From the NCBI GenBank assembly GCA_015057305.1, contig SVES01000001.1:1-64000 (forward strand): 64,000 bases of DNA, read 5' to 3'. Every line of letters begins with the position of its first letter. The stretch's first letter is position 1. The notes beneath the pieces were generated by a model, which saw nothing but the letters and a program-made list of their open reading frames with translations, had not been told where the DNA came from and made no database searches. The translations under genes were made by a program, and so were the position numbers. Positions 1 through 64,000 of the stretch are shown piece by piece. The stretch is from Pseudobutyrivibrio ruminis. GTDB lineage: Bacteria; Bacillota; Clostridia; Lachnospirales; Lachnospiraceae.

Positions 1-64
1 GATAATCAGTAAGTTTCGAAATGAAGCCTTTGATTTTCGCCTCAATCATATTTACTACTTCCAT
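1..64 (-). CDS. 5' end of an unidentified protein (partial)
   Basis: Only the first 21 codons are in the window; the gene runs off the left edge. It starts with ATG at 64-62, overlapping the TAA of the YfhO gene by one base (TAATG), which implies translational coupling. A purine-rich ribosome binding site (AGAAAGGG) lies about 10 bases upstream, inside the end of the YfhO gene. The visible peptide begins MEVVNMIEAKIKGF and is too short to assign. A GtrA-like or glycosyltransferase partner of YfhO would fit the context, but that is a guess. Confidence 0.6.
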   Translation of the reverse strand, partial: MEVVNMIEAKIKGFISKLTDY

Positions 65-2331
65 TATTTAAATCCCTTTCTAGACTTTTTATACGAAAGA
101 ATAATTAATCCCACAAACACTATCCATGCAACAACCGATACTGCTGCGCCTATCTTATATCCTGGGGTGCAATAGTTCAATTCTAACTGGTGCTCTCCAG
201 CAGGCACTTTTATAAGCATCATGCCCCCTGATACTATTATATCTACTTCTTTGTCATCTACAGTAGCAGTCCAGCCTGAATCATATGGCACACTAAAATA
301 TACGTATGTATCCTTGGTATATCCTGTCACACATTTTACGCCTTTACCATTTTTTGTAAATCCTAATACCGAATTGTAAGTGTTTTCTGTAACGTAGTCT
401 GATATGGACTTTTCAAAATCTATATCAGTTGCGGATGTATGTGTAAGTTCTGATTTTATCTCCTCTGTAACATCTTCACCCTTGAGCACTGCGCTATCCA
501 TAAGAGCTATTGCTCGCTGATTTACATCTAACTCTCTCAGTTCTTCCTCGGTAATGTAAGAATCTACTGCAAACCCAATTGGACAAGCCTCTTTTTCTAT
601 GAGGTAAGCCTTTCCTAAATTTGTATCAAATTCCTGTATTACATTTCCAGCAGAAGCATCAAATGCAATGGAGTATTTTCCACCTAAAAGCTCTGCCAGA
701 CCTGGTATATCATTTTTAGGTAAAGCTGTTACATTAGCATAGAAATCAAACAGGTCCTCAAAATCAAAAATGCTATTAGTATTCGTAGAAGTCTGATTGG
801 TAAAACCAGCCACATGGGCAGTCATGCTAATCAGATTCATGGTGTCATTTAGCCTGTATTGCTCATTTGGCAATTCAAGCTGGGTAGCAATGTCATATCT
901 TTGCTTATATGCCTGGTAGCCCATCCAATCACAAGTCTTATATATATAAGTAATTACAAGCATTAGACCTAGTGAAAATATACATGTACCAGCTAAAAGC
1001 TTTTTGTAATCTAGATACTCTTTAGTAGCTAATAGGCATGTAATTAAGGCTCCTATTATTGCTGTAGCAACCAATCCATAGAAACGCGCACTATGGTTTA
1101 TCCATACTCTATCCGCTAGCTGCACCTTGTTAAATACATTTATAACTATAGCAAATACCACTATTAGCACAATATAGATTAACGTACTTGTCTTGATTGC
1201 TTTTACTTCTGGTTCTTCTAGCATTCTAATGGATGCCAGTACCACCATTAAACTAAACATATACCACCATCTCATTTGAGCAGCGCTATACATATAAAAC
1301 AAGTCGCTTAACAATGGAATAAAGCTAGCCACCGTGCAAAAAAGAATGATTCTTGATAACCAATCTCTCCTTTTTATTATATACGCCAAAACTAACACTA
1401 TTCCAATCATTGGTAAATACAAGCCGTGACTTGAAAAGTTTTGTTCCGAAATAATGCTTACTGATGTAAGTGGCTCCGCTGGAAGTAACAAGTTTTTTAA
1501 GATATACATATAATCCTGAATTGGAAGCTTTAACATTCCAAGTAAGCTACCAAAATCACCTGTACGCGGATTTCCAGTTACAAAAATAATGCTAGGAATG
1601 AATATAAATGATGCAATGCCAACACCTAGCACACCACAACCTATGCATTTGATTATATCAATTGCTAGTTGCTTTAAATCTTTACTGGCAAATCTAAACA
1701 AATAATAAACAACCAGAAATATAACTTCTCCAATAAAGAAGAAGTAGTTTATAAAGCAATTTAAAAATATCGTAAATACGAAGAATTTGTAGTCTTTTTT
1801 TTCTTTGAATCTTTCAAGTCCTATTAATAAAAGTGGGAAAAATACTATAGCGTCATGAAAATGATAGAATAGCATATTTGCCAAGGAATATCCCGAAAAT
1901 GCATAAAGCACCGAGCCAAGCACAGCCCACTTACTATCCTTTACAAATCTGCCAAGATACATACAGGAAAATGTTCCTGCAAATGAAAACTTTAGCATAA
2001 AAAGCCATGCAACTATATAAGGGAAAACATTTGCTGGGAATAGCATTGTAATCCAAAAGAATGGACTCCCCAGTTCGTAAAAGCTAAATCCATCGATAGT
2101 AGATGTGCCTAAATCTACATCCCAGCTGAACCCACTAATACCACCGTCCATAAGGGCATTATGTAATCCAATTGTAAATGGTATCTGTTGGTCATTAAAA
2201 TCATTAGTTAACACAAAAAAGCCTTTGCCCTTGAAAATCAAAGGCAAAAAGCTTATACACGCTATTATAAAACAAATGACAAAGGATTTTACATAATCCC
2301 GCTTGTACCATTTTTGATTTGCTGTTTCCAT
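64..2331 (-). CDS. YfhO-family multi-spanning membrane protein (GT-C-like glycosyltransferase)
   Basis: This 755-residue protein has a short basic N-terminus, about a dozen hydrophobic segments up to roughly residue 470, then a large extracytoplasmic domain, and a final membrane segment before a lysine/arginine tail. The first loop carries TNDFNDQQIPF followed by a GFSWDVDLG stretch, the usual YfhO pattern of an acidic loop after membrane segment 1. YfhO proteins are needed for glycosylation of teichoic acids in Bacillus and Listeria and are thought to transfer sugars from polyprenyl-phosphate donors outside the cell. Here it ends a block of GT-C-like genes, so decoration of a surface polymer is likely. 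The acceptor cannot be told from sequence. Confidence 0.8.
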   Translation of the reverse strand: METANQKWYKRDYVKSFVICFIIACISFLPLIFKGKGFFVLTNDFNDQQIPFTIGLHNALMDGGISGFSWDVDLGTSTIDGFSFYELGSPFFWITMLFPANVFPYIVAWLFMLKFSFAGTFSCMYLGRFVKDSKWAVLGSVLYAFSGYSLANMLFYHFHDAIVFFPLLLIGLERFKEKKDYKFFVFTIFLNCFINYFFFIGEVIFLVVYYLFRFASKDLKQLAIDIIKCIGCGVLGVGIASFIFIPSIIFVTGNPRTGDFGSLLGMLKLPIQDYMYILKNLLLPAEPLTSVSIISEQNFSSHGLYLPMIGIVLVLAYIIKRRDWLSRIILFCTVASFIPLLSDLFYMYSAAQMRWWYMFSLMVVLASIRMLEEPEVKAIKTSTLIYIVLIVVFAIVINVFNKVQLADRVWINHSARFYGLVATAIIGALITCLLATKEYLDYKKLLAGTCIFSLGLMLVITYIYKTCDWMGYQAYKQRYDIATQLELPNEQYRLNDTMNLISMTAHVAGFTNQTSTNTNSIFDFEDLFDFYANVTALPKNDIPGLAELLGGKYSIAFDASAGNVIQEFDTNLGKAYLIEKEACPIGFAVDSYITEEELRELDVNQRAIALMDSAVLKGEDVTEEIKSELTHTSATDIDFEKSISDYVTENTYNSVLGFTKNGKGVKCVTGYTKDTYVYFSVPYDSGWTATVDDKEVDIIVSGGMMLIKVPAGEHQLELNYCTPGYKIGAAVSVVAWIVFVGLIILSYKKSRKGFK

Positions 2332-2341
2332 GTAAATAAAG

Positions 2342-3511
2342 CTATCCTTCTATACTCCGTTTTGCTATTTCACTATAAGAAAAAGTCTGCATGCCCTTAG
2401 TCACAGCCACTTCCTTCATTTTGTTATATTCTTCACTGTCACCCAGAACCTGACTTATAACCTCTAACAATTCCTCTTTTGTATCATGATATAGGAATTT
2501 AACATTTCCACCCAAATCCACGTGAGTAGTGCCATCCCAATATTTGCAAATCATTGGCTTACCAATGCCCACTACCTGCTCCCAAAATACTGAGTGTCTG
2601 CCTGGAAATACCACTAGGTCTGCCGCGCCATAATAATTAAGTGTCTCAGAAGAATCAATCCAACCAATATATTGGCATCTATCACTAATCCTCGCATTTA
2701 ATGCATCCTTAAGCTCATCTACTACCGAGCCAAATACTATCAGCTTTACCTTTGGATTATCCAGCTGATTGATAGCCTCCATCAAAGTGATTGTCTGTTT
2801 TTTGGCTAAATCAATTTTGCCACCTGTGATAACTAATATGTCATCATCGGCAATACCATATTTATGGCGAATCTCTACTCTGTTTTCCTGAGATAGAGCC
2901 TTTGGCACGTCCTCATCATCTACCCCCATCACAAGAAGCTCCGTCCTATCCGCTGGGGTGCCATATATATCTTTAAAAAACTCTACACGACTAGGTGTAA
3001 CTCCATAAAACTTTTTCACATATGGCTCCAAAATCTTAGAGTAATGCTTCCATACAATTTTATGCAGTATATTCTTCGAAACCCAATTAGTAGCAGAGTT
3101 GGAGAAATCTGCATGATTATCCACATAGACCATGACTCCTGGGTTATTATCTAAATATCTAACCACAAAAGAGACATCCTTAAAATTTACGCCATGAATA
3201 AAAAGGATGTTAGGATTCTCTTTTACTAAGGCCTCATAAAAGTTCTGAAAATATACCAGCTTTCTAGAGTAATCATCTTTTCCCTTCATTTTAAGGCGGA
3301 CGACCTTTACTCCATCACCATTAATATATTCGTCTCTATCATCCCAGACTATATTCCCTTTGTCATCATTAACCCAGTGGGATGTAAGAACAGTTACGTC
3401 TAATCCCATCTTTTTATGGTATTTCGAAAGGAGTTGGTCTTGGTAGGACCAACCGTCTGTGAATAGGCTGTTAAGGCATATGTGCACTACTTTTTTAACG
3501 AAGCCACCCAT
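2342..3511 (-). CDS. GT4-type glycosyltransferase
   Basis: This 389-residue soluble protein has a GT-B layout. The N-terminal half starts KKVVHICLNSLFTDGWSYQ; a nucleotide-binding half begins near residue 215 (DDILVITGGKIDLAKKQ) and includes FPGRHSVFWEQVVGIGKP, the equivalent of the GT4 ExxxxG donor-binding loop. It should transfer a sugar from a nucleotide donor to a lipid-linked or polymer acceptor on the cytoplasmic side. The gene overlaps the end of the preceding polymerase-like gene by 25 bases. The ATG at 3511 has AAGGAG about 11 bases upstream. Donor and linkage are unknown. Confidence 0.75.
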   Translation of the reverse strand: MGGFVKKVVHICLNSLFTDGWSYQDQLLSKYHKKMGLDVTVLTSHWVNDDKGNIVWDDRDEYINGDGVKVVRLKMKGKDDYSRKLVYFQNFYEALVKENPNILFIHGVNFKDVSFVVRYLDNNPGVMVYVDNHADFSNSATNWVSKNILHKIVWKHYSKILEPYVKKFYGVTPSRVEFFKDIYGTPADRTELLVMGVDDEDVPKALSQENRVEIRHKYGIADDDILVITGGKIDLAKKQTITLMEAINQLDNPKVKLIVFGSVVDELKDALNARISDRCQYIGWIDSSETLNYYGAADLVVFPGRHSVFWEQVVGIGKPMICKYWDGTTHVDLGGNVKFLYHDTKEELLEVISQVLGDSEEYNKMKEVAVTKGMQTFSYSEIAKRSIEG

Positions 3512-5637
3512 TTTCTTTTCGTCTCCTTATGGTTAACTGCAGCTGAAGAGTAGACCATTCCATATATAAATAACCCCATTGAAAAAATGTATTTACTAGA
3601 AACAGCTGTTGACTCCAACATAAAATGATAATTAAACAATATAAATGCTACTATTAATATGTATTCAGTAGCTGTTTTATTCTTATTCATCAACATTCTG
3701 AAAAAGCATACGATTGCTATTAATTCAAATGCAATTATCAACCCAAATGTTATGACTCCATAGTCTCTCGCAATATCCATGTACATATTATGGGAAGACG
3801 TAATCCCAGCATAGTTTTCTTTAGAAAGGATCCACCGCATATTTTTTTCCATGTTTAACTGAAGCCTTATTGCTTCCTTCAAAATCGCTAAACGACCATC
3901 CTTTATTTGTCCCCATAGCAATATTGTTGTAATGATAGTTGTAAGTATAGTAGCCAACCATTTATTAATCTTGACAACATACCATATTATTCCAATTATT
4001 ACAGCTACAGGTATAATCCAAAACGCATAAAACACACTTTTATCAACTACATTATTAGTAATAAGCTCTGTGTAGTAGCCAAGAACGTAATATTCACCAT
4101 TTCTAGAAACAAAGAACATAATAAGCCCTGCTACAGCACTAACGCAAGCTACAACAAACAAAGCTATTTCTCGGTTTCTTCCTTTTAACAATCCGCCAAC
4201 GACAAAAGCTATGATGGGAATTACGAATACAGAAACAAGCATCATTCTGTCCGTCCACCAGTCCAAATAACTAGCCGATAGCAACGCAAATAACAGCACT
4301 CCAAAACCATAAGCTACGTATCTATAATTACAAGGCTGTATTTTTTTATTTAACACTCCATAATCTGCTACCTCGGCCGCATTTTTAAAGCCACTAATCA
4401 CACCACAAACAAAAATATATATTAATAGCAAATCTTTGTATACAAAAGGATTCTCTTCTGTCATACAAAAGAAAAAGAGTAAAAATAAACCTCCAAATGC
4501 ATAATATGCTACAGGATATTTTTTGCCGTGTCGAAATACTGATATGATGCTTTTTGCCCAAGTCACTACAAGAAACACAACCCATAGCAAAAATACTATG
4601 ATATCGTAATTTCTTCCCCATTCTGTCCAGGTGCTATGTGTTGTCCCATAATCAATATTCCAGCCACCTTTCTGTAATGCAAAGATATTTACTAATCCTT
4701 CTTTAAGATATTTTAATCTTACGTTGTTCAGCACTCCTCCATCTCGCTTCAGCATATACTTCAAATTAGTTAAATCATCAAAGCCCATAAAATTTGTCAT
4801 TGCCATTGCGTATATTATTAGCCAGAGCACTATTAAGCCAACTAATGCAATTAAGGACATTAGTTTATATTTCTTTGATATGTATTTGTAATTGACAAGT
4901 GTATACATAACAAATACGACTGCAGTCACTAAAAATAGCGAAAAAATTATAGTTCTTCCCCAGTCCAACATAGAAATCACTACACTTACGATAGAAATAA
5001 TAATTGCTAGTGGAAGCAAATATTTTCGTTCCTTTCGAACTATAAAGGCATACGGAAGAGTCGGTAAAATCAACATAAATCCATAATCAAATAAATTTCT
5101 ATTTGCCAATACACCTCCCCAAAAAGAGTTGTACTGTACAACATGTTCATATCCCATATGGTATTCCCATATAAAATGGGGAACATAATCTAGAATGGCT
5201 TGTCCAAACATTCCTAATGCTAATATAAATATTATTAAAAACGTTCTGTTTTCTAATTTTTCTTTTTTTGTCGTTACTATCATTTTGCCTAAAATGTATA
5301 CAGTTGGAGCAATCCAAGCATATACAGTCGGGTCGTATATGTAGTTTAAGTAAGGATCTGAATAATATTGAAAAACACCTGGTAGAAAATAGATTGCGCT
5401 AAGCACCAAGACTGTAAAATCATATGGCGTATATTTCACCTTAGGATCTAGTAATAAATATATTGTAATTGGTGCAATCACCCATATTGCCGTTCTACAA
5501 TCGATTATCCTATACATGAATCCATAGGTAAATGCTGACGCCAGAAAAAATACAAATACAAACTGGCGCATTGTTTCACTATATAATCGATCCACTATGG
5601 TTTTCTTATATACTTCCACCATCTTCTTATCTTGCAT
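3487..5637 (-). CDS. O-antigen ligase/Wzy-polymerase-like membrane protein
   Basis: A 716-residue polytopic protein that appears as two hydrophobic halves joined by a hydrophilic stretch near residues 420-440. The C-terminal half carries SSHNMYMDIARDYG, typical of the Wzy_C/O-antigen ligase periplasmic loop, followed by membrane segments. Such proteins join lipid-linked repeat units into polymer or transfer glycan to an acceptor on the outer face of the membrane. The start is taken as ATG at 5637, with AGAGG ten bases upstream and two bases after the previous stop; a TTG two codons earlier is possible. This is the second polymerase-like gene in the window (the other is at 24309-25571). At 716 residues it is long for Wzy (usually about 400-450), so a duplicated or fused architecture is possible. 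Confidence 0.7.
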   Translation of the reverse strand: MQDKKMVEVYKKTIVDRLYSETMRQFVFVFFLASAFTYGFMYRIIDCRTAIWVIAPITIYLLLDPKVKYTPYDFTVLVLSAIYFLPGVFQYYSDPYLNYIYDPTVYAWIAPTVYILGKMIVTTKKEKLENRTFLIIFILALGMFGQAILDYVPHFIWEYHMGYEHVVQYNSFWGGVLANRNLFDYGFMLILPTLPYAFIVRKERKYLLPLAIIISIVSVVISMLDWGRTIIFSLFLVTAVVFVMYTLVNYKYISKKYKLMSLIALVGLIVLWLIIYAMAMTNFMGFDDLTNLKYMLKRDGGVLNNVRLKYLKEGLVNIFALQKGGWNIDYGTTHSTWTEWGRNYDIIVFLLWVVFLVVTWAKSIISVFRHGKKYPVAYYAFGGLFLLFFFCMTEENPFVYKDLLLIYIFVCGVISGFKNAAEVADYGVLNKKIQPCNYRYVAYGFGVLLFALLSASYLDWWTDRMMLVSVFVIPIIAFVVGGLLKGRNREIALFVVACVSAVAGLIMFFVSRNGEYYVLGYYTELITNNVVDKSVFYAFWIIPVAVIIGIIWYVVKINKWLATILTTIITTILLWGQIKDGRLAILKEAIRLQLNMEKNMRWILSKENYAGITSSHNMYMDIARDYGVITFGLIIAFELIAIVCFFRMLMNKNKTATEYILIVAFILFNYHFMLESTAVSSKYIFSMGLFIYGMVYSSAAVNHKETKRKWVASLKK

Positions 5638-5639
5638 TA

Positions 5640-8546
5640 TCAAAGAACCTCTCTGAGTTTTAAAAATTTAATTGAATTAATATTTGGCAATTCAATACTT
5701 TCACCATTTACTGTTGCAGTTATTGATAATTCCGAGTGATTATTCAAAAGCCAGCCTGCGCCTGCTCCGATAGGTATCAAAAGTTTCCCCTCATCCAGAT
5801 TACAGCTTAAATTATATTTTTCTCCTGCATCATTAAACCAAAATATATTAATCTCAACTTCTGGATTATAATCTTTCTTTAGCAAATATTTAACCAAACT
5901 ATCTTCACCAAACTCAACTGAATAGCTGGCATTGCTTCCCATTTGCATGTATCCGTAATTTGCTGTTAAATCCCCAAAATCTAAGTATATGAAATCAGCT
6001 TCATCCCCATCAATAGTTTTTTCCAGCTCTATACTTACACCCTCGACTTGATCAACTATTTGGTAATCCAAAGAAACCTCACTAAATATATCTTGCAATG
6101 TATCAAATGAACTACCCCAAGAGCCTGGTGTACGACCTAAAGGAATACCATCATCATACGATAAATCAATGTTCTTATGCAAAGCTAACACTTCTTCTTT
6201 ACTCAAACTACCATAATTAGGGAGAAATAATCTAGCTTCATCATTCCACACATATTCTCCAGATGTAACTAGCCAGTGATACAAATAATAGTTTGAATCA
6301 GGATTCAGATTCCTGCCCACAATTGCTCTATTTTCTCGTAAAATGCTCACAGTCTCTTCCGTTGCAGTATACCCTTTTATTGTATTGAAAATTTCAATAA
6401 CGGAACTTCCTTTTATATTACATAAATAATCCAATCCGAAACTATCCACCAGGCCTAAATATGATGCATCTTTATCCAACGTATCAACATAGGCATTTAT
6501 ATTGGAAATGTAAGTATAAGTATCTGAGTCTATAAAGCATTCTCCTAACCTTACATTTGTGTCATTCACATAAATATCATTTTCTGGCACAGTATAATAT
6601 GCATCCAGCTTGTTATTTGAATCAGCATAAATATATCCTTCTGCAGAAACCACAGATAATATGAATATAGAAAAAGCAAAAACCCAAATTTTATTAGAAC
6701 CAATATTTTTATAATATCGTGCCACCAGTAATGCTAAGATGACAAATGCTGCCTTTACCATGCCATCACTACGAGAATACAAATCTCCCACATCGAATCT
6801 TACAACTGTGTAAGAAAATGAAACCAAAAACATTAAAGCTATTGAAATAGCAATGAATGCCCCTTCTGGGTTATTAAGCTTTAACCTTTTATTAGCAATC
6901 TGTATCTCCCCACAATTAAGCATTAGAGCTAATGAAAGCCAAACAATACTAATTATTATTAAGTATGAAAACAAATAGTATATTATTATTCTGATAGACC
7001 ACGAATTCATATATGGTATGAATGTATCCAATATCACTTGTCCAAATCTTGTAATACCATCCGCATATATTGTTTGTGAACCCATTGCCAACATGTGCTT
7101 GGCTGTACCAAGCAACCAACCAAGCCCTAATATTACTGGGATAAAACAGATTATCCATCCAAGCCAAAATCTAACCGTGCTAATATCCTTTTTTAGTTTT
7201 CCAGATTTTGCGTAGCAATAAACTTGCCAAATTCCCATTGGCAAAAATCCAATACATGTTGCAGCTCCAAATACGGGATAATAAAGGCCATGAACGAAAC
7301 TAGTCAGGAACCAGGCTTTCAACCATGCATTTCTTTTTTCTATTAAATATGGCCAGGTTAACAGCAATACAATTGGTACAATCAGTGTAATTCTATTATA
7401 ATCAGTCACCACGAAAAACAGTGACAAAAAGAGTACCCATTCTGCTTTTAGCTGCTTTCTAAGTAAATATACTATTAAAAAAATAATTGCTAAGTAAAAT
7501 AGATTAGCTGTTAAATAGTAATATGAGGCATATCCTTTTCCAAAAGACTTCAAAAACCATCCTTGTATAATGGAATACATCCCTGAAACTGGTATATATT
7601 CTGTAAATGGCACTTGATTCAATTCAAATATTTGCGAATACCCTATTACATTTTCAAAACTGTGGTGTAAATCTAAATCTGCTATACTACCTGTGCCACT
7701 GTATCTGTTAAAAGCCATTATAGACACACATGTTCCATAGCATAGACTATTTTGCAAACTATAACTTTTACCCCAATTATGAATAAGCTTTATAACTGCT
7801 TCAATTACAAATACTATTATTATTAACCATATAAAAGCCTGTACTCTTTTTGGCACTGATATACACATAACGCTATCATCTGCTAGTTTGTATTTAGAAG
7901 ACAGATACATAAGAAGCGATAGCGGAACAAACAGCTGCAATGCCATTGTCAACCTATGGCTTACAGCCTCGTAATTTGGCATAATAGAAACCAGTACTAA
8001 CAGTAACGTAGCGATTATTATCACTATGTTTTGACTTATAGATTCTTGCCCACCACAAAAAACATAGAATCTGTATATTCCTAAAATAGCATAAAACAAT
8101 ATGAAGTATAGTGCTGCGAATTGCGTTATAGCATTTACACCCTTCAACTTGCAAAAAATAACTACAATTAAAGCTCCCACCACAAGCCACAAAATCCTTT
8201 GATAAATCAAAAAATTTATTGCTAGCGACACCCCGAGTGCTGTGTATACAAGTGTTTCCGTTTTGATATCTTGTTCTTTGGCCTTGTTCTCATACCATTT
8301 AAACTTAAAAAAAATTACCGCATAAAGAATAGCTCCTATCAAAGGAAATAAATAAAACAAAGCTCGTTCCGCACTTTTATTCATTCCAAATCTAGATGTG
8401 TATTCAATGACCACATCAGTAAATACCTGATTATCATTTCCTGTCGCACATACGTATAATAGAATCAAAGCACTTCCAATTAACATCATGCATAGAAACA
8501 CAAGCAATCTTTTATTAATTTTAAATAAAGGGTTCTCCTTGCCCAT
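5640..8546 (-). CDS. Large polytopic membrane protein with C-terminal extracytoplasmic domain
   Basis: A 968-residue protein with many hydrophobic segments through about residue 640, followed by about 325 mostly hydrophilic residues expected outside the cell. No catalytic motif can be named with confidence; the overall plan (multi-span N-terminal body, beta-rich tail) resembles large GT-C-like glycan enzymes. The start is taken as ATG at 8546 because AGGA lies 8 bases upstream; a TTG two codons earlier also opens the frame. It sits two bases before the polymerase-like gene and follows a short membrane protein, so it is probably co-transcribed and coupled. The function is inferred from neighbours only. 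Confidence 0.65.
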   Translation of the reverse strand: MGKENPLFKINKRLLVFLCMMLIGSALILLYVCATGNDNQVFTDVVIEYTSRFGMNKSAERALFYLFPLIGAILYAVIFFKFKWYENKAKEQDIKTETLVYTALGVSLAINFLIYQRILWLVVGALIVVIFCKLKGVNAITQFAALYFILFYAILGIYRFYVFCGGQESISQNIVIIIATLLLVLVSIMPNYEAVSHRLTMALQLFVPLSLLMYLSSKYKLADDSVMCISVPKRVQAFIWLIIIVFVIEAVIKLIHNWGKSYSLQNSLCYGTCVSIMAFNRYSGTGSIADLDLHHSFENVIGYSQIFELNQVPFTEYIPVSGMYSIIQGWFLKSFGKGYASYYYLTANLFYLAIIFLIVYLLRKQLKAEWVLFLSLFFVVTDYNRITLIVPIVLLLTWPYLIEKRNAWLKAWFLTSFVHGLYYPVFGAATCIGFLPMGIWQVYCYAKSGKLKKDISTVRFWLGWIICFIPVILGLGWLLGTAKHMLAMGSQTIYADGITRFGQVILDTFIPYMNSWSIRIIIYYLFSYLIIISIVWLSLALMLNCGEIQIANKRLKLNNPEGAFIAISIALMFLVSFSYTVVRFDVGDLYSRSDGMVKAAFVILALLVARYYKNIGSNKIWVFAFSIFILSVVSAEGYIYADSNNKLDAYYTVPENDIYVNDTNVRLGECFIDSDTYTYISNINAYVDTLDKDASYLGLVDSFGLDYLCNIKGSSVIEIFNTIKGYTATEETVSILRENRAIVGRNLNPDSNYYLYHWLVTSGEYVWNDEARLFLPNYGSLSKEEVLALHKNIDLSYDDGIPLGRTPGSWGSSFDTLQDIFSEVSLDYQIVDQVEGVSIELEKTIDGDEADFIYLDFGDLTANYGYMQMGSNASYSVEFGEDSLVKYLLKKDYNPEVEINIFWFNDAGEKYNLSCNLDEGKLLIPIGAGAGWLLNNHSELSITATVNGESIELPNINSIKFLKLREVL

Positions 8547-8567
8547 AGCCAATTCCTTTTTCCTTGG

Positions 8568-9116
8568 TTATTTTATAACAAAAAATATAGTTGTACTAAT
8601 CATGTATAATAATCCGATTACTACATTATCAATTGCATATGTCCTTCTGAAAGCGTACGTAACAAACGTTATCCCTCTAGATATAAAATAAAACAATGGG
8701 ATAATCACAATATTTATAGCTACATATGGGATTTTTGCCATCGCTGCTACGACTAGCCCTATGACAGCCCAGCCCCACATGAGTAAAGATTTTTTATTAT
8801 TATGTTCAATTAAATCTCTTGCAAGTCCTATAATCACAAAACAACTTGAAAACAGGTAATATATTCCATATCTAGGAGTTGTTATATCACCTAGTCTAAT
8901 AATTGCCGTAAATCCTATTTTCCCTAGAGTGATAAACCATGGTGAAACCGCCATAACTCCAACGCACCATAGGCTCGTTTCAAAATCATTAGAAATCCAT
9001 TTAGCAATTGAAAAAATGATGAGTAGGATTAAGCACCCCAAAATTGCCTGTTTCGTTCTAAATACCGCGATATTATATGCAATTATTAGAGACAGCCATA
9101 ATATGTTTCTTTTCAT
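8568..9116 (-). CDS. Small polytopic membrane protein, unknown
   Basis: A 182-residue protein with about five or six hydrophobic segments and almost no hydrophilic loops. One loop reads GDITTPRYGIYYLF, which resembles the middle part of larger GT-C-type membrane enzymes. It therefore may be a truncated or split relative of such an enzyme rather than a complete one. It starts 11 bases after the stop of the upstream GT-C-like gene and ends 21 bases before the next start. No frame continuing the homology was obvious on either side. I do not recognise a family. Confidence 0.55.
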   Translation of the reverse strand: MKRNILWLSLIIAYNIAVFRTKQAILGCLILLIIFSIAKWISNDFETSLWCVGVMAVSPWFITLGKIGFTAIIRLGDITTPRYGIYYLFSSCFVIIGLARDLIEHNNKKSLLMWGWAVIGLVVAAMAKIPYVAINIVIIPLFYFISRGITFVTYAFRRTYAIDNVVIGLLYMISTTIFFVIK

Positions 9117-9127
9117 GATTTTCCTAT

Positions 9128-11020
9128 CTATTGAATTAATTCTAGTTTTTCAGTTGTCTTATCAACCATATATAATGTCAAATTCTGCATGTCGGATTCC
9201 TTTGCAAAAAGTGAACTGTACTCATTGCTCAATACATCTGTGACTTCATATATAACCACATAATCATAATCCGACACTATTATTTGTTTCATTTCTTCGT
9301 ACGATGGAATGTCAGTAGCCTCTTCTAATAAATCTGGGAAATACACATCACTGTATGTAAAGCTTCTAGGCTTTGAAATAGTCTCTAGAATTGGATGATA
9401 CACCCTATTCTCATCTGTGCCTATAATTAAAATTCTGGCATCTTCATCCGTGTTTGCATTAATTTTGCCAGAGAGGATATTGACACCTTCTCTATAAGCA
9501 AGAGATGTAGCTACAGACTGTCTTGAGGTGTAATAGCTTATAGGCTCTTGCTTGCTATGATAAACGCTAAGCATTAATAACACTGAAACTATTATCATTA
9601 GCACTGGCTTTTCCATATCATATATTGCATTCCTAAATAACCAAAATGCTAATAATATTCCTGTAAGAAATACAATTCCGCAGTATCTATCAAATGAAGC
9701 CAGATTTATAGCTTCTTCTTCATAAAATCTGGATATATACAGTGGAAACATGGAAAGTATATATATAATAACTGCTGCACTAGGTATGACTGTTCCTGCT
9801 ATACAACTTGCAATTTTCATACGGCCCAACCTATATAATCTCACATTAAACAAAAGCAGTGCCACAGTAATAAGAACCATTATTGCTGTGTAGTTAAAAC
9901 CCATTCGTTCGTAATAAATGTATCTATAAGTTATGGCCGCCCTGAAATTTTCGTATACTGTTGTGTAAAATTCATTGCCATTACCCTTTATTGTTGCTAT
10001 TGTTCCTGCTATATCAAAAGGCGCCGAAAATTTCTGGGGTGTATGAGAAACAGCAAGCTCTATCTTCCATAGAACCTTTGCAACAATCATAGATAACATA
10101 GGACATAATGCCAGCGGCAGCATCTTGACCGCTTCTTTTATTGTCCCTTTTTTGCTCCTAGCTAAGTGGTCAATAAAGAAATACAAAGCAATGAAAATGG
10201 AAAGATATATCCCCACGTCCTTTGCAATAGTAAGCACGCCACAAAGCAATGTGATGTAAGATTGATATACCCAGTCCCTTGTTTTAGAAATTGCTATAGC
10301 CGCAAAACCACAGCCAGCTGCTATGCCTAGGAACGGATCTATATAAAGGGACGAATATGCCTCATTAAAGAAATATAACGGTATCACTAGTGCGATAGGC
10401 CATGTTATTATACCGGCAATCTTTTTACTTACAGATTCTCCCTTTAGCTTCATAAATGGAAGCATGACAGACAAAGCCAAAACCTGATAGGCATAATATA
10501 CCTTCCATTCAGAAAACTCTCCTGTAAATACCATGTTAAGCTTTTCCAGCAGATATTGAAACAGCGACATTGCTGGTGGATAAGAAGGAAAAACTGCAGT
10601 AGAATTTGGTGCAGTTCCAAACGCATCTATACGATTCATTATTACAACAGTATCCAACCAATGAGAAAACTCATCTGTGTACATTGCAAGCCTGTCCTTA
10701 TTAAAATAGGCAAGCAAAATAGAAAGGATTGCAAATACAACAGTCCCCGGTGTAATAAGATTAAATATCTTCTGTTTTAATGTGGCTGCTGCACCATTTT
10801 TTACTACGAAATATACTGTATAAACATACAATAAAAAAGCAAGGGCACAAATAACTACCACTCCTGGAAGCAATAAGTTAATCATGCCAAATAAATACAA
10901 TATTAGAATAACTCCCAGACAGGAAATTGGAAGGATTTCCTCAAATGTCCTGTCTAGTTTAAAGCTTGCAAATACAGCAAATGCTGATATGACGAGAATA
11001 AACAAAATAACGGATTGCAT
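9128..11020 (-). CDS. GT-C-like membrane glycosyltransferase candidate
   Basis: A 630-residue polytopic protein with about a dozen membrane segments and a soluble tail of about 130 residues at the C-terminus. The first long extracytoplasmic loop contains YTDEFSHW, with acidic residues near positions 116-117, then FPSYPPAMSLFQYLLE. An acidic pair in this first loop is the hallmark of GT-C enzymes, which take sugars from polyprenyl-phosphate donors. It lies directly downstream of a GT2-GtrA fusion that could make and flip such a donor. The exact family was not identified. Confidence 0.65.
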   Translation of the reverse strand: MQSVILFILVISAFAVFASFKLDRTFEEILPISCLGVILILYLFGMINLLLPGVVVICALAFLLYVYTVYFVVKNGAAATLKQKIFNLITPGTVVFAILSILLAYFNKDRLAMYTDEFSHWLDTVVIMNRIDAFGTAPNSTAVFPSYPPAMSLFQYLLEKLNMVFTGEFSEWKVYYAYQVLALSVMLPFMKLKGESVSKKIAGIITWPIALVIPLYFFNEAYSSLYIDPFLGIAAGCGFAAIAISKTRDWVYQSYITLLCGVLTIAKDVGIYLSIFIALYFFIDHLARSKKGTIKEAVKMLPLALCPMLSMIVAKVLWKIELAVSHTPQKFSAPFDIAGTIATIKGNGNEFYTTVYENFRAAITYRYIYYERMGFNYTAIMVLITVALLLFNVRLYRLGRMKIASCIAGTVIPSAAVIIYILSMFPLYISRFYEEEAINLASFDRYCGIVFLTGILLAFWLFRNAIYDMEKPVLMIIVSVLLMLSVYHSKQEPISYYTSRQSVATSLAYREGVNILSGKINANTDEDARILIIGTDENRVYHPILETISKPRSFTYSDVYFPDLLEEATDIPSYEEMKQIIVSDYDYVVIYEVTDVLSNEYSSLFAKESDMQNLTLYMVDKTTEKLELIQ

Positions 11021-11029
11021 TACAGGTCG

Positions 11030-12064
11030 TTACTCCTTGTCATTAAAAATCAATGTTCTTTGTATAGCGTAGTTAAACACATAAAGTATGATTTCAACTG
11101 GTACTTTTATAATTACTGGCGCAATCATAGGAAGCAGTGCAGACAAATGTGTTACTGACCATCCCGAGATTGTTCCAGAGATTACCACTAAAATCAGATA
11201 CTTTATAAGCTGAACAAGGCTATTGCCCTCGCCTTTAAATACCATCTTTTTATTAAGAGTGAAATTTACAAGGCATGAACATGCTCTAGCAATGTATGTA
11301 GCAGCCATAATCTTGGCTCCGCATGCATGAGCTATAATAAATACGATATAATCAATCAGTGCTGAAAACAGTGAGGAAAAAGAGTATTTAAGTATAATGC
11401 TGTAAATACGAATTGAATCCCTCACTGGATTGAAGTGAGATGATTCATTATTATTCTCATATACAGTCTGAATAATAACTTCCTGAATTCCCACTTTATT
11501 TGCCTTAATATCTAGGAGCATGTTTGTCTCATATTCGTATTTTTCGCCATCACATCTGGCTGCAATTTCTAAGAATGAATATGGCAAGCCCCTGAGGCCA
11601 GTCTGGGTATCAGTTACATCAATACCGCATGCCCATTTATAAACCTTGCGAGAAATACCATTTCCCATACGACTCTTCCATGGCACATTGTCAGTATCAA
11701 ACTGACGACATCCAAGTACCACATCATTAGGATGTGCTTCCATAGCATCAGCGATCTTTACAATATCTGCTGGTCTGTGCTGACCATCCGCATCTACAGT
11801 AATAATGCCTGCCTCAGATATTTCTTTATGTAATAGACAGTAATTTATAGCGCTCTTTAATGCGCGCCCCTTACCCTGATTAATGGCATGTGTGACTATA
11901 ATAGCGCCCATATCTGCTAACTGCTTAAAAATATGAGCATATTTTTCTCCGCCACCATCATCTATAACAAGTACATTTTCAAAATATTCAAATATTTCTT
12001 TAGTAAGTGGCACCAAGCTATCAAGCGGCTGATAGGCTGGTATAACAATTAACTCTTTTTTCAT
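11030..12064 (-). CDS. GT2 glycosyltransferase fused to a GtrA-type flippase domain
   Basis: This 344-residue protein has two domains. Residues 1 to about 215 are a GT-A family 2 domain (VIPAYQPLDSL, VIDDGGG, VDADGQHRPADI with the metal-binding DAD). Residues about 220-344 form four hydrophobic segments of the GtrA type (YSFSSLFSALIDYIVF, NFTLNKKMVF). GtrA proteins are proposed to move polyprenyl-phosphate sugars across the membrane, and GT2 enzymes of this group make dolichyl- or undecaprenyl-phosphate sugars. The fusion therefore plausibly makes and exports one sugar donor for the GT-C-like proteins on either side. The sugar is unknown. Confidence 0.82.
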   Translation of the reverse strand: MKKELIVIPAYQPLDSLVPLTKEIFEYFENVLVIDDGGGEKYAHIFKQLADMGAIIVTHAINQGKGRALKSAINYCLLHKEISEAGIITVDADGQHRPADIVKIADAMEAHPNDVVLGCRQFDTDNVPWKSRMGNGISRKVYKWACGIDVTDTQTGLRGLPYSFLEIAARCDGEKYEYETNMLLDIKANKVGIQEVIIQTVYENNNESSHFNPVRDSIRIYSIILKYSFSSLFSALIDYIVFIIAHACGAKIMAATYIARACSCLVNFTLNKKMVFKGEGNSLVQLIKYLILVVISGTISGWSVTHLSALLPMIAPVIIKVPVEIILYVFNYAIQRTLIFNDKE

Positions 12065-12072
12065 AAATTATT

Positions 12073-13773
12073 TCACCTTGTTAATAGTATAAATGTTCCT
12101 TCTGTAGCTACTGTAGTAGTATAGTTTTCATTAATATATGCCGCAGTAGTTCCCTGAAGATACTCCTCATAATACTTATTTGATGTATCTAATAAAATAT
12201 AATCTGGCGTACGTTCTGGATTAACCTGCCAGTACTCTAGTACTCTGTTTTGGTCTATTCCTGCTCTAGAATATGGAGAGCCTGCTGCCTGAATTGCATC
12301 AGTATTTAAATACGCACTGTTGCTGTATCCATACAATGCAAATAGTTTATCATCTTCTGAAATATACTTTGTCATCAAATCATAACAAACTGCATCCATT
12401 TGGTAATCTGTTTCATTAAGAGCTATTCCCTGATAAGCCCCATATGATACATAGGTGCGGGATTCCAAGATGTCACTGTATCCGCCATCACCTTCTGCAA
12501 CCCAAAAGCCCATGAAAAATAGCACAAGCACAACTACAGCTGTTTTAAGAAGCTTTAGCCCTGCATATTCTTCATCTGCAATCATTAGCAGTGCAAGCAC
12601 CACATAAATAGACATATGTCCTGGTACAGTAATCTCCTGATTGGTAGAAAATGCCCAAATCATTTGAACTAATGCAGATATAAAAAACATAAACTTCAAC
12701 ATATGCCTGCTATCATACTCAGGTAGCTTATATTGTCCTATTCGTATATATTCTGATTTTTCTTCATTGTTTATAAGAAATGGATACCAGAAAAAAATAA
12801 TCAGACAACCATAAATAAATCGGCTTGTACTAACACTTCCTGGTCTTAGTGCGATAACTGCAATCATAAATACTATCCAATAAATCGATAGCACTATTTG
12901 CATTGCATGGTCACTAACATATCTAAAACGTGAAAAAAGCTTCATCACCAAAATAGGTACTACGGCAATTATAAAGAATACTACATAACTAAGTAGCATC
13001 ATACCAAGTCTCACATAAGCAGGATATTTGTAGGCAGAATCTTCCAGGTATTGAAGCTGTGGAAGTATATTTTCTAAACCGGAAGTCAGTTGCAAATAAA
13101 CAAGTACGACCGCCCCAATAGCAAAACATGTAACTGAATATATAGCAACAGGCATTACAAGCTCATATCCCCTATATGACATAATCAGCATACATATAAC
13201 TAATACAATAGGAAATACAATCATAGATGGGTATGCCATTATTGTAAGACATGTGGCCAACCCCATTAGGACAAAATAGAATTTATTTCTTGTGTCATAA
13301 TATCTTGCTGCAAAGCACAAGAATAAAATAATTCCAAAATCACACATAGATTTGTATGAAATATTCTTAAAGGACACAAAGAATGCATAATAAGTGAGGG
13401 CTACAACAAAGGCATTGCTTGCATATTTAGTCTTACGAATACAGTAATATAAATACACTGCTATTAGAAGTCTAATTACCTGATAGCATGCTCTCGTGTA
13501 AATCACAAATCCAAAGCCTAGCGGTGTGAGAATTGGCTCCAACACATTATAATATAGTGCAAACAATGGATAAGTAATTAGGCCGCCCAACTGAAATGGT
13601 CCCCATGAGTCCACAAACATTCTGTTTCCCTGATATATACCCTTGTATAAAGAAAGTAAGCCTGCCTCATCCATGTAGAATCCTCTATCCAAGATGTAGA
13701 AAGACCATACTAATACTAGTATTCCTAATATGACATTAAATATAATTCGCTTATAATTTGGTGCCTCTGCCAT
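12073..13773 (-). CDS. GT-C-like polytopic membrane protein
   Basis: A 566-residue protein with about 11-12 membrane segments. The first loop reads LDRGFYMDEAGLLSLY (acidic pair at about residues 35-36) and then DSWGPFQLGGLI, matching the PMT/ArnT-like GT-C pattern of a first-loop acidic motif. The C-terminal about 130 residues are soluble and probably extracytoplasmic. The start is ATG at 13773, with GGAGAG 6 bases upstream, rather than the TTG four codons before. It is the first gene of the leftmost minus-strand block and diverges from the MurJ-like gene across about 110 bases. No convincing minus-strand promoter was found there. Confidence 0.65.
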   Translation of the reverse strand: MAEAPNYKRIIFNVILGILVLVWSFYILDRGFYMDEAGLLSLYKGIYQGNRMFVDSWGPFQLGGLITYPLFALYYNVLEPILTPLGFGFVIYTRACYQVIRLLIAVYLYYCIRKTKYASNAFVVALTYYAFFVSFKNISYKSMCDFGIILFLCFAARYYDTRNKFYFVLMGLATCLTIMAYPSMIVFPIVLVICMLIMSYRGYELVMPVAIYSVTCFAIGAVVLVYLQLTSGLENILPQLQYLEDSAYKYPAYVRLGMMLLSYVVFFIIAVVPILVMKLFSRFRYVSDHAMQIVLSIYWIVFMIAVIALRPGSVSTSRFIYGCLIIFFWYPFLINNEEKSEYIRIGQYKLPEYDSRHMLKFMFFISALVQMIWAFSTNQEITVPGHMSIYVVLALLMIADEEYAGLKLLKTAVVVLVLFFMGFWVAEGDGGYSDILESRTYVSYGAYQGIALNETDYQMDAVCYDLMTKYISEDDKLFALYGYSNSAYLNTDAIQAAGSPYSRAGIDQNRVLEYWQVNPERTPDYILLDTSNKYYEEYLQGTTAAYINENYTTTVATEGTFILLTR

Positions 13774-13830
13774 TTTTCTCTCCAAAAAAATTTAGAATCC
13801 CATAAGTAATTACATTCTATACTATTTTCT

Positions 13831-13859
13831 TTGCGTATGCTAGCATAAAGATGTATAAT
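13831..13859 (+). promoter_or_regulatory. Sigma-A-type promoter of the MurJ-like gene
   Basis: TTGCGT at 13831-13836 and TATAAT at 13854-13859 are separated by 17 bases, a near-consensus vegetative promoter. It lies 22 bases before the start codon of the plus-strand flippase gene, which also has GGAGGA as ribosome binding site. Confidence 0.75.
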
Positions 13860-13881
13860 TTCCCTATTTGGAGGACATTAG

Positions 13882-15411
13882 ATGAATACTAAAAATAAAA
13901 GCATACTGGCTACCACTGCCGTTGTGGCTGGTTTGACATTATGCTTTAAATTACTAGGCTTTGTTAAGCAAGCCGTTATAGCCTATTATTTTGGCACTAC
14001 CTTTGAGACCGATATATACAATTTAGCTTTTAACTTTGTTGGCTCAATGACGTCAGCCTTTATTAGAGCCATATCACTTTCGATGGTAAGTATTTATACA
14101 CATACGCTTATCCAAAAGGGCAAAGAGGCAGCATCAAAGCTCATATGTGCTTGTCTGGAGGTGATGCTTCCACTGGCACCATTTATCATATTGCTTGCCT
14201 ATATGATTACCCCTTTGATTGCCAAAATGCTAGCGCCTACGTATACGCCCGAGGAAGCATTGCTTTTACAGCACTATCTTAGAATATGTTATCCTTTCTT
14301 GATATTTTCAGTGATTACTATGATTGGCACATCACTGATGGATTCAAATAAGGATTTCGTAATCAGCCGTACAGAATCATTTTTTACAAGTGTTATTACT
14401 ATCGCTTGTTGTGTAATTCTATATAGCACTCAGGCTGTCACCTCATTGGTTATTGCACAATACCTTAGCTATATTTTATTTAGTGCACTACTGATATATA
14501 GAAGCAGGCGTTATGTAAACTTTTCATTCGTGAGATTTAAGGATGTACCTGAAATACGAACCGTTTTAGTGGCTGCGCTCCCTGTTTTTATTGGAAATTC
14601 TGTGGCTCAGATCAACAAGATTGTTGATGGTTCTATTTCTACTGGACTAGGCAACGGAAATGCCACTGCACTTTCATATGCAGTTGTTCTAGAGGATTTT
14701 GTCGTAAATATAATTGTTAATAATGTGGTAGATATTTTATATGTTAATTTCTCTGCTTATGCTGCTGAAGGAAACACGTCTCAGCTATACAAGACCATGA
14801 AATCTGCAATTAATGCAATGATATGTATAATGGCCCCAATCACCATTATTGCATGTATGTGTTCCAAGGAAATAGTTACAATAGCTTATTTCAGAGGTAG
14901 CTTTGATAATCAATCACTAATGATGACTAGCGCTGCATTAATTGGATATTCTGTCGGATTTATCAGCTCTGGTGTTAGAGATATTGCTTCTCGTGGTTTA
15001 TATGCATTCAAAGACACAAAAGGGCCTATGATTACTGGTTTTTTCGCAGTAGGTGCAAACGTACTGTTTAGTATAATTCTTTCAAAATACATAGGCATCA
15101 TGGGTGTTGCAATTGCAAGCTCCATTTGTCTTACTGTAAACTTTGTTATTAACTCATTAATGCTAAGAAAATATTTGCCAGAGTATTCGTTGCTAAGCCT
15201 TATTCCTATTTTATTAAAACAGGTGCCTGGTGTGATTGCTCTTGTTTTAATTATACTTACTGTTAAAAAAGTTTTTTCTAATAGTATTTTAGTATTTGGA
15301 TTTTCTGCTTTGATTGGATTATCTGTTTATGCAATTATTCTTTCGTTTATGAAAATAGAAGAGATTAATCTGATTAAAGAGAAAGTTACTAACAAGATGT
15401 TCAATAGATAA
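13882..15411 (+). CDS. MurJ/MviN-like lipid-linked glycan flippase
   Basis: A 509-residue protein with about 14 hydrophobic segments and the MOP-superfamily pattern of MurJ/MviN: LTLCFKLLGFVKQAVIAYYF near the N-terminus and a later GNATALSYAVVLEDFVVNII. Members flip lipid II or other undecaprenyl-diphosphate glycans from the inner to the outer leaflet. It is the only plus-strand gene in the glycan locus and has its own strong promoter and GGAGGA site. It may be a pathway-dedicated flippase or a second copy of murJ; the Wzx-type gene at 38921-40285 is a different subfamily. It converges with a secreted-protein gene across a two-way terminator. Confidence 0.85.
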   Translation: MNTKNKSILATTAVVAGLTLCFKLLGFVKQAVIAYYFGTTFETDIYNLAFNFVGSMTSAFIRAISLSMVSIYTHTLIQKGKEAASKLICACLEVMLPLAPFIILLAYMITPLIAKMLAPTYTPEEALLLQHYLRICYPFLIFSVITMIGTSLMDSNKDFVISRTESFFTSVITIACCVILYSTQAVTSLVIAQYLSYILFSALLIYRSRRYVNFSFVRFKDVPEIRTVLVAALPVFIGNSVAQINKIVDGSISTGLGNGNATALSYAVVLEDFVVNIIVNNVVDILYVNFSAYAAEGNTSQLYKTMKSAINAMICIMAPITIIACMCSKEIVTIAYFRGSFDNQSLMMTSAALIGYSVGFISSGVRDIASRGLYAFKDTKGPMITGFFAVGANVLFSIILSKYIGIMGVAIASSICLTVNFVINSLMLRKYLPEYSLLSLIPILLKQVPGVIALVLIILTVKKVFSNSILVFGFSALIGLSVYAIILSFMKIEEINLIKEKVTNKMFNR

Positions 15412-15490
15412 AAAAATAGGCTTCAACTTATTATTGACCTTTACTCCAATAATGAAGAACTGGGCGTCGTGTAAGTCGAAGCCTTTGTTA
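15412..15490. terminator. Nested hairpin, bidirectional terminator between convergent genes
   Basis: An outer 13-base arm (15418-15430, starting AGGCTTC) pairs with 15472-15484 with one mismatch. An inner 7-base stem pairs 15430-15436 with 15447-15453. A run of six or more A on the left gives a T tract for minus-strand transcripts, and TTTGTTATTT on the right serves the plus strand. It separates the MurJ-like gene from the small secreted-protein gene. Confidence 0.75.
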
Positions 15491-15491
15491 T

Positions 15492-16031
15492 TTAATTTCT
15501 ATTCATAGAATATCCAGGGTACCAGTTACTTGTGAGAACTGGTACTGCTCCAGCTTTAGGTCCTATCTGACCTTTTACAAAATCATAAACACTATATATT
15601 ACACAATCATTCCATAATGCATCCGAAGGAACAGGACTAGGTCTATATGCCTGCTGTCCAGGATTTCCTGCAAAATAAATGTAGTAGGCTATAATATCAT
15701 CACCATACTCCTGCTGCAAATCAATGTTTCTAGTTGCATAAACATCTACATTAAATGCAACTGATGGTTGACGCTGCTCCCATATACCATAGGTTATAAA
15801 ATGATTAAATAAAACAGCCTCGTCTGTACCAAGAACTTCTACTACATCAGGATACATCTTTGCATACTGTTCAGCATTGAACATGGTTGAAATAAGCTGT
15901 TGTTCCTCTACTGATAGTTCCCTGACGTGTTGCTGTGCTACAGACGACATTGCATAACTATCAATTGAAAAGAACGATACTGCTAGCAACATTGCTATAG
16001 CTAACGATAAAAATTTTGTTACTCTTTTCAT
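15492..16031 (-). CDS. Small secreted protein with two copies of an F..YY..PDV-type repeat
   Basis: A 179-residue protein with a signal peptide (MKRVTKFLSLAIAMLLAVSF, probable cleavage after SYA near residue 27). The mature part has two related units. The first is FNAEQYAKMYPDVVEVLGTD followed by LFNHFITYGIWEQRQPS; the second begins FNVDVYATRNIDLQQEYGDD. This unit occurs repeatedly in clostridial and Lachnospiraceae surface proteins, with no established function. The gene has its own promoter and terminator, so it is expressed independently of its neighbours. A cell-surface or matrix role is inference from secretion and location. Confidence 0.75.
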   Translation of the reverse strand: MKRVTKFLSLAIAMLLAVSFFSIDSYAMSSVAQQHVRELSVEEQQLISTMFNAEQYAKMYPDVVEVLGTDEAVLFNHFITYGIWEQRQPSVAFNVDVYATRNIDLQQEYGDDIIAYYIYFAGNPGQQAYRPSPVPSDALWNDCVIYSVYDFVKGQIGPKAGAVPVLTSNWYPGYSMNRN

Positions 16032-16082
16032 AGTTCCACCTCTTTACATTATATTCTTGAATATGTATTTTATTCTAATCTA

Positions 16083-16111
16083 AATATAAAACAAAGTGCG
16101 CATTTATTCAA
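16083..16111 (-). promoter_or_regulatory. Sigma-A-type promoter of the secreted-protein gene
   Basis: Read on the minus strand, TTGAAT (16111-16106) and TATATT (16088-16083) are spaced by exactly 17 bases. The start codon at 16031 follows after about 50 bases, with AAAGAGGTGG as ribosome binding site. Confidence 0.7.
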
Positions 16112-16163
16112 TAAATTACGCAATAATTAAATACTTTTTTCATTGAAAAAACACTGATTCCGA

Positions 16164-17300
16164 CTAATTTAATGACTCTATTAAATCCAGTATTCTTTTA
16201 GTACGCTTTTCAATAGTTAATGTCTGCCCCATTTCATATGAAGCTTGCTCCATACTTTGTCTTAGTTCTTTATTATCTCTTAACTTTTCAATAGCCGCTT
16301 TTAATTCTTCCCTACTATCTGGGTCTATTAATATGGCACAATTGTCATTAAGTACCTCTTTGTTAAAATCTTTTCTTGATGAAATAATTGGTAAGCCACA
16401 ACCTAAAGCTTCCACTATTACATTGGCGCAGCCCTCATGCTTGGTAGGTAACACAAATACATCTGCTGCATTTAAATACTCAGGAATATTATCATGATCC
16501 AAGCTTCCTTTAAATAATACGTTTGGGCAGTCAATGTTTAAATGACCAGAGCCAATAAAAATGGAATATACATCCTCTGTCTCTTTTAGTACATCATTTA
16601 ATTCTGGAATTCCTTTTCTTTCAATAAAGCTTCCAACAAATGCAATTATGAATTTATCCTCTGGCAAACCAAGCTTCTTTCGCATTGCCATTCTATCCAA
16701 CTTCTTGAATACATTGGCATCAAAACCGTTTGGGATAAGGGAATGGGGCGCCTTTTTAATAAGATTGTACTTTGTACACTCATTCACTTTTTCAGAGGAA
16801 ACACATACGATGGCCTTAAGATTTTTAAAGTCATAATTGGAAATTTCAGTTCCATTTTGTAATACAGACTCACTTGATTCCACAATTAAATTTGTACTTA
16901 TGTTCATTTCAGACAGAGCTTCATCAAACTGTTTTCCCATCTCCCAGAACATTGAGTAACAATAGTCTCGTTGATTAATTCCAGCCTTCTTAATACATTT
17001 TTTCAGAGCCCTTGAGTTGCTAGCCTTTTGTATTTTTTGAAGTAGCTTATTGTTTGTTTCCGAGAAAGTAAAATATGGAAAGGCGTATACAGTAACAGTA
17101 TTACCATTTCTCAACTCTGTCCTATAAACCGATTTGGTTATTTTTTTATGGTGAATCAATTTTCTAGTAATACTTTGTGGACTTATAACCAAAGTTTCAA
17201 CATTATGATAACCAGCCATGGCTTCTGCTATTTGCTGTGAAAATACAAATATCGGATCTCCTTCAACTGGATAATGCTTTGATACCATTACAAAGCGCAT
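16164..17300 (-). CDS. GT4-family glycosyltransferase
   Basis: A 378-residue GT-B enzyme. The N-terminal half begins MRFVMVSKHYPVEGDPIFVF. The donor-binding half has FIIAFVGSFIERKGIPELND and the GT4 signature ADVFVLPTKHEGCANVIVEA followed by LGCGLPII. It transfers a nucleotide-activated sugar on the cytoplasmic face. The start is ATG at 17300 because AGAGGAG lies 7 bases before it; a longer frame back to 17345 would overlap the preceding gene and lacks such a site. It begins 2 bases after the stop of the upstream membrane-protein gene. Confidence 0.85.
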   Translation of the reverse strand: MRFVMVSKHYPVEGDPIFVFSQQIAEAMAGYHNVETLVISPQSITRKLIHHKKITKSVYRTELRNGNTVTVYAFPYFTFSETNNKLLQKIQKASNSRALKKCIKKAGINQRDYCYSMFWEMGKQFDEALSEMNISTNLIVESSESVLQNGTEISNYDFKNLKAIVCVSSEKVNECTKYNLIKKAPHSLIPNGFDANVFKKLDRMAMRKKLGLPEDKFIIAFVGSFIERKGIPELNDVLKETEDVYSIFIGSGHLNIDCPNVLFKGSLDHDNIPEYLNAADVFVLPTKHEGCANVIVEALGCGLPIISSRKDFNKEVLNDNCAILIDPDSREELKAAIEKLRDNKELRQSMEQASYEMGQTLTIEKRTKRILDLIESLN

Positions 17301-17302
17301 GA

Positions 17303-18955
17303 TTATTCTCCTCTGAGTGTTGTAAAATAAATAGTAAGGTAGCATGAGTAGAGCATTGGAAATAAATAATATGGTCTACCCTCTGGTATGAATACAGCAA
17401 TTGCGCATAATTCCGCTAAAATAATAAGCGACATAAAAAGATATGCATTTCTCAATTGTCTGTTCCTAAATGCTTCCGCTATTTCATGTATAAACAATCT
17501 GATAATTCCAAGTATTGCTAACGAGCTTAGTAAAATGTTCAAGCCCACAAATCCCTGCCATTTTAAGATTAAAGGCATTATCATATTGCTGACCAACCTT
17601 CTGAAATTATTCTGTTCCCAAGCTGATGTAAATGGAGTATTTAGAAATTCCTCTTTTCCAAGCTCTCTTTGTTCATAAACAAATGAATCCAATTCTGTGT
17701 ATACTCCATCTGTATATGTATAAGTAGTTGGACTAACATTAAGCTGCATCGCATAGCACATACAGCTCAGCTGTCTTTTTACATAATCTTTTATATTATG
17801 TAATACAATTCGATAATAAGATTTCATGTAAGCTGACGCCACTTCATCACTTGCAAGGGTCTGATTAGCATCTGGTATACCATTTGTAAAATTATAATCT
17901 CTATAACCACTAATGCCAGATTCCTTAAGTATCTGCACAGGAATAACTGCTTCGATATTTTCCAAATCCTCCTCTGCGCCTTCATATGATAAATCTGCAT
18001 AAGGATCATTAAATATATTGTTCAAAACTCCTGTGGAATTAATTAACACATAATCTTTACCGTAATACTTTTTAGTTCCAATTCCTTGAATAGAATGAAG
18101 AAGTATAAAACTACACAGCATTACAACGACTGCTTTTATAATATTCTTCTTATCTGTTTTTGCACAAAACAATAATAAGAATATAAATCCTCCAAATCCA
18201 ACAAATAATCCCTCACTTCTCCATACCATAACAAATGCCGAAAGCAATGCGGCTATAACTATTTGCTGTTTATTCAATCCTTTACCACTCTTAAATGCAA
18301 AGAATATAAATGAAAAATAAAATAAACACAGTATGGTGTAGTAATCATTTCTGTATGCATCACACACTACCTCATATGTCCAAGGCATAACAAAAAACAA
18401 TAAGCTACCATATTTTGCTTTACTACCACCTGTAATATCATTTACGCCGCTATAAATGAAGGCTATTGTAGCCACAAAGCATGACCACTGTACTAAAAAT
18501 ATTGCAATCGGATGTGGAATTACCATCATGCAGCCTGCATAAACAGCACCTGTAAATATTGAATGCCAATATGTTGGCAAAAATCTTACTGCAAGGGCAT
18601 AATTAGCATAATTATCAACCTCAAGACCAAATATAGCTGGGTACAAAAACACTCCAACTAATAGCCCCACCAAATATATTATTCCAAATAATCTAATGAT
18701 TTCTTTACTGATTTTTCTATCTATCAGACAAAAAACCAATTTCCATACCAAAAGTATTATTATTACCGCAACTATTTTTGATAATACATAAGTGATAATC
18801 ATTTCTGCCTTATCACTTATAAAGTAATCCGTCCTGGCAATAGAGGTTTTAATTTCCAAATTATCCCATGAGAAGGAAAATAAAAATTTCTCAAATATGA
18901 ATGTTAAGAGTACATGTAAGGCTGGTATAATAGCTCTTACATTTTTTTTATTCAT
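17303..18955 (-). CDS. GT-C-like polytopic membrane protein
   Basis: A 550-residue protein with about 11 membrane segments. The first big loop has IFGLEVDNYANYALAVRF (acidic residue near 114) and LPTYWHSIFTGAVY, consistent with a GT-C-type polyprenyl-phosphate-dependent enzyme. A soluble loop of about 120 residues lies between the middle membrane segments. The start is ATG at 18955, with GGAGGAG 7 bases upstream; it overlaps the stop of the GtrB-like GT2 gene by 8 bases. That tight coupling suggests the GT2 makes the donor this protein uses. Confidence 0.65.
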   Translation of the reverse strand: MNKKNVRAIIPALHVLLTFIFEKFLFSFSWDNLEIKTSIARTDYFISDKAEMIITYVLSKIVAVIIILLVWKLVFCLIDRKISKEIIRLFGIIYLVGLLVGVFLYPAIFGLEVDNYANYALAVRFLPTYWHSIFTGAVYAGCMMVIPHPIAIFLVQWSCFVATIAFIYSGVNDITGGSKAKYGSLLFFVMPWTYEVVCDAYRNDYYTILCLFYFSFIFFAFKSGKGLNKQQIVIAALLSAFVMVWRSEGLFVGFGGFIFLLLFCAKTDKKNIIKAVVVMLCSFILLHSIQGIGTKKYYGKDYVLINSTGVLNNIFNDPYADLSYEGAEEDLENIEAVIPVQILKESGISGYRDYNFTNGIPDANQTLASDEVASAYMKSYYRIVLHNIKDYVKRQLSCMCYAMQLNVSPTTYTYTDGVYTELDSFVYEQRELGKEEFLNTPFTSAWEQNNFRRLVSNMIMPLILKWQGFVGLNILLSSLAILGIIRLFIHEIAEAFRNRQLRNAYLFMSLIILAELCAIAVFIPEGRPYYLFPMLYSCYLTIYFTTLRGE

Positions 18956-19910
18956 TAGAATCTCCTCCATAGGTTCGCTCACTAATAATATACCGAGGAC
19001 GCTGCTTCGTCTCCATGTATGTCTTGCCTACGTACTCACCAATAACACCAAGTGAAATAAGCTGAATACCGCCAAGGAAGCATACTGCTATCATGGTACT
19101 GGTCCAGCCACCAAGTGTATTGCCCAAGAAATGCTGAACAATAGAATATACGATAAGCATAAGACTTATGAATGCCACAAACACACCAAAGCCTGTAATC
19201 ATCCTTATAGGCTTGATACTAAGGGACGTGATACCATCAAAAGCCAGCGACAACATCTTAGAAAGTGGATAATGGCTCTCCCCTGCAATTCGCTCATTGC
19301 GCTCGTAATATACGCTAGTACTTTTGAAACCTACCAGTGGGAACATTCCTCTAAGGAAAATATTTACCTCTTTGTAGTTAGCAAACTCATTTAATACACG
19401 GCTTGATACCAATCTATAGTCCGCATGGTTAAATACCACCTCTGCGCCCATGCTGTTTAAAAGCTTATAAAAGCTCTCCGCTGTAAATCGCTTGAAGAAG
19501 GTATCTGTATCACGCTTGCTACGCACACCATATACTATCTCGCAACCATCAGCATATGCATCTACCATTTCATTCATAGCATTGATGTCATCCTGTCCAT
19601 CGCAGTCAATAGAAATAGTGATATCACAAAGCTCCTTTGCCTCCATAAGGCCTGCAAGAACGGCATTTTGATGACCACGGTTTCTACTTTGTGTAATACC
19701 TACATAATGTTCATCCTGCTTTGCTAAATCCTTGATAATATTCCAGGTATCATCCTTGGAACCATCATTAACAAACATGACTCTGGATTTATCATCAATT
19801 TTGTCAAGCTTTACAAGTTCATTAATCTTTGCTAAAAACTGAGGCGCTGTGATAGGAAGGACCTCTTGTTCGTTGTAGCATGGGATAACTATATAAAGTA
19901 TTGGTTTCAT
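18948..19910 (-). CDS. GtrB/DPM1-like GT2 polyprenyl-phosphate glycosyltransferase
   Basis: A 320-residue protein with an N-terminal GT2 domain (IVIPCYNEQEVLPI, FVNDGSKDDTW, and SIDCDGQDD as metal-binding motif). Two C-terminal membrane hairpin segments (residues about 235-300) end in GVIGEYVGKTYMETKQRPRY. This layout is that of GtrB/CsbB/Ppm-type enzymes that transfer glucose or another hexose from a nucleotide to undecaprenyl phosphate. The following gene is a GT-C-like protein. The sugar cannot be read from sequence. A paralogue lies at 23347-24291. Confidence 0.87.
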   Translation of the reverse strand: MKPILYIVIPCYNEQEVLPITAPQFLAKINELVKLDKIDDKSRVMFVNDGSKDDTWNIIKDLAKQDEHYVGITQSRNRGHQNAVLAGLMEAKELCDITISIDCDGQDDINAMNEMVDAYADGCEIVYGVRSKRDTDTFFKRFTAESFYKLLNSMGAEVVFNHADYRLVSSRVLNEFANYKEVNIFLRGMFPLVGFKSTSVYYERNERIAGESHYPLSKMLSLAFDGITSLSIKPIRMITGFGVFVAFISLMLIVYSIVQHFLGNTLGGWTSTMIAVCFLGGIQLISLGVIGEYVGKTYMETKQRPRYIISERTYGGDSNE

Positions 19911-19936
19911 CTTATTCTCCTTTTCTCCAACGCCTG

Positions 19937-20767
19937 TTATTCGTACATCGCTAATATACGGTCTATGCGTGTGTTGTCACCCCAGACGGCTTTGCTGTCA
20001 TATGGTCGATCCGGAAATGTGCCGTAAGCCAGGCTAATATCGAAGCCATTATCTTCAATGAATTTTTCCACACGGTCTGCAAGCTTCATAGGCTTGCCTG
20101 TGCAACACTCAATGATACCAAGCACTTCGTCCTGCATGGCTGCCTTAGCTACCTGCTCACAGAATAAATCATAGTCCGTAAAATCAAACTGATTCTGGCC
20201 TGTAGTAAATGGAAATGTGGTATCGCCTGCCTCTGCAGCTGCTGTAAGCTTAGAAAAGATGCTACAACCCTTATGTGCATTTCCAACTATATAATAGCCC
20301 CTGAGCCACTGAAGCTTTACTCCTGTATCTTTGCAAAGAAGTATAGTTGCCTGTCTAAGGGCATTTTTAGCTATGCCATACAATGATTGTGGAGCACATG
20401 GTGTATCTGCCTTTATGCAGCCTTCCATGAAGCCTATCTCATGCATTGTTCCCATTACACAAAGCTTTCTGATTCCTGCCTTGCACATCTTCTCTAAGAA
20501 ATCATAGTGATGTGGTAAATCCTTTAAATGATTTTCTGATGCATGTCTAAATCCGTCTCTCCAAGCCAGGTGAATCACCACATCTGGCTTTTCAAAATAA
20601 CCATATGGGTCCTCCAGCTCAAATAGATTTGCATCTATCTTTTTAGCTCGTGAATCCACATCATCTGTATGAAAATCTGTAGCTATTACTTCTGCTCCTA
20701 AATCAAGAAGTGTTTTTACTACGCCTTGGCCTATATAGCCGTTGGCTCCCGTGACTAAATATTTCAT
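19937..20767 (-). CDS. NAD-dependent epimerase/dehydratase (extended SDR)
   Basis: A 276-residue short-chain dehydrogenase of the sugar-nucleotide type. It has the N-terminal Rossmann glycine motif (MKYLVTGANGYIGQG), an acidic residue after strand 2 (ATDFHTDD), and the YxxxK pair in SLYGIAKNALRQ near residue 132. It probably epimerises, reduces or dehydrates a nucleotide sugar. It is shorter than RfbB or GalE (about 330) and lacks their long C-terminal part. A family-2 hairpin lies directly upstream (20797-20881). Confidence 0.78.
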   Translation of the reverse strand: MKYLVTGANGYIGQGVVKTLLDLGAEVIATDFHTDDVDSRAKKIDANLFELEDPYGYFEKPDVVIHLAWRDGFRHASENHLKDLPHHYDFLEKMCKAGIRKLCVMGTMHEIGFMEGCIKADTPCAPQSLYGIAKNALRQATILLCKDTGVKLQWLRGYYIVGNAHKGCSIFSKLTAAAEAGDTTFPFTTGQNQFDFTDYDLFCEQVAKAAMQDEVLGIIECCTGKPMKLADRVEKFIEDNGFDISLAYGTFPDRPYDSKAVWGDNTRIDRILAMYE

Positions 20768-20796
20768 AGTATCTCCTAATCTACTAATCTACTAGC

Positions 20797-20881
20797 CTCT
20801 GTTACAGCAACAAGCCTAATGATTTCTCCGCTCAGCCAACATGCTTCGCTTGAGAAATATTAGAGCTTGTCGCTTACAGAG
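20797..20881. repeat. Family-2 intergenic hairpin, copy 1
   Basis: The outer arms are CTCTGT and ACAGAG. Inner pairing joins ACAAGCCTAAT with ATTAGAGCTTGT and ATTTCTC with GAGAAAT. The left arm GTTACAGCAACAAGC matches the family-2 pattern GTTACGCnnACAAGCATTAT with changes. It lies in the 133-base gap between the unidentified GT-like gene and the epimerase gene, 30 bases before the epimerase start codon. Confidence 0.75.
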
Positions 20882-20900
20882 TTTAAAAACTAATTAAACA

Positions 20901-21974
20901 TTAACCAAGCAATTTATCCAACCATGCGTGGATGCTATAGCGTTTGCGAATGCGCTCATCTTCCACATAAGGCTTATCAAGCCAGTTGGCGTCTGGCAAG
21001 GTGAAGGCGCTATAATCGCCACTTGCCTCAGCTTCATCCGCTTTTGTTGCCAAATCCTCTAAGATAAGGGCATTGTCTGGGTTATAAAACTCGTAGTCCT
21101 TTAGATAAATGTTATTTGTAACAAGCTTACGCCTAATGCCTAAGGTCTCCATTGTACGCATTGTAAGCCCCTGCTGCTTTTCGTGTGCAAGATCTAATAC
21201 AGCCTTTGAATGTAGGCACATATTTCGAATATCCTCTGGCGAGAAGGGTTCAAAGCTAATAATATCCATATCCAGATTTTTAACTTCTTTAGGGTTTGAG
21301 AATTTCTTTCCTCTATACACACTAGGTGGTAAATAAATTTTTAAGCACAGCTTTTTATCTGGATTAGCCTCCTTGAAAGCCTTAAAATATCTATATCTGA
21401 AAGGGAAAAAAGCTGATACACTAACATAATCATATTTATACTCTGCAGGTGGAACTAGCTTTGCTCCATCGAAATCATCTGAGTAAAACAGTGGGAGCAG
21501 TTCATAGCTTGGGTCATTTTTTGCATCCACTGAGTCAAAGGTGGCTCTGTAATCAAAGAGCTTTCCAAGCTGGCCCCCATGTCTCATATTTTCAAAGGAA
21601 TCCCATGCATAATATACAGTTTTGGCTCCTGATTTGAGAGCCTTTTCTTTTATCGTATTTACTGTTTCCTCTGAAATGATATTGCCTCTTATGAGTAAAA
21701 AGTAATCATATCCCCCTGCTGGCATTTGAGCAATAATCTGTTCTGTAAGCTGTTTATTAAACTTTTCAAATATATTTTTCTTTTTGAATATTTTTTCCAG
21801 TTTCTTTAAAACTAAATACTTGGTCTTTTCAGGCTCCTCGTCATAAAACATGACATTGGCACCTCTGGCTATCAAATCATCATGGATTTTGGTCTGATAT
21901 GCATAAAATTGGGGCATTACTATCAGAATGTTTTTTAGTTTTAAATCCACCTTGTAATCAAAATCTGTCTTCAT
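20901..21974 (-). CDS. Putative glycosyltransferase-like polysaccharide biosynthesis protein
   Basis: A 357-residue soluble protein that starts with an acidic leader and then KNILIVMPQFYAYQTKIHDD. It contains YYAWDSFENMRHGGQLG and FDYRATFDSVDA, a pattern seen in uncharacterised lipopolysaccharide/capsule proteins with a GT-B-like fold. The C-terminal half has LDLAHEKQQGLTMRTMETLG, which resembles the donor-site loop of CgeB-type glycosyltransferases. A sugar-transfer role is likely but not proved. It follows the first phosphoglycosyl transferase by 5 bases, so it may add the second sugar of a repeat unit. Confidence 0.6.
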   Translation of the reverse strand: MKTDFDYKVDLKLKNILIVMPQFYAYQTKIHDDLIARGANVMFYDEEPEKTKYLVLKKLEKIFKKKNIFEKFNKQLTEQIIAQMPAGGYDYFLLIRGNIISEETVNTIKEKALKSGAKTVYYAWDSFENMRHGGQLGKLFDYRATFDSVDAKNDPSYELLPLFYSDDFDGAKLVPPAEYKYDYVSVSAFFPFRYRYFKAFKEANPDKKLCLKIYLPPSVYRGKKFSNPKEVKNLDMDIISFEPFSPEDIRNMCLHSKAVLDLAHEKQQGLTMRTMETLGIRRKLVTNNIYLKDYEFYNPDNALILEDLATKADEAEASGDYSAFTLPDANWLDKPYVEDERIRKRYSIHAWLDKLLG

Positions 21975-21979
21975 AAATA

Positions 21980-23347
21980 TTAATCATTATCCTCATCTGA
22001 GTTTATAGATGCTAATATTTCCTCCGCTGTAGCAACCTTATCGAAGCCCTCTGTGCTTTCTTTCTTAAACACAATCCTGATTGTCATTAAAATCAGCTTC
22101 AAATCCAATAGAAAGCTGTAGTTTTCGATATACATCAAATCCAGCTTAATCTTATCATAAGCTGATGTATTATATTTACCATAAATCTGCGCAAATCCAG
22201 TGAGACCACCCTTTACCTTGCTTCTGAATTCAAACTCTGGAATGGCTGCAGTATATTTTTCCACATGCTCCGTACGTTCTGGACGAGGACCTACGATTGA
22301 CATATCTCCCTTTATGATATTAAAAATCTGAGGAAGCTCGTCAATTCTGGTAGCACGAATAACATGACCTACCTTTGTAATTCTGTCATCATCATCTGTG
22401 GCTGGACGCTGTTCTGCGTCTTCAACCATGCTTCGAAATTTAAGGATGTCGAATACCTTGCCATCCTTTGTAACACGGGCCTGTTTGTAAAACACTGGAC
22501 CATGGTCCTCTAGCTTAATAGCAATGGCTACAATCAACATAAGTGGCGAAAGAACAACTGCTGCAATACAGCACAAAACCACATCAAAGAATCTCTTTAC
22601 AAGCTCCTGCTCAGGAGTAAGTCCAGTGGTGTTAATCATAATAAGCGGGGTGTCAAACTGATGAATATCCTCTCCACCTGATATGATAACATCTGAGATT
22701 TTTGGTGTGATATAAGTCTCTATCTCATGCATATAGCAATATTTAATTAAATCATTTCTCTGCTTAGCACTGACATCTGAAATAACGATTCCATCGTAGT
22801 TTTCAAGCTCTGCAAATATTTTTTCAAGTCCTTCATCTATGCTAATAATTTTTTTAATATTGTAGCTATCAGCACGTGTGTCCATCTTAAGCTTTAGGCC
22901 TACTGACTCCTTTACTCCGTAAACCATCAAAAGCTTGCTAGCCTTTGAATGTTTATTGTAAATGGCAAAGAAAATGTATACAAAAATTCCTGAGATAACA
23001 AAATCTCCTAAAGTCAGGCATATCATTGGAAGTGGTGGAATCATTACATTTGCCATTAAAGACAACTGCAAATAAGTAACCACATTCACTATGAATATGG
23101 CAATCCATTGGGAAAACAATACGTCTGCAATTCTGAGAATTCCAAATTTGAATCCCTCACATAAATGGATAATTACCAGATTCAAAATAAAGTAAACACC
23201 CATGAAGACATATTTGCCACGTCCCCACATAGGATGAAAGTACTCCCAATCAAAAATGAATGTCCAGTACACATAAAGATATACAAATGTTAAAACCAGA
23301 ATCTCTATTAGACCTTCTAATTTTCTAATAGAATTTTTATTTTTCAC
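21980..23347 (-). CDS. Polyprenyl-phosphate sugar phosphotransferase (initiating PGT)
   Basis: A 455-residue protein with four N-terminal membrane segments, a soluble middle domain, and a C-terminal bacterial sugar-transferase domain starting near residue 248. Hallmarks are KRFFDVVLCCIAAVVLSPLM, GPVFYKQARV, ILKFRSM and IRATRIDELPQIFNIIKGDM with SIVGPRPER. It moves a sugar-1-phosphate from a nucleotide donor to undecaprenyl phosphate, the first step of repeat-unit assembly. A second enzyme of the same plan is at 42717-44099, so two initiations are encoded. It overlaps the GT2 gene by one base. Confidence 0.9.
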   Translation of the reverse strand: MKNKNSIRKLEGLIEILVLTFVYLYVYWTFIFDWEYFHPMWGRGKYVFMGVYFILNLVIIHLCEGFKFGILRIADVLFSQWIAIFIVNVVTYLQLSLMANVMIPPLPMICLTLGDFVISGIFVYIFFAIYNKHSKASKLLMVYGVKESVGLKLKMDTRADSYNIKKIISIDEGLEKIFAELENYDGIVISDVSAKQRNDLIKYCYMHEIETYITPKISDVIISGGEDIHQFDTPLIMINTTGLTPEQELVKRFFDVVLCCIAAVVLSPLMLIVAIAIKLEDHGPVFYKQARVTKDGKVFDILKFRSMVEDAEQRPATDDDDRITKVGHVIRATRIDELPQIFNIIKGDMSIVGPRPERTEHVEKYTAAIPEFEFRSKVKGGLTGFAQIYGKYNTSAYDKIKLDLMYIENYSFLLDLKLILMTIRIVFKKESTEGFDKVATAEEILASINSDEDND

Positions 23348-24291
23348 TAGTCCTCATTCTCCTTACTATATCTGTCCTTAACAATAAACTGTGGTGAATT
23401 GTTTGCATTAATAAAGATTCTGCCTACATATTCTCCAAGCATTCCAAGCATAATCATCTGAAAGCCACCTAAAAGCAATATGGCTGCCATCATTGATGTC
23501 CAGCCCTCCAAATCTCCCTTTAAAAGAGTGTGAATTACTATAAAAACTGTAAGTATAAATCCCATCAATGTAGCTACTATGCCAAGTATTGATGTAACTC
23601 TAAGGGGTTTTATAGAAAATGATATAAAGCCATCTAGCCACAAGCTAACAAGCTTGCTTAGTGTATAGGTGCTTTTTCCAACCTCTCTGGCTTTATGGTC
23701 CACATAAACATTGGCAATGTTATCTGTAACTCTGAGAATTAATCCCCAAATATATGGATATGCTCCATTATATTTAATCATTTCGTCTCTGACAAATGAT
23801 GTAATAATAAAATAGCTGTTAAGCTCCAGATTCTTTGGCTTTCCTATAAGCTCTGTTGCCATAACATCATTTAGGTCATGACCAAACTTTTTAAAGGCTG
23901 TGTCCTTCTTTTCGTGATATTTTGAAAATACTGCATCATATCCCTCTTGGATTTTTTCCAATAGCTTATGAGCTTCTGATGGTGGATTCTGTCCATCATC
24001 ATCCAACACTATCATATAATCACCAGTAGCATTAGTAAGGCCACACATGGTAGCGCTATCCTGACCAAAATTCTTTGAAAGGTTTAAAGCAACTACTCTA
24101 CTGTCCTTATCTGCCAGCTTCTTTAACACATTAAATGTATTATCCTTAGAGCCATCATTTACTAATACCATTTCGATATTATATTTGTCCCTTGGAAATT
24201 CCTCTTCAATACCTGCGACAACATCTGCAATGGTGTCCTGTGAATAGTAGCAGGGTATAACAAAAGAAATTTTTTTGTCTAGTAAAGCCAA
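23347..24291 (-). CDS. GtrB-like GT2 polyprenyl-phosphate glycosyltransferase
   Basis: A 314-residue protein with the same plan as the gene at 18948. The GT2 domain has VIPCYYSQDTIADV, LVNDGSKDNTF and VLDDDGQNPPSE; two C-terminal membrane segments end with GMLGEYVGRIFINANNSPQF. It is expected to make an undecaprenyl-phosphate-linked monosaccharide. It lies between a Wzy-like protein and the phosphoglycosyl transferase. The metal motif is DDDGQ, against DCDGQ in the paralogue. Confidence 0.85.
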   Translation of the reverse strand: MALLDKKISFVIPCYYSQDTIADVVAGIEEEFPRDKYNIEMVLVNDGSKDNTFNVLKKLADKDSRVVALNLSKNFGQDSATMCGLTNATGDYMIVLDDDGQNPPSEAHKLLEKIQEGYDAVFSKYHEKKDTAFKKFGHDLNDVMATELIGKPKNLELNSYFIITSFVRDEMIKYNGAYPYIWGLILRVTDNIANVYVDHKAREVGKSTYTLSKLVSLWLDGFISFSIKPLRVTSILGIVATLMGFILTVFIVIHTLLKGDLEGWTSMMAAILLLGGFQMIMLGMLGEYVGRIFINANNSPQFIVKDRYSKENED

Positions 24292-24308
24292 TTTTTTCTC
24301 CTTAATAA

Positions 24309-25571
24309 CTAGTTCTCTTTATCTGTACTTGGTGCCTTCAAAAAACAATATACCGCCAAATACAAATAATATGGTGTCATATATTTATAAAACATCTCAA
24401 GTCCCAGATTCATGAAAAAGATAGATGCTAAAAATGATAATCCCATCACCTTAGCCATATGAGACTTTGACTTGATTACATCAATAAATTGTTTTACTGG
24501 GTACCAGTAATAGGTAATTACACCGACAAATCCAAATCCAAATAGCAGCTCCAGAATGTTCATGTGGGTCTGTATATTTCTGTAACTGATTACTCCATCT
24601 ACATAGTACTCTTCAAGCTTTGAATATGGCATAGTCATAAATGAATAAAAACCATGTCCAAGAATAGGCTTTTCCCAGAAATGCTTCTTAAAAGCGTCTA
24701 TTACTGCCAGCCTCTGACCTGTACTGGTATGCAAATCATATTCACCTGAATTATCTGAAAATGCTGTAAATACTTCTACAAGCCTGTAGCCTAAAATATC
24801 ATAGAGCATTGGTACGGCAAGCACTGCAATGGTTGCCACTACAACAAATATCACCATGAAGGCAATATATTTTTTAACATCCCTCTTATTTTTTGCTGTG
24901 CTAAGTAGCATAATTCCAATAACAAGAACCATTGGAAGAGCTGAGGATTTAGATCCTGTAAGGACTATACCAATCATTCCTGCAAGAGCTGGCAGAATGT
25001 ATGGTACTATCCTTTTCAACACTATAATGGAATAAAATATAGGAATAAGCATTAACAAATACAAGTTTCCTGTATCGATATCACTACCACCTGGCACCTC
25101 ACCAAGTCTGTAAAATTCGCCTCTAAAGGCATATTCCCACAAATAATCATATTTCATGGTGGTGATGAATGTGGCTATAATCACAATCACACCAACAGGG
25201 CTAAGTACTTCTATCAGCTGTTCTCTATTATGCCACAAAATCTCATAGCATAATACTGCTGGCCCAATGGTAAGAATTGTATATTGCATACTATAAATAT
25301 CATTACTATCAAATAGCATAAAATGTCCGTACACAAACTGTAAAGCCTGGAACAATACCAACCATAAGATTGCTACATTAAAAATGCTTTTCTTTGTGGC
25401 TTCAAAGTCCATTTTAGTCAGGACAAGGCAATATATAAATCCAATTCCATCAGCTATCAGATTCATGACTATGGCATAATCCTTTGTAACACCATAATCA
25501 CATCTTATGTATATAATCAATGCAAGAATTATGATTGATATAATTTTTTTGTTTTTCTTTATGAAATCCAT
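24309..25571 (-). CDS. Wzy/O-antigen-ligase-like polymerase
   Basis: A 420-residue protein with about 11 membrane segments. A long extracytoplasmic loop contains KPILGHGFYSFM and IQTHMNILELLFGFGFVG, the Wzy_C pattern. TGSKSSALPMVLV earlier matches the basic motif in these enzymes. It most likely polymerises the lipid-linked repeat unit. The start is ATG at 25571, with AGGAGA 8 bases upstream. It is of normal Wzy length, unlike the 716-residue relative at 3487-5637. Confidence 0.8.
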   Translation of the reverse strand: MDFIKKNKKIISIIILALIIYIRCDYGVTKDYAIVMNLIADGIGFIYCLVLTKMDFEATKKSIFNVAILWLVLFQALQFVYGHFMLFDSNDIYSMQYTILTIGPAVLCYEILWHNREQLIEVLSPVGVIVIIATFITTMKYDYLWEYAFRGEFYRLGEVPGGSDIDTGNLYLLMLIPIFYSIIVLKRIVPYILPALAGMIGIVLTGSKSSALPMVLVIGIMLLSTAKNKRDVKKYIAFMVIFVVVATIAVLAVPMLYDILGYRLVEVFTAFSDNSGEYDLHTSTGQRLAVIDAFKKHFWEKPILGHGFYSFMTMPYSKLEEYYVDGVISYRNIQTHMNILELLFGFGFVGVITYYWYPVKQFIDVIKSKSHMAKVMGLSFLASIFFMNLGLEMFYKYMTPYYLYLAVYCFLKAPSTDKEN

Positions 25572-25600
25572 CAAAGAAATCTCCTAATAAAAAGCTCTCT

Positions 25601-27157
25601 CTATAATCCAAACACATTTGGAGCCGACTTATACCAGACAATTCTGGTATCTATTCCCTGCAAATATCCTGCCAATGCACCTGCTGAATAATCAGGGCTG
25701 GTCATGATTTTATCAGGCGTATCAAATATAGCCACCTCTGGACTACAAGCCTCATAAAAGCCTGTGGTCTCGGGCATACTGTTGCTTCCATGGTGACCAC
25801 ACTGCAGGATATCTACATCTAGCTCCTTTGCATAATTTTCTACAAGATATTCTGCCAAGTATTGGCTGTGTGCATCGCCACACACCAGCATGCTTCTATC
25901 CTCTGTCTCCATTCTAAAAACTAAGGAAGCATTGTTTGGAATATCTTCATTATTTCCTAGAACCACTGTATCACATGAATTTATAAATGTAAGTGTTAGA
26001 TTGTCACTAAATTGAAGCTTTTCATCACGACTTACTTGGTGAATATTTTCATCCCCCTCCGTAAGTTCCATAAAGGCTTCATATGTGTCAACATCATCCC
26101 ACTCCTGTAGATTCAAATCATAAAATATATCCGTGGTCAACGGTGTCACATAAATCTCATCTATTTTTATTTCTTTAGGGTCTGCATAAATAGCGTTAAA
26201 TGCATCTATATGATCCTGGTGATAATGAGTCAGAATCCAGGCATCCACTTCGCCCCCAAGCTCCATTATTGCATCTCTAACGGTCTGCTCATTTTCAGCA
26301 TCACCGCCATCAATAACAATAAGCGTACCATCATCTGTATTTTCTACAGTATAAAACATTCCCTGGTCTCCTGAGGCCATTGGGTATTCTGTAACAAGCC
26401 AGTTAGGATTAAATGGGGTTAATACCGCATAATTTGCCGTGCGTCCGTATAGGGTAAAACCATAATTTAGAAAGGCATCTAGGGTATCCTGATTAGCCCA
26501 TACTACAACATAATCCACATTATTAGCACTGGCATAGCGAGCCACATCATCTACCTCTGGAGCAATGCTCTCAAGCTCTAGCGCTTCATCTGGAACTGAC
26601 CTAGAGTATGGCATAGAAAATCTGCTATCCACCTGACGCAGGTATACAGCTATATTCTGAGGCGCCATTATGCGGATGCTGTCACCTTCGTAATCTGCAA
26701 ATATATCACAAATCGTTATAACATCCTGGGGCACCTTATTTCGGTTCTCAGCCTTTGTAAACCAATCTTCTGTATAAATACAGTTGCCAAATACAGCAAG
26801 CACGATACAAACTGCCAACATTCCCATTAGCTTTTTGGCACCAGTAAGTTGCTTTAGCAAAAGTGTAAACATATACGCTATCACTATCATCACTGGAATC
26901 AAGCTAAAAAACCTGAGATAATACTGGTCAAAGGTGGTGCTTTCCAGAATTTTCTTACTGCAATACAGTGTGATTGGGTTATATATGAAAACTAACACCA
27001 ACAGCGAAAACCACAGCAGGGTGTATCGTTTTATTTTTTCTTTTTCTAGTATGAATATCCCAACTAATGCTGCTACGAAAATCAGTGCATAGCCGACATT
27101 CCAGTATTGGCGGGTCATACTAAGGAAATATTTTAGTGAAACCATCTCTGCCACCAA
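25601..27157 (-). CDS. Membrane segment plus ComEC-like metallo-beta-lactamase domain (possible 3' half of a split gene)
   Basis: 518 residues. Residues 20-128 hold about four hydrophobic segments; 130-255 form a soluble domain; about 260-518 are a metallo-beta-lactamase fold. The metal ligands are visible: THYHQDH (H311, H313, D315, H316), CGDAHSQ and CGHHGSN, the pattern of the ComEC/Rec2 C-terminal hydrolase. The frame opens at TTG 27157, with an ATG at 27145, and neither has a strong ribosome binding site. The N-terminal part reads like the missing rear half of the upstream membrane protein, so the two frames may be one gene broken by a one-base deletion in an A run at 27165-27169. The role in a glycan locus is unknown. 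Confidence 0.7.
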   Translation of the reverse strand: MVAEMVSLKYFLSMTRQYWNVGYALIFVAALVGIFILEKEKIKRYTLLWFSLLVLVFIYNPITLYCSKKILESTTFDQYYLRFFSLIPVMIVIAYMFTLLLKQLTGAKKLMGMLAVCIVLAVFGNCIYTEDWFTKAENRNKVPQDVITICDIFADYEGDSIRIMAPQNIAVYLRQVDSRFSMPYSRSVPDEALELESIAPEVDDVARYASANNVDYVVVWANQDTLDAFLNYGFTLYGRTANYAVLTPFNPNWLVTEYPMASGDQGMFYTVENTDDGTLIVIDGGDAENEQTVRDAIMELGGEVDAWILTHYHQDHIDAFNAIYADPKEIKIDEIYVTPLTTDIFYDLNLQEWDDVDTYEAFMELTEGDENIHQVSRDEKLQFSDNLTLTFINSCDTVVLGNNEDIPNNASLVFRMETEDRSMLVCGDAHSQYLAEYLVENYAKELDVDILQCGHHGSNSMPETTGFYEACSPEVAIFDTPDKIMTSPDYSAGALAGYLQGIDTRIVWYKSAPNVFGL

Positions 27158-28305
27158 CTCGTAGTTTTTCTAAATTTAAAATACTTATGATCGTAGCCCT
27201 GCATATCATGCTGAAGCATCCATATGAAGGCATAGAAAACAACCAAATAAATTGGCCCAATCAAACTGGCCACCAAATATCTAACTGCATATATTTTTCT
27301 ATGATAAATACACATCAGAAGCCACACCAATACTACAAGAATTGGTATAAACAATGCTGCAAGGGATGTCAGCGAGCTAACTCCTAAAGAAATTGCTGCA
27401 ATCGGCAACAAATAGGTATTGCTAATCTTTTCCTTGTATGCCCTTATAAGGAAAAACATAAAAAATGGCACTGCTATGACTGAAAGTACAGCCTTTCCCT
27501 GCCAAATCGCTCCCAGCAATCTAAATGTGCTGGAATAATGTGAATATAATCCAAATATATAGGCTATTGAAAGGACGATTAAGAATACCAACCTATCCTC
27601 CAGCTTTCTAAACAAGAATTTTGCTATATAGTAAAAATTGATATAAGCCAAAAGCAACAAAAATACTGGCAGTATGGTGTGATACACTGTGGTCACTTCA
27701 AAGCCTGTGGTCTTGGCAAGCATTGACACATAAGTTCCCCAAGATGCCACTGCTCTCTTTTCTGCCACGTTTGGCATGGTGCCATCTATAAAATTAACAT
27801 AGGAAAGTGTATCACTAGTGATTGTATCCTGACTTGTAACCACATAATCGTAGTCATCATATGACCACTGATTTATCTCATAGGCAAAAGCCATATACAT
27901 TTGAAAAACCAGGATAATGATGAATATAAGCAAATAAATCATATTGAATCTATCTGCAATTAAATCAAGCTTTCCATTTATAAGCTTTATTCTCAACTTT
28001 GTGATGGCTTTGCTGAGGCTCTTTCGTTCTAGGCAAATCCAAAGAATAAGCAATACTGCAAGAACAAAGCCATATACCTTTAATAGAAGTGTAAATCCTC
28101 CTATTACAGGGTCAACAAAGGTGCACCAATTCTGAATCCATTCCACAATAGAATACAAAATATAAAAGATTGCCAGATTACCAAAGAAGCCTACTAGATA
28201 ATCGGCAATCCAACCTGTTCTCGCCCGATATGTAATTAGTCTGCCTATCATTATCGGCACTAATGTAAAGTGCAAAATGAAGACGCAAGCTCGAAGTATT
28301 GTCAT
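27133..28305 (-). CDS. Polytopic membrane protein, probably the 5' half of a split gene
   Basis: 390 residues with about ten membrane segments. The first long loop carries QWSYDDYDYVVTSQDT, an acidic motif like that in GT-C-type and DUF6077-type membrane proteins. It stops abruptly after SWWQRWFH, right after the last membrane helix, where relatives continue with more helices and a soluble tail. That continuation is present in the next frame (25601-27157), which overlaps by 25 bases. It starts at ATG 28305, next to the stop of the CMP-sugar synthetase gene. It is either truncated, frameshifted, or translated separately and paired with the next protein. Confidence 0.65.
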   Translation of the reverse strand: MTILRACVFILHFTLVPIMIGRLITYRARTGWIADYLVGFFGNLAIFYILYSIVEWIQNWCTFVDPVIGGFTLLLKVYGFVLAVLLILWICLERKSLSKAITKLRIKLINGKLDLIADRFNMIYLLIFIIILVFQMYMAFAYEINQWSYDDYDYVVTSQDTITSDTLSYVNFIDGTMPNVAEKRAVASWGTYVSMLAKTTGFEVTTVYHTILPVFLLLLAYINFYYIAKFLFRKLEDRLVFLIVLSIAYIFGLYSHYSSTFRLLGAIWQGKAVLSVIAVPFFMFFLIRAYKEKISNTYLLPIAAISLGVSSLTSLAALFIPILVVLVWLLMCIYHRKIYAVRYLVASLIGPIYLVVFYAFIWMLQHDMQGYDHKYFKFRKTTSWWQRWFH

Positions 28306-29006
28306 TACTTGTTTCCTAATTTCTTATTCATTAAAAATTCTGCAATCTCAAAATCTATAGGATAATCTATGTCGATAGAATCCTCCCTGCTCATAACATA
28401 AGCATAGGTTTCGTCACAGTAATATGTTCTCTGCTCCTTGAGAAGCTTATAATCCAAAATATATATAGCTCCATTTGGAACATAATAAGTAGCGTTGGTC
28501 TGACGGTTAGCCACATTAGAGCCTGATGCTCCAAAGCCTGCATTCTTAATGCGACCCTTATCATCCATCACATGATACCAGCCTACTGGAGTCTCTGCCT
28601 CTGTAAATGAAATCAATGTGGTGGCCTGGCTCTTTTCAAACTGTGCTATAGCCTCATTGATATTTTTTTCATCGCGAAGTGGAGCTGTTGGAAGAAGTAC
28701 CATAAACTTCTCCACTGGCTCACCAGTTTCATTTGCAACAAATTCTGCTGCGTGGATGTATACATCTACTGCAGATGCTGTGTCGCTGGCAAGCTCTGCT
28801 GGTCGCATGAAAGGAACCTCTGCCCCTGCTTCACGAGAAACTCTTGCAATATCCTTATCATCTGTAGTAACAATGACTCTGTCTATTTTGTCTGCTTTAA
28901 GGGCAGCCTCTATTGTGTGAGCAATAAGTGGCTTACCGCATAAGTCCTTTATATTTTTTCCAGGAACTCCTTTAGAGCCCCCTCTCGCTGGTATAAATGC
29001 TATCAT
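28305..29006 (-). CDS. legF: CMP-nonulosonate cytidylyltransferase (NeuA/LegF type)
   Basis: A 233-residue enzyme of the CMP-acylneuraminate synthetase family, which activates a nonulosonic (sialic-like) acid with CTP. It has the N-terminal nucleotide-binding motif AFIPARGGSKGVPGKN, then VIVTTDDKDIARV and LLPTAPLRDEKNI. The start is ATG at 29006, with GGGAGG upstream; it overlaps the stop of the synthase gene in an ATGA arrangement. Pairing with NeuB and with LegB/LegC-like genes favours legionaminic or a related acid over sialic acid, which is inference. Confidence 0.85.
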   Translation of the reverse strand: MIAFIPARGGSKGVPGKNIKDLCGKPLIAHTIEAALKADKIDRVIVTTDDKDIARVSREAGAEVPFMRPAELASDTASAVDVYIHAAEFVANETGEPVEKFMVLLPTAPLRDEKNINEAIAQFEKSQATTLISFTEAETPVGWYHVMDDKGRIKNAGFGASGSNVANRQTNATYYVPNGAIYILDYKLLKEQRTYYCDETYAYVMSREDSIDIDYPIDFEIAEFLMNKKLGNK

Positions 29007-30055
29007 GATAAATCCTCCCACTGAAAGATATCATCATATTTAACATCATGCTTAAGGGTACGTCCGATTACCATCTCGTAGTGCTTAGGTGAGATTCCTG
29101 TGCCTGGACGCTTGTAAGCTAAATCCTCAAGGGTAAGAACATGACCCGCTGGCATATCGTATTTAGCAACAATAGAACGCTTAAATTCCTCCTGACGATT
29201 CTTGTCCTCAACAACTACCTTGCGATAGCTGCCAAGCATATCATAGCCATGGCGAGCTGCATCGCAAATTATCTTAAGCTCTTCTGGATTGGCGCTGACT
29301 TTGTGGTCCCAGCCTTCCATATTCTTATCCATTGTAAAATGCTTTTCTATTATGCATGCATTTTTTGCAATACTCATAATAGGAGCAATGACTCCAAGTG
29401 TATGATCTGAGTAACCCACTGGATAGTCAAATACCATATTGTACATATCCATGTTGTTAAGATTAACATTCTCATCCTTTGGTGGATAAAGGGATACGCA
29501 ATGAAGAATAGCTATCTCATGGCAGCCACCTTCTTCCAAAGCGGCAATAGCTGCGCAAACATCCTCCATGCCTGTAAGACCTGTGGAAATAACTACAGGC
29601 ACGCCCTTGCTACCGATATATTTGAGGAATGGAATGTTTTCTACATCAAGAGATGCCACCTTGATAAATGGAACATGTAATTCATCTACTAATAAATCTA
29701 CTCCCTCATTGCTGAATGGTGTAGAAACGAAATCTATGTCAAGCTCATCACAATATTTTTTTAGTTCAATATGTTCTTCCCTTGAAACTGCATATTTTTC
29801 CATGATAGTTCTAAGAGAATAGTCTGTACGATTACGATAATCATCTGCAAGGAAATAATTATCCTCATATTTTTTCTTAGAGAAAAGATCATCTGCAGTC
29901 CAAGACTGAAGCTTTACTGCATCAGCGCCACATTCCTTTGCTGTCTTTATAAGTGTTTTGGCTAAATCCATATCTCCGTTGTGATTTGCACCTAATTCTG
30001 CAATGATATATGGTCTTTGATTTCCTTCAACTAAATTAGCGTAATTAAATCTCAT
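29003..30055 (-). CDS. legI: Nonulosonic acid synthase (NeuB/LegI type)
   Basis: A 350-residue protein with an N-terminal TIM-barrel NeuB domain (IIAELGANHNGDMDLAKTLI, DAVKLQSWT, FVSTPFSNEGVDLL, HCVSLYPPKDENVN, YSDHTLG, EKHFTMDKNMEGWDHKVS). A C-terminal SAF/antifreeze-like domain begins near residue 290 (DMPAGHVLTLEDLAYKRPG). It condenses phosphoenolpyruvate with a six-carbon N-acyl amino sugar to make a nine-carbon acid. The start is ATG at 30055, with GGAGG 7 bases upstream; the frame could be extended by 8 codons without such a site. It overlaps the preceding GT2 gene by 11 bases. Confidence 0.92.
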   Translation of the reverse strand: MRFNYANLVEGNQRPYIIAELGANHNGDMDLAKTLIKTAKECGADAVKLQSWTADDLFSKKKYEDNYFLADDYRNRTDYSLRTIMEKYAVSREEHIELKKYCDELDIDFVSTPFSNEGVDLLVDELHVPFIKVASLDVENIPFLKYIGSKGVPVVISTGLTGMEDVCAAIAALEEGGCHEIAILHCVSLYPPKDENVNLNNMDMYNMVFDYPVGYSDHTLGVIAPIMSIAKNACIIEKHFTMDKNMEGWDHKVSANPEELKIICDAARHGYDMLGSYRKVVVEDKNRQEEFKRSIVAKYDMPAGHVLTLEDLAYKRPGTGISPKHYEMVIGRTLKHDVKYDDIFQWEDLS

Positions 30056-30887
30056 AATCGTCCTCCATTTGTATATCACTCCACCAATATCCCTGATGAA
30101 CCGATTGAAGCTTGAGGGAAGCTGGATTAAGTTCCTTCAGCTTGTTTGCTAAATATTTAAAATAATCATATCTTTTGGCTAGATTGTTATAATGAATAGT
30201 CTTAATGTCGTATTCTTTCTTCAAATCTCGCCCTGTTCCAGCCATATTTGCATCGTAAATACGATAAATAGTGTATGCATCCGGCACTAGTGAGCCACTT
30301 CCTATGTCTGTTAAAATTCTCGAAAACAGATACCAATCGAATACTGGGGTATCGCCTTCTGCCAGGGAATCCAAAAACTCCTCTGTTATTTTATTCATCC
30401 TGATACCTGAAGTGGATAAACCAATATAGTTACCTTGGGAAATGGCCTTAACATCTGTAGTGGATGTAGGTATTGTTTTAAACACCTCATCACCTTTGTC
30501 TGTAACTAGTTTATTATAAAAGAATACTGATTGTTTGTCTAATTCATAGGCCTTTTTATAGCTTGCCACTCTGTCCTTTGAAAAGGTATCGTCTGCATCC
30601 CCCATTATAAGTAAATCTACCTTTAGCCTCTTAGCCTGACGTATCATTTCAATACGAGTCTCAGCTATAGAAAGATGCTTATCGTATAAATCTATTATTT
30701 GGATAGATATGCCCCTAGTGTTAGCTACTATCTCTTTTTCGATTTCAGCAAGCTCTGCTTTAGTGTAATTATCATTAATTATCAACAGGGTGAAGTCCCT
30801 GTCAGTCTGGTTATCCACAGATTTCACGTAATCTTGTAGATATGCGTGGGCTTGTTTGTAGATAACAGTTGCAAATGCTGTTTTCAT
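30045..30887 (-). CDS. GT2-family glycosyltransferase
   Basis: A 280-residue soluble GT-A enzyme. It begins KTAFATVIYKQAHAYLQDYV, with the donor region LLIINDNY and the metal-binding LLIMGDADDTFSKDR near residue 95. No membrane segment is present. Acceptor and donor are unknown. Its overlap with the NeuB gene and its position between GT4 and NeuB suggest a role in the nonulosonic-acid-containing repeat unit. Confidence 0.72.
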   Translation of the reverse strand: MKTAFATVIYKQAHAYLQDYVKSVDNQTDRDFTLLIINDNYTKAELAEIEKEIVANTRGISIQIIDLYDKHLSIAETRIEMIRQAKRLKVDLLIMGDADDTFSKDRVASYKKAYELDKQSVFFYNKLVTDKGDEVFKTIPTSTTDVKAISQGNYIGLSTSGIRMNKITEEFLDSLAEGDTPVFDWYLFSRILTDIGSGSLVPDAYTIYRIYDANMAGTGRDLKKEYDIKTIHYNNLAKRYDYFKYLANKLKELNPASLKLQSVHQGYWWSDIQMEDDYEI

Positions 30888-30908
30888 TGTAACCTATTCC
30901 CTCATCAG

Positions 30909-32108
30909 TCACCCTTGCAAAAAAGTATCTAGATAGTCCATAATGGCTTTCTTTGAGAAATGCTCTTTATTGTAATTAAACGCATTTTGTCCCATTTCTC
31001 TAAGTCTTGCCTCTGGAAGGTTTCTCATGGCTATAATGTTCATGGCAAGCTCTCTGGCATTACCAATATCTGAGCAGCAGCCACAATCAGCTTCTTCAAT
31101 TACTCTAGCGGTCTCACCCTTGGCAGATGCTACGATGGGCATAGCACATGCCATATAAGACTGTAGCTTGGCAGGGATTGTTTTGGCAAAAAGCTCATCA
31201 TCAGCAAAAGAAATAAATGCCACATCGCCCTTGGCCAGTAAATCTGGGACCTCGGTAGGCATAACCCTACCTACAAATTCAAACAAGTCCCACACTCCTG
31301 CTGCAGTAATGCTTTCCTTAAAGCTTTCTCTTGCTCGACCGTCACCTACTATAGTAAAACGTATGTCCTTCATACCCTCAGCGCGAATAATAGCAGCTGC
31401 CTTAGGCAAAATTTCCAGTCCCTGCGCCTGTCCAATATTTCCTGTAAATATTACGTTAAAGCCTTTATGCTCTACCCTTGGCTTTGGCTCATAAAACTCC
31501 TCTGCATACTGTGGCATAAAGCTGACTTTTTCCTTTTCATCTTCCGCTACGTATTTTCGAATTGAATCTACGAAGCTTGGGCTAGAGCCCCACAAATGGG
31601 TGCACCCTTTATATATTTTTCTCACCATTCTCTCAATAGGCTTAATAATTATTGGCGAATGGATTCCTGTAATCATCTCAACATTTTCTGGCCAAAGATC
31701 CTGAACATATAGATAGCAAGGAACATGATGTTTTTTAGCATAGGCAACACCTACCTTGCACTGGTTCATTGGCGAAGTTTCCAACATGAAAACCTCATCC
31801 GCCTCTATCTTTGTAAACAAATTCCAGAAAAAGCCAAAGAATGGAAAGCTGAAATAGTTTAGTATCAACCCCAGCTTTCCTTTGCCTCTAGGGATAAGTG
31901 GAATGCGGTAAACCTCCACTCCATTTATCACTTCATGTCTTCTTTTAAACAGGCCGTAGCCTTCAAATATTTTCCCTTCCGGGTAATTCGGAAGACCAGT
32001 GACAACTGTCACCTTATAGCCTCTTTTTACCCATTCAAATGCCATATCATTTATTCTGAACTGCTCAGGATAAAAGAATTGGCAAACTATCAATATATGC
32101 TTTTTCAT
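30909..32108 (-). CDS. GT4-family glycosyltransferase (WbuB-like)
   Basis: A 399-residue GT-B enzyme. The N-terminus is HILIVCQFFYPEQFRINDMA with VVTGLPNYPEGK, typical of the WbuB/GT4 group that transfers N-acetylated amino sugars. The C-terminal domain has FNVIFTGNIGQAQGLEILP, FEFVGRVMPTEVPDLLAKGD and IPAKLQSYMACAMPIVASAK. It likely extends the lipid-linked oligosaccharide in the cytoplasm. It follows the DUF2142 gene by 43 bases. Confidence 0.85.
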   Translation of the reverse strand: MKKHILIVCQFFYPEQFRINDMAFEWVKRGYKVTVVTGLPNYPEGKIFEGYGLFKRRHEVINGVEVYRIPLIPRGKGKLGLILNYFSFPFFGFFWNLFTKIEADEVFMLETSPMNQCKVGVAYAKKHHVPCYLYVQDLWPENVEMITGIHSPIIIKPIERMVRKIYKGCTHLWGSSPSFVDSIRKYVAEDEKEKVSFMPQYAEEFYEPKPRVEHKGFNVIFTGNIGQAQGLEILPKAAAIIRAEGMKDIRFTIVGDGRARESFKESITAAGVWDLFEFVGRVMPTEVPDLLAKGDVAFISFADDELFAKTIPAKLQSYMACAMPIVASAKGETARVIEEADCGCCSDIGNARELAMNIIAMRNLPEARLREMGQNAFNYNKEHFSKKAIMDYLDTFLQG

Positions 32109-32151
32109 CTATTCTCTCAAATCTATCTTTATAGGTTTGAAATGCCTCCCA

Positions 32152-33822
32152 TTAAAATGGTGCAGGCATTCCGTCTCTTAGATGGAACAAATAATATAAA
32201 AGTCCACACATAGAGAAAATTAATGCAATGTTTTGAATATAAATTAAAACAAGTGCAAGCTTACTTTCCTTTGCATCTGTACCCAGCCCAATACACATGC
32301 ACATGTAAATAGGTATCAAATATCTAAACGAAATCTGAATACGCTGACTTCCCTCTGCAGGAGTAAAACGTGTCATACAGCCTATAAAAATAGCGATAAC
32401 GCACATTACAAGGCCAATTCCAATGACAACCATCTGCCATTTTTTAATACGATTTCCTTTTATAAAAAATAGTCCAACAATTAAAAGTGCAAGCATCACT
32501 AAAACACAAGCCATTGGTATCGTTGCGTTCAAAAGTACATGCCCTAATTCTGAGCCCACAATGTGCTTGATGTTGTACCAAAAATCTACCTTAATGCCAT
32601 CCCATGCAAATGCGAAGGTCTCTTTCTTGTGGGCAAGGAAATAATCCCATGTAAGAGCCTGACGTGCTGCATCTGTCTCAATGGTATCGCCGTCTCTCTT
32701 CCAGAAAATCAGGCGCATAATAACGTAGTAGTACTTGATAATCAGCTTGCGTCCAACTACGATTACCCCTAGCCCTAATACCGAAAGAATTGTGTATTCA
32801 TACCATTTCTTTGACAAAATTACATCCTTCCACCATTTTTTCAGTGGGATTACAAAGAACCATACTGCAAAAAGTGCATATACAATCTTATTTGGAATAA
32901 GAATAAGCACGCAGCCTGCAATTATGATTATATCCCATGCGTGTAATTTGGTTTCAGGCTGACTGTAGTGCAAGCACAGTGTAAATAATGCCAGTGAAAA
33001 CAAAATACTCATGTTATCGTAGGAATATGAGCTACACAAATGAATCACTCCTGGAAACATTGCAAATGTGAAAAACTGTTGCTTACCAACTGGCAACACC
33101 TTTAGTGCAATGTAGCCTGCGATAATAAGGGTCAGTGAATTCATGAAACGCCCCATGAAAATTACGCCAGCAAATCCCATTCCAAGAAGTCTTGCTATTG
33201 TAATTCCAAAGCCTGAGGCAAGATATCTGGATGCCTTTGTAGGGGCAATATAAACCTCTACATCATACTGTTGTTCATCATTATGTTTAAAGAAATTTCC
33301 CTCCGCCAAAATACCATATTGATAAGGGAATGTAACATCCATATAAGGAAGTGTAAAATAATCCTCAGCTCTCATGTAGAAGAAAGATTCATCCTGAACC
33401 CAGCTCATAAGGTTGCTGGTATCCATGCTAAGATTGTGATCCTTTTTTCCCATCATTATATTGCTTGCATGATAAGCACTATAATAATGCGCCACTTCAT
33501 CTGGACCAGAGATTGGTGGCATTACAAGCTGCATACAAAATGTCCAGGCAATGGCCATAATCACAAACACTCTAGGATAGGACCATTTTTTGTCTAGCAG
33601 CAGCATCCTCAACAAGTAGATTGTTATTGCTACCATCACAACAAATATTAGCGCAAAATAAATGTACAATCTCTTTGTTGTAGATAGTGGAACGCAGTTT
33701 CTAATATAAAATACAATTGCATATATGATGCTCACCACCGCAAGTACAATTGCACCAAGCTTTACTGCTTTATCCCTATTCATATCCGAAAAAAAACTTT
33801 TTATCTTTTCCAAGTAATACAT
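32152..33822 (-). CDS. DUF2142-type polytopic membrane protein
   Basis: A 556-residue protein with about 12 membrane segments. The first long loop has MPPISGPDEVAHYYSAYHAS, the DUF2142 signature with an acidic pair (about residues 108-109) next to a histidine. That pattern is shared by GT-C-type enzymes, so an extracytoplasmic glycosyltransferase role is likely but unproven. Start choice is uncertain: GAAAGG abuts the ATG at 33822, whereas the same site is ideally spaced (8 bases) for a TTG three codons later. It sits 8 bases after the CBS/nucleotidyltransferase gene. Confidence 0.72.
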   Translation of the reverse strand: MYYLEKIKSFFSDMNRDKAVKLGAIVLAVVSIIYAIVFYIRNCVPLSTTKRLYIYFALIFVVMVAITIYLLRMLLLDKKWSYPRVFVIMAIAWTFCMQLVMPPISGPDEVAHYYSAYHASNIMMGKKDHNLSMDTSNLMSWVQDESFFYMRAEDYFTLPYMDVTFPYQYGILAEGNFFKHNDEQQYDVEVYIAPTKASRYLASGFGITIARLLGMGFAGVIFMGRFMNSLTLIIAGYIALKVLPVGKQQFFTFAMFPGVIHLCSSYSYDNMSILFSLALFTLCLHYSQPETKLHAWDIIIIAGCVLILIPNKIVYALFAVWFFVIPLKKWWKDVILSKKWYEYTILSVLGLGVIVVGRKLIIKYYYVIMRLIFWKRDGDTIETDAARQALTWDYFLAHKKETFAFAWDGIKVDFWYNIKHIVGSELGHVLLNATIPMACVLVMLALLIVGLFFIKGNRIKKWQMVVIGIGLVMCVIAIFIGCMTRFTPAEGSQRIQISFRYLIPIYMCMCIGLGTDAKESKLALVLIYIQNIALIFSMCGLLYYLFHLRDGMPAPF

Positions 33823-33830
33823 CCTTTCAA

Positions 33831-34877
33831 CTAGGTAAGCTTTCCTGAAAGCCTACGCTCCATTTTGCTGAGCTCATCCAATTGTCCCATATCCATCCAT
33901 GTATTCTCGTTGATTGGATACACGCCAACCTTTTTTCCATCATCCTTAAGTCTATTAATGATGTCTGGGAATCCGATAAATTCTCCATCCTTAATATAAT
34001 CAATAACCTCTGGCTCAACTATATAAATACCAGTATTAGTAAAGAAACTAAACTCTGGTTTTTCTTTCATGTCCAAAATATTTCCGTGCTCACCAAACTC
34101 TACCACGCCGTAAGCCACCTGGAAATTTCTTAAGGAGCACACCATTGTAATTAGATTACCCTCGTTCTTATGATGCTCATAAATCTTTGAGTAATCTTCT
34201 TCGATTAAAATATCGCAGTTTGTCAGAATAAATGTTTCATTTATTTTTCCACGCAAAAGTGACAAACCACCACCTGTACCTAGCGGCTCGTCCTCGTCTA
34301 TAAATTCGATGTTATATGGTCTATCTGCCTCACCAAAGTAGGATTTAATCATATTTTTCTTATGATTTACAATCATATACATCTTATCAATTCCGTAATC
34401 TGCAAAGCTATCCATAATAAGCTCTGCAATTGGCTTTTCACCAACAGGAATCAATGGTTTTGGCAGAATACGTGTGTATGGGTACAGGCGAGTGCCCTTT
34501 CCACCTGCCATCATCACTACAGGTGTGGATAATGTAGAGTGCTTTTTATAATGATTCTCACTCCAAAAAACTGTATCAATTACATGCCCCATGTCGTCAA
34601 CAATAGGAAGCCCTTCTATGTTATGACGGCGCAAAAAGTCCCTGGCATCATTCTTTTCATCAGCCTTAATACTACGGGGCTTATAATTGGCTATTTTTTT
34701 TACAGGCTCATTTAAATCGCCGCCTGACAAAATGTATCTGCGGACGTCCCCTTCTGAAAGTGCGGCCAGTAGCTTGTTGTCATTATCTACGATAAAGACC
34801 GTGCGTCTGCTGCTTGCATCAAAGGTACGCATAGCCTGCAAAATACTGTCGTGCTCTTTAATTAACACATTATCCAT
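33831..34877 (-). CDS. CBS-domain sugar-1-phosphate nucleotidyltransferase (PtmE-like)
   Basis: 348 residues in two parts. Residues 1-115 are a pair of CBS domains (AALSEGDVRRYILSGGDL, IEGLPIVDDMGHV). Residues about 120-348 are an NTP-transferase domain (MMAGGKGTRLYPYTRILPKP, DEPLGTGGGL, ILTNCDILIEEDY). This is the layout of PtmE, which makes GDP-glucosamine for legionaminic acid in Campylobacter. Its place beside LegB- and LegC-like genes supports that. It would mean the pathway uses GDP-linked intermediates. The CBS pair may sense a nucleotide. Confidence 0.8.
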   Translation of the reverse strand: MDNVLIKEHDSILQAMRTFDASSRRTVFIVDNDNKLLAALSEGDVRRYILSGGDLNEPVKKIANYKPRSIKADEKNDARDFLRRHNIEGLPIVDDMGHVIDTVFWSENHYKKHSTLSTPVVMMAGGKGTRLYPYTRILPKPLIPVGEKPIAELIMDSFADYGIDKMYMIVNHKKNMIKSYFGEADRPYNIEFIDEDEPLGTGGGLSLLRGKINETFILTNCDILIEEDYSKIYEHHKNEGNLITMVCSLRNFQVAYGVVEFGEHGNILDMKEKPEFSFFTNTGIYIVEPEVIDYIKDGEFIGFPDIINRLKDDGKKVGVYPINENTWMDMGQLDELSKMERRLSGKLT

Positions 34878-34883
34878 AACAAT

Positions 34884-36050
34884 CTACTCCATAAAATTCT
34901 TTATCACGTCTACTACGCGATGTACGCCTGCCTCATCTAGGTTGGTTGAGCATGGTACGTTGACTACGCGATGCCAGTACCATGGAGCGCAGGTTAGCTC
35001 ATAGGTGCGGGCGCCCTCGTATGGAAGCTGATCTGAAATAAGTCCCCAAATAGGGCGAGACTGAATATGAGCCTCCTTTAGAGCTTCGATAAGCTTATCG
35101 CGACCTTCTTCATCATTTTCGAATACTACAGAATAGAACCAATAATTGCTTCGGATTCCCTGGCGGAAATCCTGAACATGAAGACCTGGTAGCTTATCTA
35201 TTGCCTCTTTGTACAAATGATAATTTCTTTCTTTTGTTTTAATAAAATCCTCCAGCTGCTCTAGCTGTGCAAGACCAAGTGCTGCCTGAAGATTTGTCAT
35301 TCTATAATTAAATCCAATTTCATCATGGATGAAATTAGCCTGGTCAGCCTTAGCTTGTGTAGTCAAATGCTTAGCATGAGATAAAAGTGCCTCGTCATTA
35401 GAAACAATCATACCGCCACCGCCAGTAGTGATAATCTTATTTCCATTAAATGAGTAACAACCCATATCGCCTATGGTTCCAGCAAACTTTCCAGCATATT
35501 TTCCTTCTGTATAATATGTTCCAAGTGCTTCGGTAGCATCCTCAACAACCTTGATATTATACTTTTGGGCAATAGGCATTATAGCTTCCATATCTGCCAT
35601 GTTACCAAACACATGTACAACAACCATTGCCTTGATATGGCGTCCTGTGGCTCTATCTATGAGCTTACCATCTGTAAAATCACATTCCTCTTCGCAAAAC
35701 TTTTTAAGCTTTACCGGGTCAAGACACAGGCTATCATCGCAGTCCATAAATACTGGCTCGGCACCAATATATCTAGTAGGGTTGACTGCTGCAATAAATG
35801 TTAGAGTAGGAACGATAACTGCGTCCTCCCTGGTGACACCTGAAAGCAGCAAACTTATATGTAGGGCTGATGTACCATTTTGGGTGCTGACTGCACCTGG
35901 AGCCTTAACGTACTCAGCAATCTTTTTTTCAAAATCCGAAACATATGGGCCTGCTGTAGAAACCCATTCGGTTTCGACTGCATCAGTAACATATTTTAAT
36001 TCGTTTCCCTTTAAATTAGGCACTGAAAGTGCTATAAATTCATCTGACAT
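34884..36050 (-). CDS. legC: PLP-dependent sugar aminotransferase (LegC type)
   Basis: A 388-residue DegT/DnrJ/EryC1-family enzyme. The catalytic lysine is in CYSFNGNKIITTGGGGMIVS, the form found in LegC aminotransferases; the PLP-phosphate site is near TQNGTSALHISLL, and VVEDATEALGTYY supplies the acidic residue. It should aminate a 4-keto-6-deoxy sugar nucleotide made by LegB. The start is ATG at 36050, with AGAGGTG 7 bases upstream; a longer frame to 36104 runs into the hairpin region. It is followed after 6 bases by the PtmE-like gene. Confidence 0.87.
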   Translation of the reverse strand: MSDEFIALSVPNLKGNELKYVTDAVETEWVSTAGPYVSDFEKKIAEYVKAPGAVSTQNGTSALHISLLLSGVTREDAVIVPTLTFIAAVNPTRYIGAEPVFMDCDDSLCLDPVKLKKFCEEECDFTDGKLIDRATGRHIKAMVVVHVFGNMADMEAIMPIAQKYNIKVVEDATEALGTYYTEGKYAGKFAGTIGDMGCYSFNGNKIITTGGGGMIVSNDEALLSHAKHLTTQAKADQANFIHDEIGFNYRMTNLQAALGLAQLEQLEDFIKTKERNYHLYKEAIDKLPGLHVQDFRQGIRSNYWFYSVVFENDEEGRDKLIEALKEAHIQSRPIWGLISDQLPYEGARTYELTCAPWYWHRVVNVPCSTNLDEAGVHRVVDVIKNFME

Positions 36051-36065
36051 TTCAAAACACCTCTG

Positions 36066-36222
36066 ATCCGCTTGCGAATAGGCCATATACACATACAACG
36101 ACACGCTTGCGCTCTGCTTTTTCTACTTGCGTTACATAAGATGCCCCTTAACAGGGCCATCTAAGTAACGAGTGAAAAAGAAGGTCTTTTGTATGTGTAT
36201 ATGTCCCATTCTTCTGCTCATC
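36066..36222. repeat. Family-1 intergenic hairpin, copy A
   Basis: This fills most of the 192-base gap before legC. The conserved core runs from about 36101 to 36186 (TTGCGTTACATAAGATGC left, CATCTAAGTAACGAG right, short loop around 36149-36155). The outer arms are specific to this copy: left 36083-36102 reads CCATATACACATACAACGAC and pairs with 36184-36206. Weaker pairing continues outward. It ends about 15 bases before the legC start codon. No T tract follows, so it is not a standard terminator. Confidence 0.8.
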
Positions 36223-36242
36223 TAAAACTTGTAAATATACGA

Positions 36243-37220
36243 TTATATATTATAGATATCGACCTTGTACTTATCCATGTTCTCACGGAGGAAGGCGATG
36301 GTTTCGGCGAGGCCTTGCTCGAAGGTGTACTGAGGCTTCCAGTCGGTGAGACGCATGATTTTTTCGTTGCTGCCAAGGAGGCGATTTACCTCGCTCTTTT
36401 CTGGGCGGAGACGATCTTCATCGCAGATAATACGTGCATTTGGATTAATCTGACGGATAAGCTCTTCGGCAAGCTGTCCAATGGAGATTTCCTTCTGTGT
36501 TGCAATATTGATTTCCTGTCCGATTGTCTTGTCGCTTTCGTACATAGCAATAAAGCCATGGGCTGTGTCCTTTACGTAGTTGAAATCACGTGTTGGTGTA
36601 AGACTGCCAAGCTTGATTTCTTCCTTACCTGCAAGAAGCTGTGTAATAATTGTAGGAATTACTGCACGAGCTGACTGACGTGGACCAAATGTATTGAATG
36701 GGCGCACGATTGTTACAGGCAAGTCAAATGAACGATAGAATGACTCTGCCAATCTATCGGCACCAATCTTTGTAGCAGAATATGGTGACTGGCCCTGGTA
36801 TGGATGTTTCTCGTCAATTGGAACATACTGAGCGGTTCCATATACTTCGGATGTAGATGTTACAAGGACTCGAGTGCCAAGGTCTCTAGCAGCCTGAAGC
36901 ACATTTAATGTACCCTTGATGTTAGTATCTACGTATGCATCTGGGCTATGATAAGAAAATGGAATTGCAATAAGAGCAGCTAAATGGAATACTGCATCAA
37001 CGCCCTTCATTGACTCGCGGACACCATTTGGGTCACGGACATCACCTGCGAATACCTCCACATGATCCATGATTTCCTTAGGGAGTGTGTCTAGCCATCC
37101 CCAGTTATTGAAGGAGTTGTAATAAACAAATGCCCTTACCTCATATCCCTTTTTAACTAATTCCTCAACTAAGTGAGAACCAATAAATCCATCTGAACCT
37201 GTAACTAATACTTTACTCAT
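36243..37220 (-). CDS. legB: NAD-dependent sugar-nucleotide 4,6-dehydratase (LegB type)
   Basis: A 325-residue extended SDR with the Rossmann motif KVLVTGSDGFIGSHLVEELV, the catalytic STSEVYGTAQY (Ser/Thr, Asp/Glu region) and YSATKIGADRLAE (YxxxK), and VRPFNTFGPRQSARAVIPTI. The family includes LegB, which forms a 4-keto-6-deoxy-GlcNAc nucleotide. The next gene is LegC-like and the one after PtmE-like, supporting this identity. The start is ATG at 37220, with AGGAGG 4 bases upstream; a frame back to 37286 runs into the repeat. Family-1 hairpins bracket this gene on both sides. Confidence 0.87.
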   Translation of the reverse strand: MSKVLVTGSDGFIGSHLVEELVKKGYEVRAFVYYNSFNNWGWLDTLPKEIMDHVEVFAGDVRDPNGVRESMKGVDAVFHLAALIAIPFSYHSPDAYVDTNIKGTLNVLQAARDLGTRVLVTSTSEVYGTAQYVPIDEKHPYQGQSPYSATKIGADRLAESFYRSFDLPVTIVRPFNTFGPRQSARAVIPTIITQLLAGKEEIKLGSLTPTRDFNYVKDTAHGFIAMYESDKTIGQEINIATQKEISIGQLAEELIRQINPNARIICDEDRLRPEKSEVNRLLGSNEKIMRLTDWKPQYTFEQGLAETIAFLRENMDKYKVDIYNI

Positions 37221-37240
37221 CTTACCTCCTACGGCTTTCC

Positions 37241-37370
37241 AGAATAATATAAAACTCCAGCAGACACGCTTTCGCTCTGCTCTCACTCGTTGCGTTACAT
37301 AAGATGCTCCTAGCGGACCATCTAAGTAACGACGGTTCGAGAAGGTCTTGCTTGAGTCTTATATTATTCT
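37241..37370. repeat. Family-1 intergenic hairpin, copy B
   Basis: It lies in the 203-base gap between the capsule-type gene and legB. The core matches copies A and C (CACGCTTTCGCTCTGC, GCGTTACATAAGATGC, CATCTAAGTAACGA). The outer arms differ from theirs: AGAATAATATAAAACTCC at 37241 pairs with the run ending ATATTATTCT at 37370. It ends 20 bases before the legB start codon, just outside its ribosome binding site. The remaining gap (37371-37423) shows nothing further. Confidence 0.8.
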
Positions 37371-37423
37371 TCCAATCCTTATATTTCTAAATACTAAAAA
37401 CAGACTTATGTAATACATACCAC

Positions 37424-38857
37424 CTATGATTTCATCTCTACGAAATATGAATACATGGAATCGGCGACGAGAGCCAGGTTGTCGTCGGCTAGGCGAGCCT
37501 CGCTCATTACGTATGTATTGCCTGGGCGGGCGTGTGACATGTACACCGCCATGTACTGAATTATTTCATCTCTGGTTGGCTGTTTGTATTCCGCCATCAT
37601 CTTTTCGTAATTTTCAAATACTTCCTCCAGGTACATAACTCCTGGGGCACCCTTATAAATAATGTCACCACTCATAAATACTGGGTGTCGAAGTAGCATG
37701 GCTTCCTGACCTGCTGTTCCAGTAAGTGTTGCTACACACTGACTCTTTTCGATAAGCTTAATTGAATCCTCCCATGGGTCAATAAGCACCACATTAGGAT
37801 AAAGCTTTAACTGCTCATAAAAGCTATTTTCTCTGATACCAAGGAAAGAGTAGTGTTCCTTCACATAAAGCATGGTATCTGCTGGCAAAGATTTTACCAG
37901 GCTATCAATAAAATATAGCTGCTTTTCGTACTTTTGGGCACACACTATTGTAGTAGCCTCTGGCTGCATGTGAAGTGGGAAATATACAAATTTCTTATTC
38001 AAATCAGCCTTTTGGTTGAAATACTTTCTCGCTTTTAAATATCTAAAGAAAAATACAAGCTCATCCATTGTGTGCTCATATGCCTTGTAGTAGATATATG
38101 AGCCCTTGTCCCTTGTAAATGGATTGAAAAATCTCTGTCTTAAATAAAACAATGGCAAAATGAAAAACTTTGCCTTCCATTTTGGCTTCTTGCCAGAAAA
38201 GCTCATAAATGCTGGTTTTGAATGTTTCTCCTCAAATCCTGAAAGAAAAGCCTCTGCCTTGGCGCGCTGTTCATCAGTAACAGGGATGCTGGCATAATCC
38301 TCTGGCATATCGTACATTTTTTCAAATGGATCATTCAAAATATAATGATGTGTCAAATCCATGCCACAGGCTCTCATAAACATAAGAGAATAATAGCCTG
38401 TACCTGTCTTCTTTCCAACCAAATATGCTGCATATGTAAGCAGAGTGGCTATAACCTCATCATAGAAAAAGTCCACATTATATGTGGTAAAAACATATTC
38501 CCAAAACGCAAAAAGACCTGCAGCTGTATGCACGCAGTAGTCATAATCTCTATATATTAAATATCTATCTGTGTAGATATATTTCCAAATAGGTGATGCA
38601 TCATATTTGGCCTCGTATTCTTGAAGCTTTTCCACTGTGAATTCATCCCAGTGAGCATTCATGAATTTAGAAATCTCACAAATCTCGATATTCTTTTTTT
38701 CTTCTTCAGTAAATTTATTATCTATATAGGCCGTTTCTTTTTTATCACAGGTGATAAAAACGCCCTTTACGTCCTCATGCTTTTCCCTGAGCTTTTTATA
38801 AACAGCAGGGGAGAAATCGTCAAATGGGCGTCTAGCCATAAAACAAATAGTGTACAC
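37424..38857 (-). CDS. Capsule-type glycosyltransferase (PF05159-like), candidate nonulosonic acid transferase
   Basis: A 477-residue soluble protein. The C-terminal half shows the Capsule_synth pattern: FVYFPLHMQPEATTIV, LPADTMLYVKEHYSFLG, then VVLIDPWEDSIKLIEKSQCV and TLTGTAGQEAMLLRHPVFMS. Relatives include KpsS/KpsC and transferases in sialic- and legionaminic-acid loci. As first gene of the block that continues with legB and legC, it may attach the nine-carbon sugar; this is inference. It starts at GTG 38857 with AGGAGA 7 bases upstream, and its own promoter precedes it. Confidence 0.72.
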   Translation of the reverse strand: MYTICFMARRPFDDFSPAVYKKLREKHEDVKGVFITCDKKETAYIDNKFTEEEKKNIEICEISKFMNAHWDEFTVEKLQEYEAKYDASPIWKYIYTDRYLIYRDYDYCVHTAAGLFAFWEYVFTTYNVDFFYDEVIATLLTYAAYLVGKKTGTGYYSLMFMRACGMDLTHHYILNDPFEKMYDMPEDYASIPVTDEQRAKAEAFLSGFEEKHSKPAFMSFSGKKPKWKAKFFILPLFYLRQRFFNPFTRDKGSYIYYKAYEHTMDELVFFFRYLKARKYFNQKADLNKKFVYFPLHMQPEATTIVCAQKYEKQLYFIDSLVKSLPADTMLYVKEHYSFLGIRENSFYEQLKLYPNVVLIDPWEDSIKLIEKSQCVATLTGTAGQEAMLLRHPVFMSGDIIYKGAPGVMYLEEVFENYEKMMAEYKQPTRDEIIQYMAVYMSHARPGNTYVMSEARLADDNLALVADSMYSYFVEMKS

Positions 38858-38889
38858 TTTTAAATCTCCTATTATTAGACATTCACTTT

Positions 38890-38918
38890 ATCTTAATTAA
38901 GAATTAGAAAGTTGTCAA
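38890..38918 (-). promoter_or_regulatory. Sigma-A-type promoter starting the nonulosonic acid block
   Basis: On the minus strand TTGACA (38918-38913) and TAAGAT (38895-38890) are separated by 17 bases. This consensus -35 lies in the 63-base gap after the Wzx gene and about 33 bases before the GTG start of the capsule-type gene. It implies a transcription start inside the glycan locus. Confidence 0.7.
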
Positions 38919-38920
38919 TT

Positions 38921-40285
38921 TTATCTAATCATCATGTAAACTGCCACCCCTGGCACCATAATAGCAACCGCTGGGCCCCAGCTGTTAATCAGCAATTTCC
39001 AGAAGGAAAATTTGAACCTCTTGGAAAGCTTTATAATTAGCAATAATGAATACAGTGCATAGGAAATACCTGTACCAATAGCTACCATATTTATACTTCT
39101 ATCTACAAATAATACCAGTCCGCTAGAAAAGATTGCATTGAAAATACAAAGAGCGACTGAATTGGCAATTAATGATTTATTTAGCTTAAGTACCGAAAAA
39201 ATATTGCCATAAAGCATTGTTGTTGCATAAATTCCCACACCTATTACCAATATCTGTGTAGCTGCTGTACCTTCTGTATACATAGGCATAAAGAAATGTA
39301 CAAATACTGGCATTACATAAAATACAAATATGCAAGCTGCCCCTGATATTACTGATGTAATTCTGGTGAAATATGCAGCCTTTTCCAGCAATTCATTTTC
39401 ATCATTATTTGCCCCATATAGGTGGCTGACCTTTATATAAAACACCTGTGAAATGGTTTGTGGCACAAGCACCATTGTGGTAAATCCCATAAGTGGTACT
39501 GAATACACTCCCAAATCTTCTGTTGATAAAAATCCAAGTATTACAAATTTATCTACAGATTGAACAATTGTCCAAATCAAGCTATTGATTAAAAGTGGCA
39601 AGCCGCTGATAATCATTGCTTTCATATATGGGAAATCGAAGGTCAATCTAGCCCCTTTAAAGGCCTCGCTTCTAAATAACAATATTCCCAATGCTGCGGA
39701 AGATAGTGTCATTGCATATAGACCATAATATCCAGCAACATTTATTGCAACTACACCTATTATTAAAGCAATTACTGTTCTAATAAATCCTATAATTGCA
39801 GATTTATTATAGTGACCATTCATTCTGACTGTAGCGTTTGACATATCATCAAAGCTTTTTAGCAAAATGAGTATGGGGCACATTGCATAACCAAATGCAT
39901 AGTAAGTTCCATAGGTGTCATTGCCGATAACGCTATGATAATGAACAGCTACCCACAGCTCGAAAACGACAAAAATCAATGCATATATCATCAGCATAAA
40001 TGTGATAGCTGTATTTTTTAGCTTATTAGCTTCCTGCATGTCTCCCTTGCCAAGCATCTGTGGATAGTCTCTGTTATAAGCGTTAAGTACACCAAACTGA
40101 GCATAATTCATATATGTCTGAGCTAATAGACATGTGCTATATATTCCAAGAGGTAGGGTAGCTACTACCGATTTATTATATACGCTAAAAATAAATGACA
40201 TTGCAGAGCAGGCAACGGTTGATAAAGTTACCAATATAAAATCTGCATTTTTAATTTTCTCTAGCAGTTTTGTAAGCTTCTTCAT
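38921..40285 (-). CDS. Wzx-type polysaccharide flippase
   Basis: A 454-residue protein with about 12-14 membrane segments of the Polysacc_synt/MOP type (VTLSTVACSAMSFIFSVYNK at the first helix, GLPLLINSLIWTIVQSVDKF in the middle). It should flip the undecaprenyl-diphosphate repeat unit to the outer leaflet, upstream of a Wzy polymerase. Its start lies 35 bases inside the end of the preceding GT4 gene, implying coupled translation. Substrate specificity is not readable. Confidence 0.82.
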   Translation of the reverse strand: MKKLTKLLEKIKNADFILVTLSTVACSAMSFIFSVYNKSVVATLPLGIYSTCLLAQTYMNYAQFGVLNAYNRDYPQMLGKGDMQEANKLKNTAITFMLMIYALIFVVFELWVAVHYHSVIGNDTYGTYYAFGYAMCPILILLKSFDDMSNATVRMNGHYNKSAIIGFIRTVIALIIGVVAINVAGYYGLYAMTLSSAALGILLFRSEAFKGARLTFDFPYMKAMIISGLPLLINSLIWTIVQSVDKFVILGFLSTEDLGVYSVPLMGFTTMVLVPQTISQVFYIKVSHLYGANNDENELLEKAAYFTRITSVISGAACIFVFYVMPVFVHFFMPMYTEGTAATQILVIGVGIYATTMLYGNIFSVLKLNKSLIANSVALCIFNAIFSSGLVLFVDRSINMVAIGTGISYALYSLLLIIKLSKRFKFSFWKLLINSWGPAVAIMVPGVAVYMMIR

Positions 40286-41345
40286 AAATCTTTAAAACTT
40301 CTTCCATATATGTGTCAAAGTTATTAAGGTCTTTGGCACGTTTTCTGGCTCCTTCGGACTTCATTCTATATATTTCACTATTGTCCAAAAGTTCACATAT
40401 ATTTTCTACAAAAGCCTCTCTATCCACAGGCTTCTTGCTTGAGCCGCATATTTTTCCACAATCATCATTCACAGTGGTAATAAGCCCACCGATTCTGCTG
40501 GCAAGAACTGGCTTTCCAAAAGCCATTGCCTCCACAGCAGCCATTCCAAAGCCTTCAAATTTGGATGGAGCTACCAGTATTTTGGTCTGATTCATGTATA
40601 TATATGGATTATGCTGCAAACCAACCATTTTGATGTTGTTGTTTAACCCCAGCTTGCCAATCAACTCCAGACATTCACTTCCTAAATCTCCTCCACCTAC
40701 CATGATGGCTTTTACTTCAGGATGAGTTTTCCTAACCTCATTTACTATTCTAACGAACTCGTATGGGTTTTTATCATCGGTGAGATATCCAACAAAAAGC
40801 AAATCAGATTTGTAGCCTTCCAGCTTTTCTTTTGACATTTCTGTGCCAGCTACATAGCCTCTTTCGAATATCTTTACAGCGTTGAAAGGCGTGCCAAGTA
40901 CAACTGTTTTTCCTTCCATCTTATCCCTAAACCAGGCTTTTTCCTCAACAGCCTTTACCGGAATAATGATTTTAGCAAAATTCTTGCAGGCACCTCCATA
41001 GATAACTGACTTTGGACCTATTTTCTGGACCCACTTAGGAACAGAATACAAATGGCTAATAATTGGGATAGAATCTGTTACCTTAGTGCACATCAGGCTA
41101 CAATCATATTCGTAGGCGTGAATGATGTCAGGCTTCACTTCTTCGATAGTCCTTTTTATAGACTCTTCGTTCACCTTTTCCACGCCAATATACTCAATGT
41201 CCTGCTCTAGAAGCTTTGTTTCTACAGAGCCTGTAGCAGTTAGATATACACTGTGGATATAATCTGGCATAGCCTTAATAATATTAATAGCTACGTTCTC
41301 CATTCCACTATATGTATTTGACTTTGAAATATGTAATATTTTCAT
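40251..41345 (-). CDS. GT4-family glycosyltransferase
   Basis: A 364-residue GT-B enzyme. The N-terminus is MKILHISKSNTYSGMENVAI. The C-terminal domain has LLFVGYLTDDKNPYEFVRIV and KILVAPSKFEGFGMAAVEAM followed by AFGKPVLASRIGGL, the GT4 ExxxG donor motif. It acts on the cytoplasmic side in repeat-unit assembly. A family-2 hairpin lies 22 bases upstream of its start. The end overlaps the Wzx gene. Confidence 0.85.
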   Translation of the reverse strand: MKILHISKSNTYSGMENVAINIIKAMPDYIHSVYLTATGSVETKLLEQDIEYIGVEKVNEESIKRTIEEVKPDIIHAYEYDCSLMCTKVTDSIPIISHLYSVPKWVQKIGPKSVIYGGACKNFAKIIIPVKAVEEKAWFRDKMEGKTVVLGTPFNAVKIFERGYVAGTEMSKEKLEGYKSDLLFVGYLTDDKNPYEFVRIVNEVRKTHPEVKAIMVGGGDLGSECLELIGKLGLNNNIKMVGLQHNPYIYMNQTKILVAPSKFEGFGMAAVEAMAFGKPVLASRIGGLITTVNDDCGKICGSSKKPVDREAFVENICELLDNSEIYRMKSEGARKRAKDLNNFDTYMEEVLKIYEEAYKTAREN

Positions 41346-41367
41346 AAAACCCCCAGCCCCTTTATCC

Positions 41368-41456
41368 GTAAATAGTTACGCCTACAAGCATTATTTATCT
41401 TCATTCGGCAGAAACGCCTCATTCAGAAAAATAATAGCTTGTTGTCTACTATTTAC
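41368..41456. repeat. Family-2 intergenic hairpin, copy 2
   Basis: The outer arms are GTAAATAGT and ACTATTTAC (9 perfect pairs). The left arm continues GTTACGCCTACAAGCATTAT, and the right has ATAATAGCTTGT. Inner pairs join TCATTC with GAATGA. It fills most of the 115-base gap before the GT4 gene at 40251-41345. Confidence 0.8.
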
Positions 41457-41460
41457 TCAT

Positions 41461-42666
41461 CTAAACAATCTTACGGTAGATATCCTCCATTACAGTGTTA
41501 ACGTGGGATTTGTCGAAGTTTTGCATTACCTCAACATTATGAGCCCCCATGCTTTCACGTATAGCTGGAGTTGTTGCCAGCATCCTCTGTAAAGCCTCTA
41601 CCAGCGTTTTTGTATTTTTCGAATCGAAGAGATATCCACCTTCGCCCTCGGTAATCAAATCAGTGTTTCCACGAATTTTGCTACAAACCACTGGCATGCC
41701 TACGCTCATGGCTTCCATCAATGCTACAGGAAGTCCCTCCTGATGTGATGGGAAGACGTATATATCGCTGGCTGCAAATACATCTGCAACATCTCTTCTA
41801 AAGCCAAGCATCTGCACCTGAGCTGACAAGCCCATTTCGTTAATCTTTTCCTGCAGCTCCTGTCCCAGCTTTCCTCGACCTGCAATAAGATATTTCACCT
41901 TGTACTTAGGAGATACTCTTTCGTCACTTCCTACTGTATCCAGTATCCCTTGCTCATCCATCAGCTTAAGGGCTTCCAGCACTTCTATATGATTCTTTCT
42001 AGGAATCAATTCTCCTACAGAAAGAAGTACTATTGTATCAGCTTCTATACCAAGCTCTTTTCTGATTTTTTCTCGTGCGCCTTCGCTTGCAACAAACTTA
42101 TTTGTATCTACACCAGCTCCAGGCACATAAGCAATATGCTTAGCCTTGAACTTCTTAGCGTTTGCATAATCTTCTTGATTGATAGTTATCAACAGGTCGG
42201 TGAATCTGCTGCACCATTTTTCCACATTGTAAAAGATCAACCAGTTCTTAAGTGGAGCTCCCTCAAAGAAATGAAATCCATGGGCTGCATAAATTACTTT
42301 TGTGCCATACAGCTTTCTAGCCTTACGACAAGCCAATCTACAAATAACGCCGCCTATTGGGGACTGAGTGTGGACTATCTCATACTGATTAGTCTCCACC
42401 TCGTGCTTTAACTGCCTATATGCTTTTAAAAGCTCTTTTAAATTAAAGATTTTTCTTAGGCTTGCAGTTTCAATCACTCTACATCCCAGTTCATCCAGCA
42501 ATTGTCTGCGCTTTACCATAGCCTCTGGGGACAAGGCGCTGTCATCATCCTGCCAACAACAAGCAACATCCACCGTATAGCCAAGCTTCTGTAAAATCTT
42601 AATATTATCTATATTAAATTGTGTCACCATGTACGCTGTGTGCGCATGCATAAGTGCTTTTCTCAT
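41461..42666 (-). CDS. GT4-family glycosyltransferase (EpsD/PglA-like)
   Basis: A 401-residue enzyme. The N-terminal half has HTQSPIGGVICRLACRKAR and VIYAAHGFHFFEGAPLKNWL, typical of EpsD- and PglA-type transferases that add the second sugar to a lipid-linked bacillosamine- or GlcNAc-type residue. The C-terminal half has LLSVGELIPRKNHIEVLEAL and FPSHQEGLPVALMEAMSVGM. The start is ATG at 42666, with GGGAGA 6 bases upstream. It directly follows a phosphoglycosyl transferase, consistent with adding sugar two. Confidence 0.87.
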   Translation of the reverse strand: MRKALMHAHTAYMVTQFNIDNIKILQKLGYTVDVACCWQDDDSALSPEAMVKRRQLLDELGCRVIETASLRKIFNLKELLKAYRQLKHEVETNQYEIVHTQSPIGGVICRLACRKARKLYGTKVIYAAHGFHFFEGAPLKNWLIFYNVEKWCSRFTDLLITINQEDYANAKKFKAKHIAYVPGAGVDTNKFVASEGAREKIRKELGIEADTIVLLSVGELIPRKNHIEVLEALKLMDEQGILDTVGSDERVSPKYKVKYLIAGRGKLGQELQEKINEMGLSAQVQMLGFRRDVADVFAASDIYVFPSHQEGLPVALMEAMSVGMPVVCSKIRGNTDLITEGEGGYLFDSKNTKTLVEALQRMLATTPAIRESMGAHNVEVMQNFDKSHVNTVMEDIYRKIV

Positions 42667-42682
42667 ATCTATCTCCCGCTCG

Positions 42683-42705
42683 TTACGCATACAAGCATTA
42701 TTATT
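42683..42705. repeat. Half copy of a family-2 element
   Basis: GTTACGCATACAAGCATTAT matches the left arm of family 2, with no matching right arm nearby. It sits in the 50-base gap before the GT4 gene at 41461-42666 and supplies the longer frame that extends past the chosen start. Confidence 0.6.
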
Positions 42706-42716
42706 TTTTCGAAGCC

Positions 42717-44099
42717 TTACTTCTTTACGTTAGCGTTAGTCTCTCCTTCGGCTACGCCTTCGGTGGCATCCTTTGTAAAGATAACACGCAATGTCATAAG
42801 GATTAATTGTATATCCAAAAGTACTGAGCATTTCTCACAGTAAATCATATCCAGCTTTAGCTTGTCATAGGATGTTGTATTGTATTTTCCGTAAACCTGG
42901 GCGTAGCCTGTAAGTCCTGCCTTTACATGGGTACGGAATGCAAACTCTGGCACTTCCTTAACATATTCAGCAATTATTTCAGGTCGCTCTGGGCGAGGTC
43001 CTACCACTGACATTTCACCTTTAAGAATATTGAAAAATTGTGGCAGTTCATCAATTCTTGTGGCTCTAATAAAATGTCCTATTGGTGTAATTCTGTCATC
43101 ATTTTCACTGGCAAGCCTTGCTTTTCCATCCTTTTCAGCATCAGTAATCATTGAACGGAATTTCATAATCTTGTATTCTTTTCCACCGATAGTGCAGCGG
43201 GTCTGTTTATAAAAGACTGGTCCGCCATCATATTTGTGGATAAGTATAGCTGTCACAAGCATAATTGGTGATGTAATAATGATTCCAATACCGGAAATCA
43301 AAATATCCCCTACACGCTTGATTGTTGCAGAAATGGCATCCATTCCAACATTTTTGCAAAGGTACAAAGGCGTATCGAAAAGATTTACCTCATCTGAACC
43401 TTTGATTAAAATATCTGATATTTTCGGAGTAAAATATACTCGTTTATCTGTGGCAAAGCACGCCTTTACAATATCGTTTCTAATCTCAGATGGCACATCA
43501 TTTACAAGTACTGCATCATAGTTTTCCAATTCTCTAGTGATTTTCTCTAATGGCTCAGTGCAGCTCATTTCACCAGTGATACGATATTTATCAGCACGTC
43601 GATTCATCTTCATAACCAAATCATTTTCGTGCTCACCATATATATTTAAAATGGTAAATGGTGGAAAAACAGCTCTATATATTTTTGTGCTTACATAGGT
43701 CACTACTAAAACTGCAACAGCCTGTGCCACAGTAAGTACAATTACATATGCAAGTGTAATCCACATCAAAACCCTAATACGAGTCATTAACAGCAATATG
43801 ATAAACTCTAGCAAATTTACTAACCCCATAGCTATTGCCTGGGACATTGTCAAAATAGAAATTCTTCCACTTCCAATGCTAAAGCCCTTGAATGTATTAA
43901 TCATCAATACTGTCAAAACCACATAAAGGCCTATCATTAAATAGTTACCAACGCTAAGAAAACGCTGCATCATCAGCATTTGAAAGCGCATGTACCACAT
44001 AACGCCGAAGAGCGTGGCTAGCACTGTGACTAAAACCACGCTACTTACAAAGCGAAATATTCTTTTTTTTGTTTCTAAATTAGTTACATTATTTGTCAT
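42717..44099 (-). CDS. Polyprenyl-phosphate sugar phosphotransferase (second initiating PGT)
   Basis: A 460-residue protein. N-terminal membrane segments span to about residue 145; a middle domain follows, and the C-terminal sugar-transferase domain starts near residue 262 with KRVGDILISGIGIIITSPIM. Further marks are GPVFYKQTRC, IMKFRSMITDAEKDGKA and IRATRIDELPQFFNILKGEM with SVVGPRPERPE. It has the same domain order as the gene at 21980-23347. It is followed by the EpsD/PglA-like GT4. The two copies may start two different glycans or use different sugars. Confidence 0.9.
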   Translation of the reverse strand: MTNNVTNLETKKRIFRFVSSVVLVTVLATLFGVMWYMRFQMLMMQRFLSVGNYLMIGLYVVLTVLMINTFKGFSIGSGRISILTMSQAIAMGLVNLLEFIILLLMTRIRVLMWITLAYVIVLTVAQAVAVLVVTYVSTKIYRAVFPPFTILNIYGEHENDLVMKMNRRADKYRITGEMSCTEPLEKITRELENYDAVLVNDVPSEIRNDIVKACFATDKRVYFTPKISDILIKGSDEVNLFDTPLYLCKNVGMDAISATIKRVGDILISGIGIIITSPIMLVTAILIHKYDGGPVFYKQTRCTIGGKEYKIMKFRSMITDAEKDGKARLASENDDRITPIGHFIRATRIDELPQFFNILKGEMSVVGPRPERPEIIAEYVKEVPEFAFRTHVKAGLTGYAQVYGKYNTTSYDKLKLDMIYCEKCSVLLDIQLILMTLRVIFTKDATEGVAEGETNANVKK

Positions 44100-44109
44100 A
44101 GTATTCCTA

Positions 44110-46956
44110 CTAGAAGCTCTTATTCATATCTACATATCCCTTTATTCCTGGCACTGAACCCTTGCTTGAGTATTGCCAAATATTCTTTCTTCCAGAATAT
44201 GTACATGATGTGTTATATTGTGCAATCCATACGCTACATGAGCCTGGTATAGAATTTGCATCCATTAGGCTATTCATCCAGTTCTTACTACAGTAAACTC
44301 CTGCCTTATAGCCTGAGGATTGAACTGTAGATACAAATGCATTAACAATTGCCATTCTCTGTGCTGTAGAAAGTGAGCTCTGTCCTCTCACCTTGTCTTC
44401 CATATCTATAAAGATTGGATAAGAACATCCACCTGCCTTTTGAGCCATTGCAACTGCCATTGATGCTTCTTGAACTGCTTCAGCCTCATTTAGTGCTGTT
44501 GAATAGATGTATACACCTACGCTAACGCCATTTGCCTTCGCACCAGACATGTTCTTGTAGAAGTATGGATCCTCATGAAGCTGTCCGTCATTCATACCTC
44601 TATATCCGCAACGTACAATTGCAAAGGATACAGCTGACTTTGTCTGAGACCAGTCAATCGTTGCCTGATACTTGGAAACATCAATTCCTGTTCCCTTGTT
44701 AGCTAATACACCATCTGTACCAAAATCATAGCTTACACCCTGGATAATCTGTGTTCCTGTAACCTTGTTACCGTTCTTATCAAAGTAATAGGTATTACCC
44801 TCTATGGATTGCCAACCGTAATAGGTGTATGTTGCAGCCTTATAATAATAGGTCTTCCCTTGCTCATAATCTGCTGCTGTAGCTGCCTTAGTGCATGCCT
44901 CATCCAAGTATAACTGATTTCCAGCCTTATCTACTAATGGGTCTGTCGATGCTGTACCAAAGCCTGAAACTGTGTATGTGACAGATAATTTCTTTTCACC
45001 ATCAGCAAATTTTACGACACCAGCTAAAGTGTAATCGCCATCTTTTGTAGCCTTGTAGGTTGCAGTGCCATCCTTAAGCGTTACTGCTACACCATTTACT
45101 GTTACATTTGTTACTGCTGCACCATTTGTCCCTGTTGACTTTATTGTAAAGGTTCCCTCTTTGTATGACATATCAAGAGTAACCTTTGCATCCACCGTCT
45201 CAGTAACTGTTTCATTCTTCTTGTATGTAAATGTAATTGTTCCATCTGCCGAGATTGTTCCACTTGCAGGATTTCTAGACTGAAGTGTATATCCTGTAAC
45301 TGTTGGTGCTGTAATGGCACTATAATCTGAGCCACTTTCTACTATAACTGATGTTTTCTTATCATCAGGTGTAAGTGCTGCATTTGCAGTGTCAACACAT
45401 TTTATTGTTATTGTGTGTTTTGCAGGTTCCTGGGGTGCTGTTTCTTTCTGAGTATATGTTAAAGTAATTGTTTCATCCTTTGAGGCAGTCCCAGTAACTG
45501 TCTTATTTGCTGGTTCTGTATACCCATCTATGGCAGGAGCTGTATAGGTATATTCCTTTCCAGACTCAACCTCCTGCTCCGCTGTTTTAAGTGTTACATC
45601 ACCACATACACACTTAAATGTAATTTTATATTTAGTAGTTTGCTGTTCTGTTGTGGTTTCTTCTGTAGTGGTTTCATCTTGAGTTTCGCTAGTTGTTGGC
45701 GTCTCTGTTGATGGCTGCTCTGCAGTTTTTATCGCATTTCCGAATAAATTCACTGCCAGGTTTTTAGTAGCAACTGCAACTGCTCCATTTACTTTGATAA
45801 TTGCCCTGGATGTTGTCTTAGCTATCTTTCCTGTAACCTCCACAACAGCCCCATCCTTTTTGGTTGCCTTGCTGGCGCTAGCCGTTGTTTTAGGTGCTAC
45901 CGCTTCAGTTGTAGATTTTACTGAGCTTCCATTTTCCACTTTTTGGGATTCAACATACTCCACGGTGTCAGTCTGTACATTTTCAACAGGAACCTCTGCC
46001 GCTGCAGCCTTTTGTCCATCCTCGGAAGCCACATCCTTCTTAACCTGCTTTATAATTTCCTTTTGAACCTTGTATTCAACCTTATCTTTTACATTTGCTG
46101 CAGTTTCGTATGTGCTTGGCTCATAGCTTACCTGAGCCTCCACATCATTAACGAGGCAAATCACATAATCTCCAGGTTCAAGATCAGTCTCTGTAATAAT
46201 GCCATCCTGGTCATCATCCGTGAAAACTGTTCCTTCAGCCTCATTTAATGCAACTGCGAAGGACTGAACTGCAGTCTCTTTATCAATAAGCAAAGTGTAC
46301 AAAGGATCTGCGCTGATATCACCGTGCTGGGTCTCTACAACATTTCCATCTTCATCAGTAACTGTAACGTCCACATTTCTCTCTTCTAGAATCTCCATGA
46401 CTCTATCTGCAGTATTTGGCAATGTGGCTACGTCTACAGATTCTTTTTCTTCTGACGTTTCATTTTCTTCACCATCTGAAAAATCTATTTCCTCACCATC
46501 TACTGGAAGTGAACCGTCATCTTCAGCTGCTGTTGTATCTTCTTCATCAGTGGATGAATACTCAGCTACATATTTATTAATTTCTGAATCTAAATTATCT
46601 ATAGCATCCACATAGGATTGTAGTCCCTCTGCTGCCTCTGGTGTTAAAAGCTTAATCTGAAAAGGTACTCCCGCTATCGGATTATCATTTTCGTCTGATA
46701 TATATACTGTCAAATCCTTTTCTAAGGACTCACTAGTAATAAATACGCTTTTAAATTCTGGGATGTAGACATCAGCTGCTTGGTATTCTTCTTCAACCTG
46801 GGCAACCTCAACTGGAACTTCTTCAGCATCCACCAGGTTATAGATTCCATACCCTCCAGCTCCAACTGCTGATACGCCTACGACACTAGCTACCGCAATA
46901 CTGGCAGCCTTATGTCCTGCAATAAACAATTTGATGCTTTCCCAAATTTCTTTCAT
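44110..46956 (-). CDS. Modular surface-associated GH25 muramidase
   Basis: A 948-residue protein. A short cytoplasmic leader and one membrane segment (about 18-40) are followed by a large acidic and Thr/Ser/Lys-rich region. Two MucBP-like repeats come at about 440-585 (KYKITFKCVCGDVTLKTAEQ; KHTITIKCVDTANAALTPDD), then a choline-binding-like unit (YYGWQSIEGNTYYFDKNGNK). The last 194 residues are a GH25 lysozyme domain (TGIDVSKYQATIDW, catalytic pair in FIDMED near 851-853, IWQYSS). It should hydrolyse peptidoglycan outside the cell. In this locus it may make room for, or process, the glycan; that is inference. Confidence 0.85.
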   Translation of the reverse strand: MKEIWESIKLFIAGHKAASIAVASVVGVSAVGAGGYGIYNLVDAEEVPVEVAQVEEEYQAADVYIPEFKSVFITSESLEKDLTVYISDENDNPIAGVPFQIKLLTPEAAEGLQSYVDAIDNLDSEINKYVAEYSSTDEEDTTAAEDDGSLPVDGEEIDFSDGEENETSEEKESVDVATLPNTADRVMEILEERNVDVTVTDEDGNVVETQHGDISADPLYTLLIDKETAVQSFAVALNEAEGTVFTDDDQDGIITETDLEPGDYVICLVNDVEAQVSYEPSTYETAANVKDKVEYKVQKEIIKQVKKDVASEDGQKAAAAEVPVENVQTDTVEYVESQKVENGSSVKSTTEAVAPKTTASASKATKKDGAVVEVTGKIAKTTSRAIIKVNGAVAVATKNLAVNLFGNAIKTAEQPSTETPTTSETQDETTTEETTTEQQTTKYKITFKCVCGDVTLKTAEQEVESGKEYTYTAPAIDGYTEPANKTVTGTASKDETITLTYTQKETAPQEPAKHTITIKCVDTANAALTPDDKKTSVIVESGSDYSAITAPTVTGYTLQSRNPASGTISADGTITFTYKKNETVTETVDAKVTLDMSYKEGTFTIKSTGTNGAAVTNVTVNGVAVTLKDGTATYKATKDGDYTLAGVVKFADGEKKLSVTYTVSGFGTASTDPLVDKAGNQLYLDEACTKAATAADYEQGKTYYYKAATYTYYGWQSIEGNTYYFDKNGNKVTGTQIIQGVSYDFGTDGVLANKGTGIDVSKYQATIDWSQTKSAVSFAIVRCGYRGMNDGQLHEDPYFYKNMSGAKANGVSVGVYIYSTALNEAEAVQEASMAVAMAQKAGGCSYPIFIDMEDKVRGQSSLSTAQRMAIVNAFVSTVQSSGYKAGVYCSKNWMNSLMDANSIPGSCSVWIAQYNTSCTYSGRKNIWQYSSKGSVPGIKGYVDMNKSF

Positions 46957-46983
46957 TTATTATCTCCCTTTTATGTCTACCGA

Positions 46984-47565
46984 TTAGAGTGAAATTCCAT
47001 GCTCTGCGCAATAATCCTTATATGATGCATTAACCTTATCCTTATCTGACAAGATTAAATCTGCCTCAGTCATTCCCTCTGGAATAGGCCACTGAACAGC
47101 GATATCTGGGTCATTATACATTAAACCACCCTCATCATTTGGATGGTAAAAATCTGTAACCTTATAGCAGAACTCTGCATAATCGCTTACAACTAAGAAA
47201 CCATGAGCAAAGCCCTTTGGAATCATAAACTGCTTTTTATTTTCTGCTGAAAGCAAAATTCCATAGTGCTTACCAAAGGTTTTTGAACCTTCACGTAAAT
47301 CCACTGCCACGTCGTATACCTCGCCTGAGATTACGCGCACCAGTTTATCCTGTGGAAAATTCTTCTGAAAATGAAGGCCACGGAGTACACCCTTCTTTGA
47401 AGCAGACTGATTATCCTGTACAAATACATAATCTAAACCTTCTGCCTTCATATCATTTTCATTATATGTTTCTACGAAGTAACCACGTTCGTCGCCAAAA
47501 ACCTTAGGTGTAATAACACATAAGCCTTCTATACCATTTACATTTTTTTCAACTGTAATTGCCAT
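46984..47565 (-). CDS. rfbC: dTDP-4-dehydrorhamnose 3,5-epimerase
   Basis: A 193-residue cupin enzyme of normal length. It has VFGDERGYFVETYNENDM at the N-terminus, VLRGLHFQ with the catalytic histidine, and FMIPKGFAHGFLVVSD. It inverts C3 and C5 of dTDP-4-keto-6-deoxyglucose on the way to dTDP-L-rhamnose. A family-1 hairpin ends only about 9 bases before its start codon, and its own ribosome binding site is weak. Hairpin-linked control of translation is therefore possible. Confidence 0.95.
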   Translation of the reverse strand: MAITVEKNVNGIEGLCVITPKVFGDERGYFVETYNENDMKAEGLDYVFVQDNQSASKKGVLRGLHFQKNFPQDKLVRVISGEVYDVAVDLREGSKTFGKHYGILLSAENKKQFMIPKGFAHGFLVVSDYAEFCYKVTDFYHPNDEGGLMYNDPDIAVQWPIPEGMTEADLILSDKDKVNASYKDYCAEHGISL

Positions 47566-47573
47566 AGTCTTTG

Positions 47574-47738
47574 TTCAAATCACATAAGCAAGCTGATTAT
47601 ATTTATTTCAATGACACGCTTTCGCTCTGCTTTCTCTACTTGCGTTACATAAGATGCTCTCTTCGAGACCATCTAAGTAACGAGTGAAAAAGAAGGTCAT
47701 TTGAAATTAATATAATCATCTTCCCCTGTGATTTGCTC
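47574..47738. repeat. Family-1 intergenic hairpin, copy C
   Basis: This is the longest copy, about 165 bases, in the 210-base gap between rfbA and rfbC. The core is nearly identical to copies A and B. The outer arms, GATTATATTTATTTCAATGAC on the left and its imperfect complement on the right, are unique to it. Pairing extends further out to AAATCACA (47577-47584) against TGTGATTT (47727-47734). The left arm abuts the rfbC start. Beyond it (47739-47775) only an AT-rich stretch is seen. Confidence 0.82.
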
Positions 47739-47775
47739 CTTACTTTTTATAAATTTTTTATTTTAAAAATACGTC

Positions 47776-48654
47776 TTATAGTCCGTTTGCTACGTCTACG
47801 AGATATTTGCCGTAGTCTGTTTTCATAAGAGGCTCGGCAAGCTTTAGTAGCTGCTCTTTATCGATGAAGCCACGCTTGTATGCAATTTCTTCGATGCATG
47901 ATACGTACATGCCTTGACGCTTTTGGAATGTGCTGACAAATTCTGCAGCTGCAAGAAGCATGTCGTGGTTTCCTGTGTCAAGCCATGCAAATCCACGGCC
48001 AAGAGTCTCAACATGGAGATTTCCTCTTGATAAGTACTCATTATTTACTGCTGTGATTTCAAGTTCACCACGTGCTGAAGGCTTAATAGTCTTGGCAATT
48101 TCTACTACTGAATTGTCGTAGAAATACAAACCTGGAACAGCATAGTTACTCTTTGGCTGAGCTGGCTTTTCCTCAATTGAAATAGCCACACCATTTTCAT
48201 CAAATTCTACAACGCCGTACTCTCTTGGGTCACGAACATAGTAACCAAAGATTGTAGCTCCTGGCTCACTTTCTGTACGCTTTGCTGCTGAAAGAAGAAC
48301 CTTCGAAAATGACTGACCGTAGAATATATTATCGCCAAGAACTAATGCTACTGCATCATTTCCTATGAAATCAGCTCCAATAATAAATGCTTCAGCAAGA
48401 CCATTTGGAGCCTCCTGAATTGCATACTGGATATCCATTCCAAGCTGCTTACCATCGCCAAGAAGTTCCTCGAATACTGGTAAATCTCTTGGTGTAGAAA
48501 TGATTAATACCTCACGGATGCCAGCCAGCATCAATGTAGAAAGTGGGTAATAAATCATTGGCTTATCATAAATTGGCATGATCTGTTTGCTAATTGCCTT
48601 TGTAAGTGGATAAAGTCTTGTGCCTGAACCACCTGCTAAAATAATACCCTTCAT
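47776..48654 (-). CDS. rfbA: Glucose-1-phosphate thymidylyltransferase
   Basis: A 292-residue enzyme that makes dTDP-glucose, the first step to dTDP-rhamnose. The N-terminal signature is [20 protein letters not shown] followed by [35 protein letters not shown] and [20 protein letters not shown] are typical RmlA. The start is ATG at 48654, with AGGAGG 6 bases upstream; the frame continues upstream without a site. It follows glf with a small gap. Confidence 0.96.
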
Positions 48655-48673
48655 ATTTTCCTCCTGATATGTT

Positions 48674-49795
48674 TTACGCAAATTCTTCTGCCACCGCGTC
48701 GAGAGCGGCAGCTACTACTTTGTCCATGTCATAGTATTTGTATTGGCCTAGGCGACCACCGAAGATTACATTCTGTTCCTTTGCGGCGCGGTCGGCATAC
48801 CGCTGATACAATGCATTGTTTTTGTCGTTATTTACTGGGTAGTATGGCTCAACACCAGGCTTCCATTCGCTAGAGTATTCTCTAGAAATAATTGTGGTAG
48901 GCTGTTTGCCAAATTCAAAGTGCTTGTGTTCAATGATACGGGTATATGGTACATCTGCTGCTGTATAGTTAACTACAGCATTTCCCTGGTAATTTTCGCA
49001 GTCAAGCTTTTCTGTCTCGAAGCGAACTGAACGATACTCAAGAGGGCCATAGCAGCTATCAAAGTATTCATCAATCTGACCTGTAAATAGTAGCTTGTCC
49101 CAGGCAACCTCTGTGCCCTCCTTTAGCTTATGCTCCTTTGCAAGTTCGAAATAATCCTGCTCAAGAACTACATCTGCTCCTTCAAGCATCTTCTCCACAA
49201 TCTGTGTATAGCCACCCATTGGAATACCTTGGAATCTATCGTTAAAGTAATTATTGTCATAGGTAAATCTTAGTGGCAATCTCTTGATGATAAATGCTGG
49301 CAGCTCGTCGCATGGACGTCCCCATTGCTTCTGGGTGTAGCCTTTGATAAGCTTTTCATACACATCTGTACCTACAAGAGAAAGAGCCTGCTCCTCAAGA
49401 TTCTTTGGCTCGGCAATATTCAATTCTTTGATTTGGTCTGCAATTATAGCCTTTGCCTCTTCCGGTGTTTTAATACCCCACATTTTAGAAAATGTATTCA
49501 TATTGAATGGAAGATTATAAAGCTCGTTTCCATAAATAGCCACAGGAGAATTAATATAATTATTAAACTCCGCAAACTGATTTATGTATTCCCAGATCTT
49601 TTTATCACTTGTATGGAAAATGTGGGCACCATATACATGTACATTGATGCCATCCTCTTCCTTTGTATATATATTACCTGCAATGTGGTCGCGTTTGTCA
49701 ATTACAAGCACTGACTTTCCACGCTTCATAGCCTCATAGCTAAAAACCGCACCAAATAGACCTGCGCCCACTACTAAGTAGTCGTATTTTTTCAT
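48674..49795 (-). CDS. glf: UDP-galactopyranose mutase
   Basis: A 373-residue FAD enzyme converting UDP-galactopyranose to UDP-galactofuranose. It shows the FAD motif [20 protein letters not shown], then [16 protein letters not shown] and [20 protein letters not shown], and the C-terminal [19 protein letters not shown]. This predicts galactofuranose in the surface polymer alongside rhamnose. Its start immediately follows the rfbB stop (no gap). Confidence 0.96.
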
Positions 49796-50881
49796 TTATT
49801 TATCCTTATACATATCGTTGTAGTATTTCTGATAATCACCGCTTGTTACATTCTTCATCCAATCCTCGTGCTCGAAGAACCAAGCAATTGTCTTCTTGAT
49901 ACCTTCTTCAAAGCATGTCTCTGGATACCAGCCTACTGCTTCTTTAATCTTGTCTGGAGCAATAGCATAACGGCGATCATGTCCCTTACGGTCTGTAACA
50001 TACTTAATAAGCTTGTCAGATACAAGAGCCTTACGTGGGTCATCATCTGAAAGCATCTCCTGAAGTGTATCAAGGATGATGTGGATAATCTGAATGTTCT
50101 GTTTTTCATTATGTCCACCAATATTGTATGTCTCGAAAAGCTTGCCCTGCTCCTGAACCATGTCGATTCCCTTGGCATGATCCTCAACATATAACCAGTC
50201 ACGTACGTTCTTTCCATCACCGTATACTGGAAGATCTTTTCCCTGAAGGGCATTGTTGATGATAAGTGGAATAAGCTTCTCTGGGAACTGGTAAGGTCCG
50301 TAGTTATTTGAGCAGTTTGTAATGTTTGCTGGGAACTTATATGTATCCATGTAAGCCTTTACAAGCATATCTGAACTAGCCTTTGAAGCTGAATATGGTG
50401 AATGTGGATCATATGGGCTTGTCTCATAGAAGAAAGCATTATCATCATCTGGAAGTGATCCATAAACCTCATCAGTAGAAACATGAAGGAACTTCTTGCC
50501 TTCCTTGAATGTACCATCAGGAAGCTCCCAAGCTTCCTTAGCACAGTTAAGCATTACAGCTGTACCAAGTACATTTGTCTGAACAAATACCTCTGGGTTC
50601 TTTATAGAACGGTCAACGTGTGACTCTGCTGCAAAATGAACAACTCTATCGATATCGTTCTCTGCAAAAATCTTTCTGATTGCTTCCTTATCGCAGATAT
50701 CAGCCTTTACAAATGTATAATTCTCGCGGTTTTCGATATCCTTAAGATTCTCCAAATTACCTGCGTATGTAAGCTTGTCTACGTTGATAATTCTGATTTC
50801 ATTATCATATTTCTTAAACATGTAATGAATGTAGTTACTTCCGATGAAGCCAGCTCCACCTGTTACTAAATAAGTTCTCAT
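49796..50881 (-). CDS. rfbB: dTDP-glucose 4,6-dehydratase
   Basis: A 361-residue SDR: Rossmann motif YLVTGGAGFIGSNYIHYMFK, HFAAESHVDRSI, VSTDEVYGSL, YSASKASSDMLVKAYMDTY and NCSNNYGPYQFPEKLIPLII. It makes the 4-keto intermediate in dTDP-L-rhamnose synthesis. It has a strong AAGGAGA site. A family-3 hairpin ends 14 bases before its start codon. The C-terminus (DWMKNVTSGDYQKYYNDMY) is typical for Firmicutes copies. Confidence 0.96.
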   Translation of the reverse strand: MRTYLVTGGAGFIGSNYIHYMFKKYDNEIRIINVDKLTYAGNLENLKDIENRENYTFVKADICDKEAIRKIFAENDIDRVVHFAAESHVDRSIKNPEVFVQTNVLGTAVMLNCAKEAWELPDGTFKEGKKFLHVSTDEVYGSLPDDDNAFFYETSPYDPHSPYSASKASSDMLVKAYMDTYKFPANITNCSNNYGPYQFPEKLIPLIINNALQGKDLPVYGDGKNVRDWLYVEDHAKGIDMVQEQGKLFETYNIGGHNEKQNIQIIHIILDTLQEMLSDDDPRKALVSDKLIKYVTDRKGHDRRYAIAPDKIKEAVGWYPETCFEEGIKKTIAWFFEHEDWMKNVTSGDYQKYYNDMYKDK

Positions 50882-50895
50882 TTTTTCTCCTTTAG

Positions 50896-51039
50896 ACAGG
50901 GCTTTTCCAATTTAATTTTTCAAAGCTCCCGCAAGCCATCTCCCATTGCAGCCAAGGAATCCTCCCTAAAGGGTCCCTCCTTAACTGCATGGGGCCCTCT
51001 TGCTCGCGCCCAATTAGTTGTTCTAGGAAAAGCCTATGT
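50896..51039. repeat. Family-3 intergenic hairpin, copy 1
   Basis: It fills more than half of the 262-base gap between rfbD and rfbB. AGGGCTTTTCC (50898 on) pairs imperfectly with GGAAAAGCCT near 51026-51035; GCTCCCGCAAG pairs with CTTGCTCGCGCC; CCCATTGCAGCC-AAGGA pairs with TCCTTAACTGCATGGG. The tip carries CCCTAAAGGG. It is richer in GC than its surroundings. The rest of the gap (51040-51143) is AT-rich, with TTCTTAAGAATTATTAAGG, and has no gene. Confidence 0.7.
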
Positions 51040-51143
51040 AATTAATATAAACTATATTTTCAATAATAATTCTTAAGAATTATTAAGGTTGACGATATAT
51101 TTAAAACGGCATTTTCCCTGGTACAACGTATACCAGTAACGTA

Positions 51144-52004
51144 CTACGCCAGGTACTCACGTAGGGCGTCGTGCCAGTCGGCCATGCGGTAGTCTGTGGT
51201 GAGACGCAGCATGTAGTTGTCCAGGATGCTATAGTGTGGACGATCCGCACTAGCTGGATTCATACGTTTGTACTCCTCGCTGGTAACATGATTAACCTTT
51301 ACATCTATGCCCTTTAGCTTAAAGATTTCTTCTGTGAAATCTGCCCAGTTTGTATCACCTTCGCAGGTGCCATGGAAAATACCATAGTTTTCTGTTGGCT
51401 CTAAGTAGTGAATTAAACGTGCCAGCTCTGTAGCAGATGTTGGTGAGCCAAGCTGGTCACAAACCACTGAAAGCTCATCATGAGTCTCTGCTAGCTTAAG
51501 CATTGTCTTAACGAAGTTTTTGCCATCGCCATAAAGCCATGCTGTACGAACAATAAACCATTTATCCGCAAACTGCTGAACGAACTTTTCTCCCTCATAT
51601 TTTGTCTTGCCGTAGGCACTTATTGGTGCCGGGGTATCAAACTCTGTGATTGGAGCAGATGCATTCCCAGGAAAAACATAATCTGTGCTTACATGCACAA
51701 GCTTTGCTCCAACCTTTGTTGCTGCAATTGCAAGATTTCTAGGACCGAGAGCATTAAGCTTATATGCAAAATCCCAGTCTTTTTCGCAGCCATCTACATT
51801 TGTAGCGGCAGCACAGTTGATAATTACATCTGGTCTTTTAGCTTCAACAAACTTTAGTACTTCCTCCAGATCCATGATATTAAGTGGAGAAATCTTCTCC
51901 CCTTCTACAACATCAGTAAGTATGAACTGAACTTCATCGCCATACTCTTTTTGAATTGCACGACCTAGTTGGCCATTACAACCCGTAACTAAAATCTTTC
52001 TCAT
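51144..52004 (-). CDS. rfbD: dTDP-4-dehydrorhamnose reductase
   Basis: A 286-residue SDR that finishes dTDP-L-rhamnose synthesis. It has ILVTGCNGQLGRAIQKEYGD, HVSTDYVFPG, PISAYGKTKYEGEKFVQQFA (YxxxK), FIVRTAWLYGDGKNFVKTML and MNPASADRPHYSILDN near the C-terminus. Its ATG overlaps the leuA stop (TAATG), so it is translationally coupled to a leucine-biosynthesis gene, an unusual arrangement. It is separated from rfbB by a family-3 hairpin. Confidence 0.95.
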   Translation of the reverse strand: MRKILVTGCNGQLGRAIQKEYGDEVQFILTDVVEGEKISPLNIMDLEEVLKFVEAKRPDVIINCAAATNVDGCEKDWDFAYKLNALGPRNLAIAATKVGAKLVHVSTDYVFPGNASAPITEFDTPAPISAYGKTKYEGEKFVQQFADKWFIVRTAWLYGDGKNFVKTMLKLAETHDELSVVCDQLGSPTSATELARLIHYLEPTENYGIFHGTCEGDTNWADFTEEIFKLKGIDVKVNHVTSEEYKRMNPASADRPHYSILDNYMLRLTTDYRMADWHDALREYLA

Positions 52005-53692
52005 TATACGTAATCCTTTGCTTTTTTAATCAAACGATTATATGCGCTGAACATACCTCGAATTGAAGCACGTGTAATATTTGAGCTTACGCCAACACCG
52101 AATGTTGTGTTGCCGTGGCGCTCGTCGCGCATCTCTATATAAGCAGCAGCCTTTGCACCTGAGCCCTGTGATTGAGCAAGAGTGTGCTCGGTATAGTCAA
52201 TAAGTGTAAAGTCAAGCTCTGGTACACACTGCTTAATAGCCAGTTTAACAGCATCAATAGGTCCGTTTCCTTCTGCCTCTGAGTGGAACTTCTCTCCATT
52301 GTAGCTGAAATCAAGAATAGCAACTGTATCATCTGTATCCTTATCATCTTGAATAACAACATACTCAAGGGTAAGTGGCTCTTTATTCTCAAGATACTGA
52401 GACTTGAAAGCCTCCATGATACGCTGTGGAGTAACCTCTCCGCCTTGCTTTTCTGAAATACGCTGAATAACATCAGCAAACTCACGCTGCATCTTCTTTG
52501 GAAGCTTGTAGCCATAGACAGAATCCATGACAAATGCAACGCCGCCCTTTCCTGATTGGCTGTTGATACGAACCACTGGCTCGTACTTTCTACCAATATC
52601 TGCTGGGTCAATTGGAAGATATGGAACCTCCCAATAAATATTCTGACGGTCTTTCATAGCCGCCACACCTTTATTTATAGCATCCTGGTGTGAACCAGAG
52701 AATGCTGTAAACACAAGCTCACCTGCATAAGGATGTCTTGCGTCTGTTGGCATTTTTGTAACTCGCTCGCAAACCTCTACAATCTCTTTTATATCCTCAA
52801 GATCAAGCTCTGGGTTAACTCCCTGAGAAAACATATTATAAGCAATTGTAAGTATATCCACATTACCTGTGCGCTCGCCATTGCCTAGAAGTGTACCCTC
52901 CACACGGTCTGCGCCTGCAAGAAGTCCAAGCTCTGTAATTGCAACACCTGTACCTCTGTCATTATGTGGATGGATTGATAGGATGATATTATCTCTATCC
53001 TTAAAGTGAGTGCTCATCCATTCTATCTGATCTGCGTAAACATTAGGTGTATTCATTTCAACAGTTGCAGGTAAATTAAATATAATAGGCGCATCTGTGG
53101 CATGATTCCAAGTATCCTGCACAGCAGTACAAATATCAAGAGCAAAATCAACTTCTGTTCCTGTAAAAGACTCTGGGGAATACTCAAGCTGAAGATTGCC
53201 ATCATACTTATCAAGTCTATCCTTTACCATCTGTGTTCCAGCTTTTGCGATTTCAATGATTTCATCTCTATCGGCATTAAATACTACATCTCTTTGAAGT
53301 GTAGATGTTGAATTGTAAATATGGAAAATAACATTTGGTATACCTTGGATTGCCTCAAAGGTACGGTCGATAAGTTCTTCTCTGCACTGAGAAAGTACCT
53401 GCACCTTTACATCAGCAGGTATCTTGTTTTCCTTAACAAGTTGTCTTAGAAAATCATATTCAATCTGGCTTGCTGCAGGAAAGCCAATTTCTATCTCTTT
53501 AAATCCAAGCTTTAGTAGGAGGTCGAATAGTTCCATTTTCTCGTCAACATTCATTGGTTCCACGAGGGCTTGATTGCCATCACGTAAATCAACTGAACAC
53601 CAAATTGGAGCTTTAGTGATCTGCTTGTTTGGCCATGTACGCTGTGGAAAATCCAAAACAGGGTTAGCTTTGTATCTCTTGTAGTTCAACAT
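52004..53692 (-). CDS. leuA: 2-isopropylmalate synthase
   Basis: A 562-residue HMGL-like enzyme that condenses acetyl-CoA with 2-ketoisovalerate, the first step of leucine synthesis. The N-terminal barrel has WCSVDLRDGNQALVEPMNVD, FKEIEIGFPAASQ and the metal-binding SIHPHNDRGTG. The C-terminal regulatory LeuA_dimer domain (about 430-562) is present, ending near SSNITRASIRGMFSAYNRL, so leucine feedback is likely. The length fits the long LeuA2 type. It has an AGGAGGA site, is preceded by a family-2 hairpin, and is coupled to rfbD. Confidence 0.93.
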   Translation of the reverse strand: MLNYKRYKANPVLDFPQRTWPNKQITKAPIWCSVDLRDGNQALVEPMNVDEKMELFDLLLKLGFKEIEIGFPAASQIEYDFLRQLVKENKIPADVKVQVLSQCREELIDRTFEAIQGIPNVIFHIYNSTSTLQRDVVFNADRDEIIEIAKAGTQMVKDRLDKYDGNLQLEYSPESFTGTEVDFALDICTAVQDTWNHATDAPIIFNLPATVEMNTPNVYADQIEWMSTHFKDRDNIILSIHPHNDRGTGVAITELGLLAGADRVEGTLLGNGERTGNVDILTIAYNMFSQGVNPELDLEDIKEIVEVCERVTKMPTDARHPYAGELVFTAFSGSHQDAINKGVAAMKDRQNIYWEVPYLPIDPADIGRKYEPVVRINSQSGKGGVAFVMDSVYGYKLPKKMQREFADVIQRISEKQGGEVTPQRIMEAFKSQYLENKEPLTLEYVVIQDDKDTDDTVAILDFSYNGEKFHSEAEGNGPIDAVKLAIKQCVPELDFTLIDYTEHTLAQSQGSGAKAAAYIEMRDERHGNTTFGVGVSSNITRASIRGMFSAYNRLIKKAKDYV

Positions 53693-53742
53693 TATTCTTC
53701 CTCCTTATTCTGTGGGTCGCTTGCTGATATGTTCAGTTTTTC

Positions 53743-53828
53743 GGATGTTACGCTAACAAGCATTATGAATTCTACGCTTCGCATGGAAAGCTCCGCTTTA
53801 GAATTATAATAGCTTGTTAGCTACATCC
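53743..53828. repeat. Family-2 intergenic hairpin, copy 3
   Basis: The outer arms are GGATGT and ACATCC. The left continues GTTACGCTAACAAGCATTAT and GAATTCTA; the right has TAGAATTATAATAGCTTGT. It occupies the 205-base gap between the HPr gene and leuA, about 50 bases before leuA. The other part of the gap (53829-53897) is AT-rich, with a small AAGCTA/TAGCTT inverted repeat and no gene. Confidence 0.8.
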
Positions 53829-53897
53829 TATTTTCACTTATTCTACAGCAAGCTATTTCTAGTCATTTAGCTTTAATGTCACTTTGACAATCTACGA

Positions 53898-54164
53898 TTA
53901 TTCACCTAGGCCTGATTCAACGGAATGAACCATATCCTCCAGGGCTTCTTTTTCATCTGCGCCTTCACAGGTGATAACTATTTCCTCGCCTGTTTTTACA
54001 CAGGCACCAAGTACGCTTAGTACTGATTTCGCATTTGCCTCATAATGATTATCTGTGGCAAATGTAATCTTGCTGTTATATTTCATGGCAGTCTCGCACA
54101 AAACTCCTGCAGGTCTCAAGTGCAAGCCTGTCGCGTTAACTATCTTTACTTTTTTTGTAACCAT
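53898..54164 (-). CDS. HPr-family phosphocarrier protein
   Basis: An 88-residue protein of normal HPr length. The phosphorylatable histidine is present as H15 in NATGLHLRPAG, and the regulatory serine as S47 in NAKSVLSVLG. It can therefore serve PTS phosphotransfer and possibly HPr-kinase/CcpA signalling, unlike Crh, which lacks the histidine. It follows glmM by 29 bases and is probably in the cdaA operon. Whether it is the main ptsH or a paralogue cannot be told. Confidence 0.88.
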   Translation of the reverse strand: MVTKKVKIVNATGLHLRPAGVLCETAMKYNSKITFATDNHYEANAKSVLSVLGACVKTGEEIVITCEGADEKEALEDMVHSVESGLGE

Positions 54165-54193
54165 AATAAATCATACACCTTGTCTAATTCGGT

Positions 54194-55543
54194 TTAGAGT
54201 ATCGTCTTAGTAATCAGTTCTGCTAATGCCTTGGCATCAGCCTCGATTTCTTCCTGATTCTTGCCTTCAATCATGACACGAACCAATGGCTCTGTTCCAG
54301 ATGGGCGAATAAGTACACGTCCCTCTCCTGCAAATTTATTTTCAAGAGCCTCAATTGCGCTTGCAATTTCAGGATACTCCATATAGCTTTCTTTCTTGTG
54401 ATTTGGAACCTTTGCATTAACAAGAGCCTGTGGCAAAACCTCCATAATTGAAGCCAGCTCAGAAAGCGTTTTGCCGGTTTCAACCATAACTCTAAGTAAA
54501 TGAAGGGCTGAAAGCAGTCCATCTCCTGTTGTATTGTCATCCAGGAAAATAACATGTCCACTTTGCTCACCGCCGATATTGTAGCCGTTAGCAAGCATAT
54601 TTTCAAGGACATATCTATCTCCAACCTTTGTTACTTCTACATTGATACCCTGCTCCTTTGCCATTAATGTGAAGCCAAGGTTTGTCATAACAGTAACTAC
54701 GCAAGTGTTCTTTTTAAGTGTTCCCTTATCCTTCATATGCTTTGCGCAGATTGCCATAACCTGATCACCATCAACCAGGCGTCCTCTTTCATCTACAGCT
54801 AGCATTCTATCTGCATCACCATCAAAAGCAAGACCCAGTTTTGCATTTTCAGCAACTACACGAGCCTTAAGCTCATCCATATGTGTACTTCCACAATTGC
54901 TGTTGATGTTTGTTCCATCAGGGTTGTTGTGGATTGTGATAAGCTCTGCACCCATTTCTGACAGGCAAGCAACGCTTGTTCTATAGGAAGCGCCCTCAGC
55001 ACAATCGATAACAATTTTTAAGCCTGATAAATCAATTGGTACTGTATGCTTTAAAAAGTCTACATACTCACGGCCTAAATCGAATCTATAATCAATCTTT
55101 CCTATTTCTGCTCCTGTAGGAAGACTTACGCCGCTCATGTTATTTTCAATTAAAGCCTGAATCTCATCCTCCAGTGAATCAGAAAGCTTAAAGCCATCTC
55201 CATTGAAAAACTTAATTCCGTTAAACTCCATTGGATTGTGGCTTGCAGAAATAACTACTCCCGCATCAACCTTGTGCTTGCGTGTTAAATAAGCAATTGC
55301 TGGAGTTGGTAAAACACCAGCATATACTGCATTAGCTCCAACTGAGCATATACCACTCATAAGTGCTGAAGCCAACATTGTTCCCGAAATTCTAGTATCA
55401 CAGCCAACTATGATTGTAGGCTGATGGCTAGCTTCCTTTGTAAGTACATATGCACCAGCCTGTCCAAGCTGCTTGGCAAGCTCAATAGTTAGTTCTGAGC
55501 CAGCAACACCTCTGACTCCATCTGTTCCGAATAATCGTCCCAT
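54194..55543 (-). CDS. glmM: Phosphoglucosamine mutase
   Basis: A 449-residue enzyme converting glucosamine-6-phosphate to glucosamine-1-phosphate for UDP-GlcNAc. Marks are [14 protein letters not shown], the phosphoserine loop [14 protein letters not shown] (S101), metal-binding [13 protein letters not shown], and [15 protein letters not shown]. The start is ATG at 55543, with GGAGG 6 bases upstream. The order cdaA-cdaR-glmM is conserved in Firmicutes, and GlmM can bind and inhibit CdaA. Its product also feeds the nearby glycan pathways. Confidence 0.97.
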
Positions 55544-55544
55544 T

Positions 55545-56828
55545 TTATTCCTCCGTATCCTGTGATGTAGCATTTTCAGTATTCGCTGTTTCATCAACTG
55601 TTACATCTACAGTCACCATTGTATTTTGGATGGTGATTCCTTCTATTTTTTCGAAATGGACTACAACGTTTTGTCCCTCGCCTGCTGTCAATCCAGTGCA
55701 GTCGATATAGCCCTTGATTGAACTAGAGCCAAGGGCTGCCAGCGCTTCAGCAGTGCCAAAGACATTTACCTTAATATCACTGCTGGTAATAGTCACATTA
55801 GTTCCATCAGCCAAATTTGAAAGCTGTATATTATCCGCGGATAAATCCATTGTGGAAGCTGTTTCTCCAGACATTAACACATAAATGGAAACCTTCGTGC
55901 TAGAGCCTTCTGTCAGGGAAACTCCTGTCGGCAGATAAGAGCTTATATCCACAGTTGTAGTAAATGAACCTGTTAGCTCAGACAAGTTGATAACTGTATC
56001 TGGAATGGTGATGCTAGTTACATCATTTAATGCACTGGCCTCACCTATTATCATCACTGATGTAGGGTCTGTGGTTATAGAATCAAGTGTAAGATTCTCT
56101 GCCAAGGTGCCGCTGGTCTTTACAACTATATCAACTGTCTTTGTATTTGCAAATACAACGCTAACGCTAACTGTTGCCACAGACAATGTAAGCTCCTTAG
56201 AGTCCACCTCGTTTCCATTTGAATCGTAAAACTTAGGAATTACATTTTCAGTAAAATTGCTAGTAACTCCAGTTATATTCGCCGAAGCAACAACAGTGCT
56301 GATTGTGGATACCACTTCCTCCGGTCCTGTAACAGTGATAACCGTCGGGCTGCTTGTAACTGTATCCACAGCCAAGCCACTTTCGAGAGTTCCTGTGGTC
56401 TGAGCGCTAATAACAAATCGCTCTGTCTTTTCATCCTCAAGCACTACATATAAGTAGTTCTGTTTGCTCGAGATTGTAATATAGTTTGCATAGGATTTAG
56501 CAGCTATTGTAACCGGAATACGTTCTTCGTTTTCCAGATTATTCATATCTGCAACAGCTGAAAAATCAGACGGCGACAACTTTTCTATTATAGAACGTTT
56601 TGCTGTGACTCTAAAGCTTACGGTATTGACTCCGTCCTTTATCTCATAGAGCTTTCCCGCGGATTTCAACACATCCTCGTTTGTTACAGAAACAACTGCA
56701 GTAAATGTCCTTGTCTGGGTTGGGTCATCAATATTTACAACAACCAGCCACAACAAAAAGGCAAATACGAAAGCTAATATTTTTAATCCCACGTCCTTTG
56801 TGAGGGCCTTTAGAATTTTTTGTTTCAT
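55545..56828 (-). CDS. cdaR: CdaR, YbbR-domain regulator of c-di-AMP synthesis
   Basis: A 427-residue protein with one N-terminal membrane anchor ([18 protein letters not shown]) and repeated extracytoplasmic YbbR domains (recurring GxLxxxxxxxxxTxxPxxVxVxGP-type units). In other Firmicutes it binds CdaA and modulates its activity. It starts 2 bases after the cdaA stop and ends next to glmM. Four YbbR units are suggested by the spacing of the repeats, though exact boundaries were not computed. Confidence 0.9.
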
Positions 56829-56829
56829 G

Positions 56830-57690
56830 CTAACCCTCCTTTACCGCGGTGTCAGTATTTTCTTCTATGTCAGGATTCTGTATCTTTTTAAGCTGGGCAA
56901 TAAGCTCGTCCTCTTTAACATCTCGAACGATTTTGCCTTCTTTTGCATAAGAAACAGTGCCCGTTTCCTCTGACACTATAATAGTTAATGAATCAGAAAC
57001 CTCGCTTATACCTACTGCTGCCCTATGTCTAGTTCCAAGATCCTTTGATAAAGCCATGTTATCTGATAGTGGAAGATAGCATGTGGCAGAAACCACTCTA
57101 TCGCCTCTGACTATTACCGCTCCATCATGTAATGGTGTATTCTTTTCAAAAATATTTATAAGTAGCTGCCTTGTAACTAACGCATCAAGATTGATACCAG
57201 TACGTTCAAACTCGGTAAGCTGCATATCATTTTCCACCACAATAAGAGCACCTGTTTTAACAGCTCCCATTTCATAGCAGGCTGTCACCATGCCAGTGAT
57301 TGTAGAATCATCAAACTTTTTCGCTCCTGTCTTAAGCAAGTTCCACGAAAATAATGATGTTATTTTTCTTCTACCTATCTGCTCTAGTGCCCTCCTAAGC
57401 TCTGGCTGGAACACCACGATAAGTACTGTTACCGCCACAGATACCAGCCTCTCACCTAACCACAGAATAGTGTTCATCTGGAAGATGGCTGCAAGCACAA
57501 AAAACAGCATAATAATAAGGACGCCTCTAATAAGCATCCAAACTCTGCTATTTTTCACCCAAACCAAAAGATGATACATAAAATATGCAATTATGACAAT
57601 TTCGATTATGTCTGTGATGGAAACATCCGGAATATTTACGTTAAAGTAATCATCGATGAAGGCATCTACAGCATTGACAAAATCAACCAC
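56830..57690 (-). CDS. cdaA: Diadenylate cyclase CdaA
   Basis: A 286-residue membrane enzyme making cyclic di-AMP from two ATP. Three membrane segments lie at about 28-95, then the DAC domain with HDGAVIV (DGA 189-191) and GTRHRAAVGIS (RHR 221-223), both catalytic. It starts with GTG at 57690, overlapping the TAG of the preceding gene, with AAAGAGG upstream. The second messenger controls potassium, osmotic balance and cell-wall state, which fits its partner glmM. Confidence 0.96.
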   Translation of the reverse strand: MVDFVNAVDAFIDDYFNVNIPDVSITDIIEIVIIAYFMYHLLVWVKNSRVWMLIRGVLIIMLFFVLAAIFQMNTILWLGERLVSVAVTVLIVVFQPELRRALEQIGRRKITSLFSWNLLKTGAKKFDDSTITGMVTACYEMGAVKTGALIVVENDMQLTEFERTGINLDALVTRQLLINIFEKNTPLHDGAVIVRGDRVVSATCYLPLSDNMALSKDLGTRHRAAVGISEVSDSLTIIVSEETGTVSYAKEGKIVRDVKEDELIAQLKKIQNPDIEENTDTAVKEG

Positions 57691-58601
57691 TATATCTTTT
57701 TAACCTCTTTATCTTCCTCTACAATTCTAATCTTTGGAACTGCAGTTACATAGTAATAATAGTCATCATCCTCAAACTGGACCTTTTCTATTCTGGAATA
57801 ATCTAAATCAAGGATGAAATAATTCAATATAAAGCCAATTATTATAACAATTATATTTCCAACTATAAGTCCTGGAATTTCACCCTTTTGGCTATTAAGT
57901 AGGAAGCCTGTAAGCATAATGATGAATTCAACAGCAACTCCCATAAGGTTAGCCACTATCCAAGACATATTTATATTGGATTGACGCAATAAATATACCA
58001 CCAAAAACATAGCAATCATAGCTATCAGGAAAAAGTAAAACATACGTCCCTTTAGCATCTGCTCATTTAGCAGTGTAACAATTGAAACATCTGAGGTCTC
58101 ATCAATAATTGCTGCAGCATTATCCTTTACAATATGAAGATAATATGCAGTAACCGAGCCGCAGATAATGGCGCATATCTCATTTATATTCGAAAGAAGA
58201 CCTGTACCCAAAGCCATGATATATGGCGAATGAAAAGAATAGCATATTGGCACCATAACCATGTTGTATGTATTTTTGCTTCTGTAGTAGGCGCACACTA
58301 AGTATCCCACCACTACAAAGGCTAAGCCTATGATTGCCGCCTCAAAGCTGAGCTCCGCTAAATCTAATAGTAAAACTATTGTCAATACAATGGAAACACC
58401 CTGAATCGGGAAAAATGCACAAACAAGTGCAATTATTATTGACACCCAAACCTGGCTGACTGTTTTGTTGTATCCAAAATTAATACGGATGCACATTAAT
58501 CCCACAAAGGCTACAAGTGCGCTCCATATTTTCAAAAAGAGCATCTCTCTCGAGAGAATAAACCTTCTGATATTATCTCTTAATCTAATAAATGTGTTCA
58601 T
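57690..58601 (-). CDS. Uncharacterised polytopic membrane protein preceding cdaA
   Basis: A 303-residue protein with about eight membrane segments and an acidic, tyrosine-rich cytoplasmic tail (FEDDDYYYYVTAVPKI). The middle soluble patch (KDNAAAIIDETSDVSIVTLL) divides two hydrophobic halves. I do not recognise a family. Its stop overlaps the cdaA start, so the two are coupled and may work together. The gene before it is also an unknown membrane protein. Confidence 0.8.
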   Translation of the reverse strand: MNTFIRLRDNIRRFILSREMLFLKIWSALVAFVGLMCIRINFGYNKTVSQVWVSIIIALVCAFFPIQGVSIVLTIVLLLDLAELSFEAAIIGLAFVVVGYLVCAYYRSKNTYNMVMVPICYSFHSPYIMALGTGLLSNINEICAIICGSVTAYYLHIVKDNAAAIIDETSDVSIVTLLNEQMLKGRMFYFFLIAMIAMFLVVYLLRQSNINMSWIVANLMGVAVEFIIMLTGFLLNSQKGEIPGLIVGNIIVIIIGFILNYFILDLDYSRIEKVQFEDDDYYYYVTAVPKIRIVEEDKEVKKI

Positions 58602-58610
58602 AGCTTTCCT

Positions 58611-59048
58611 CTAGTCTAAATCTTCTGTACTTCTAGCAAGAAGAGGTTTTGTTTCTCTAGCCTCATCCTCATACATCATATTAAGCTTTGAATATCTTAA
58701 TGCCAGTTCTTTGATAAGTCTCTTGCCTTTGCGATATTGCTTTGCAGCCCTTCGACGTGTGTTATGCACATGAATGATAATATATAATGCGTAGGCCAGC
58801 ATGCCTGCCAATATCATAAGCAATATGTACATTGTAGTGATATTTTCCAGCACATTGCCTGCAATATAGATAATAATTGCCACATAAATAATTCCAAAGA
58901 ATAAAGTACCTGTTAAGAATCCACCCCAGCCATATAAAGCAACATACTCCTTTTTAGAATAACGGAGCATAGGCTGATATTCAGGTCCCAATTCCTTTTC
59001 AAATATTGCCATAGACGTCATGTGTTTGACGCGTTCTTCATTAATCAA
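58611..59048 (-). CDS. Uncharacterised two-span membrane protein
   Basis: A 145-residue protein. It has a soluble N-terminus of about 38 residues (ELGPEYQPMLRYSKKEYVAL), two membrane segments (about 40-65 and 70-92), and a basic cytoplasmic tail (HNTRRRAAKQYRKGKRLIK). The start is taken as TTG at 59048 because AAGGGG lies about 8 bases before it; later ATG codons lack a site. It is the first gene of the cdaA operon, 9 bases from the next gene. The function is unknown. Confidence 0.75.
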   Translation of the reverse strand: MINEERVKHMTSMAIFEKELGPEYQPMLRYSKKEYVALYGWGGFLTGTLFFGIIYVAIIIYIAGNVLENITTMYILLMILAGMLAYALYIIIHVHNTRRRAAKQYRKGKRLIKELALRYSKLNMMYEDEARETKPLLARSTEDLD

Positions 59049-59086
59049 ATCTTTACCCCTTTATGGAATCAAAATTATTCAGAATG

Positions 59087-59095
59087 AGTATATCA
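59087..59095 (-). promoter_or_regulatory. Extended -10 promoter of the cdaA operon
   Basis: Read on the minus strand the site is TGATATACT, an extended -10 (TGnTATACT), about 40 bases before the TTG start and just after the yvyF terminator. No good -35 is seen, as is common with extended -10 promoters. Confidence 0.45.
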
Positions 59096-59103
59096 CAAAA
59101 CAC

Positions 59104-59145
59104 CAATAAAAAGAAATACCTACCAGCTATTGCCGATAGGTATTT
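59104..59145 (-). terminator. Rho-independent terminator of the comF-yvyF unit
   Basis: A perfect 9-base stem (AAATACCTA with TAGGTATTT; 59137-59145 and 59114-59122) has a 14-base loop. On the minus strand it is followed by CTTTTTATT. It lies 10 bases past the yvyF stop. Confidence 0.85.
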
Positions 59146-59154
59146 GTAGAAAAC

Positions 59155-59565
59155 TTATTTTTGTAGGAAGCGCATTGCATTCCTGTTGTCTTTTTGAGGC
59201 TTTGGAGCCTCTGGCTCCTTTGGCTTCTCTATAGATTTACTCAATGCATTTGCCATGTTGTTTTTACAATTCTCGCAGAACCTTCCAGTTCTAATGGTAG
59301 CTCCACAATTTTCGCATTCGATTCCAATTGGCGAATCGTCGGTAAACTGCAGTCTTTCTTCCCTAATCCATTGACGTATCTGATTTGTAGACACATTATT
59401 GTTCTCCGAGATTTCTTGTATGGTTGCTCGAGGATTCTCTCTAATATATTCCTTTGTCTCCTGGAATTTCTTTTCTGTCTCCTCTCTACAGGCAGGGCAA
59501 ATATTAAACCCGCCGCCAATATAATTGAATAATCTTCCACAATTTCTACAATTACGCACTTCCAT
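59155..59565 (-). CDS. yvyF: YvyF/TIGR03826-like flagellar operon protein
   Basis: A 136-residue protein with two zinc-ribbon-like cysteine pairs: CRNCGRLF plus CPAC near residues 6-35, and CENCGATI plus CENCKNNM near 87-110. A helix-turn-helix-like segment lies between them (ATIQEISENNNVSTNQIRQW). This matches YvyF, found between comF and flgM in Bacillus flagellar operons. Here it follows comF and then the unit ends, so flgM and the flagellar genes must be elsewhere. It may be a regulator; its biochemical role is not known. Confidence 0.85.
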   Translation of the reverse strand: MEVRNCRNCGRLFNYIGGGFNICPACREETEKKFQETKEYIRENPRATIQEISENNNVSTNQIRQWIREERLQFTDDSPIGIECENCGATIRTGRFCENCKNNMANALSKSIEKPKEPEAPKPQKDNRNAMRFLQK

Positions 59566-59585
59566 AGGTAATACCTCCTGTTTCG

Positions 59586-60320
59586 CTACTGTGCCTCACC
59601 AACGCAAACGCACAAGCCGTAAACCTCTTTTACTCCCCCATCCTTCAAAACTCTAGCAACCTCATCCAAAGTTGAACCAGTTGTATAAATATCATCAACT
59701 ATAAGTACTTTTCTAAATTGTACATCATTTCCCGTTAATATAAAAGCTTTTAACAAATTTTTCTTTCTTTTTACGCGATTTAACTGTTTCATTGCCACGG
59801 TATCAATCTCTCGTCTGACAATTCCATTACAAACTGGTATTCCAGACAATTCACCTAATGCCTCGGCAAAAACCTCCGCCTGATTATACCCTCTGCGCCT
59901 TTTCTTTGCTTCATACATGGGAACAGGCACAATAGCCTCTATTCCTTTGCTTTTAATCCATGTTCCGTAATTTTTCATTGCATGTTTCGCATAAACTTTT
60001 CCATAGCAGCGTCTGTTGGAATATTTAAATCGATACATAGATTTTTTCATATCTCCCATGTATCTAAATATTGCCTTAGACTGATTAAAGGCATGGTTTG
60101 TTTTGCTACAATTGTCACAATACTCTTTGCCAGCAGACAAAATCGGCCCGCCGCATTTTAAACAATAATTATGACCTATCAGCTTTATATTTTTTGTGCA
60201 CCGCCGACAAAAGCCTATTTCTTTCTCAAAATTTAATAAAACTTTATCGCATGCTGCGCATCGTTTTGGGTATAATGATTCTAGTAAAAAGTCTATAATA
60301 CCCTTTATAATATGATTCAT
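59586..60320 (-). CDS. comF: ComF-family phosphoribosyltransferase-like protein
   Basis: A 244-residue protein. The N-terminal double zinc-finger region has CAAC, CRRC, CLKCGGPI and CDNC. The C-terminal PRTase domain has KAKKRRRGYNQAEVFAEAL and the PRPP-binding loop VLIVDDIYTTGSTLDEVARV. ComFC acts in uptake of transforming DNA in competent bacteria. The start is ATG at 60320, with GAGG 6 bases upstream; a GTG four codons earlier would put that site inside the gene. It is followed by yvyF. Confidence 0.9.
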   Translation of the reverse strand: MNHIIKGIIDFLLESLYPKRCAACDKVLLNFEKEIGFCRRCTKNIKLIGHNYCLKCGGPILSAGKEYCDNCSKTNHAFNQSKAIFRYMGDMKKSMYRFKYSNRRCYGKVYAKHAMKNYGTWIKSKGIEAIVPVPMYEAKKRRRGYNQAEVFAEALGELSGIPVCNGIVRREIDTVAMKQLNRVKRKKNLLKAFILTGNDVQFRKVLIVDDIYTTGSTLDEVARVLKDGGVKEVYGLCVCVGEAQ

Positions 60321-60334
60321 TGCATACCTCACAT

Positions 60335-60363
60335 TTGACTAATTCTGGTTTTGTAATTATTAT
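60335..60363 (+). promoter_or_regulatory. Sigma-A-type promoter of the lipoprotein-cysE unit
   Basis: TTGACT (60335-60340), a 17-base spacer and TATTAT (60358-60363) precede the start at 60392 by 28 bases. GAAAGGA is the ribosome binding site. Confidence 0.75.
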
Positions 60364-60391
60364 TGAGTAACTGAATCATGAAAGGATTAAT

Positions 60392-61747
60392 ATGAGAAAT
60401 AAATTATTAAGTATAGTATTGACCTTGACCCTGTGCCTGTCTCTTGTTGCTTGCAAAGAGAGCACTAGCACTGAGCCCGTAACAGAAAACGCAGATGAAT
60501 CCCCTTCGGATTCTTATCAATATAATATAACAGCACTTTTATCAGAAGACAATAGCTACAACCAAATTCTCTTAGAGGGCTTTACTGATGCTTTGTCCGA
60601 CTATATAGGCGACGAGCATTTTACTATTACTACAGCTTCTGTTTCAGAAGATACCACTAGTGAGATGCTGGCTACAGACGCTATAAAAGCTTCTCCTGAT
60701 ATGATTTTTACTGCAGGAAAATCCACTTTACTTGCAGCCAGCGATGCCACTGATTCCATTCCTATTATTTCAACAGGCATTGTTGATTTTAAAGGCACCC
60801 TTCATATTGCCAGCCTTGGAGGCTCCACATGGGATAAAACAACAGGGCGAAATATTACAGGAATCAGCAGCAAGCCTAGTATTGTAGATCAGGTTTCCCT
60901 TATGATTGAAGCAACAGAGGATTTGCAGACTGTAGGTATTTTCTTCTCACCAGAAGACACTGATGCTATCTATCAAAATGAAATATTTGAGGCTTATTTA
61001 GATCAGGCTGGTATCCCTTGGAAGGAATATCTTATACCGGTAGAAGAAACAACCATTACTGAAAGTGTCCCTCAGAATTCAACTGCCCTTACCCCTAGCA
61101 AATATGTTGCCGCATCTGCAAAGCAGGGAATGGATAATGATGTAGAAGCCCTTGGCGAGGATTCATTGGTTGGACTTAATTCCCCTTCATCTACCAGAGT
61201 TGCCCTTGTCTCAGACTTTTGGTCTGGCGGAAAGAAGGTTGCAAAAAAAGCTACTGATGAGACAGATTCAAATAATGAGGACACAGATTCAGACATCTCC
61301 TCAGAGGATGAAAAAGATATAACTGAAATCACATTAGAAGACAGAATTACAGAAGCATGCAACGAATGCTCTGCCATTTACATTCCTTTTGGCAGTCTGC
61401 TTACAGACCAAATGGATACTATTGGAACTATCGCACAGGAATCCGATGTGGTTATTGTTGCAGGCGATTCTGAAATAGGGGAAAATGCTCTTGTAACATT
61501 ATTTTCCGATCCATACTCATACGGATACGCCGCAGGTAAAAAGGCAGTCCGGGTTTTCAATGGTGATGATATTTCAACTATAAAAATTGGCTACGGATCT
61601 TCTGATGATTCAGTGAAGCTTTACAATGGCACTATCGTCGAGGCATTTGGTATTGAGTTTCCTAAGTCCTTTAGTGAATTAAATGAATTTCTTAGCACTT
61701 ATGAATATGGCAGCAACACTGTTCGATACTCTATTGCGGGAGAATAA
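60392..61747 (+). CDS. TrpX-like ABC substrate-binding lipoprotein
   Basis: A 451-residue lipoprotein. The signal peptide ends in LSLVAC with the lipidated cysteine at 21, followed by an acidic linker. The mature domain resembles the ABC_sub_bind (PF04392) family: ASPDMIFTAGKSTLLAASDA, IPIISTGIVDFKGTL, NITGISSKPSIVDQVSLMIE, VGIFFSP, and AAGKKAVRVFNGDD near the end. Such proteins bind tryptophan or other aromatic compounds. A non-conserved acidic insert of about 100 residues (about 215-315) splits the fold. No permease or ATPase gene is beside it. Confidence 0.78.
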   Translation: MRNKLLSIVLTLTLCLSLVACKESTSTEPVTENADESPSDSYQYNITALLSEDNSYNQILLEGFTDALSDYIGDEHFTITTASVSEDTTSEMLATDAIKASPDMIFTAGKSTLLAASDATDSIPIISTGIVDFKGTLHIASLGGSTWDKTTGRNITGISSKPSIVDQVSLMIEATEDLQTVGIFFSPEDTDAIYQNEIFEAYLDQAGIPWKEYLIPVEETTITESVPQNSTALTPSKYVAASAKQGMDNDVEALGEDSLVGLNSPSSTRVALVSDFWSGGKKVAKKATDETDSNNEDTDSDISSEDEKDITEITLEDRITEACNECSAIYIPFGSLLTDQMDTIGTIAQESDVVIVAGDSEIGENALVTLFSDPYSYGYAAGKKAVRVFNGDDISTIKIGYGSSDDSVKLYNGTIVEAFGIEFPKSFSELNEFLSTYEYGSNTVRYSIAGE

Positions 61748-61749
61748 TT

Positions 61750-62274
61750 ATGACAAAACAAGAATACAAGGATTTACTGCGAAGCGATTATCTACGATAT
61801 AACAGCAACTGTTCTTTTTTCAATCGCCTTAAAACCTATAAATTAAAGCCTGGCTATGAATGGAGCTACTGGTACAGAAAATTGTGCTATCAAAATAGCA
61901 AAGCTTATTTAAAGCCATTAGCCTTTCTTACAAGACTTCATTATCACAAGGTTTGCATCAAATATGGAATAGATATTCCAAGCCATATTCCTCAAATTGG
62001 TGCTGGTTTTTTAATAGAGCATTTTTCATGCATTGTAATTCATACTGATGCAGTTATAGGCAAAAATGTCACTATTCACCAGGGAATCGTCATTGGAACA
62101 AATGGACGAGGCGTGCCTGTCATTGAGGATGATGTTAATATCGGTGCTGGTGCCGCTGTAATAGGTCCAATTACCGTTGGAAAAGGCGCTGTTATTGGAG
62201 CAAATGCAGTTGTAACTCATGATGTTCCTGCCGGTGCAGTTGTGGCAGGTAACCCAGCCCATATAATTAAATAA
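61750..62274 (+). CDS. Serine-acetyltransferase-like left-handed beta-helix protein
   Basis: A 174-residue protein. A short helical N-terminal part is followed by hexapeptide repeats (VIHTDAVIGKNVTIHQGIVI, VIEDDVNIGAGAAVIGPITV, VTHDVPAGAVVAGNPAHII). These match the CysE/colanic-acid acetyltransferase group. It may make O-acetylserine or acetylate a surface sugar; the short N-terminus argues against classical CysE. It begins 2 bases after the lipoprotein stop and ends at a strong terminator. Confidence 0.75.
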   Translation: MTKQEYKDLLRSDYLRYNSNCSFFNRLKTYKLKPGYEWSYWYRKLCYQNSKAYLKPLAFLTRLHYHKVCIKYGIDIPSHIPQIGAGFLIEHFSCIVIHTDAVIGKNVTIHQGIVIGTNGRGVPVIEDDVNIGAGAAVIGPITVGKGAVIGANAVVTHDVPAGAVVAGNPAHIIK

Positions 62275-62282
62275 TAACAATA

Positions 62283-62340
62283 TAAGCCCCTAGATTTAGC
62301 CGAATTGTCAGAAAACATCACTAAATCTAGGGGCTTTTCA
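62283..62340 (+). terminator. Rho-independent terminator
   Basis: A 14-base perfect stem (AGCCCCTAGATTTA with TAAATCTAGGGGCT) has a 23-base loop and is followed by TTTTCAAAAT. It closes the lipoprotein/acetyltransferase unit. Confidence 0.8.
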
Positions 62341-62453
62341 AAATACTTGACCTATGGTATTATGATATTAACTATAAGTATAGGTTTCTATGCCCTGGCA
62401 AAGACAATGGATTGTCGAAGGCAAAATTTCAAGGAAGAAAGGAGGGGCGTCTT

Positions 62454-63731
62454 ATGGCACGCATTGATGCTGCGTATAATTATTTCATGACGACCTATGG
62501 TGATAACATAGGCTCTCGTTACGAATCTCATAAGAAAAGTGAGTTACGCGACACTTACAACAAAATAGTAAAAGCCAACAAAGATTCTCCTCTGTACAAA
62601 ATAAAAGATACCGAGGATATGGGTCAGTTTGCCATTGATATCAAAGAGCATGCTAATTCCATGGCTCTTTCAGTATCAAATCTTTCTTCTGCTGGGGACG
62701 ATATTTCAGCCATACTTGAAAAACGTATTGCATCATCTTCTGATAACGACTCTGTAGAAGCTTTATATGTTGGAGATAATGATTCCTCTGTGGATAGCTT
62801 TACTATCGAGGTGGATTCCCTTGCAAAGCCTCAAATCAACACTGGTAATTTCTTATACAGTGATGGTCACGATTTTGAGGAGGGACAATATTCATTTGAT
62901 TTGGATATTAGAAATCACTCTTACGAGTTCCAGTTCAATGTTAACAAGGGTGAATCTAATCTTACCGTTCAAAATAAGATTGTCCGCTTACTAAACACCT
63001 CTGATGTAGGTCTTTCGGCGAACCTTATATCAGACGACAAATATGGCACTAAGGCAATTCAGATTACCTCAAAGTCTACCGGCCTTGCAGAGGATGAGCA
63101 ATCACTATTCAATATTTCTTCAACGATTTCTTGGAGAGAATTGAATACCTTAGGCATAGATAATGTAACTCAACAGCCTACCAACTCAAGCTTTAAGCTA
63201 AACGGTAGTTCTCACGAGTCATTGTCAAACACCTTTACAGTTAATAAAGCCTTTGAGTTAATACTAAAGGCTCCTACAGAGGGTCCTGTTCAGGTAGGAT
63301 TAATGAATGATACAGAAGCTTTATCAAATGGCATTAATCAGCTGTTAGACAGTTATAATGGCATGCTTGATATTGGCTTGAAATACAATGGAGCTCATCA
63401 AAACCGCACCTTATTTAATGAAATCTCAGCAATTGCTAGAAACAACGCTGAGAATCTTACAAGCGTCGGTATTGATGCAGATTCACTAGGACATTTATCA
63501 CTTAACAAAGATACACTTTCTGACATAATAAACAGCGACAACAGGGACAGTGCTTTTACCACTCTTAACGAGCTTAAAAACTCTATTGGCAAGGCTGCTT
63601 CAAAGGCATCTATAAACCCTATGGCTTATGTAGACAAGGCTGTTGTAGAGTATAAAAACCCTGGCAAGTCTCTGGCTGCGCCGTATGCAACAAGTGCATA
63701 TTCTGGAATGATGGTGAATTACGGGTTGTAA
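62454..63731 (+). CDS. FliD-like filament-cap-type protein
   Basis: A 425-residue protein without signal peptide. The N-terminal 110 residues are helical, then a FliD_N-like strand (SFTIEVDSLAKPQINTGNFL) and a middle beta domain. A C-terminal helical part follows (LSNGINQLLDSYNGMLDIGL) resembling FliD_C. Classical FliD is 450-900 residues, so this is a short version. The start is ATG at 62454, with AAGGAGG 9 bases upstream; an earlier ATG at 62412 has no site. Candidate promoter elements upstream are weak. A role as flagellar cap or a related secreted cap is likely but not certain. Confidence 0.62.
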   Translation: MARIDAAYNYFMTTYGDNIGSRYESHKKSELRDTYNKIVKANKDSPLYKIKDTEDMGQFAIDIKEHANSMALSVSNLSSAGDDISAILEKRIASSSDNDSVEALYVGDNDSSVDSFTIEVDSLAKPQINTGNFLYSDGHDFEEGQYSFDLDIRNHSYEFQFNVNKGESNLTVQNKIVRLLNTSDVGLSANLISDDKYGTKAIQITSKSTGLAEDEQSLFNISSTISWRELNTLGIDNVTQQPTNSSFKLNGSSHESLSNTFTVNKAFELILKAPTEGPVQVGLMNDTEALSNGINQLLDSYNGMLDIGLKYNGAHQNRTLFNEISAIARNNAENLTSVGIDADSLGHLSLNKDTLSDIINSDNRDSAFTTLNELKNSIGKAASKASINPMAYVDKAVVEYKNPGKSLAAPYATSAYSGMMVNYGL

Positions 63732-63738
63732 AATTTAC

Positions 63739-63870
63739 GCAACACTTGTAGGCTTACATGCTCCCGCAGGGCACCCCTCACATCTTCGCGAGGAACCCCG
63801 CCGGCGTGGGGTCCCCCCTCGCTCGACGTGATACTTCCCTGCTAGCGCTAGCCAAGGCTATGAGTGTTGC
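63739..63870. repeat. Family-3-like GC-rich hairpin, copy 2, between convergent genes
   Basis: GCAACACT at 63739 pairs with AGTGTTGC ending at 63870. Inner arms pair GCAGGG with CCCTGC, and at the tip ACCCC with GGGGT around GCCGGC. The stretch GCTCCCGCAGGG resembles GCTCCCGCAAGCC of copy 1 near rfbB. GC content is far above the surroundings. It ends exactly where the following minus-strand gene stops, so it could also end transcription from both sides. Confidence 0.65.
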
Positions 63871-64000
63871 TTACTTTTTGATTATTTTTAACATATCTTT
63901 TATTCTGCTTTCATAACTGTAATTTTCACTCACAAATTCTCGCCCCGATTCTGCGATACGCTCACGCTCTGATTCGTGCCGTAGATAAAAGTCTACTTTT
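63871..64000 (-). CDS. C-terminus of a glycosyltransferase (partial, CgeB/GT1_2-like)
   Basis: The last 42 codons of a gene running off the right edge, ending with TAA at 63873-63871. The peptide begins KVDFYLRHESERERIAESG and continues with a tyrosine-rich stretch (NYSYESRIKDML). This ending is typical of CgeB-like (Glyco_trans_1_2) glycosyltransferases (HxxERxxIAxxG then YTYxxR). It converges with the FliD-like gene, so a role in flagellin or surface glycosylation is possible. The full gene is needed to be sure. Confidence 0.7.
   Translation of the reverse strand, partial: KVDFYLRHESERERIAESGREFVSENYSYESRIKDMLKIIKK

Follow-up and report, generated by a model that had tools for sequence, protein, structure and literature searches.

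The window analysed here, 64,000 nucleotides of Pseudobutyrivibrio ruminis DNA (positions 1 to 64,000 of the forward strand of contig SVES01000001.1, assembly GCA_015057305.1), holds three copies of a palindromic element, A, B and C, in spacers whose adjoining sugar-nucleotide genes read along the minus strand. Copy A (36064..36224, minus strand) lies between a gene for an NAD-dependent epimerase/dehydratase (36243-37220) and one for a DegT-family aminotransferase (34884-36050); its ends by eye, in minus-strand letters, are TAGATGAG at 36217-36224 and CGGATCA at 36064-36070. The same epimerase/dehydratase gene borders copy B (37230..37381, minus strand; right end GCCGTA by eye, left end approximate), on whose other side is a capsule-synthesis-like gene (37424-38857). 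Copy C (47576..47735, minus strand; ends CAAATCAC/GTGATTTG by eye) is flanked by a nucleotidyltransferase gene (47776-48681) and a dTDP-4-dehydrorhamnose 3,5-epimerase gene (46984-47565). A sequence-only reading had picked out all three, with a nearly identical core and with arms that differ between copies while pairing within each. The positions and the core letters hold, each of the two core words having three exact matches in the window, and so does the self-pairing of the arms, over 23 nt at 91% (A), 33 nt at 79% (B) and 22 nt at 91% (C).

On the minus strand the three copies fold alike, as a three-way junction of a long outer stem (P1), a second stem (P2) interrupted by the conserved internal loop CUUAG/UAUG, and a third stem (P3) that is a two-pair hairpin capped by a GNRA loop. 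Covariance models built from 19 copies (R1) and from 150 hits (R2) match the core on the minus strand at 36092..36193 in A (106.2 and 95 bits, respectively), at 37255..37354 in B (100.2 and 95.1 bits) and at 47605..47705 in C (113.3 and 101.1 bits). The minus-strand folding z is −8.2 for A, −6.4 for B and −6.6 for C, and 0 of 200 dinucleotide shuffles fold equally well. Because the element is palindromic, the plus strand also folds well (z of −6.3, −5.5 and −6.6). Its energies of −49.8, −45.5 and −42.3 kcal/mol, against −56.8, −56.3 and −50.0 kcal/mol for the minus strand, together with the GNRA loops and the direction of the adjoining genes, are the reason for taking the minus strand as the structured one.

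Two ready classifications of such a hairpin were tried and rejected. In copies A to C a scan for a GC stem plus T run found no terminator-like site at the foot of any of them, and gave one short match within the core of copy A; an intrinsic terminator is rejected for these copies, in which no GC stem is directly followed by a T run. A known Rfam family (Rfam 15) is likewise rejected, no covariance model matching the element: there were 0 matches at gathering score within the window, and with the limit relaxed to E = 5 around A and B, and to E = 1 in eight loci, still none overlapped the element.

The conserved core and its arms

Across 140 distinct aligned rows the paired cells of the core come to 91.4%, and 32 of the 33 core pairs have changed on both sides. 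The covariance check proposed with the sequence-only reading came out strongly for the core, with a score of 0.611 against 0.153 when shuffled and at most 0.126 when slid, in an alignment of mutually related rows that was fitted to the model and so favours the structure. The P3 loop is GNRA in 130 of the 137 four-base loops of these rows. The CUUAG/UAUG internal loop resembles the 11-nt tetraloop receptor. Docking of the GNRA hairpin into that loop in cis is not claimed here, as the short P3 seems too distant.

Covariation is the standard proof of functional RNA structure. Another possible source of it is DNA replication: if template switching alone kept the arms matched, with no selection at the RNA level, covariation would be a mutational by-product. 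The scarcity of G-U pairs in the core goes in that direction (88 of 4113 standard-paired core cells, with 60 A-C cells, and in the middle of P2 just 4 of 1238, outnumbered by 20 A-C, all of these being raw counts). Conservation of the GNRA loop and of the internal loop speaks against it, and we regard template switching as rather unlikely to be the whole account; its further evidence, from the arms, is taken up below. As to why the core has been kept, either a mobility protein or host factor may recognise it, or it may render the long hairpin harmless in an operon transcript.

Pairing of the arms was scored over about 70 bases outside the core, one side being aligned to the reverse complement of the other, in the best 150 of 153 hits, of which 148 had usable flanks and 126 remained after removal of near-duplicates. 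A copy's own arms outscore its best swapped-arm control in 123 of the 126 distinct copies (mean score 52.4 for own arms and 17.6 for swapped arms, with 31.5 for the best swapped). The pairing outside the core, on which the sequence-only reading had made its claim depend, thus survives comparison with swapped arms. The exceptions are L029, whose 3′ side is broken by an insert, L120:19117-19215 and L046:329-425.

That reading had treated the variable arms as lying outside the element, and here it needs correction. In copy A the arms are followed by the short ends given above, and short ends beyond the arms recur in many copies of the genus, often TAGATGAG and CGGATTA/CGGACTA by eye, while other genus copies end, also by eye, in GGC.../GCCGTA. 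Because the recurring ends come after the arms, the variable arms are placed inside the element, which is about 150-210 bp in size. The contrast drawn earlier with repeats of fixed arms is borne out among Pseudobutyrivibrio copies, whose arms differ widely, and fails among the copies of one relative, G146, where they are nearly fixed.

Distribution, ends and mobility

The search of the genome and its relatives for the core, advised in the sequence-only reading, found more copies in the genus, in the family and in one genome outside it. A strict core pattern occurs at 23 places in 10 of 61 genomes, namely that of the window and nine more from the genus. R1 has matches in 26 of 29 Pseudobutyrivibrio genomes, in 36 of 150 genomes sampled across the family Lachnospiraceae and in 9 of 196 from a sample of the order, every one of them again a member of that family. 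Matches to R2 were found in five of 398 genomes of a phylum sample, four of them in the family, including the window's own, and one outside it (G722); both copies of the latter also fold with the long arm stem. Copy counts, which are lower bounds where RNA-model searches over more than 40 genomes used stricter filters and the best 10 to 27 candidates per genome, stand at seven in the window's genome and reach at least 21 matches, at unrelated sites, in one genome of the family sample (G139; E <= 0.001). Exact core matches in named records amount to 21 stretches, from Pseudobutyrivibrio and one Lachnospiraceae MAG, and viral contigs gave 0 matches to the strict Pseudobutyrivibrio-type form of the core pattern. 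A search of titles and abstract openings for work on repeats or on RNA motifs in Lachnospiraceae or Butyrivibrio, mostly outside subscription journals, found no description of this family, nor is it described in the portions of PMC8040213, PMC10969869 and PMC3446304 that were compared.

The ends are clearest in G146. There, 16 of the 17 copies among the matches listed can be aligned along some 208 bp; their arms are similar, and their ends are inverted and close to AGGCGATTGCGAAACTCTT. L066, the remaining copy, combines the common core with unrelated outer arms. The end word GGCGATTGCGAAACTCTT has 51 matches in this genome at up to 3 mismatches, against 1 for a control word, and many of these are inverted pairs around the element, that is, terminal inverted repeats. 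Pseudobutyrivibrio ends are by eye only imperfectly inverted. Flanking direct repeats exceed the 95th percentile of mismatched-flank controls at 12 of 19 G146 end pairs and are not above control at the other seven; six pairs (L200, L201, L206, L207, L208 and L211) have perfect target-site duplications of 9-12 bp. Duplications of this length fit a DDE-type transposase. None was recognised by eye in Pseudobutyrivibrio. In G146 there are also shortened forms, of 31, 64, 78, 87 and 138 bp, as well as one longer form, of 346 bp. The assemblies of G146 and G158, both in many contigs, were searched with short end words, and in neither was there an autonomous IS or transposase whose ends match. In G158 the same right end and 3′ arm are joined to a differently built P2 (L340 is like L337, and L346 like L349), which suggests exchange of arms, cores and ends among copies.

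Copies may also stand in pairs. The pflB-pflA spacer has two family-1 copies (family 1 being the present element) in opposite orientations, each with its own arms, in L125:1363-1625, L126:1421-1689 and L127:1378-1639, with 63-69 bp between the core matches. Inverted pairs with short spacing recall BIMEs, and an element of the REP kind, single-stranded and mobilised by a RAYT/Y1 transposase, would share with the present one its palindromic form, its intergenic position, its two orientations and these inverted pairs. Such an origin is very improbable given the 9-12 bp target-site duplications of G146 and an element length several-fold that of REPs, for which the part of PMC3733652 compared gives 20-40 bp. 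No GTAG/CGTC tag of the REP type was noticed by eye at the element ends.

Filled, flipped and empty sites

The spacer between asnS and asnA (gene names here are inferred from Pfam matches) was compared at 29 loci, 11 of which contain the element. It has one orientation at five (L138, L141, L142, L145 and L157) and the opposite one at six (L139, L140, L146, L148, L149 and L151), and in the second group related arms have turned along with the core. This is best read as inversion in place, the alternative being independent insertion. By eye, the spacers of six other loci (L153, L154, L156, L158, L159 and L162) are short and have neither arm; the remaining 12 loci have other repeats, other sequence or a contig end. 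That one spacer holds the element either way round, or is short with neither arm, argues that the arms belong to the element.

The gene at the site of copy A was found in 18 of 29 genomes. The core is present in 11 of its spacers (eight flagged by script, with L320, L321 and L323 added by eye). L315 has the outer hairpin alone, joined at a CATATG repeat; L318 is bare, with neither arm; L325 has a short spacer; L324 and L330 have other repeats, and L328 other sequence (L331 was left out of the classification). Between species the arms range from nearly the same to unrelated. The empty sites that it had been suggested to look for therefore exist, at the six asnS-asnA loci and at L318.

These sites bear on the second of the two origins offered in the sequence-only reading, inverted copying of the flanking DNA. 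If this were so, or if the core entered pre-existing palindromes, the arms would be host sequence. The bare hairpin of L315 is readable as an unfilled target, CATATG being a 6-bp duplication in L316, and L066, with its common core within unrelated arms, is of the kind expected. The six asnS-asnA spacers and L318, however, have neither arm, 16 of the 17 G146 copies have similar arms, and in several species the A-site arms are by eye homologous straight across the CATATG point, for which reason deletion within the hairpin is the simpler reading of L315. Both versions, entry into an existing palindrome and duplication of the host flank, are rejected as quite improbable, because sites that lack the element lack both arms. 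What stands of the earlier proposal is that inverted copying seems to occur inside the element, from arm to arm in L145, and not of the flanks.

Several other repeats share these spacers. A GC-rich inverted-repeat element with GGCGAC/GTCGCC ends lies alongside family 1 in the asnS-asnA spacers of L138-L151 and others, in both orientations. A third hairpin family, with AAGC ... GCTT arms, is found in L143, L147, L150, L165 and L324; its ends resemble the TAGATGAG/CGGATTA of family 1, and at the asnS-asnA site it is likewise found both ways round. A second small hairpin is built around a conserved centre, GATTGC-TTTA-GCAATC or close to it, and has variable self-complementary arms of its own. It lies inside family-1 cores in L028 and L029 at the pflB-pflA site and in L321 at the A site; by eye, its position in L029 and L321 is in the region of the GNRA loop. 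The A-site spacer of L328 is taken up by tandem TTTTACTGTAG-like direct repeats rather than by the element.

With gene orientation taken from a simple longest-ORF caller, 57 of the 74 distinct copies in the genus are sense with both neighbours, 13 are antisense and 4 have one neighbour uncalled. The 52 copies in other genera have no preference (14 sense, 14 antisense, 12 convergent, 10 divergent and 2 uncalled). At the loci examined with Pfam the neighbours are unrelated in function (asnS/asnA, pgk/tpiA, cysS/ispF, pflB/pflA and sugar-nucleotide genes), which is unlike a regulator of a single pathway. A cis-acting structured RNA of the host, whether intercistronic regulator, stabiliser or processing signal, would have immobile copies and a P1 under RNA selection. 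The GNRA loops and the sense bias in the genus suit it, as does the G-U bias of outer-arm wobbles in sense copies given below. It is nonetheless improbable in view of the mixed orientation in other genera, orthologous copies that face both ways, the target-site duplications, and the want of a common function among AsnA, triosephosphate isomerase, YgbB, PFL-activase-like and sugar genes.

Arm maintenance and kinship with known repeats

At one asnS-asnA locus, L145, an arm appears to have been rewritten from its partner. Over 40 bases its 3′ arm is 95% identical to those of L141/L142 and its 5′ arm 82%; the changed stretch of the 5′ arm is mostly the reverse complement of L145's own 3′ arm, and self-complementarity is 0.88, against 0.75 for L141/L142. 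One or two positions of the copied stretch mismatch, and two changes nearer the core bring no gain in pairing. Overwriting of this sort is the mark that replicative template switching predicts, and L145 is a single clear case. (When all copies were compared pairwise for replacement of a single arm, free end gaps mostly joined unrelated arms, and a stricter rerun was used.) A role for template switching in the origin and upkeep of RNA hairpins has been proposed (part of PMC8794818), and in yeast arm homogenisation and spacer inversion are given as its outcomes (part of PMC8604942). In-place inversion would be the second outcome to expect when the template is switched between inverted repeats.

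Among 43 pairs of similar copies, some of them probably not orthologs, there are 71 double changes from one Watson-Crick pair to another, where about 11 are expected by chance, and 32 of the 71 are transversions, unreachable through G-U. A further 29 pairs have changed on both sides without pairing, and the one-sided changes comprise 59 to G-U, 24 to A-C and 130 to other mismatches. From the non-pairing double changes and the many one-sided mismatches it follows that pairing is imperfectly guarded. The excess of one-sided G-U over A-C changes is significant (p = 1.5e-4).

Wobbles in the outer arms, counted in 122 of the 126 copies, follow transcription: in copies sense with both neighbours G-U to A-C is 39 : 13, and in antisense copies 11 : 22 (Fisher p = 2.4e-4). 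The genus antisense copies alone have the opposite trend (4 : 0), the sense copies of other genera alone have no bias (9 : 8), and with all copies pooled the ratio of 75 : 58 is not significant (p = 0.17). A mutation bias linked to transcription could mimic part of this polarity. For template switching alone, then, there are the arm transfer of L145, the two orientations at one site and the transversions among the double changes; this wobble polarity and the one-sided preference for G-U are against it, as are the conserved loops of the core. The GNRA loops and the transcription-following bias suggest that there is RNA-level selection too. Selection for a long RNA hairpin, the other origin offered in the sequence-only reading, accordingly has partial support, from the covariation, the GNRA loops and the wobble polarity. 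Our reading is that both forces act on the arms, with template switching making the large steps.

All considered, A, B and C are probably old insertions of a non-autonomous, palindromic, MITE-like element of the Lachnospiraceae, in which a conserved folded core is set between long self-complementary arms and the short ends vary by lineage. A transposase acting in trans would move the element together with its arms, the arms would drift after insertion, and template switching within the hairpin, along with selection against broken transcript pairing, would keep them complementary. The observations behind this reading are the multiple copies in many genera, the conserved core structure, presence and absence as well as both orientations at orthologous sites, the duplications in G146, the core-less forms and the one arm transfer. 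Descent and drift do not explain well the unrelated arms of L066 and of L326, L327 and L329, the last three at the A site.

If the reading is right, what is new is a mobile element of family-wide occurrence, with a three-way junction as its conserved core and no Rfam 15 match, in gut and rumen bacteria, sitting inside housekeeping operons (asnS-asnA, pgk-tpiA and pflB-pflA, as named from Pfam) and surface-sugar operons. It provides very strong natural covariation in many copies, together with orthologous sites that are filled, flipped, core-less or empty. The accounts from DNA replication, by template switching, and from RNA selection give separable predictions, and both appear to leave traces. 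A wider proposal, tentative and possible rather than probable, is that this is a family of mobile structured RNAs whose folded core is the deeply conserved part on which selection acts, whereas stems and ends are exchangeable, with arms rewritten by template switching, cores that flip in place and lineages that swap ends. Were arms and ends exchangeable in this way, the covariation of palindromic repeats would be largely producible by DNA replication, and covariation statistics alone would overstate RNA selection.

In kind the element stands near MITEs and palindromic repeats (bcr1, BOX, REP), except that what is conserved lies in the middle and the arms and ends around it are exchangeable. 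Conservation of the interior across genera is unusual for a MITE, whereas this element keeps its interior core and changes its ends. Prokaryotic MITEs including BOX, RUP and SPRITE are, like the element, short and intergenic with flanking direct repeats, and have stable stem-loop transcripts and insertions of one element into another, as described in part of PMC10969869. The bcr1-bcr3 repeats of the Bacillus cereus group are also MITE-like, intergenic and often inside transcripts, and of the bcr series bcr10 and bcr18 are said to have conserved secondary structure (part of PMC3446304). Compared by those descriptions, the element differs from bcr1-bcr3 in having one structured core across many genera, with ends that differ where examined, and arms that differ between copies yet stay complementary. 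Structured RNA candidates from the human microbiome include 250 palindromic ones among 3161, of which 230 are predicted terminators and 20 are not; the four examples named in the part of that paper compared (PMC8040213) are mostly or entirely from Bacteroidetes, unlike this family. REP/BIME palindromes resemble the element in being intergenic, in both orientations and in inverted pairs (part of PMC3733652), but the element is much larger, has a three-way-junction core and, in one relative, is flanked by target-site duplications.
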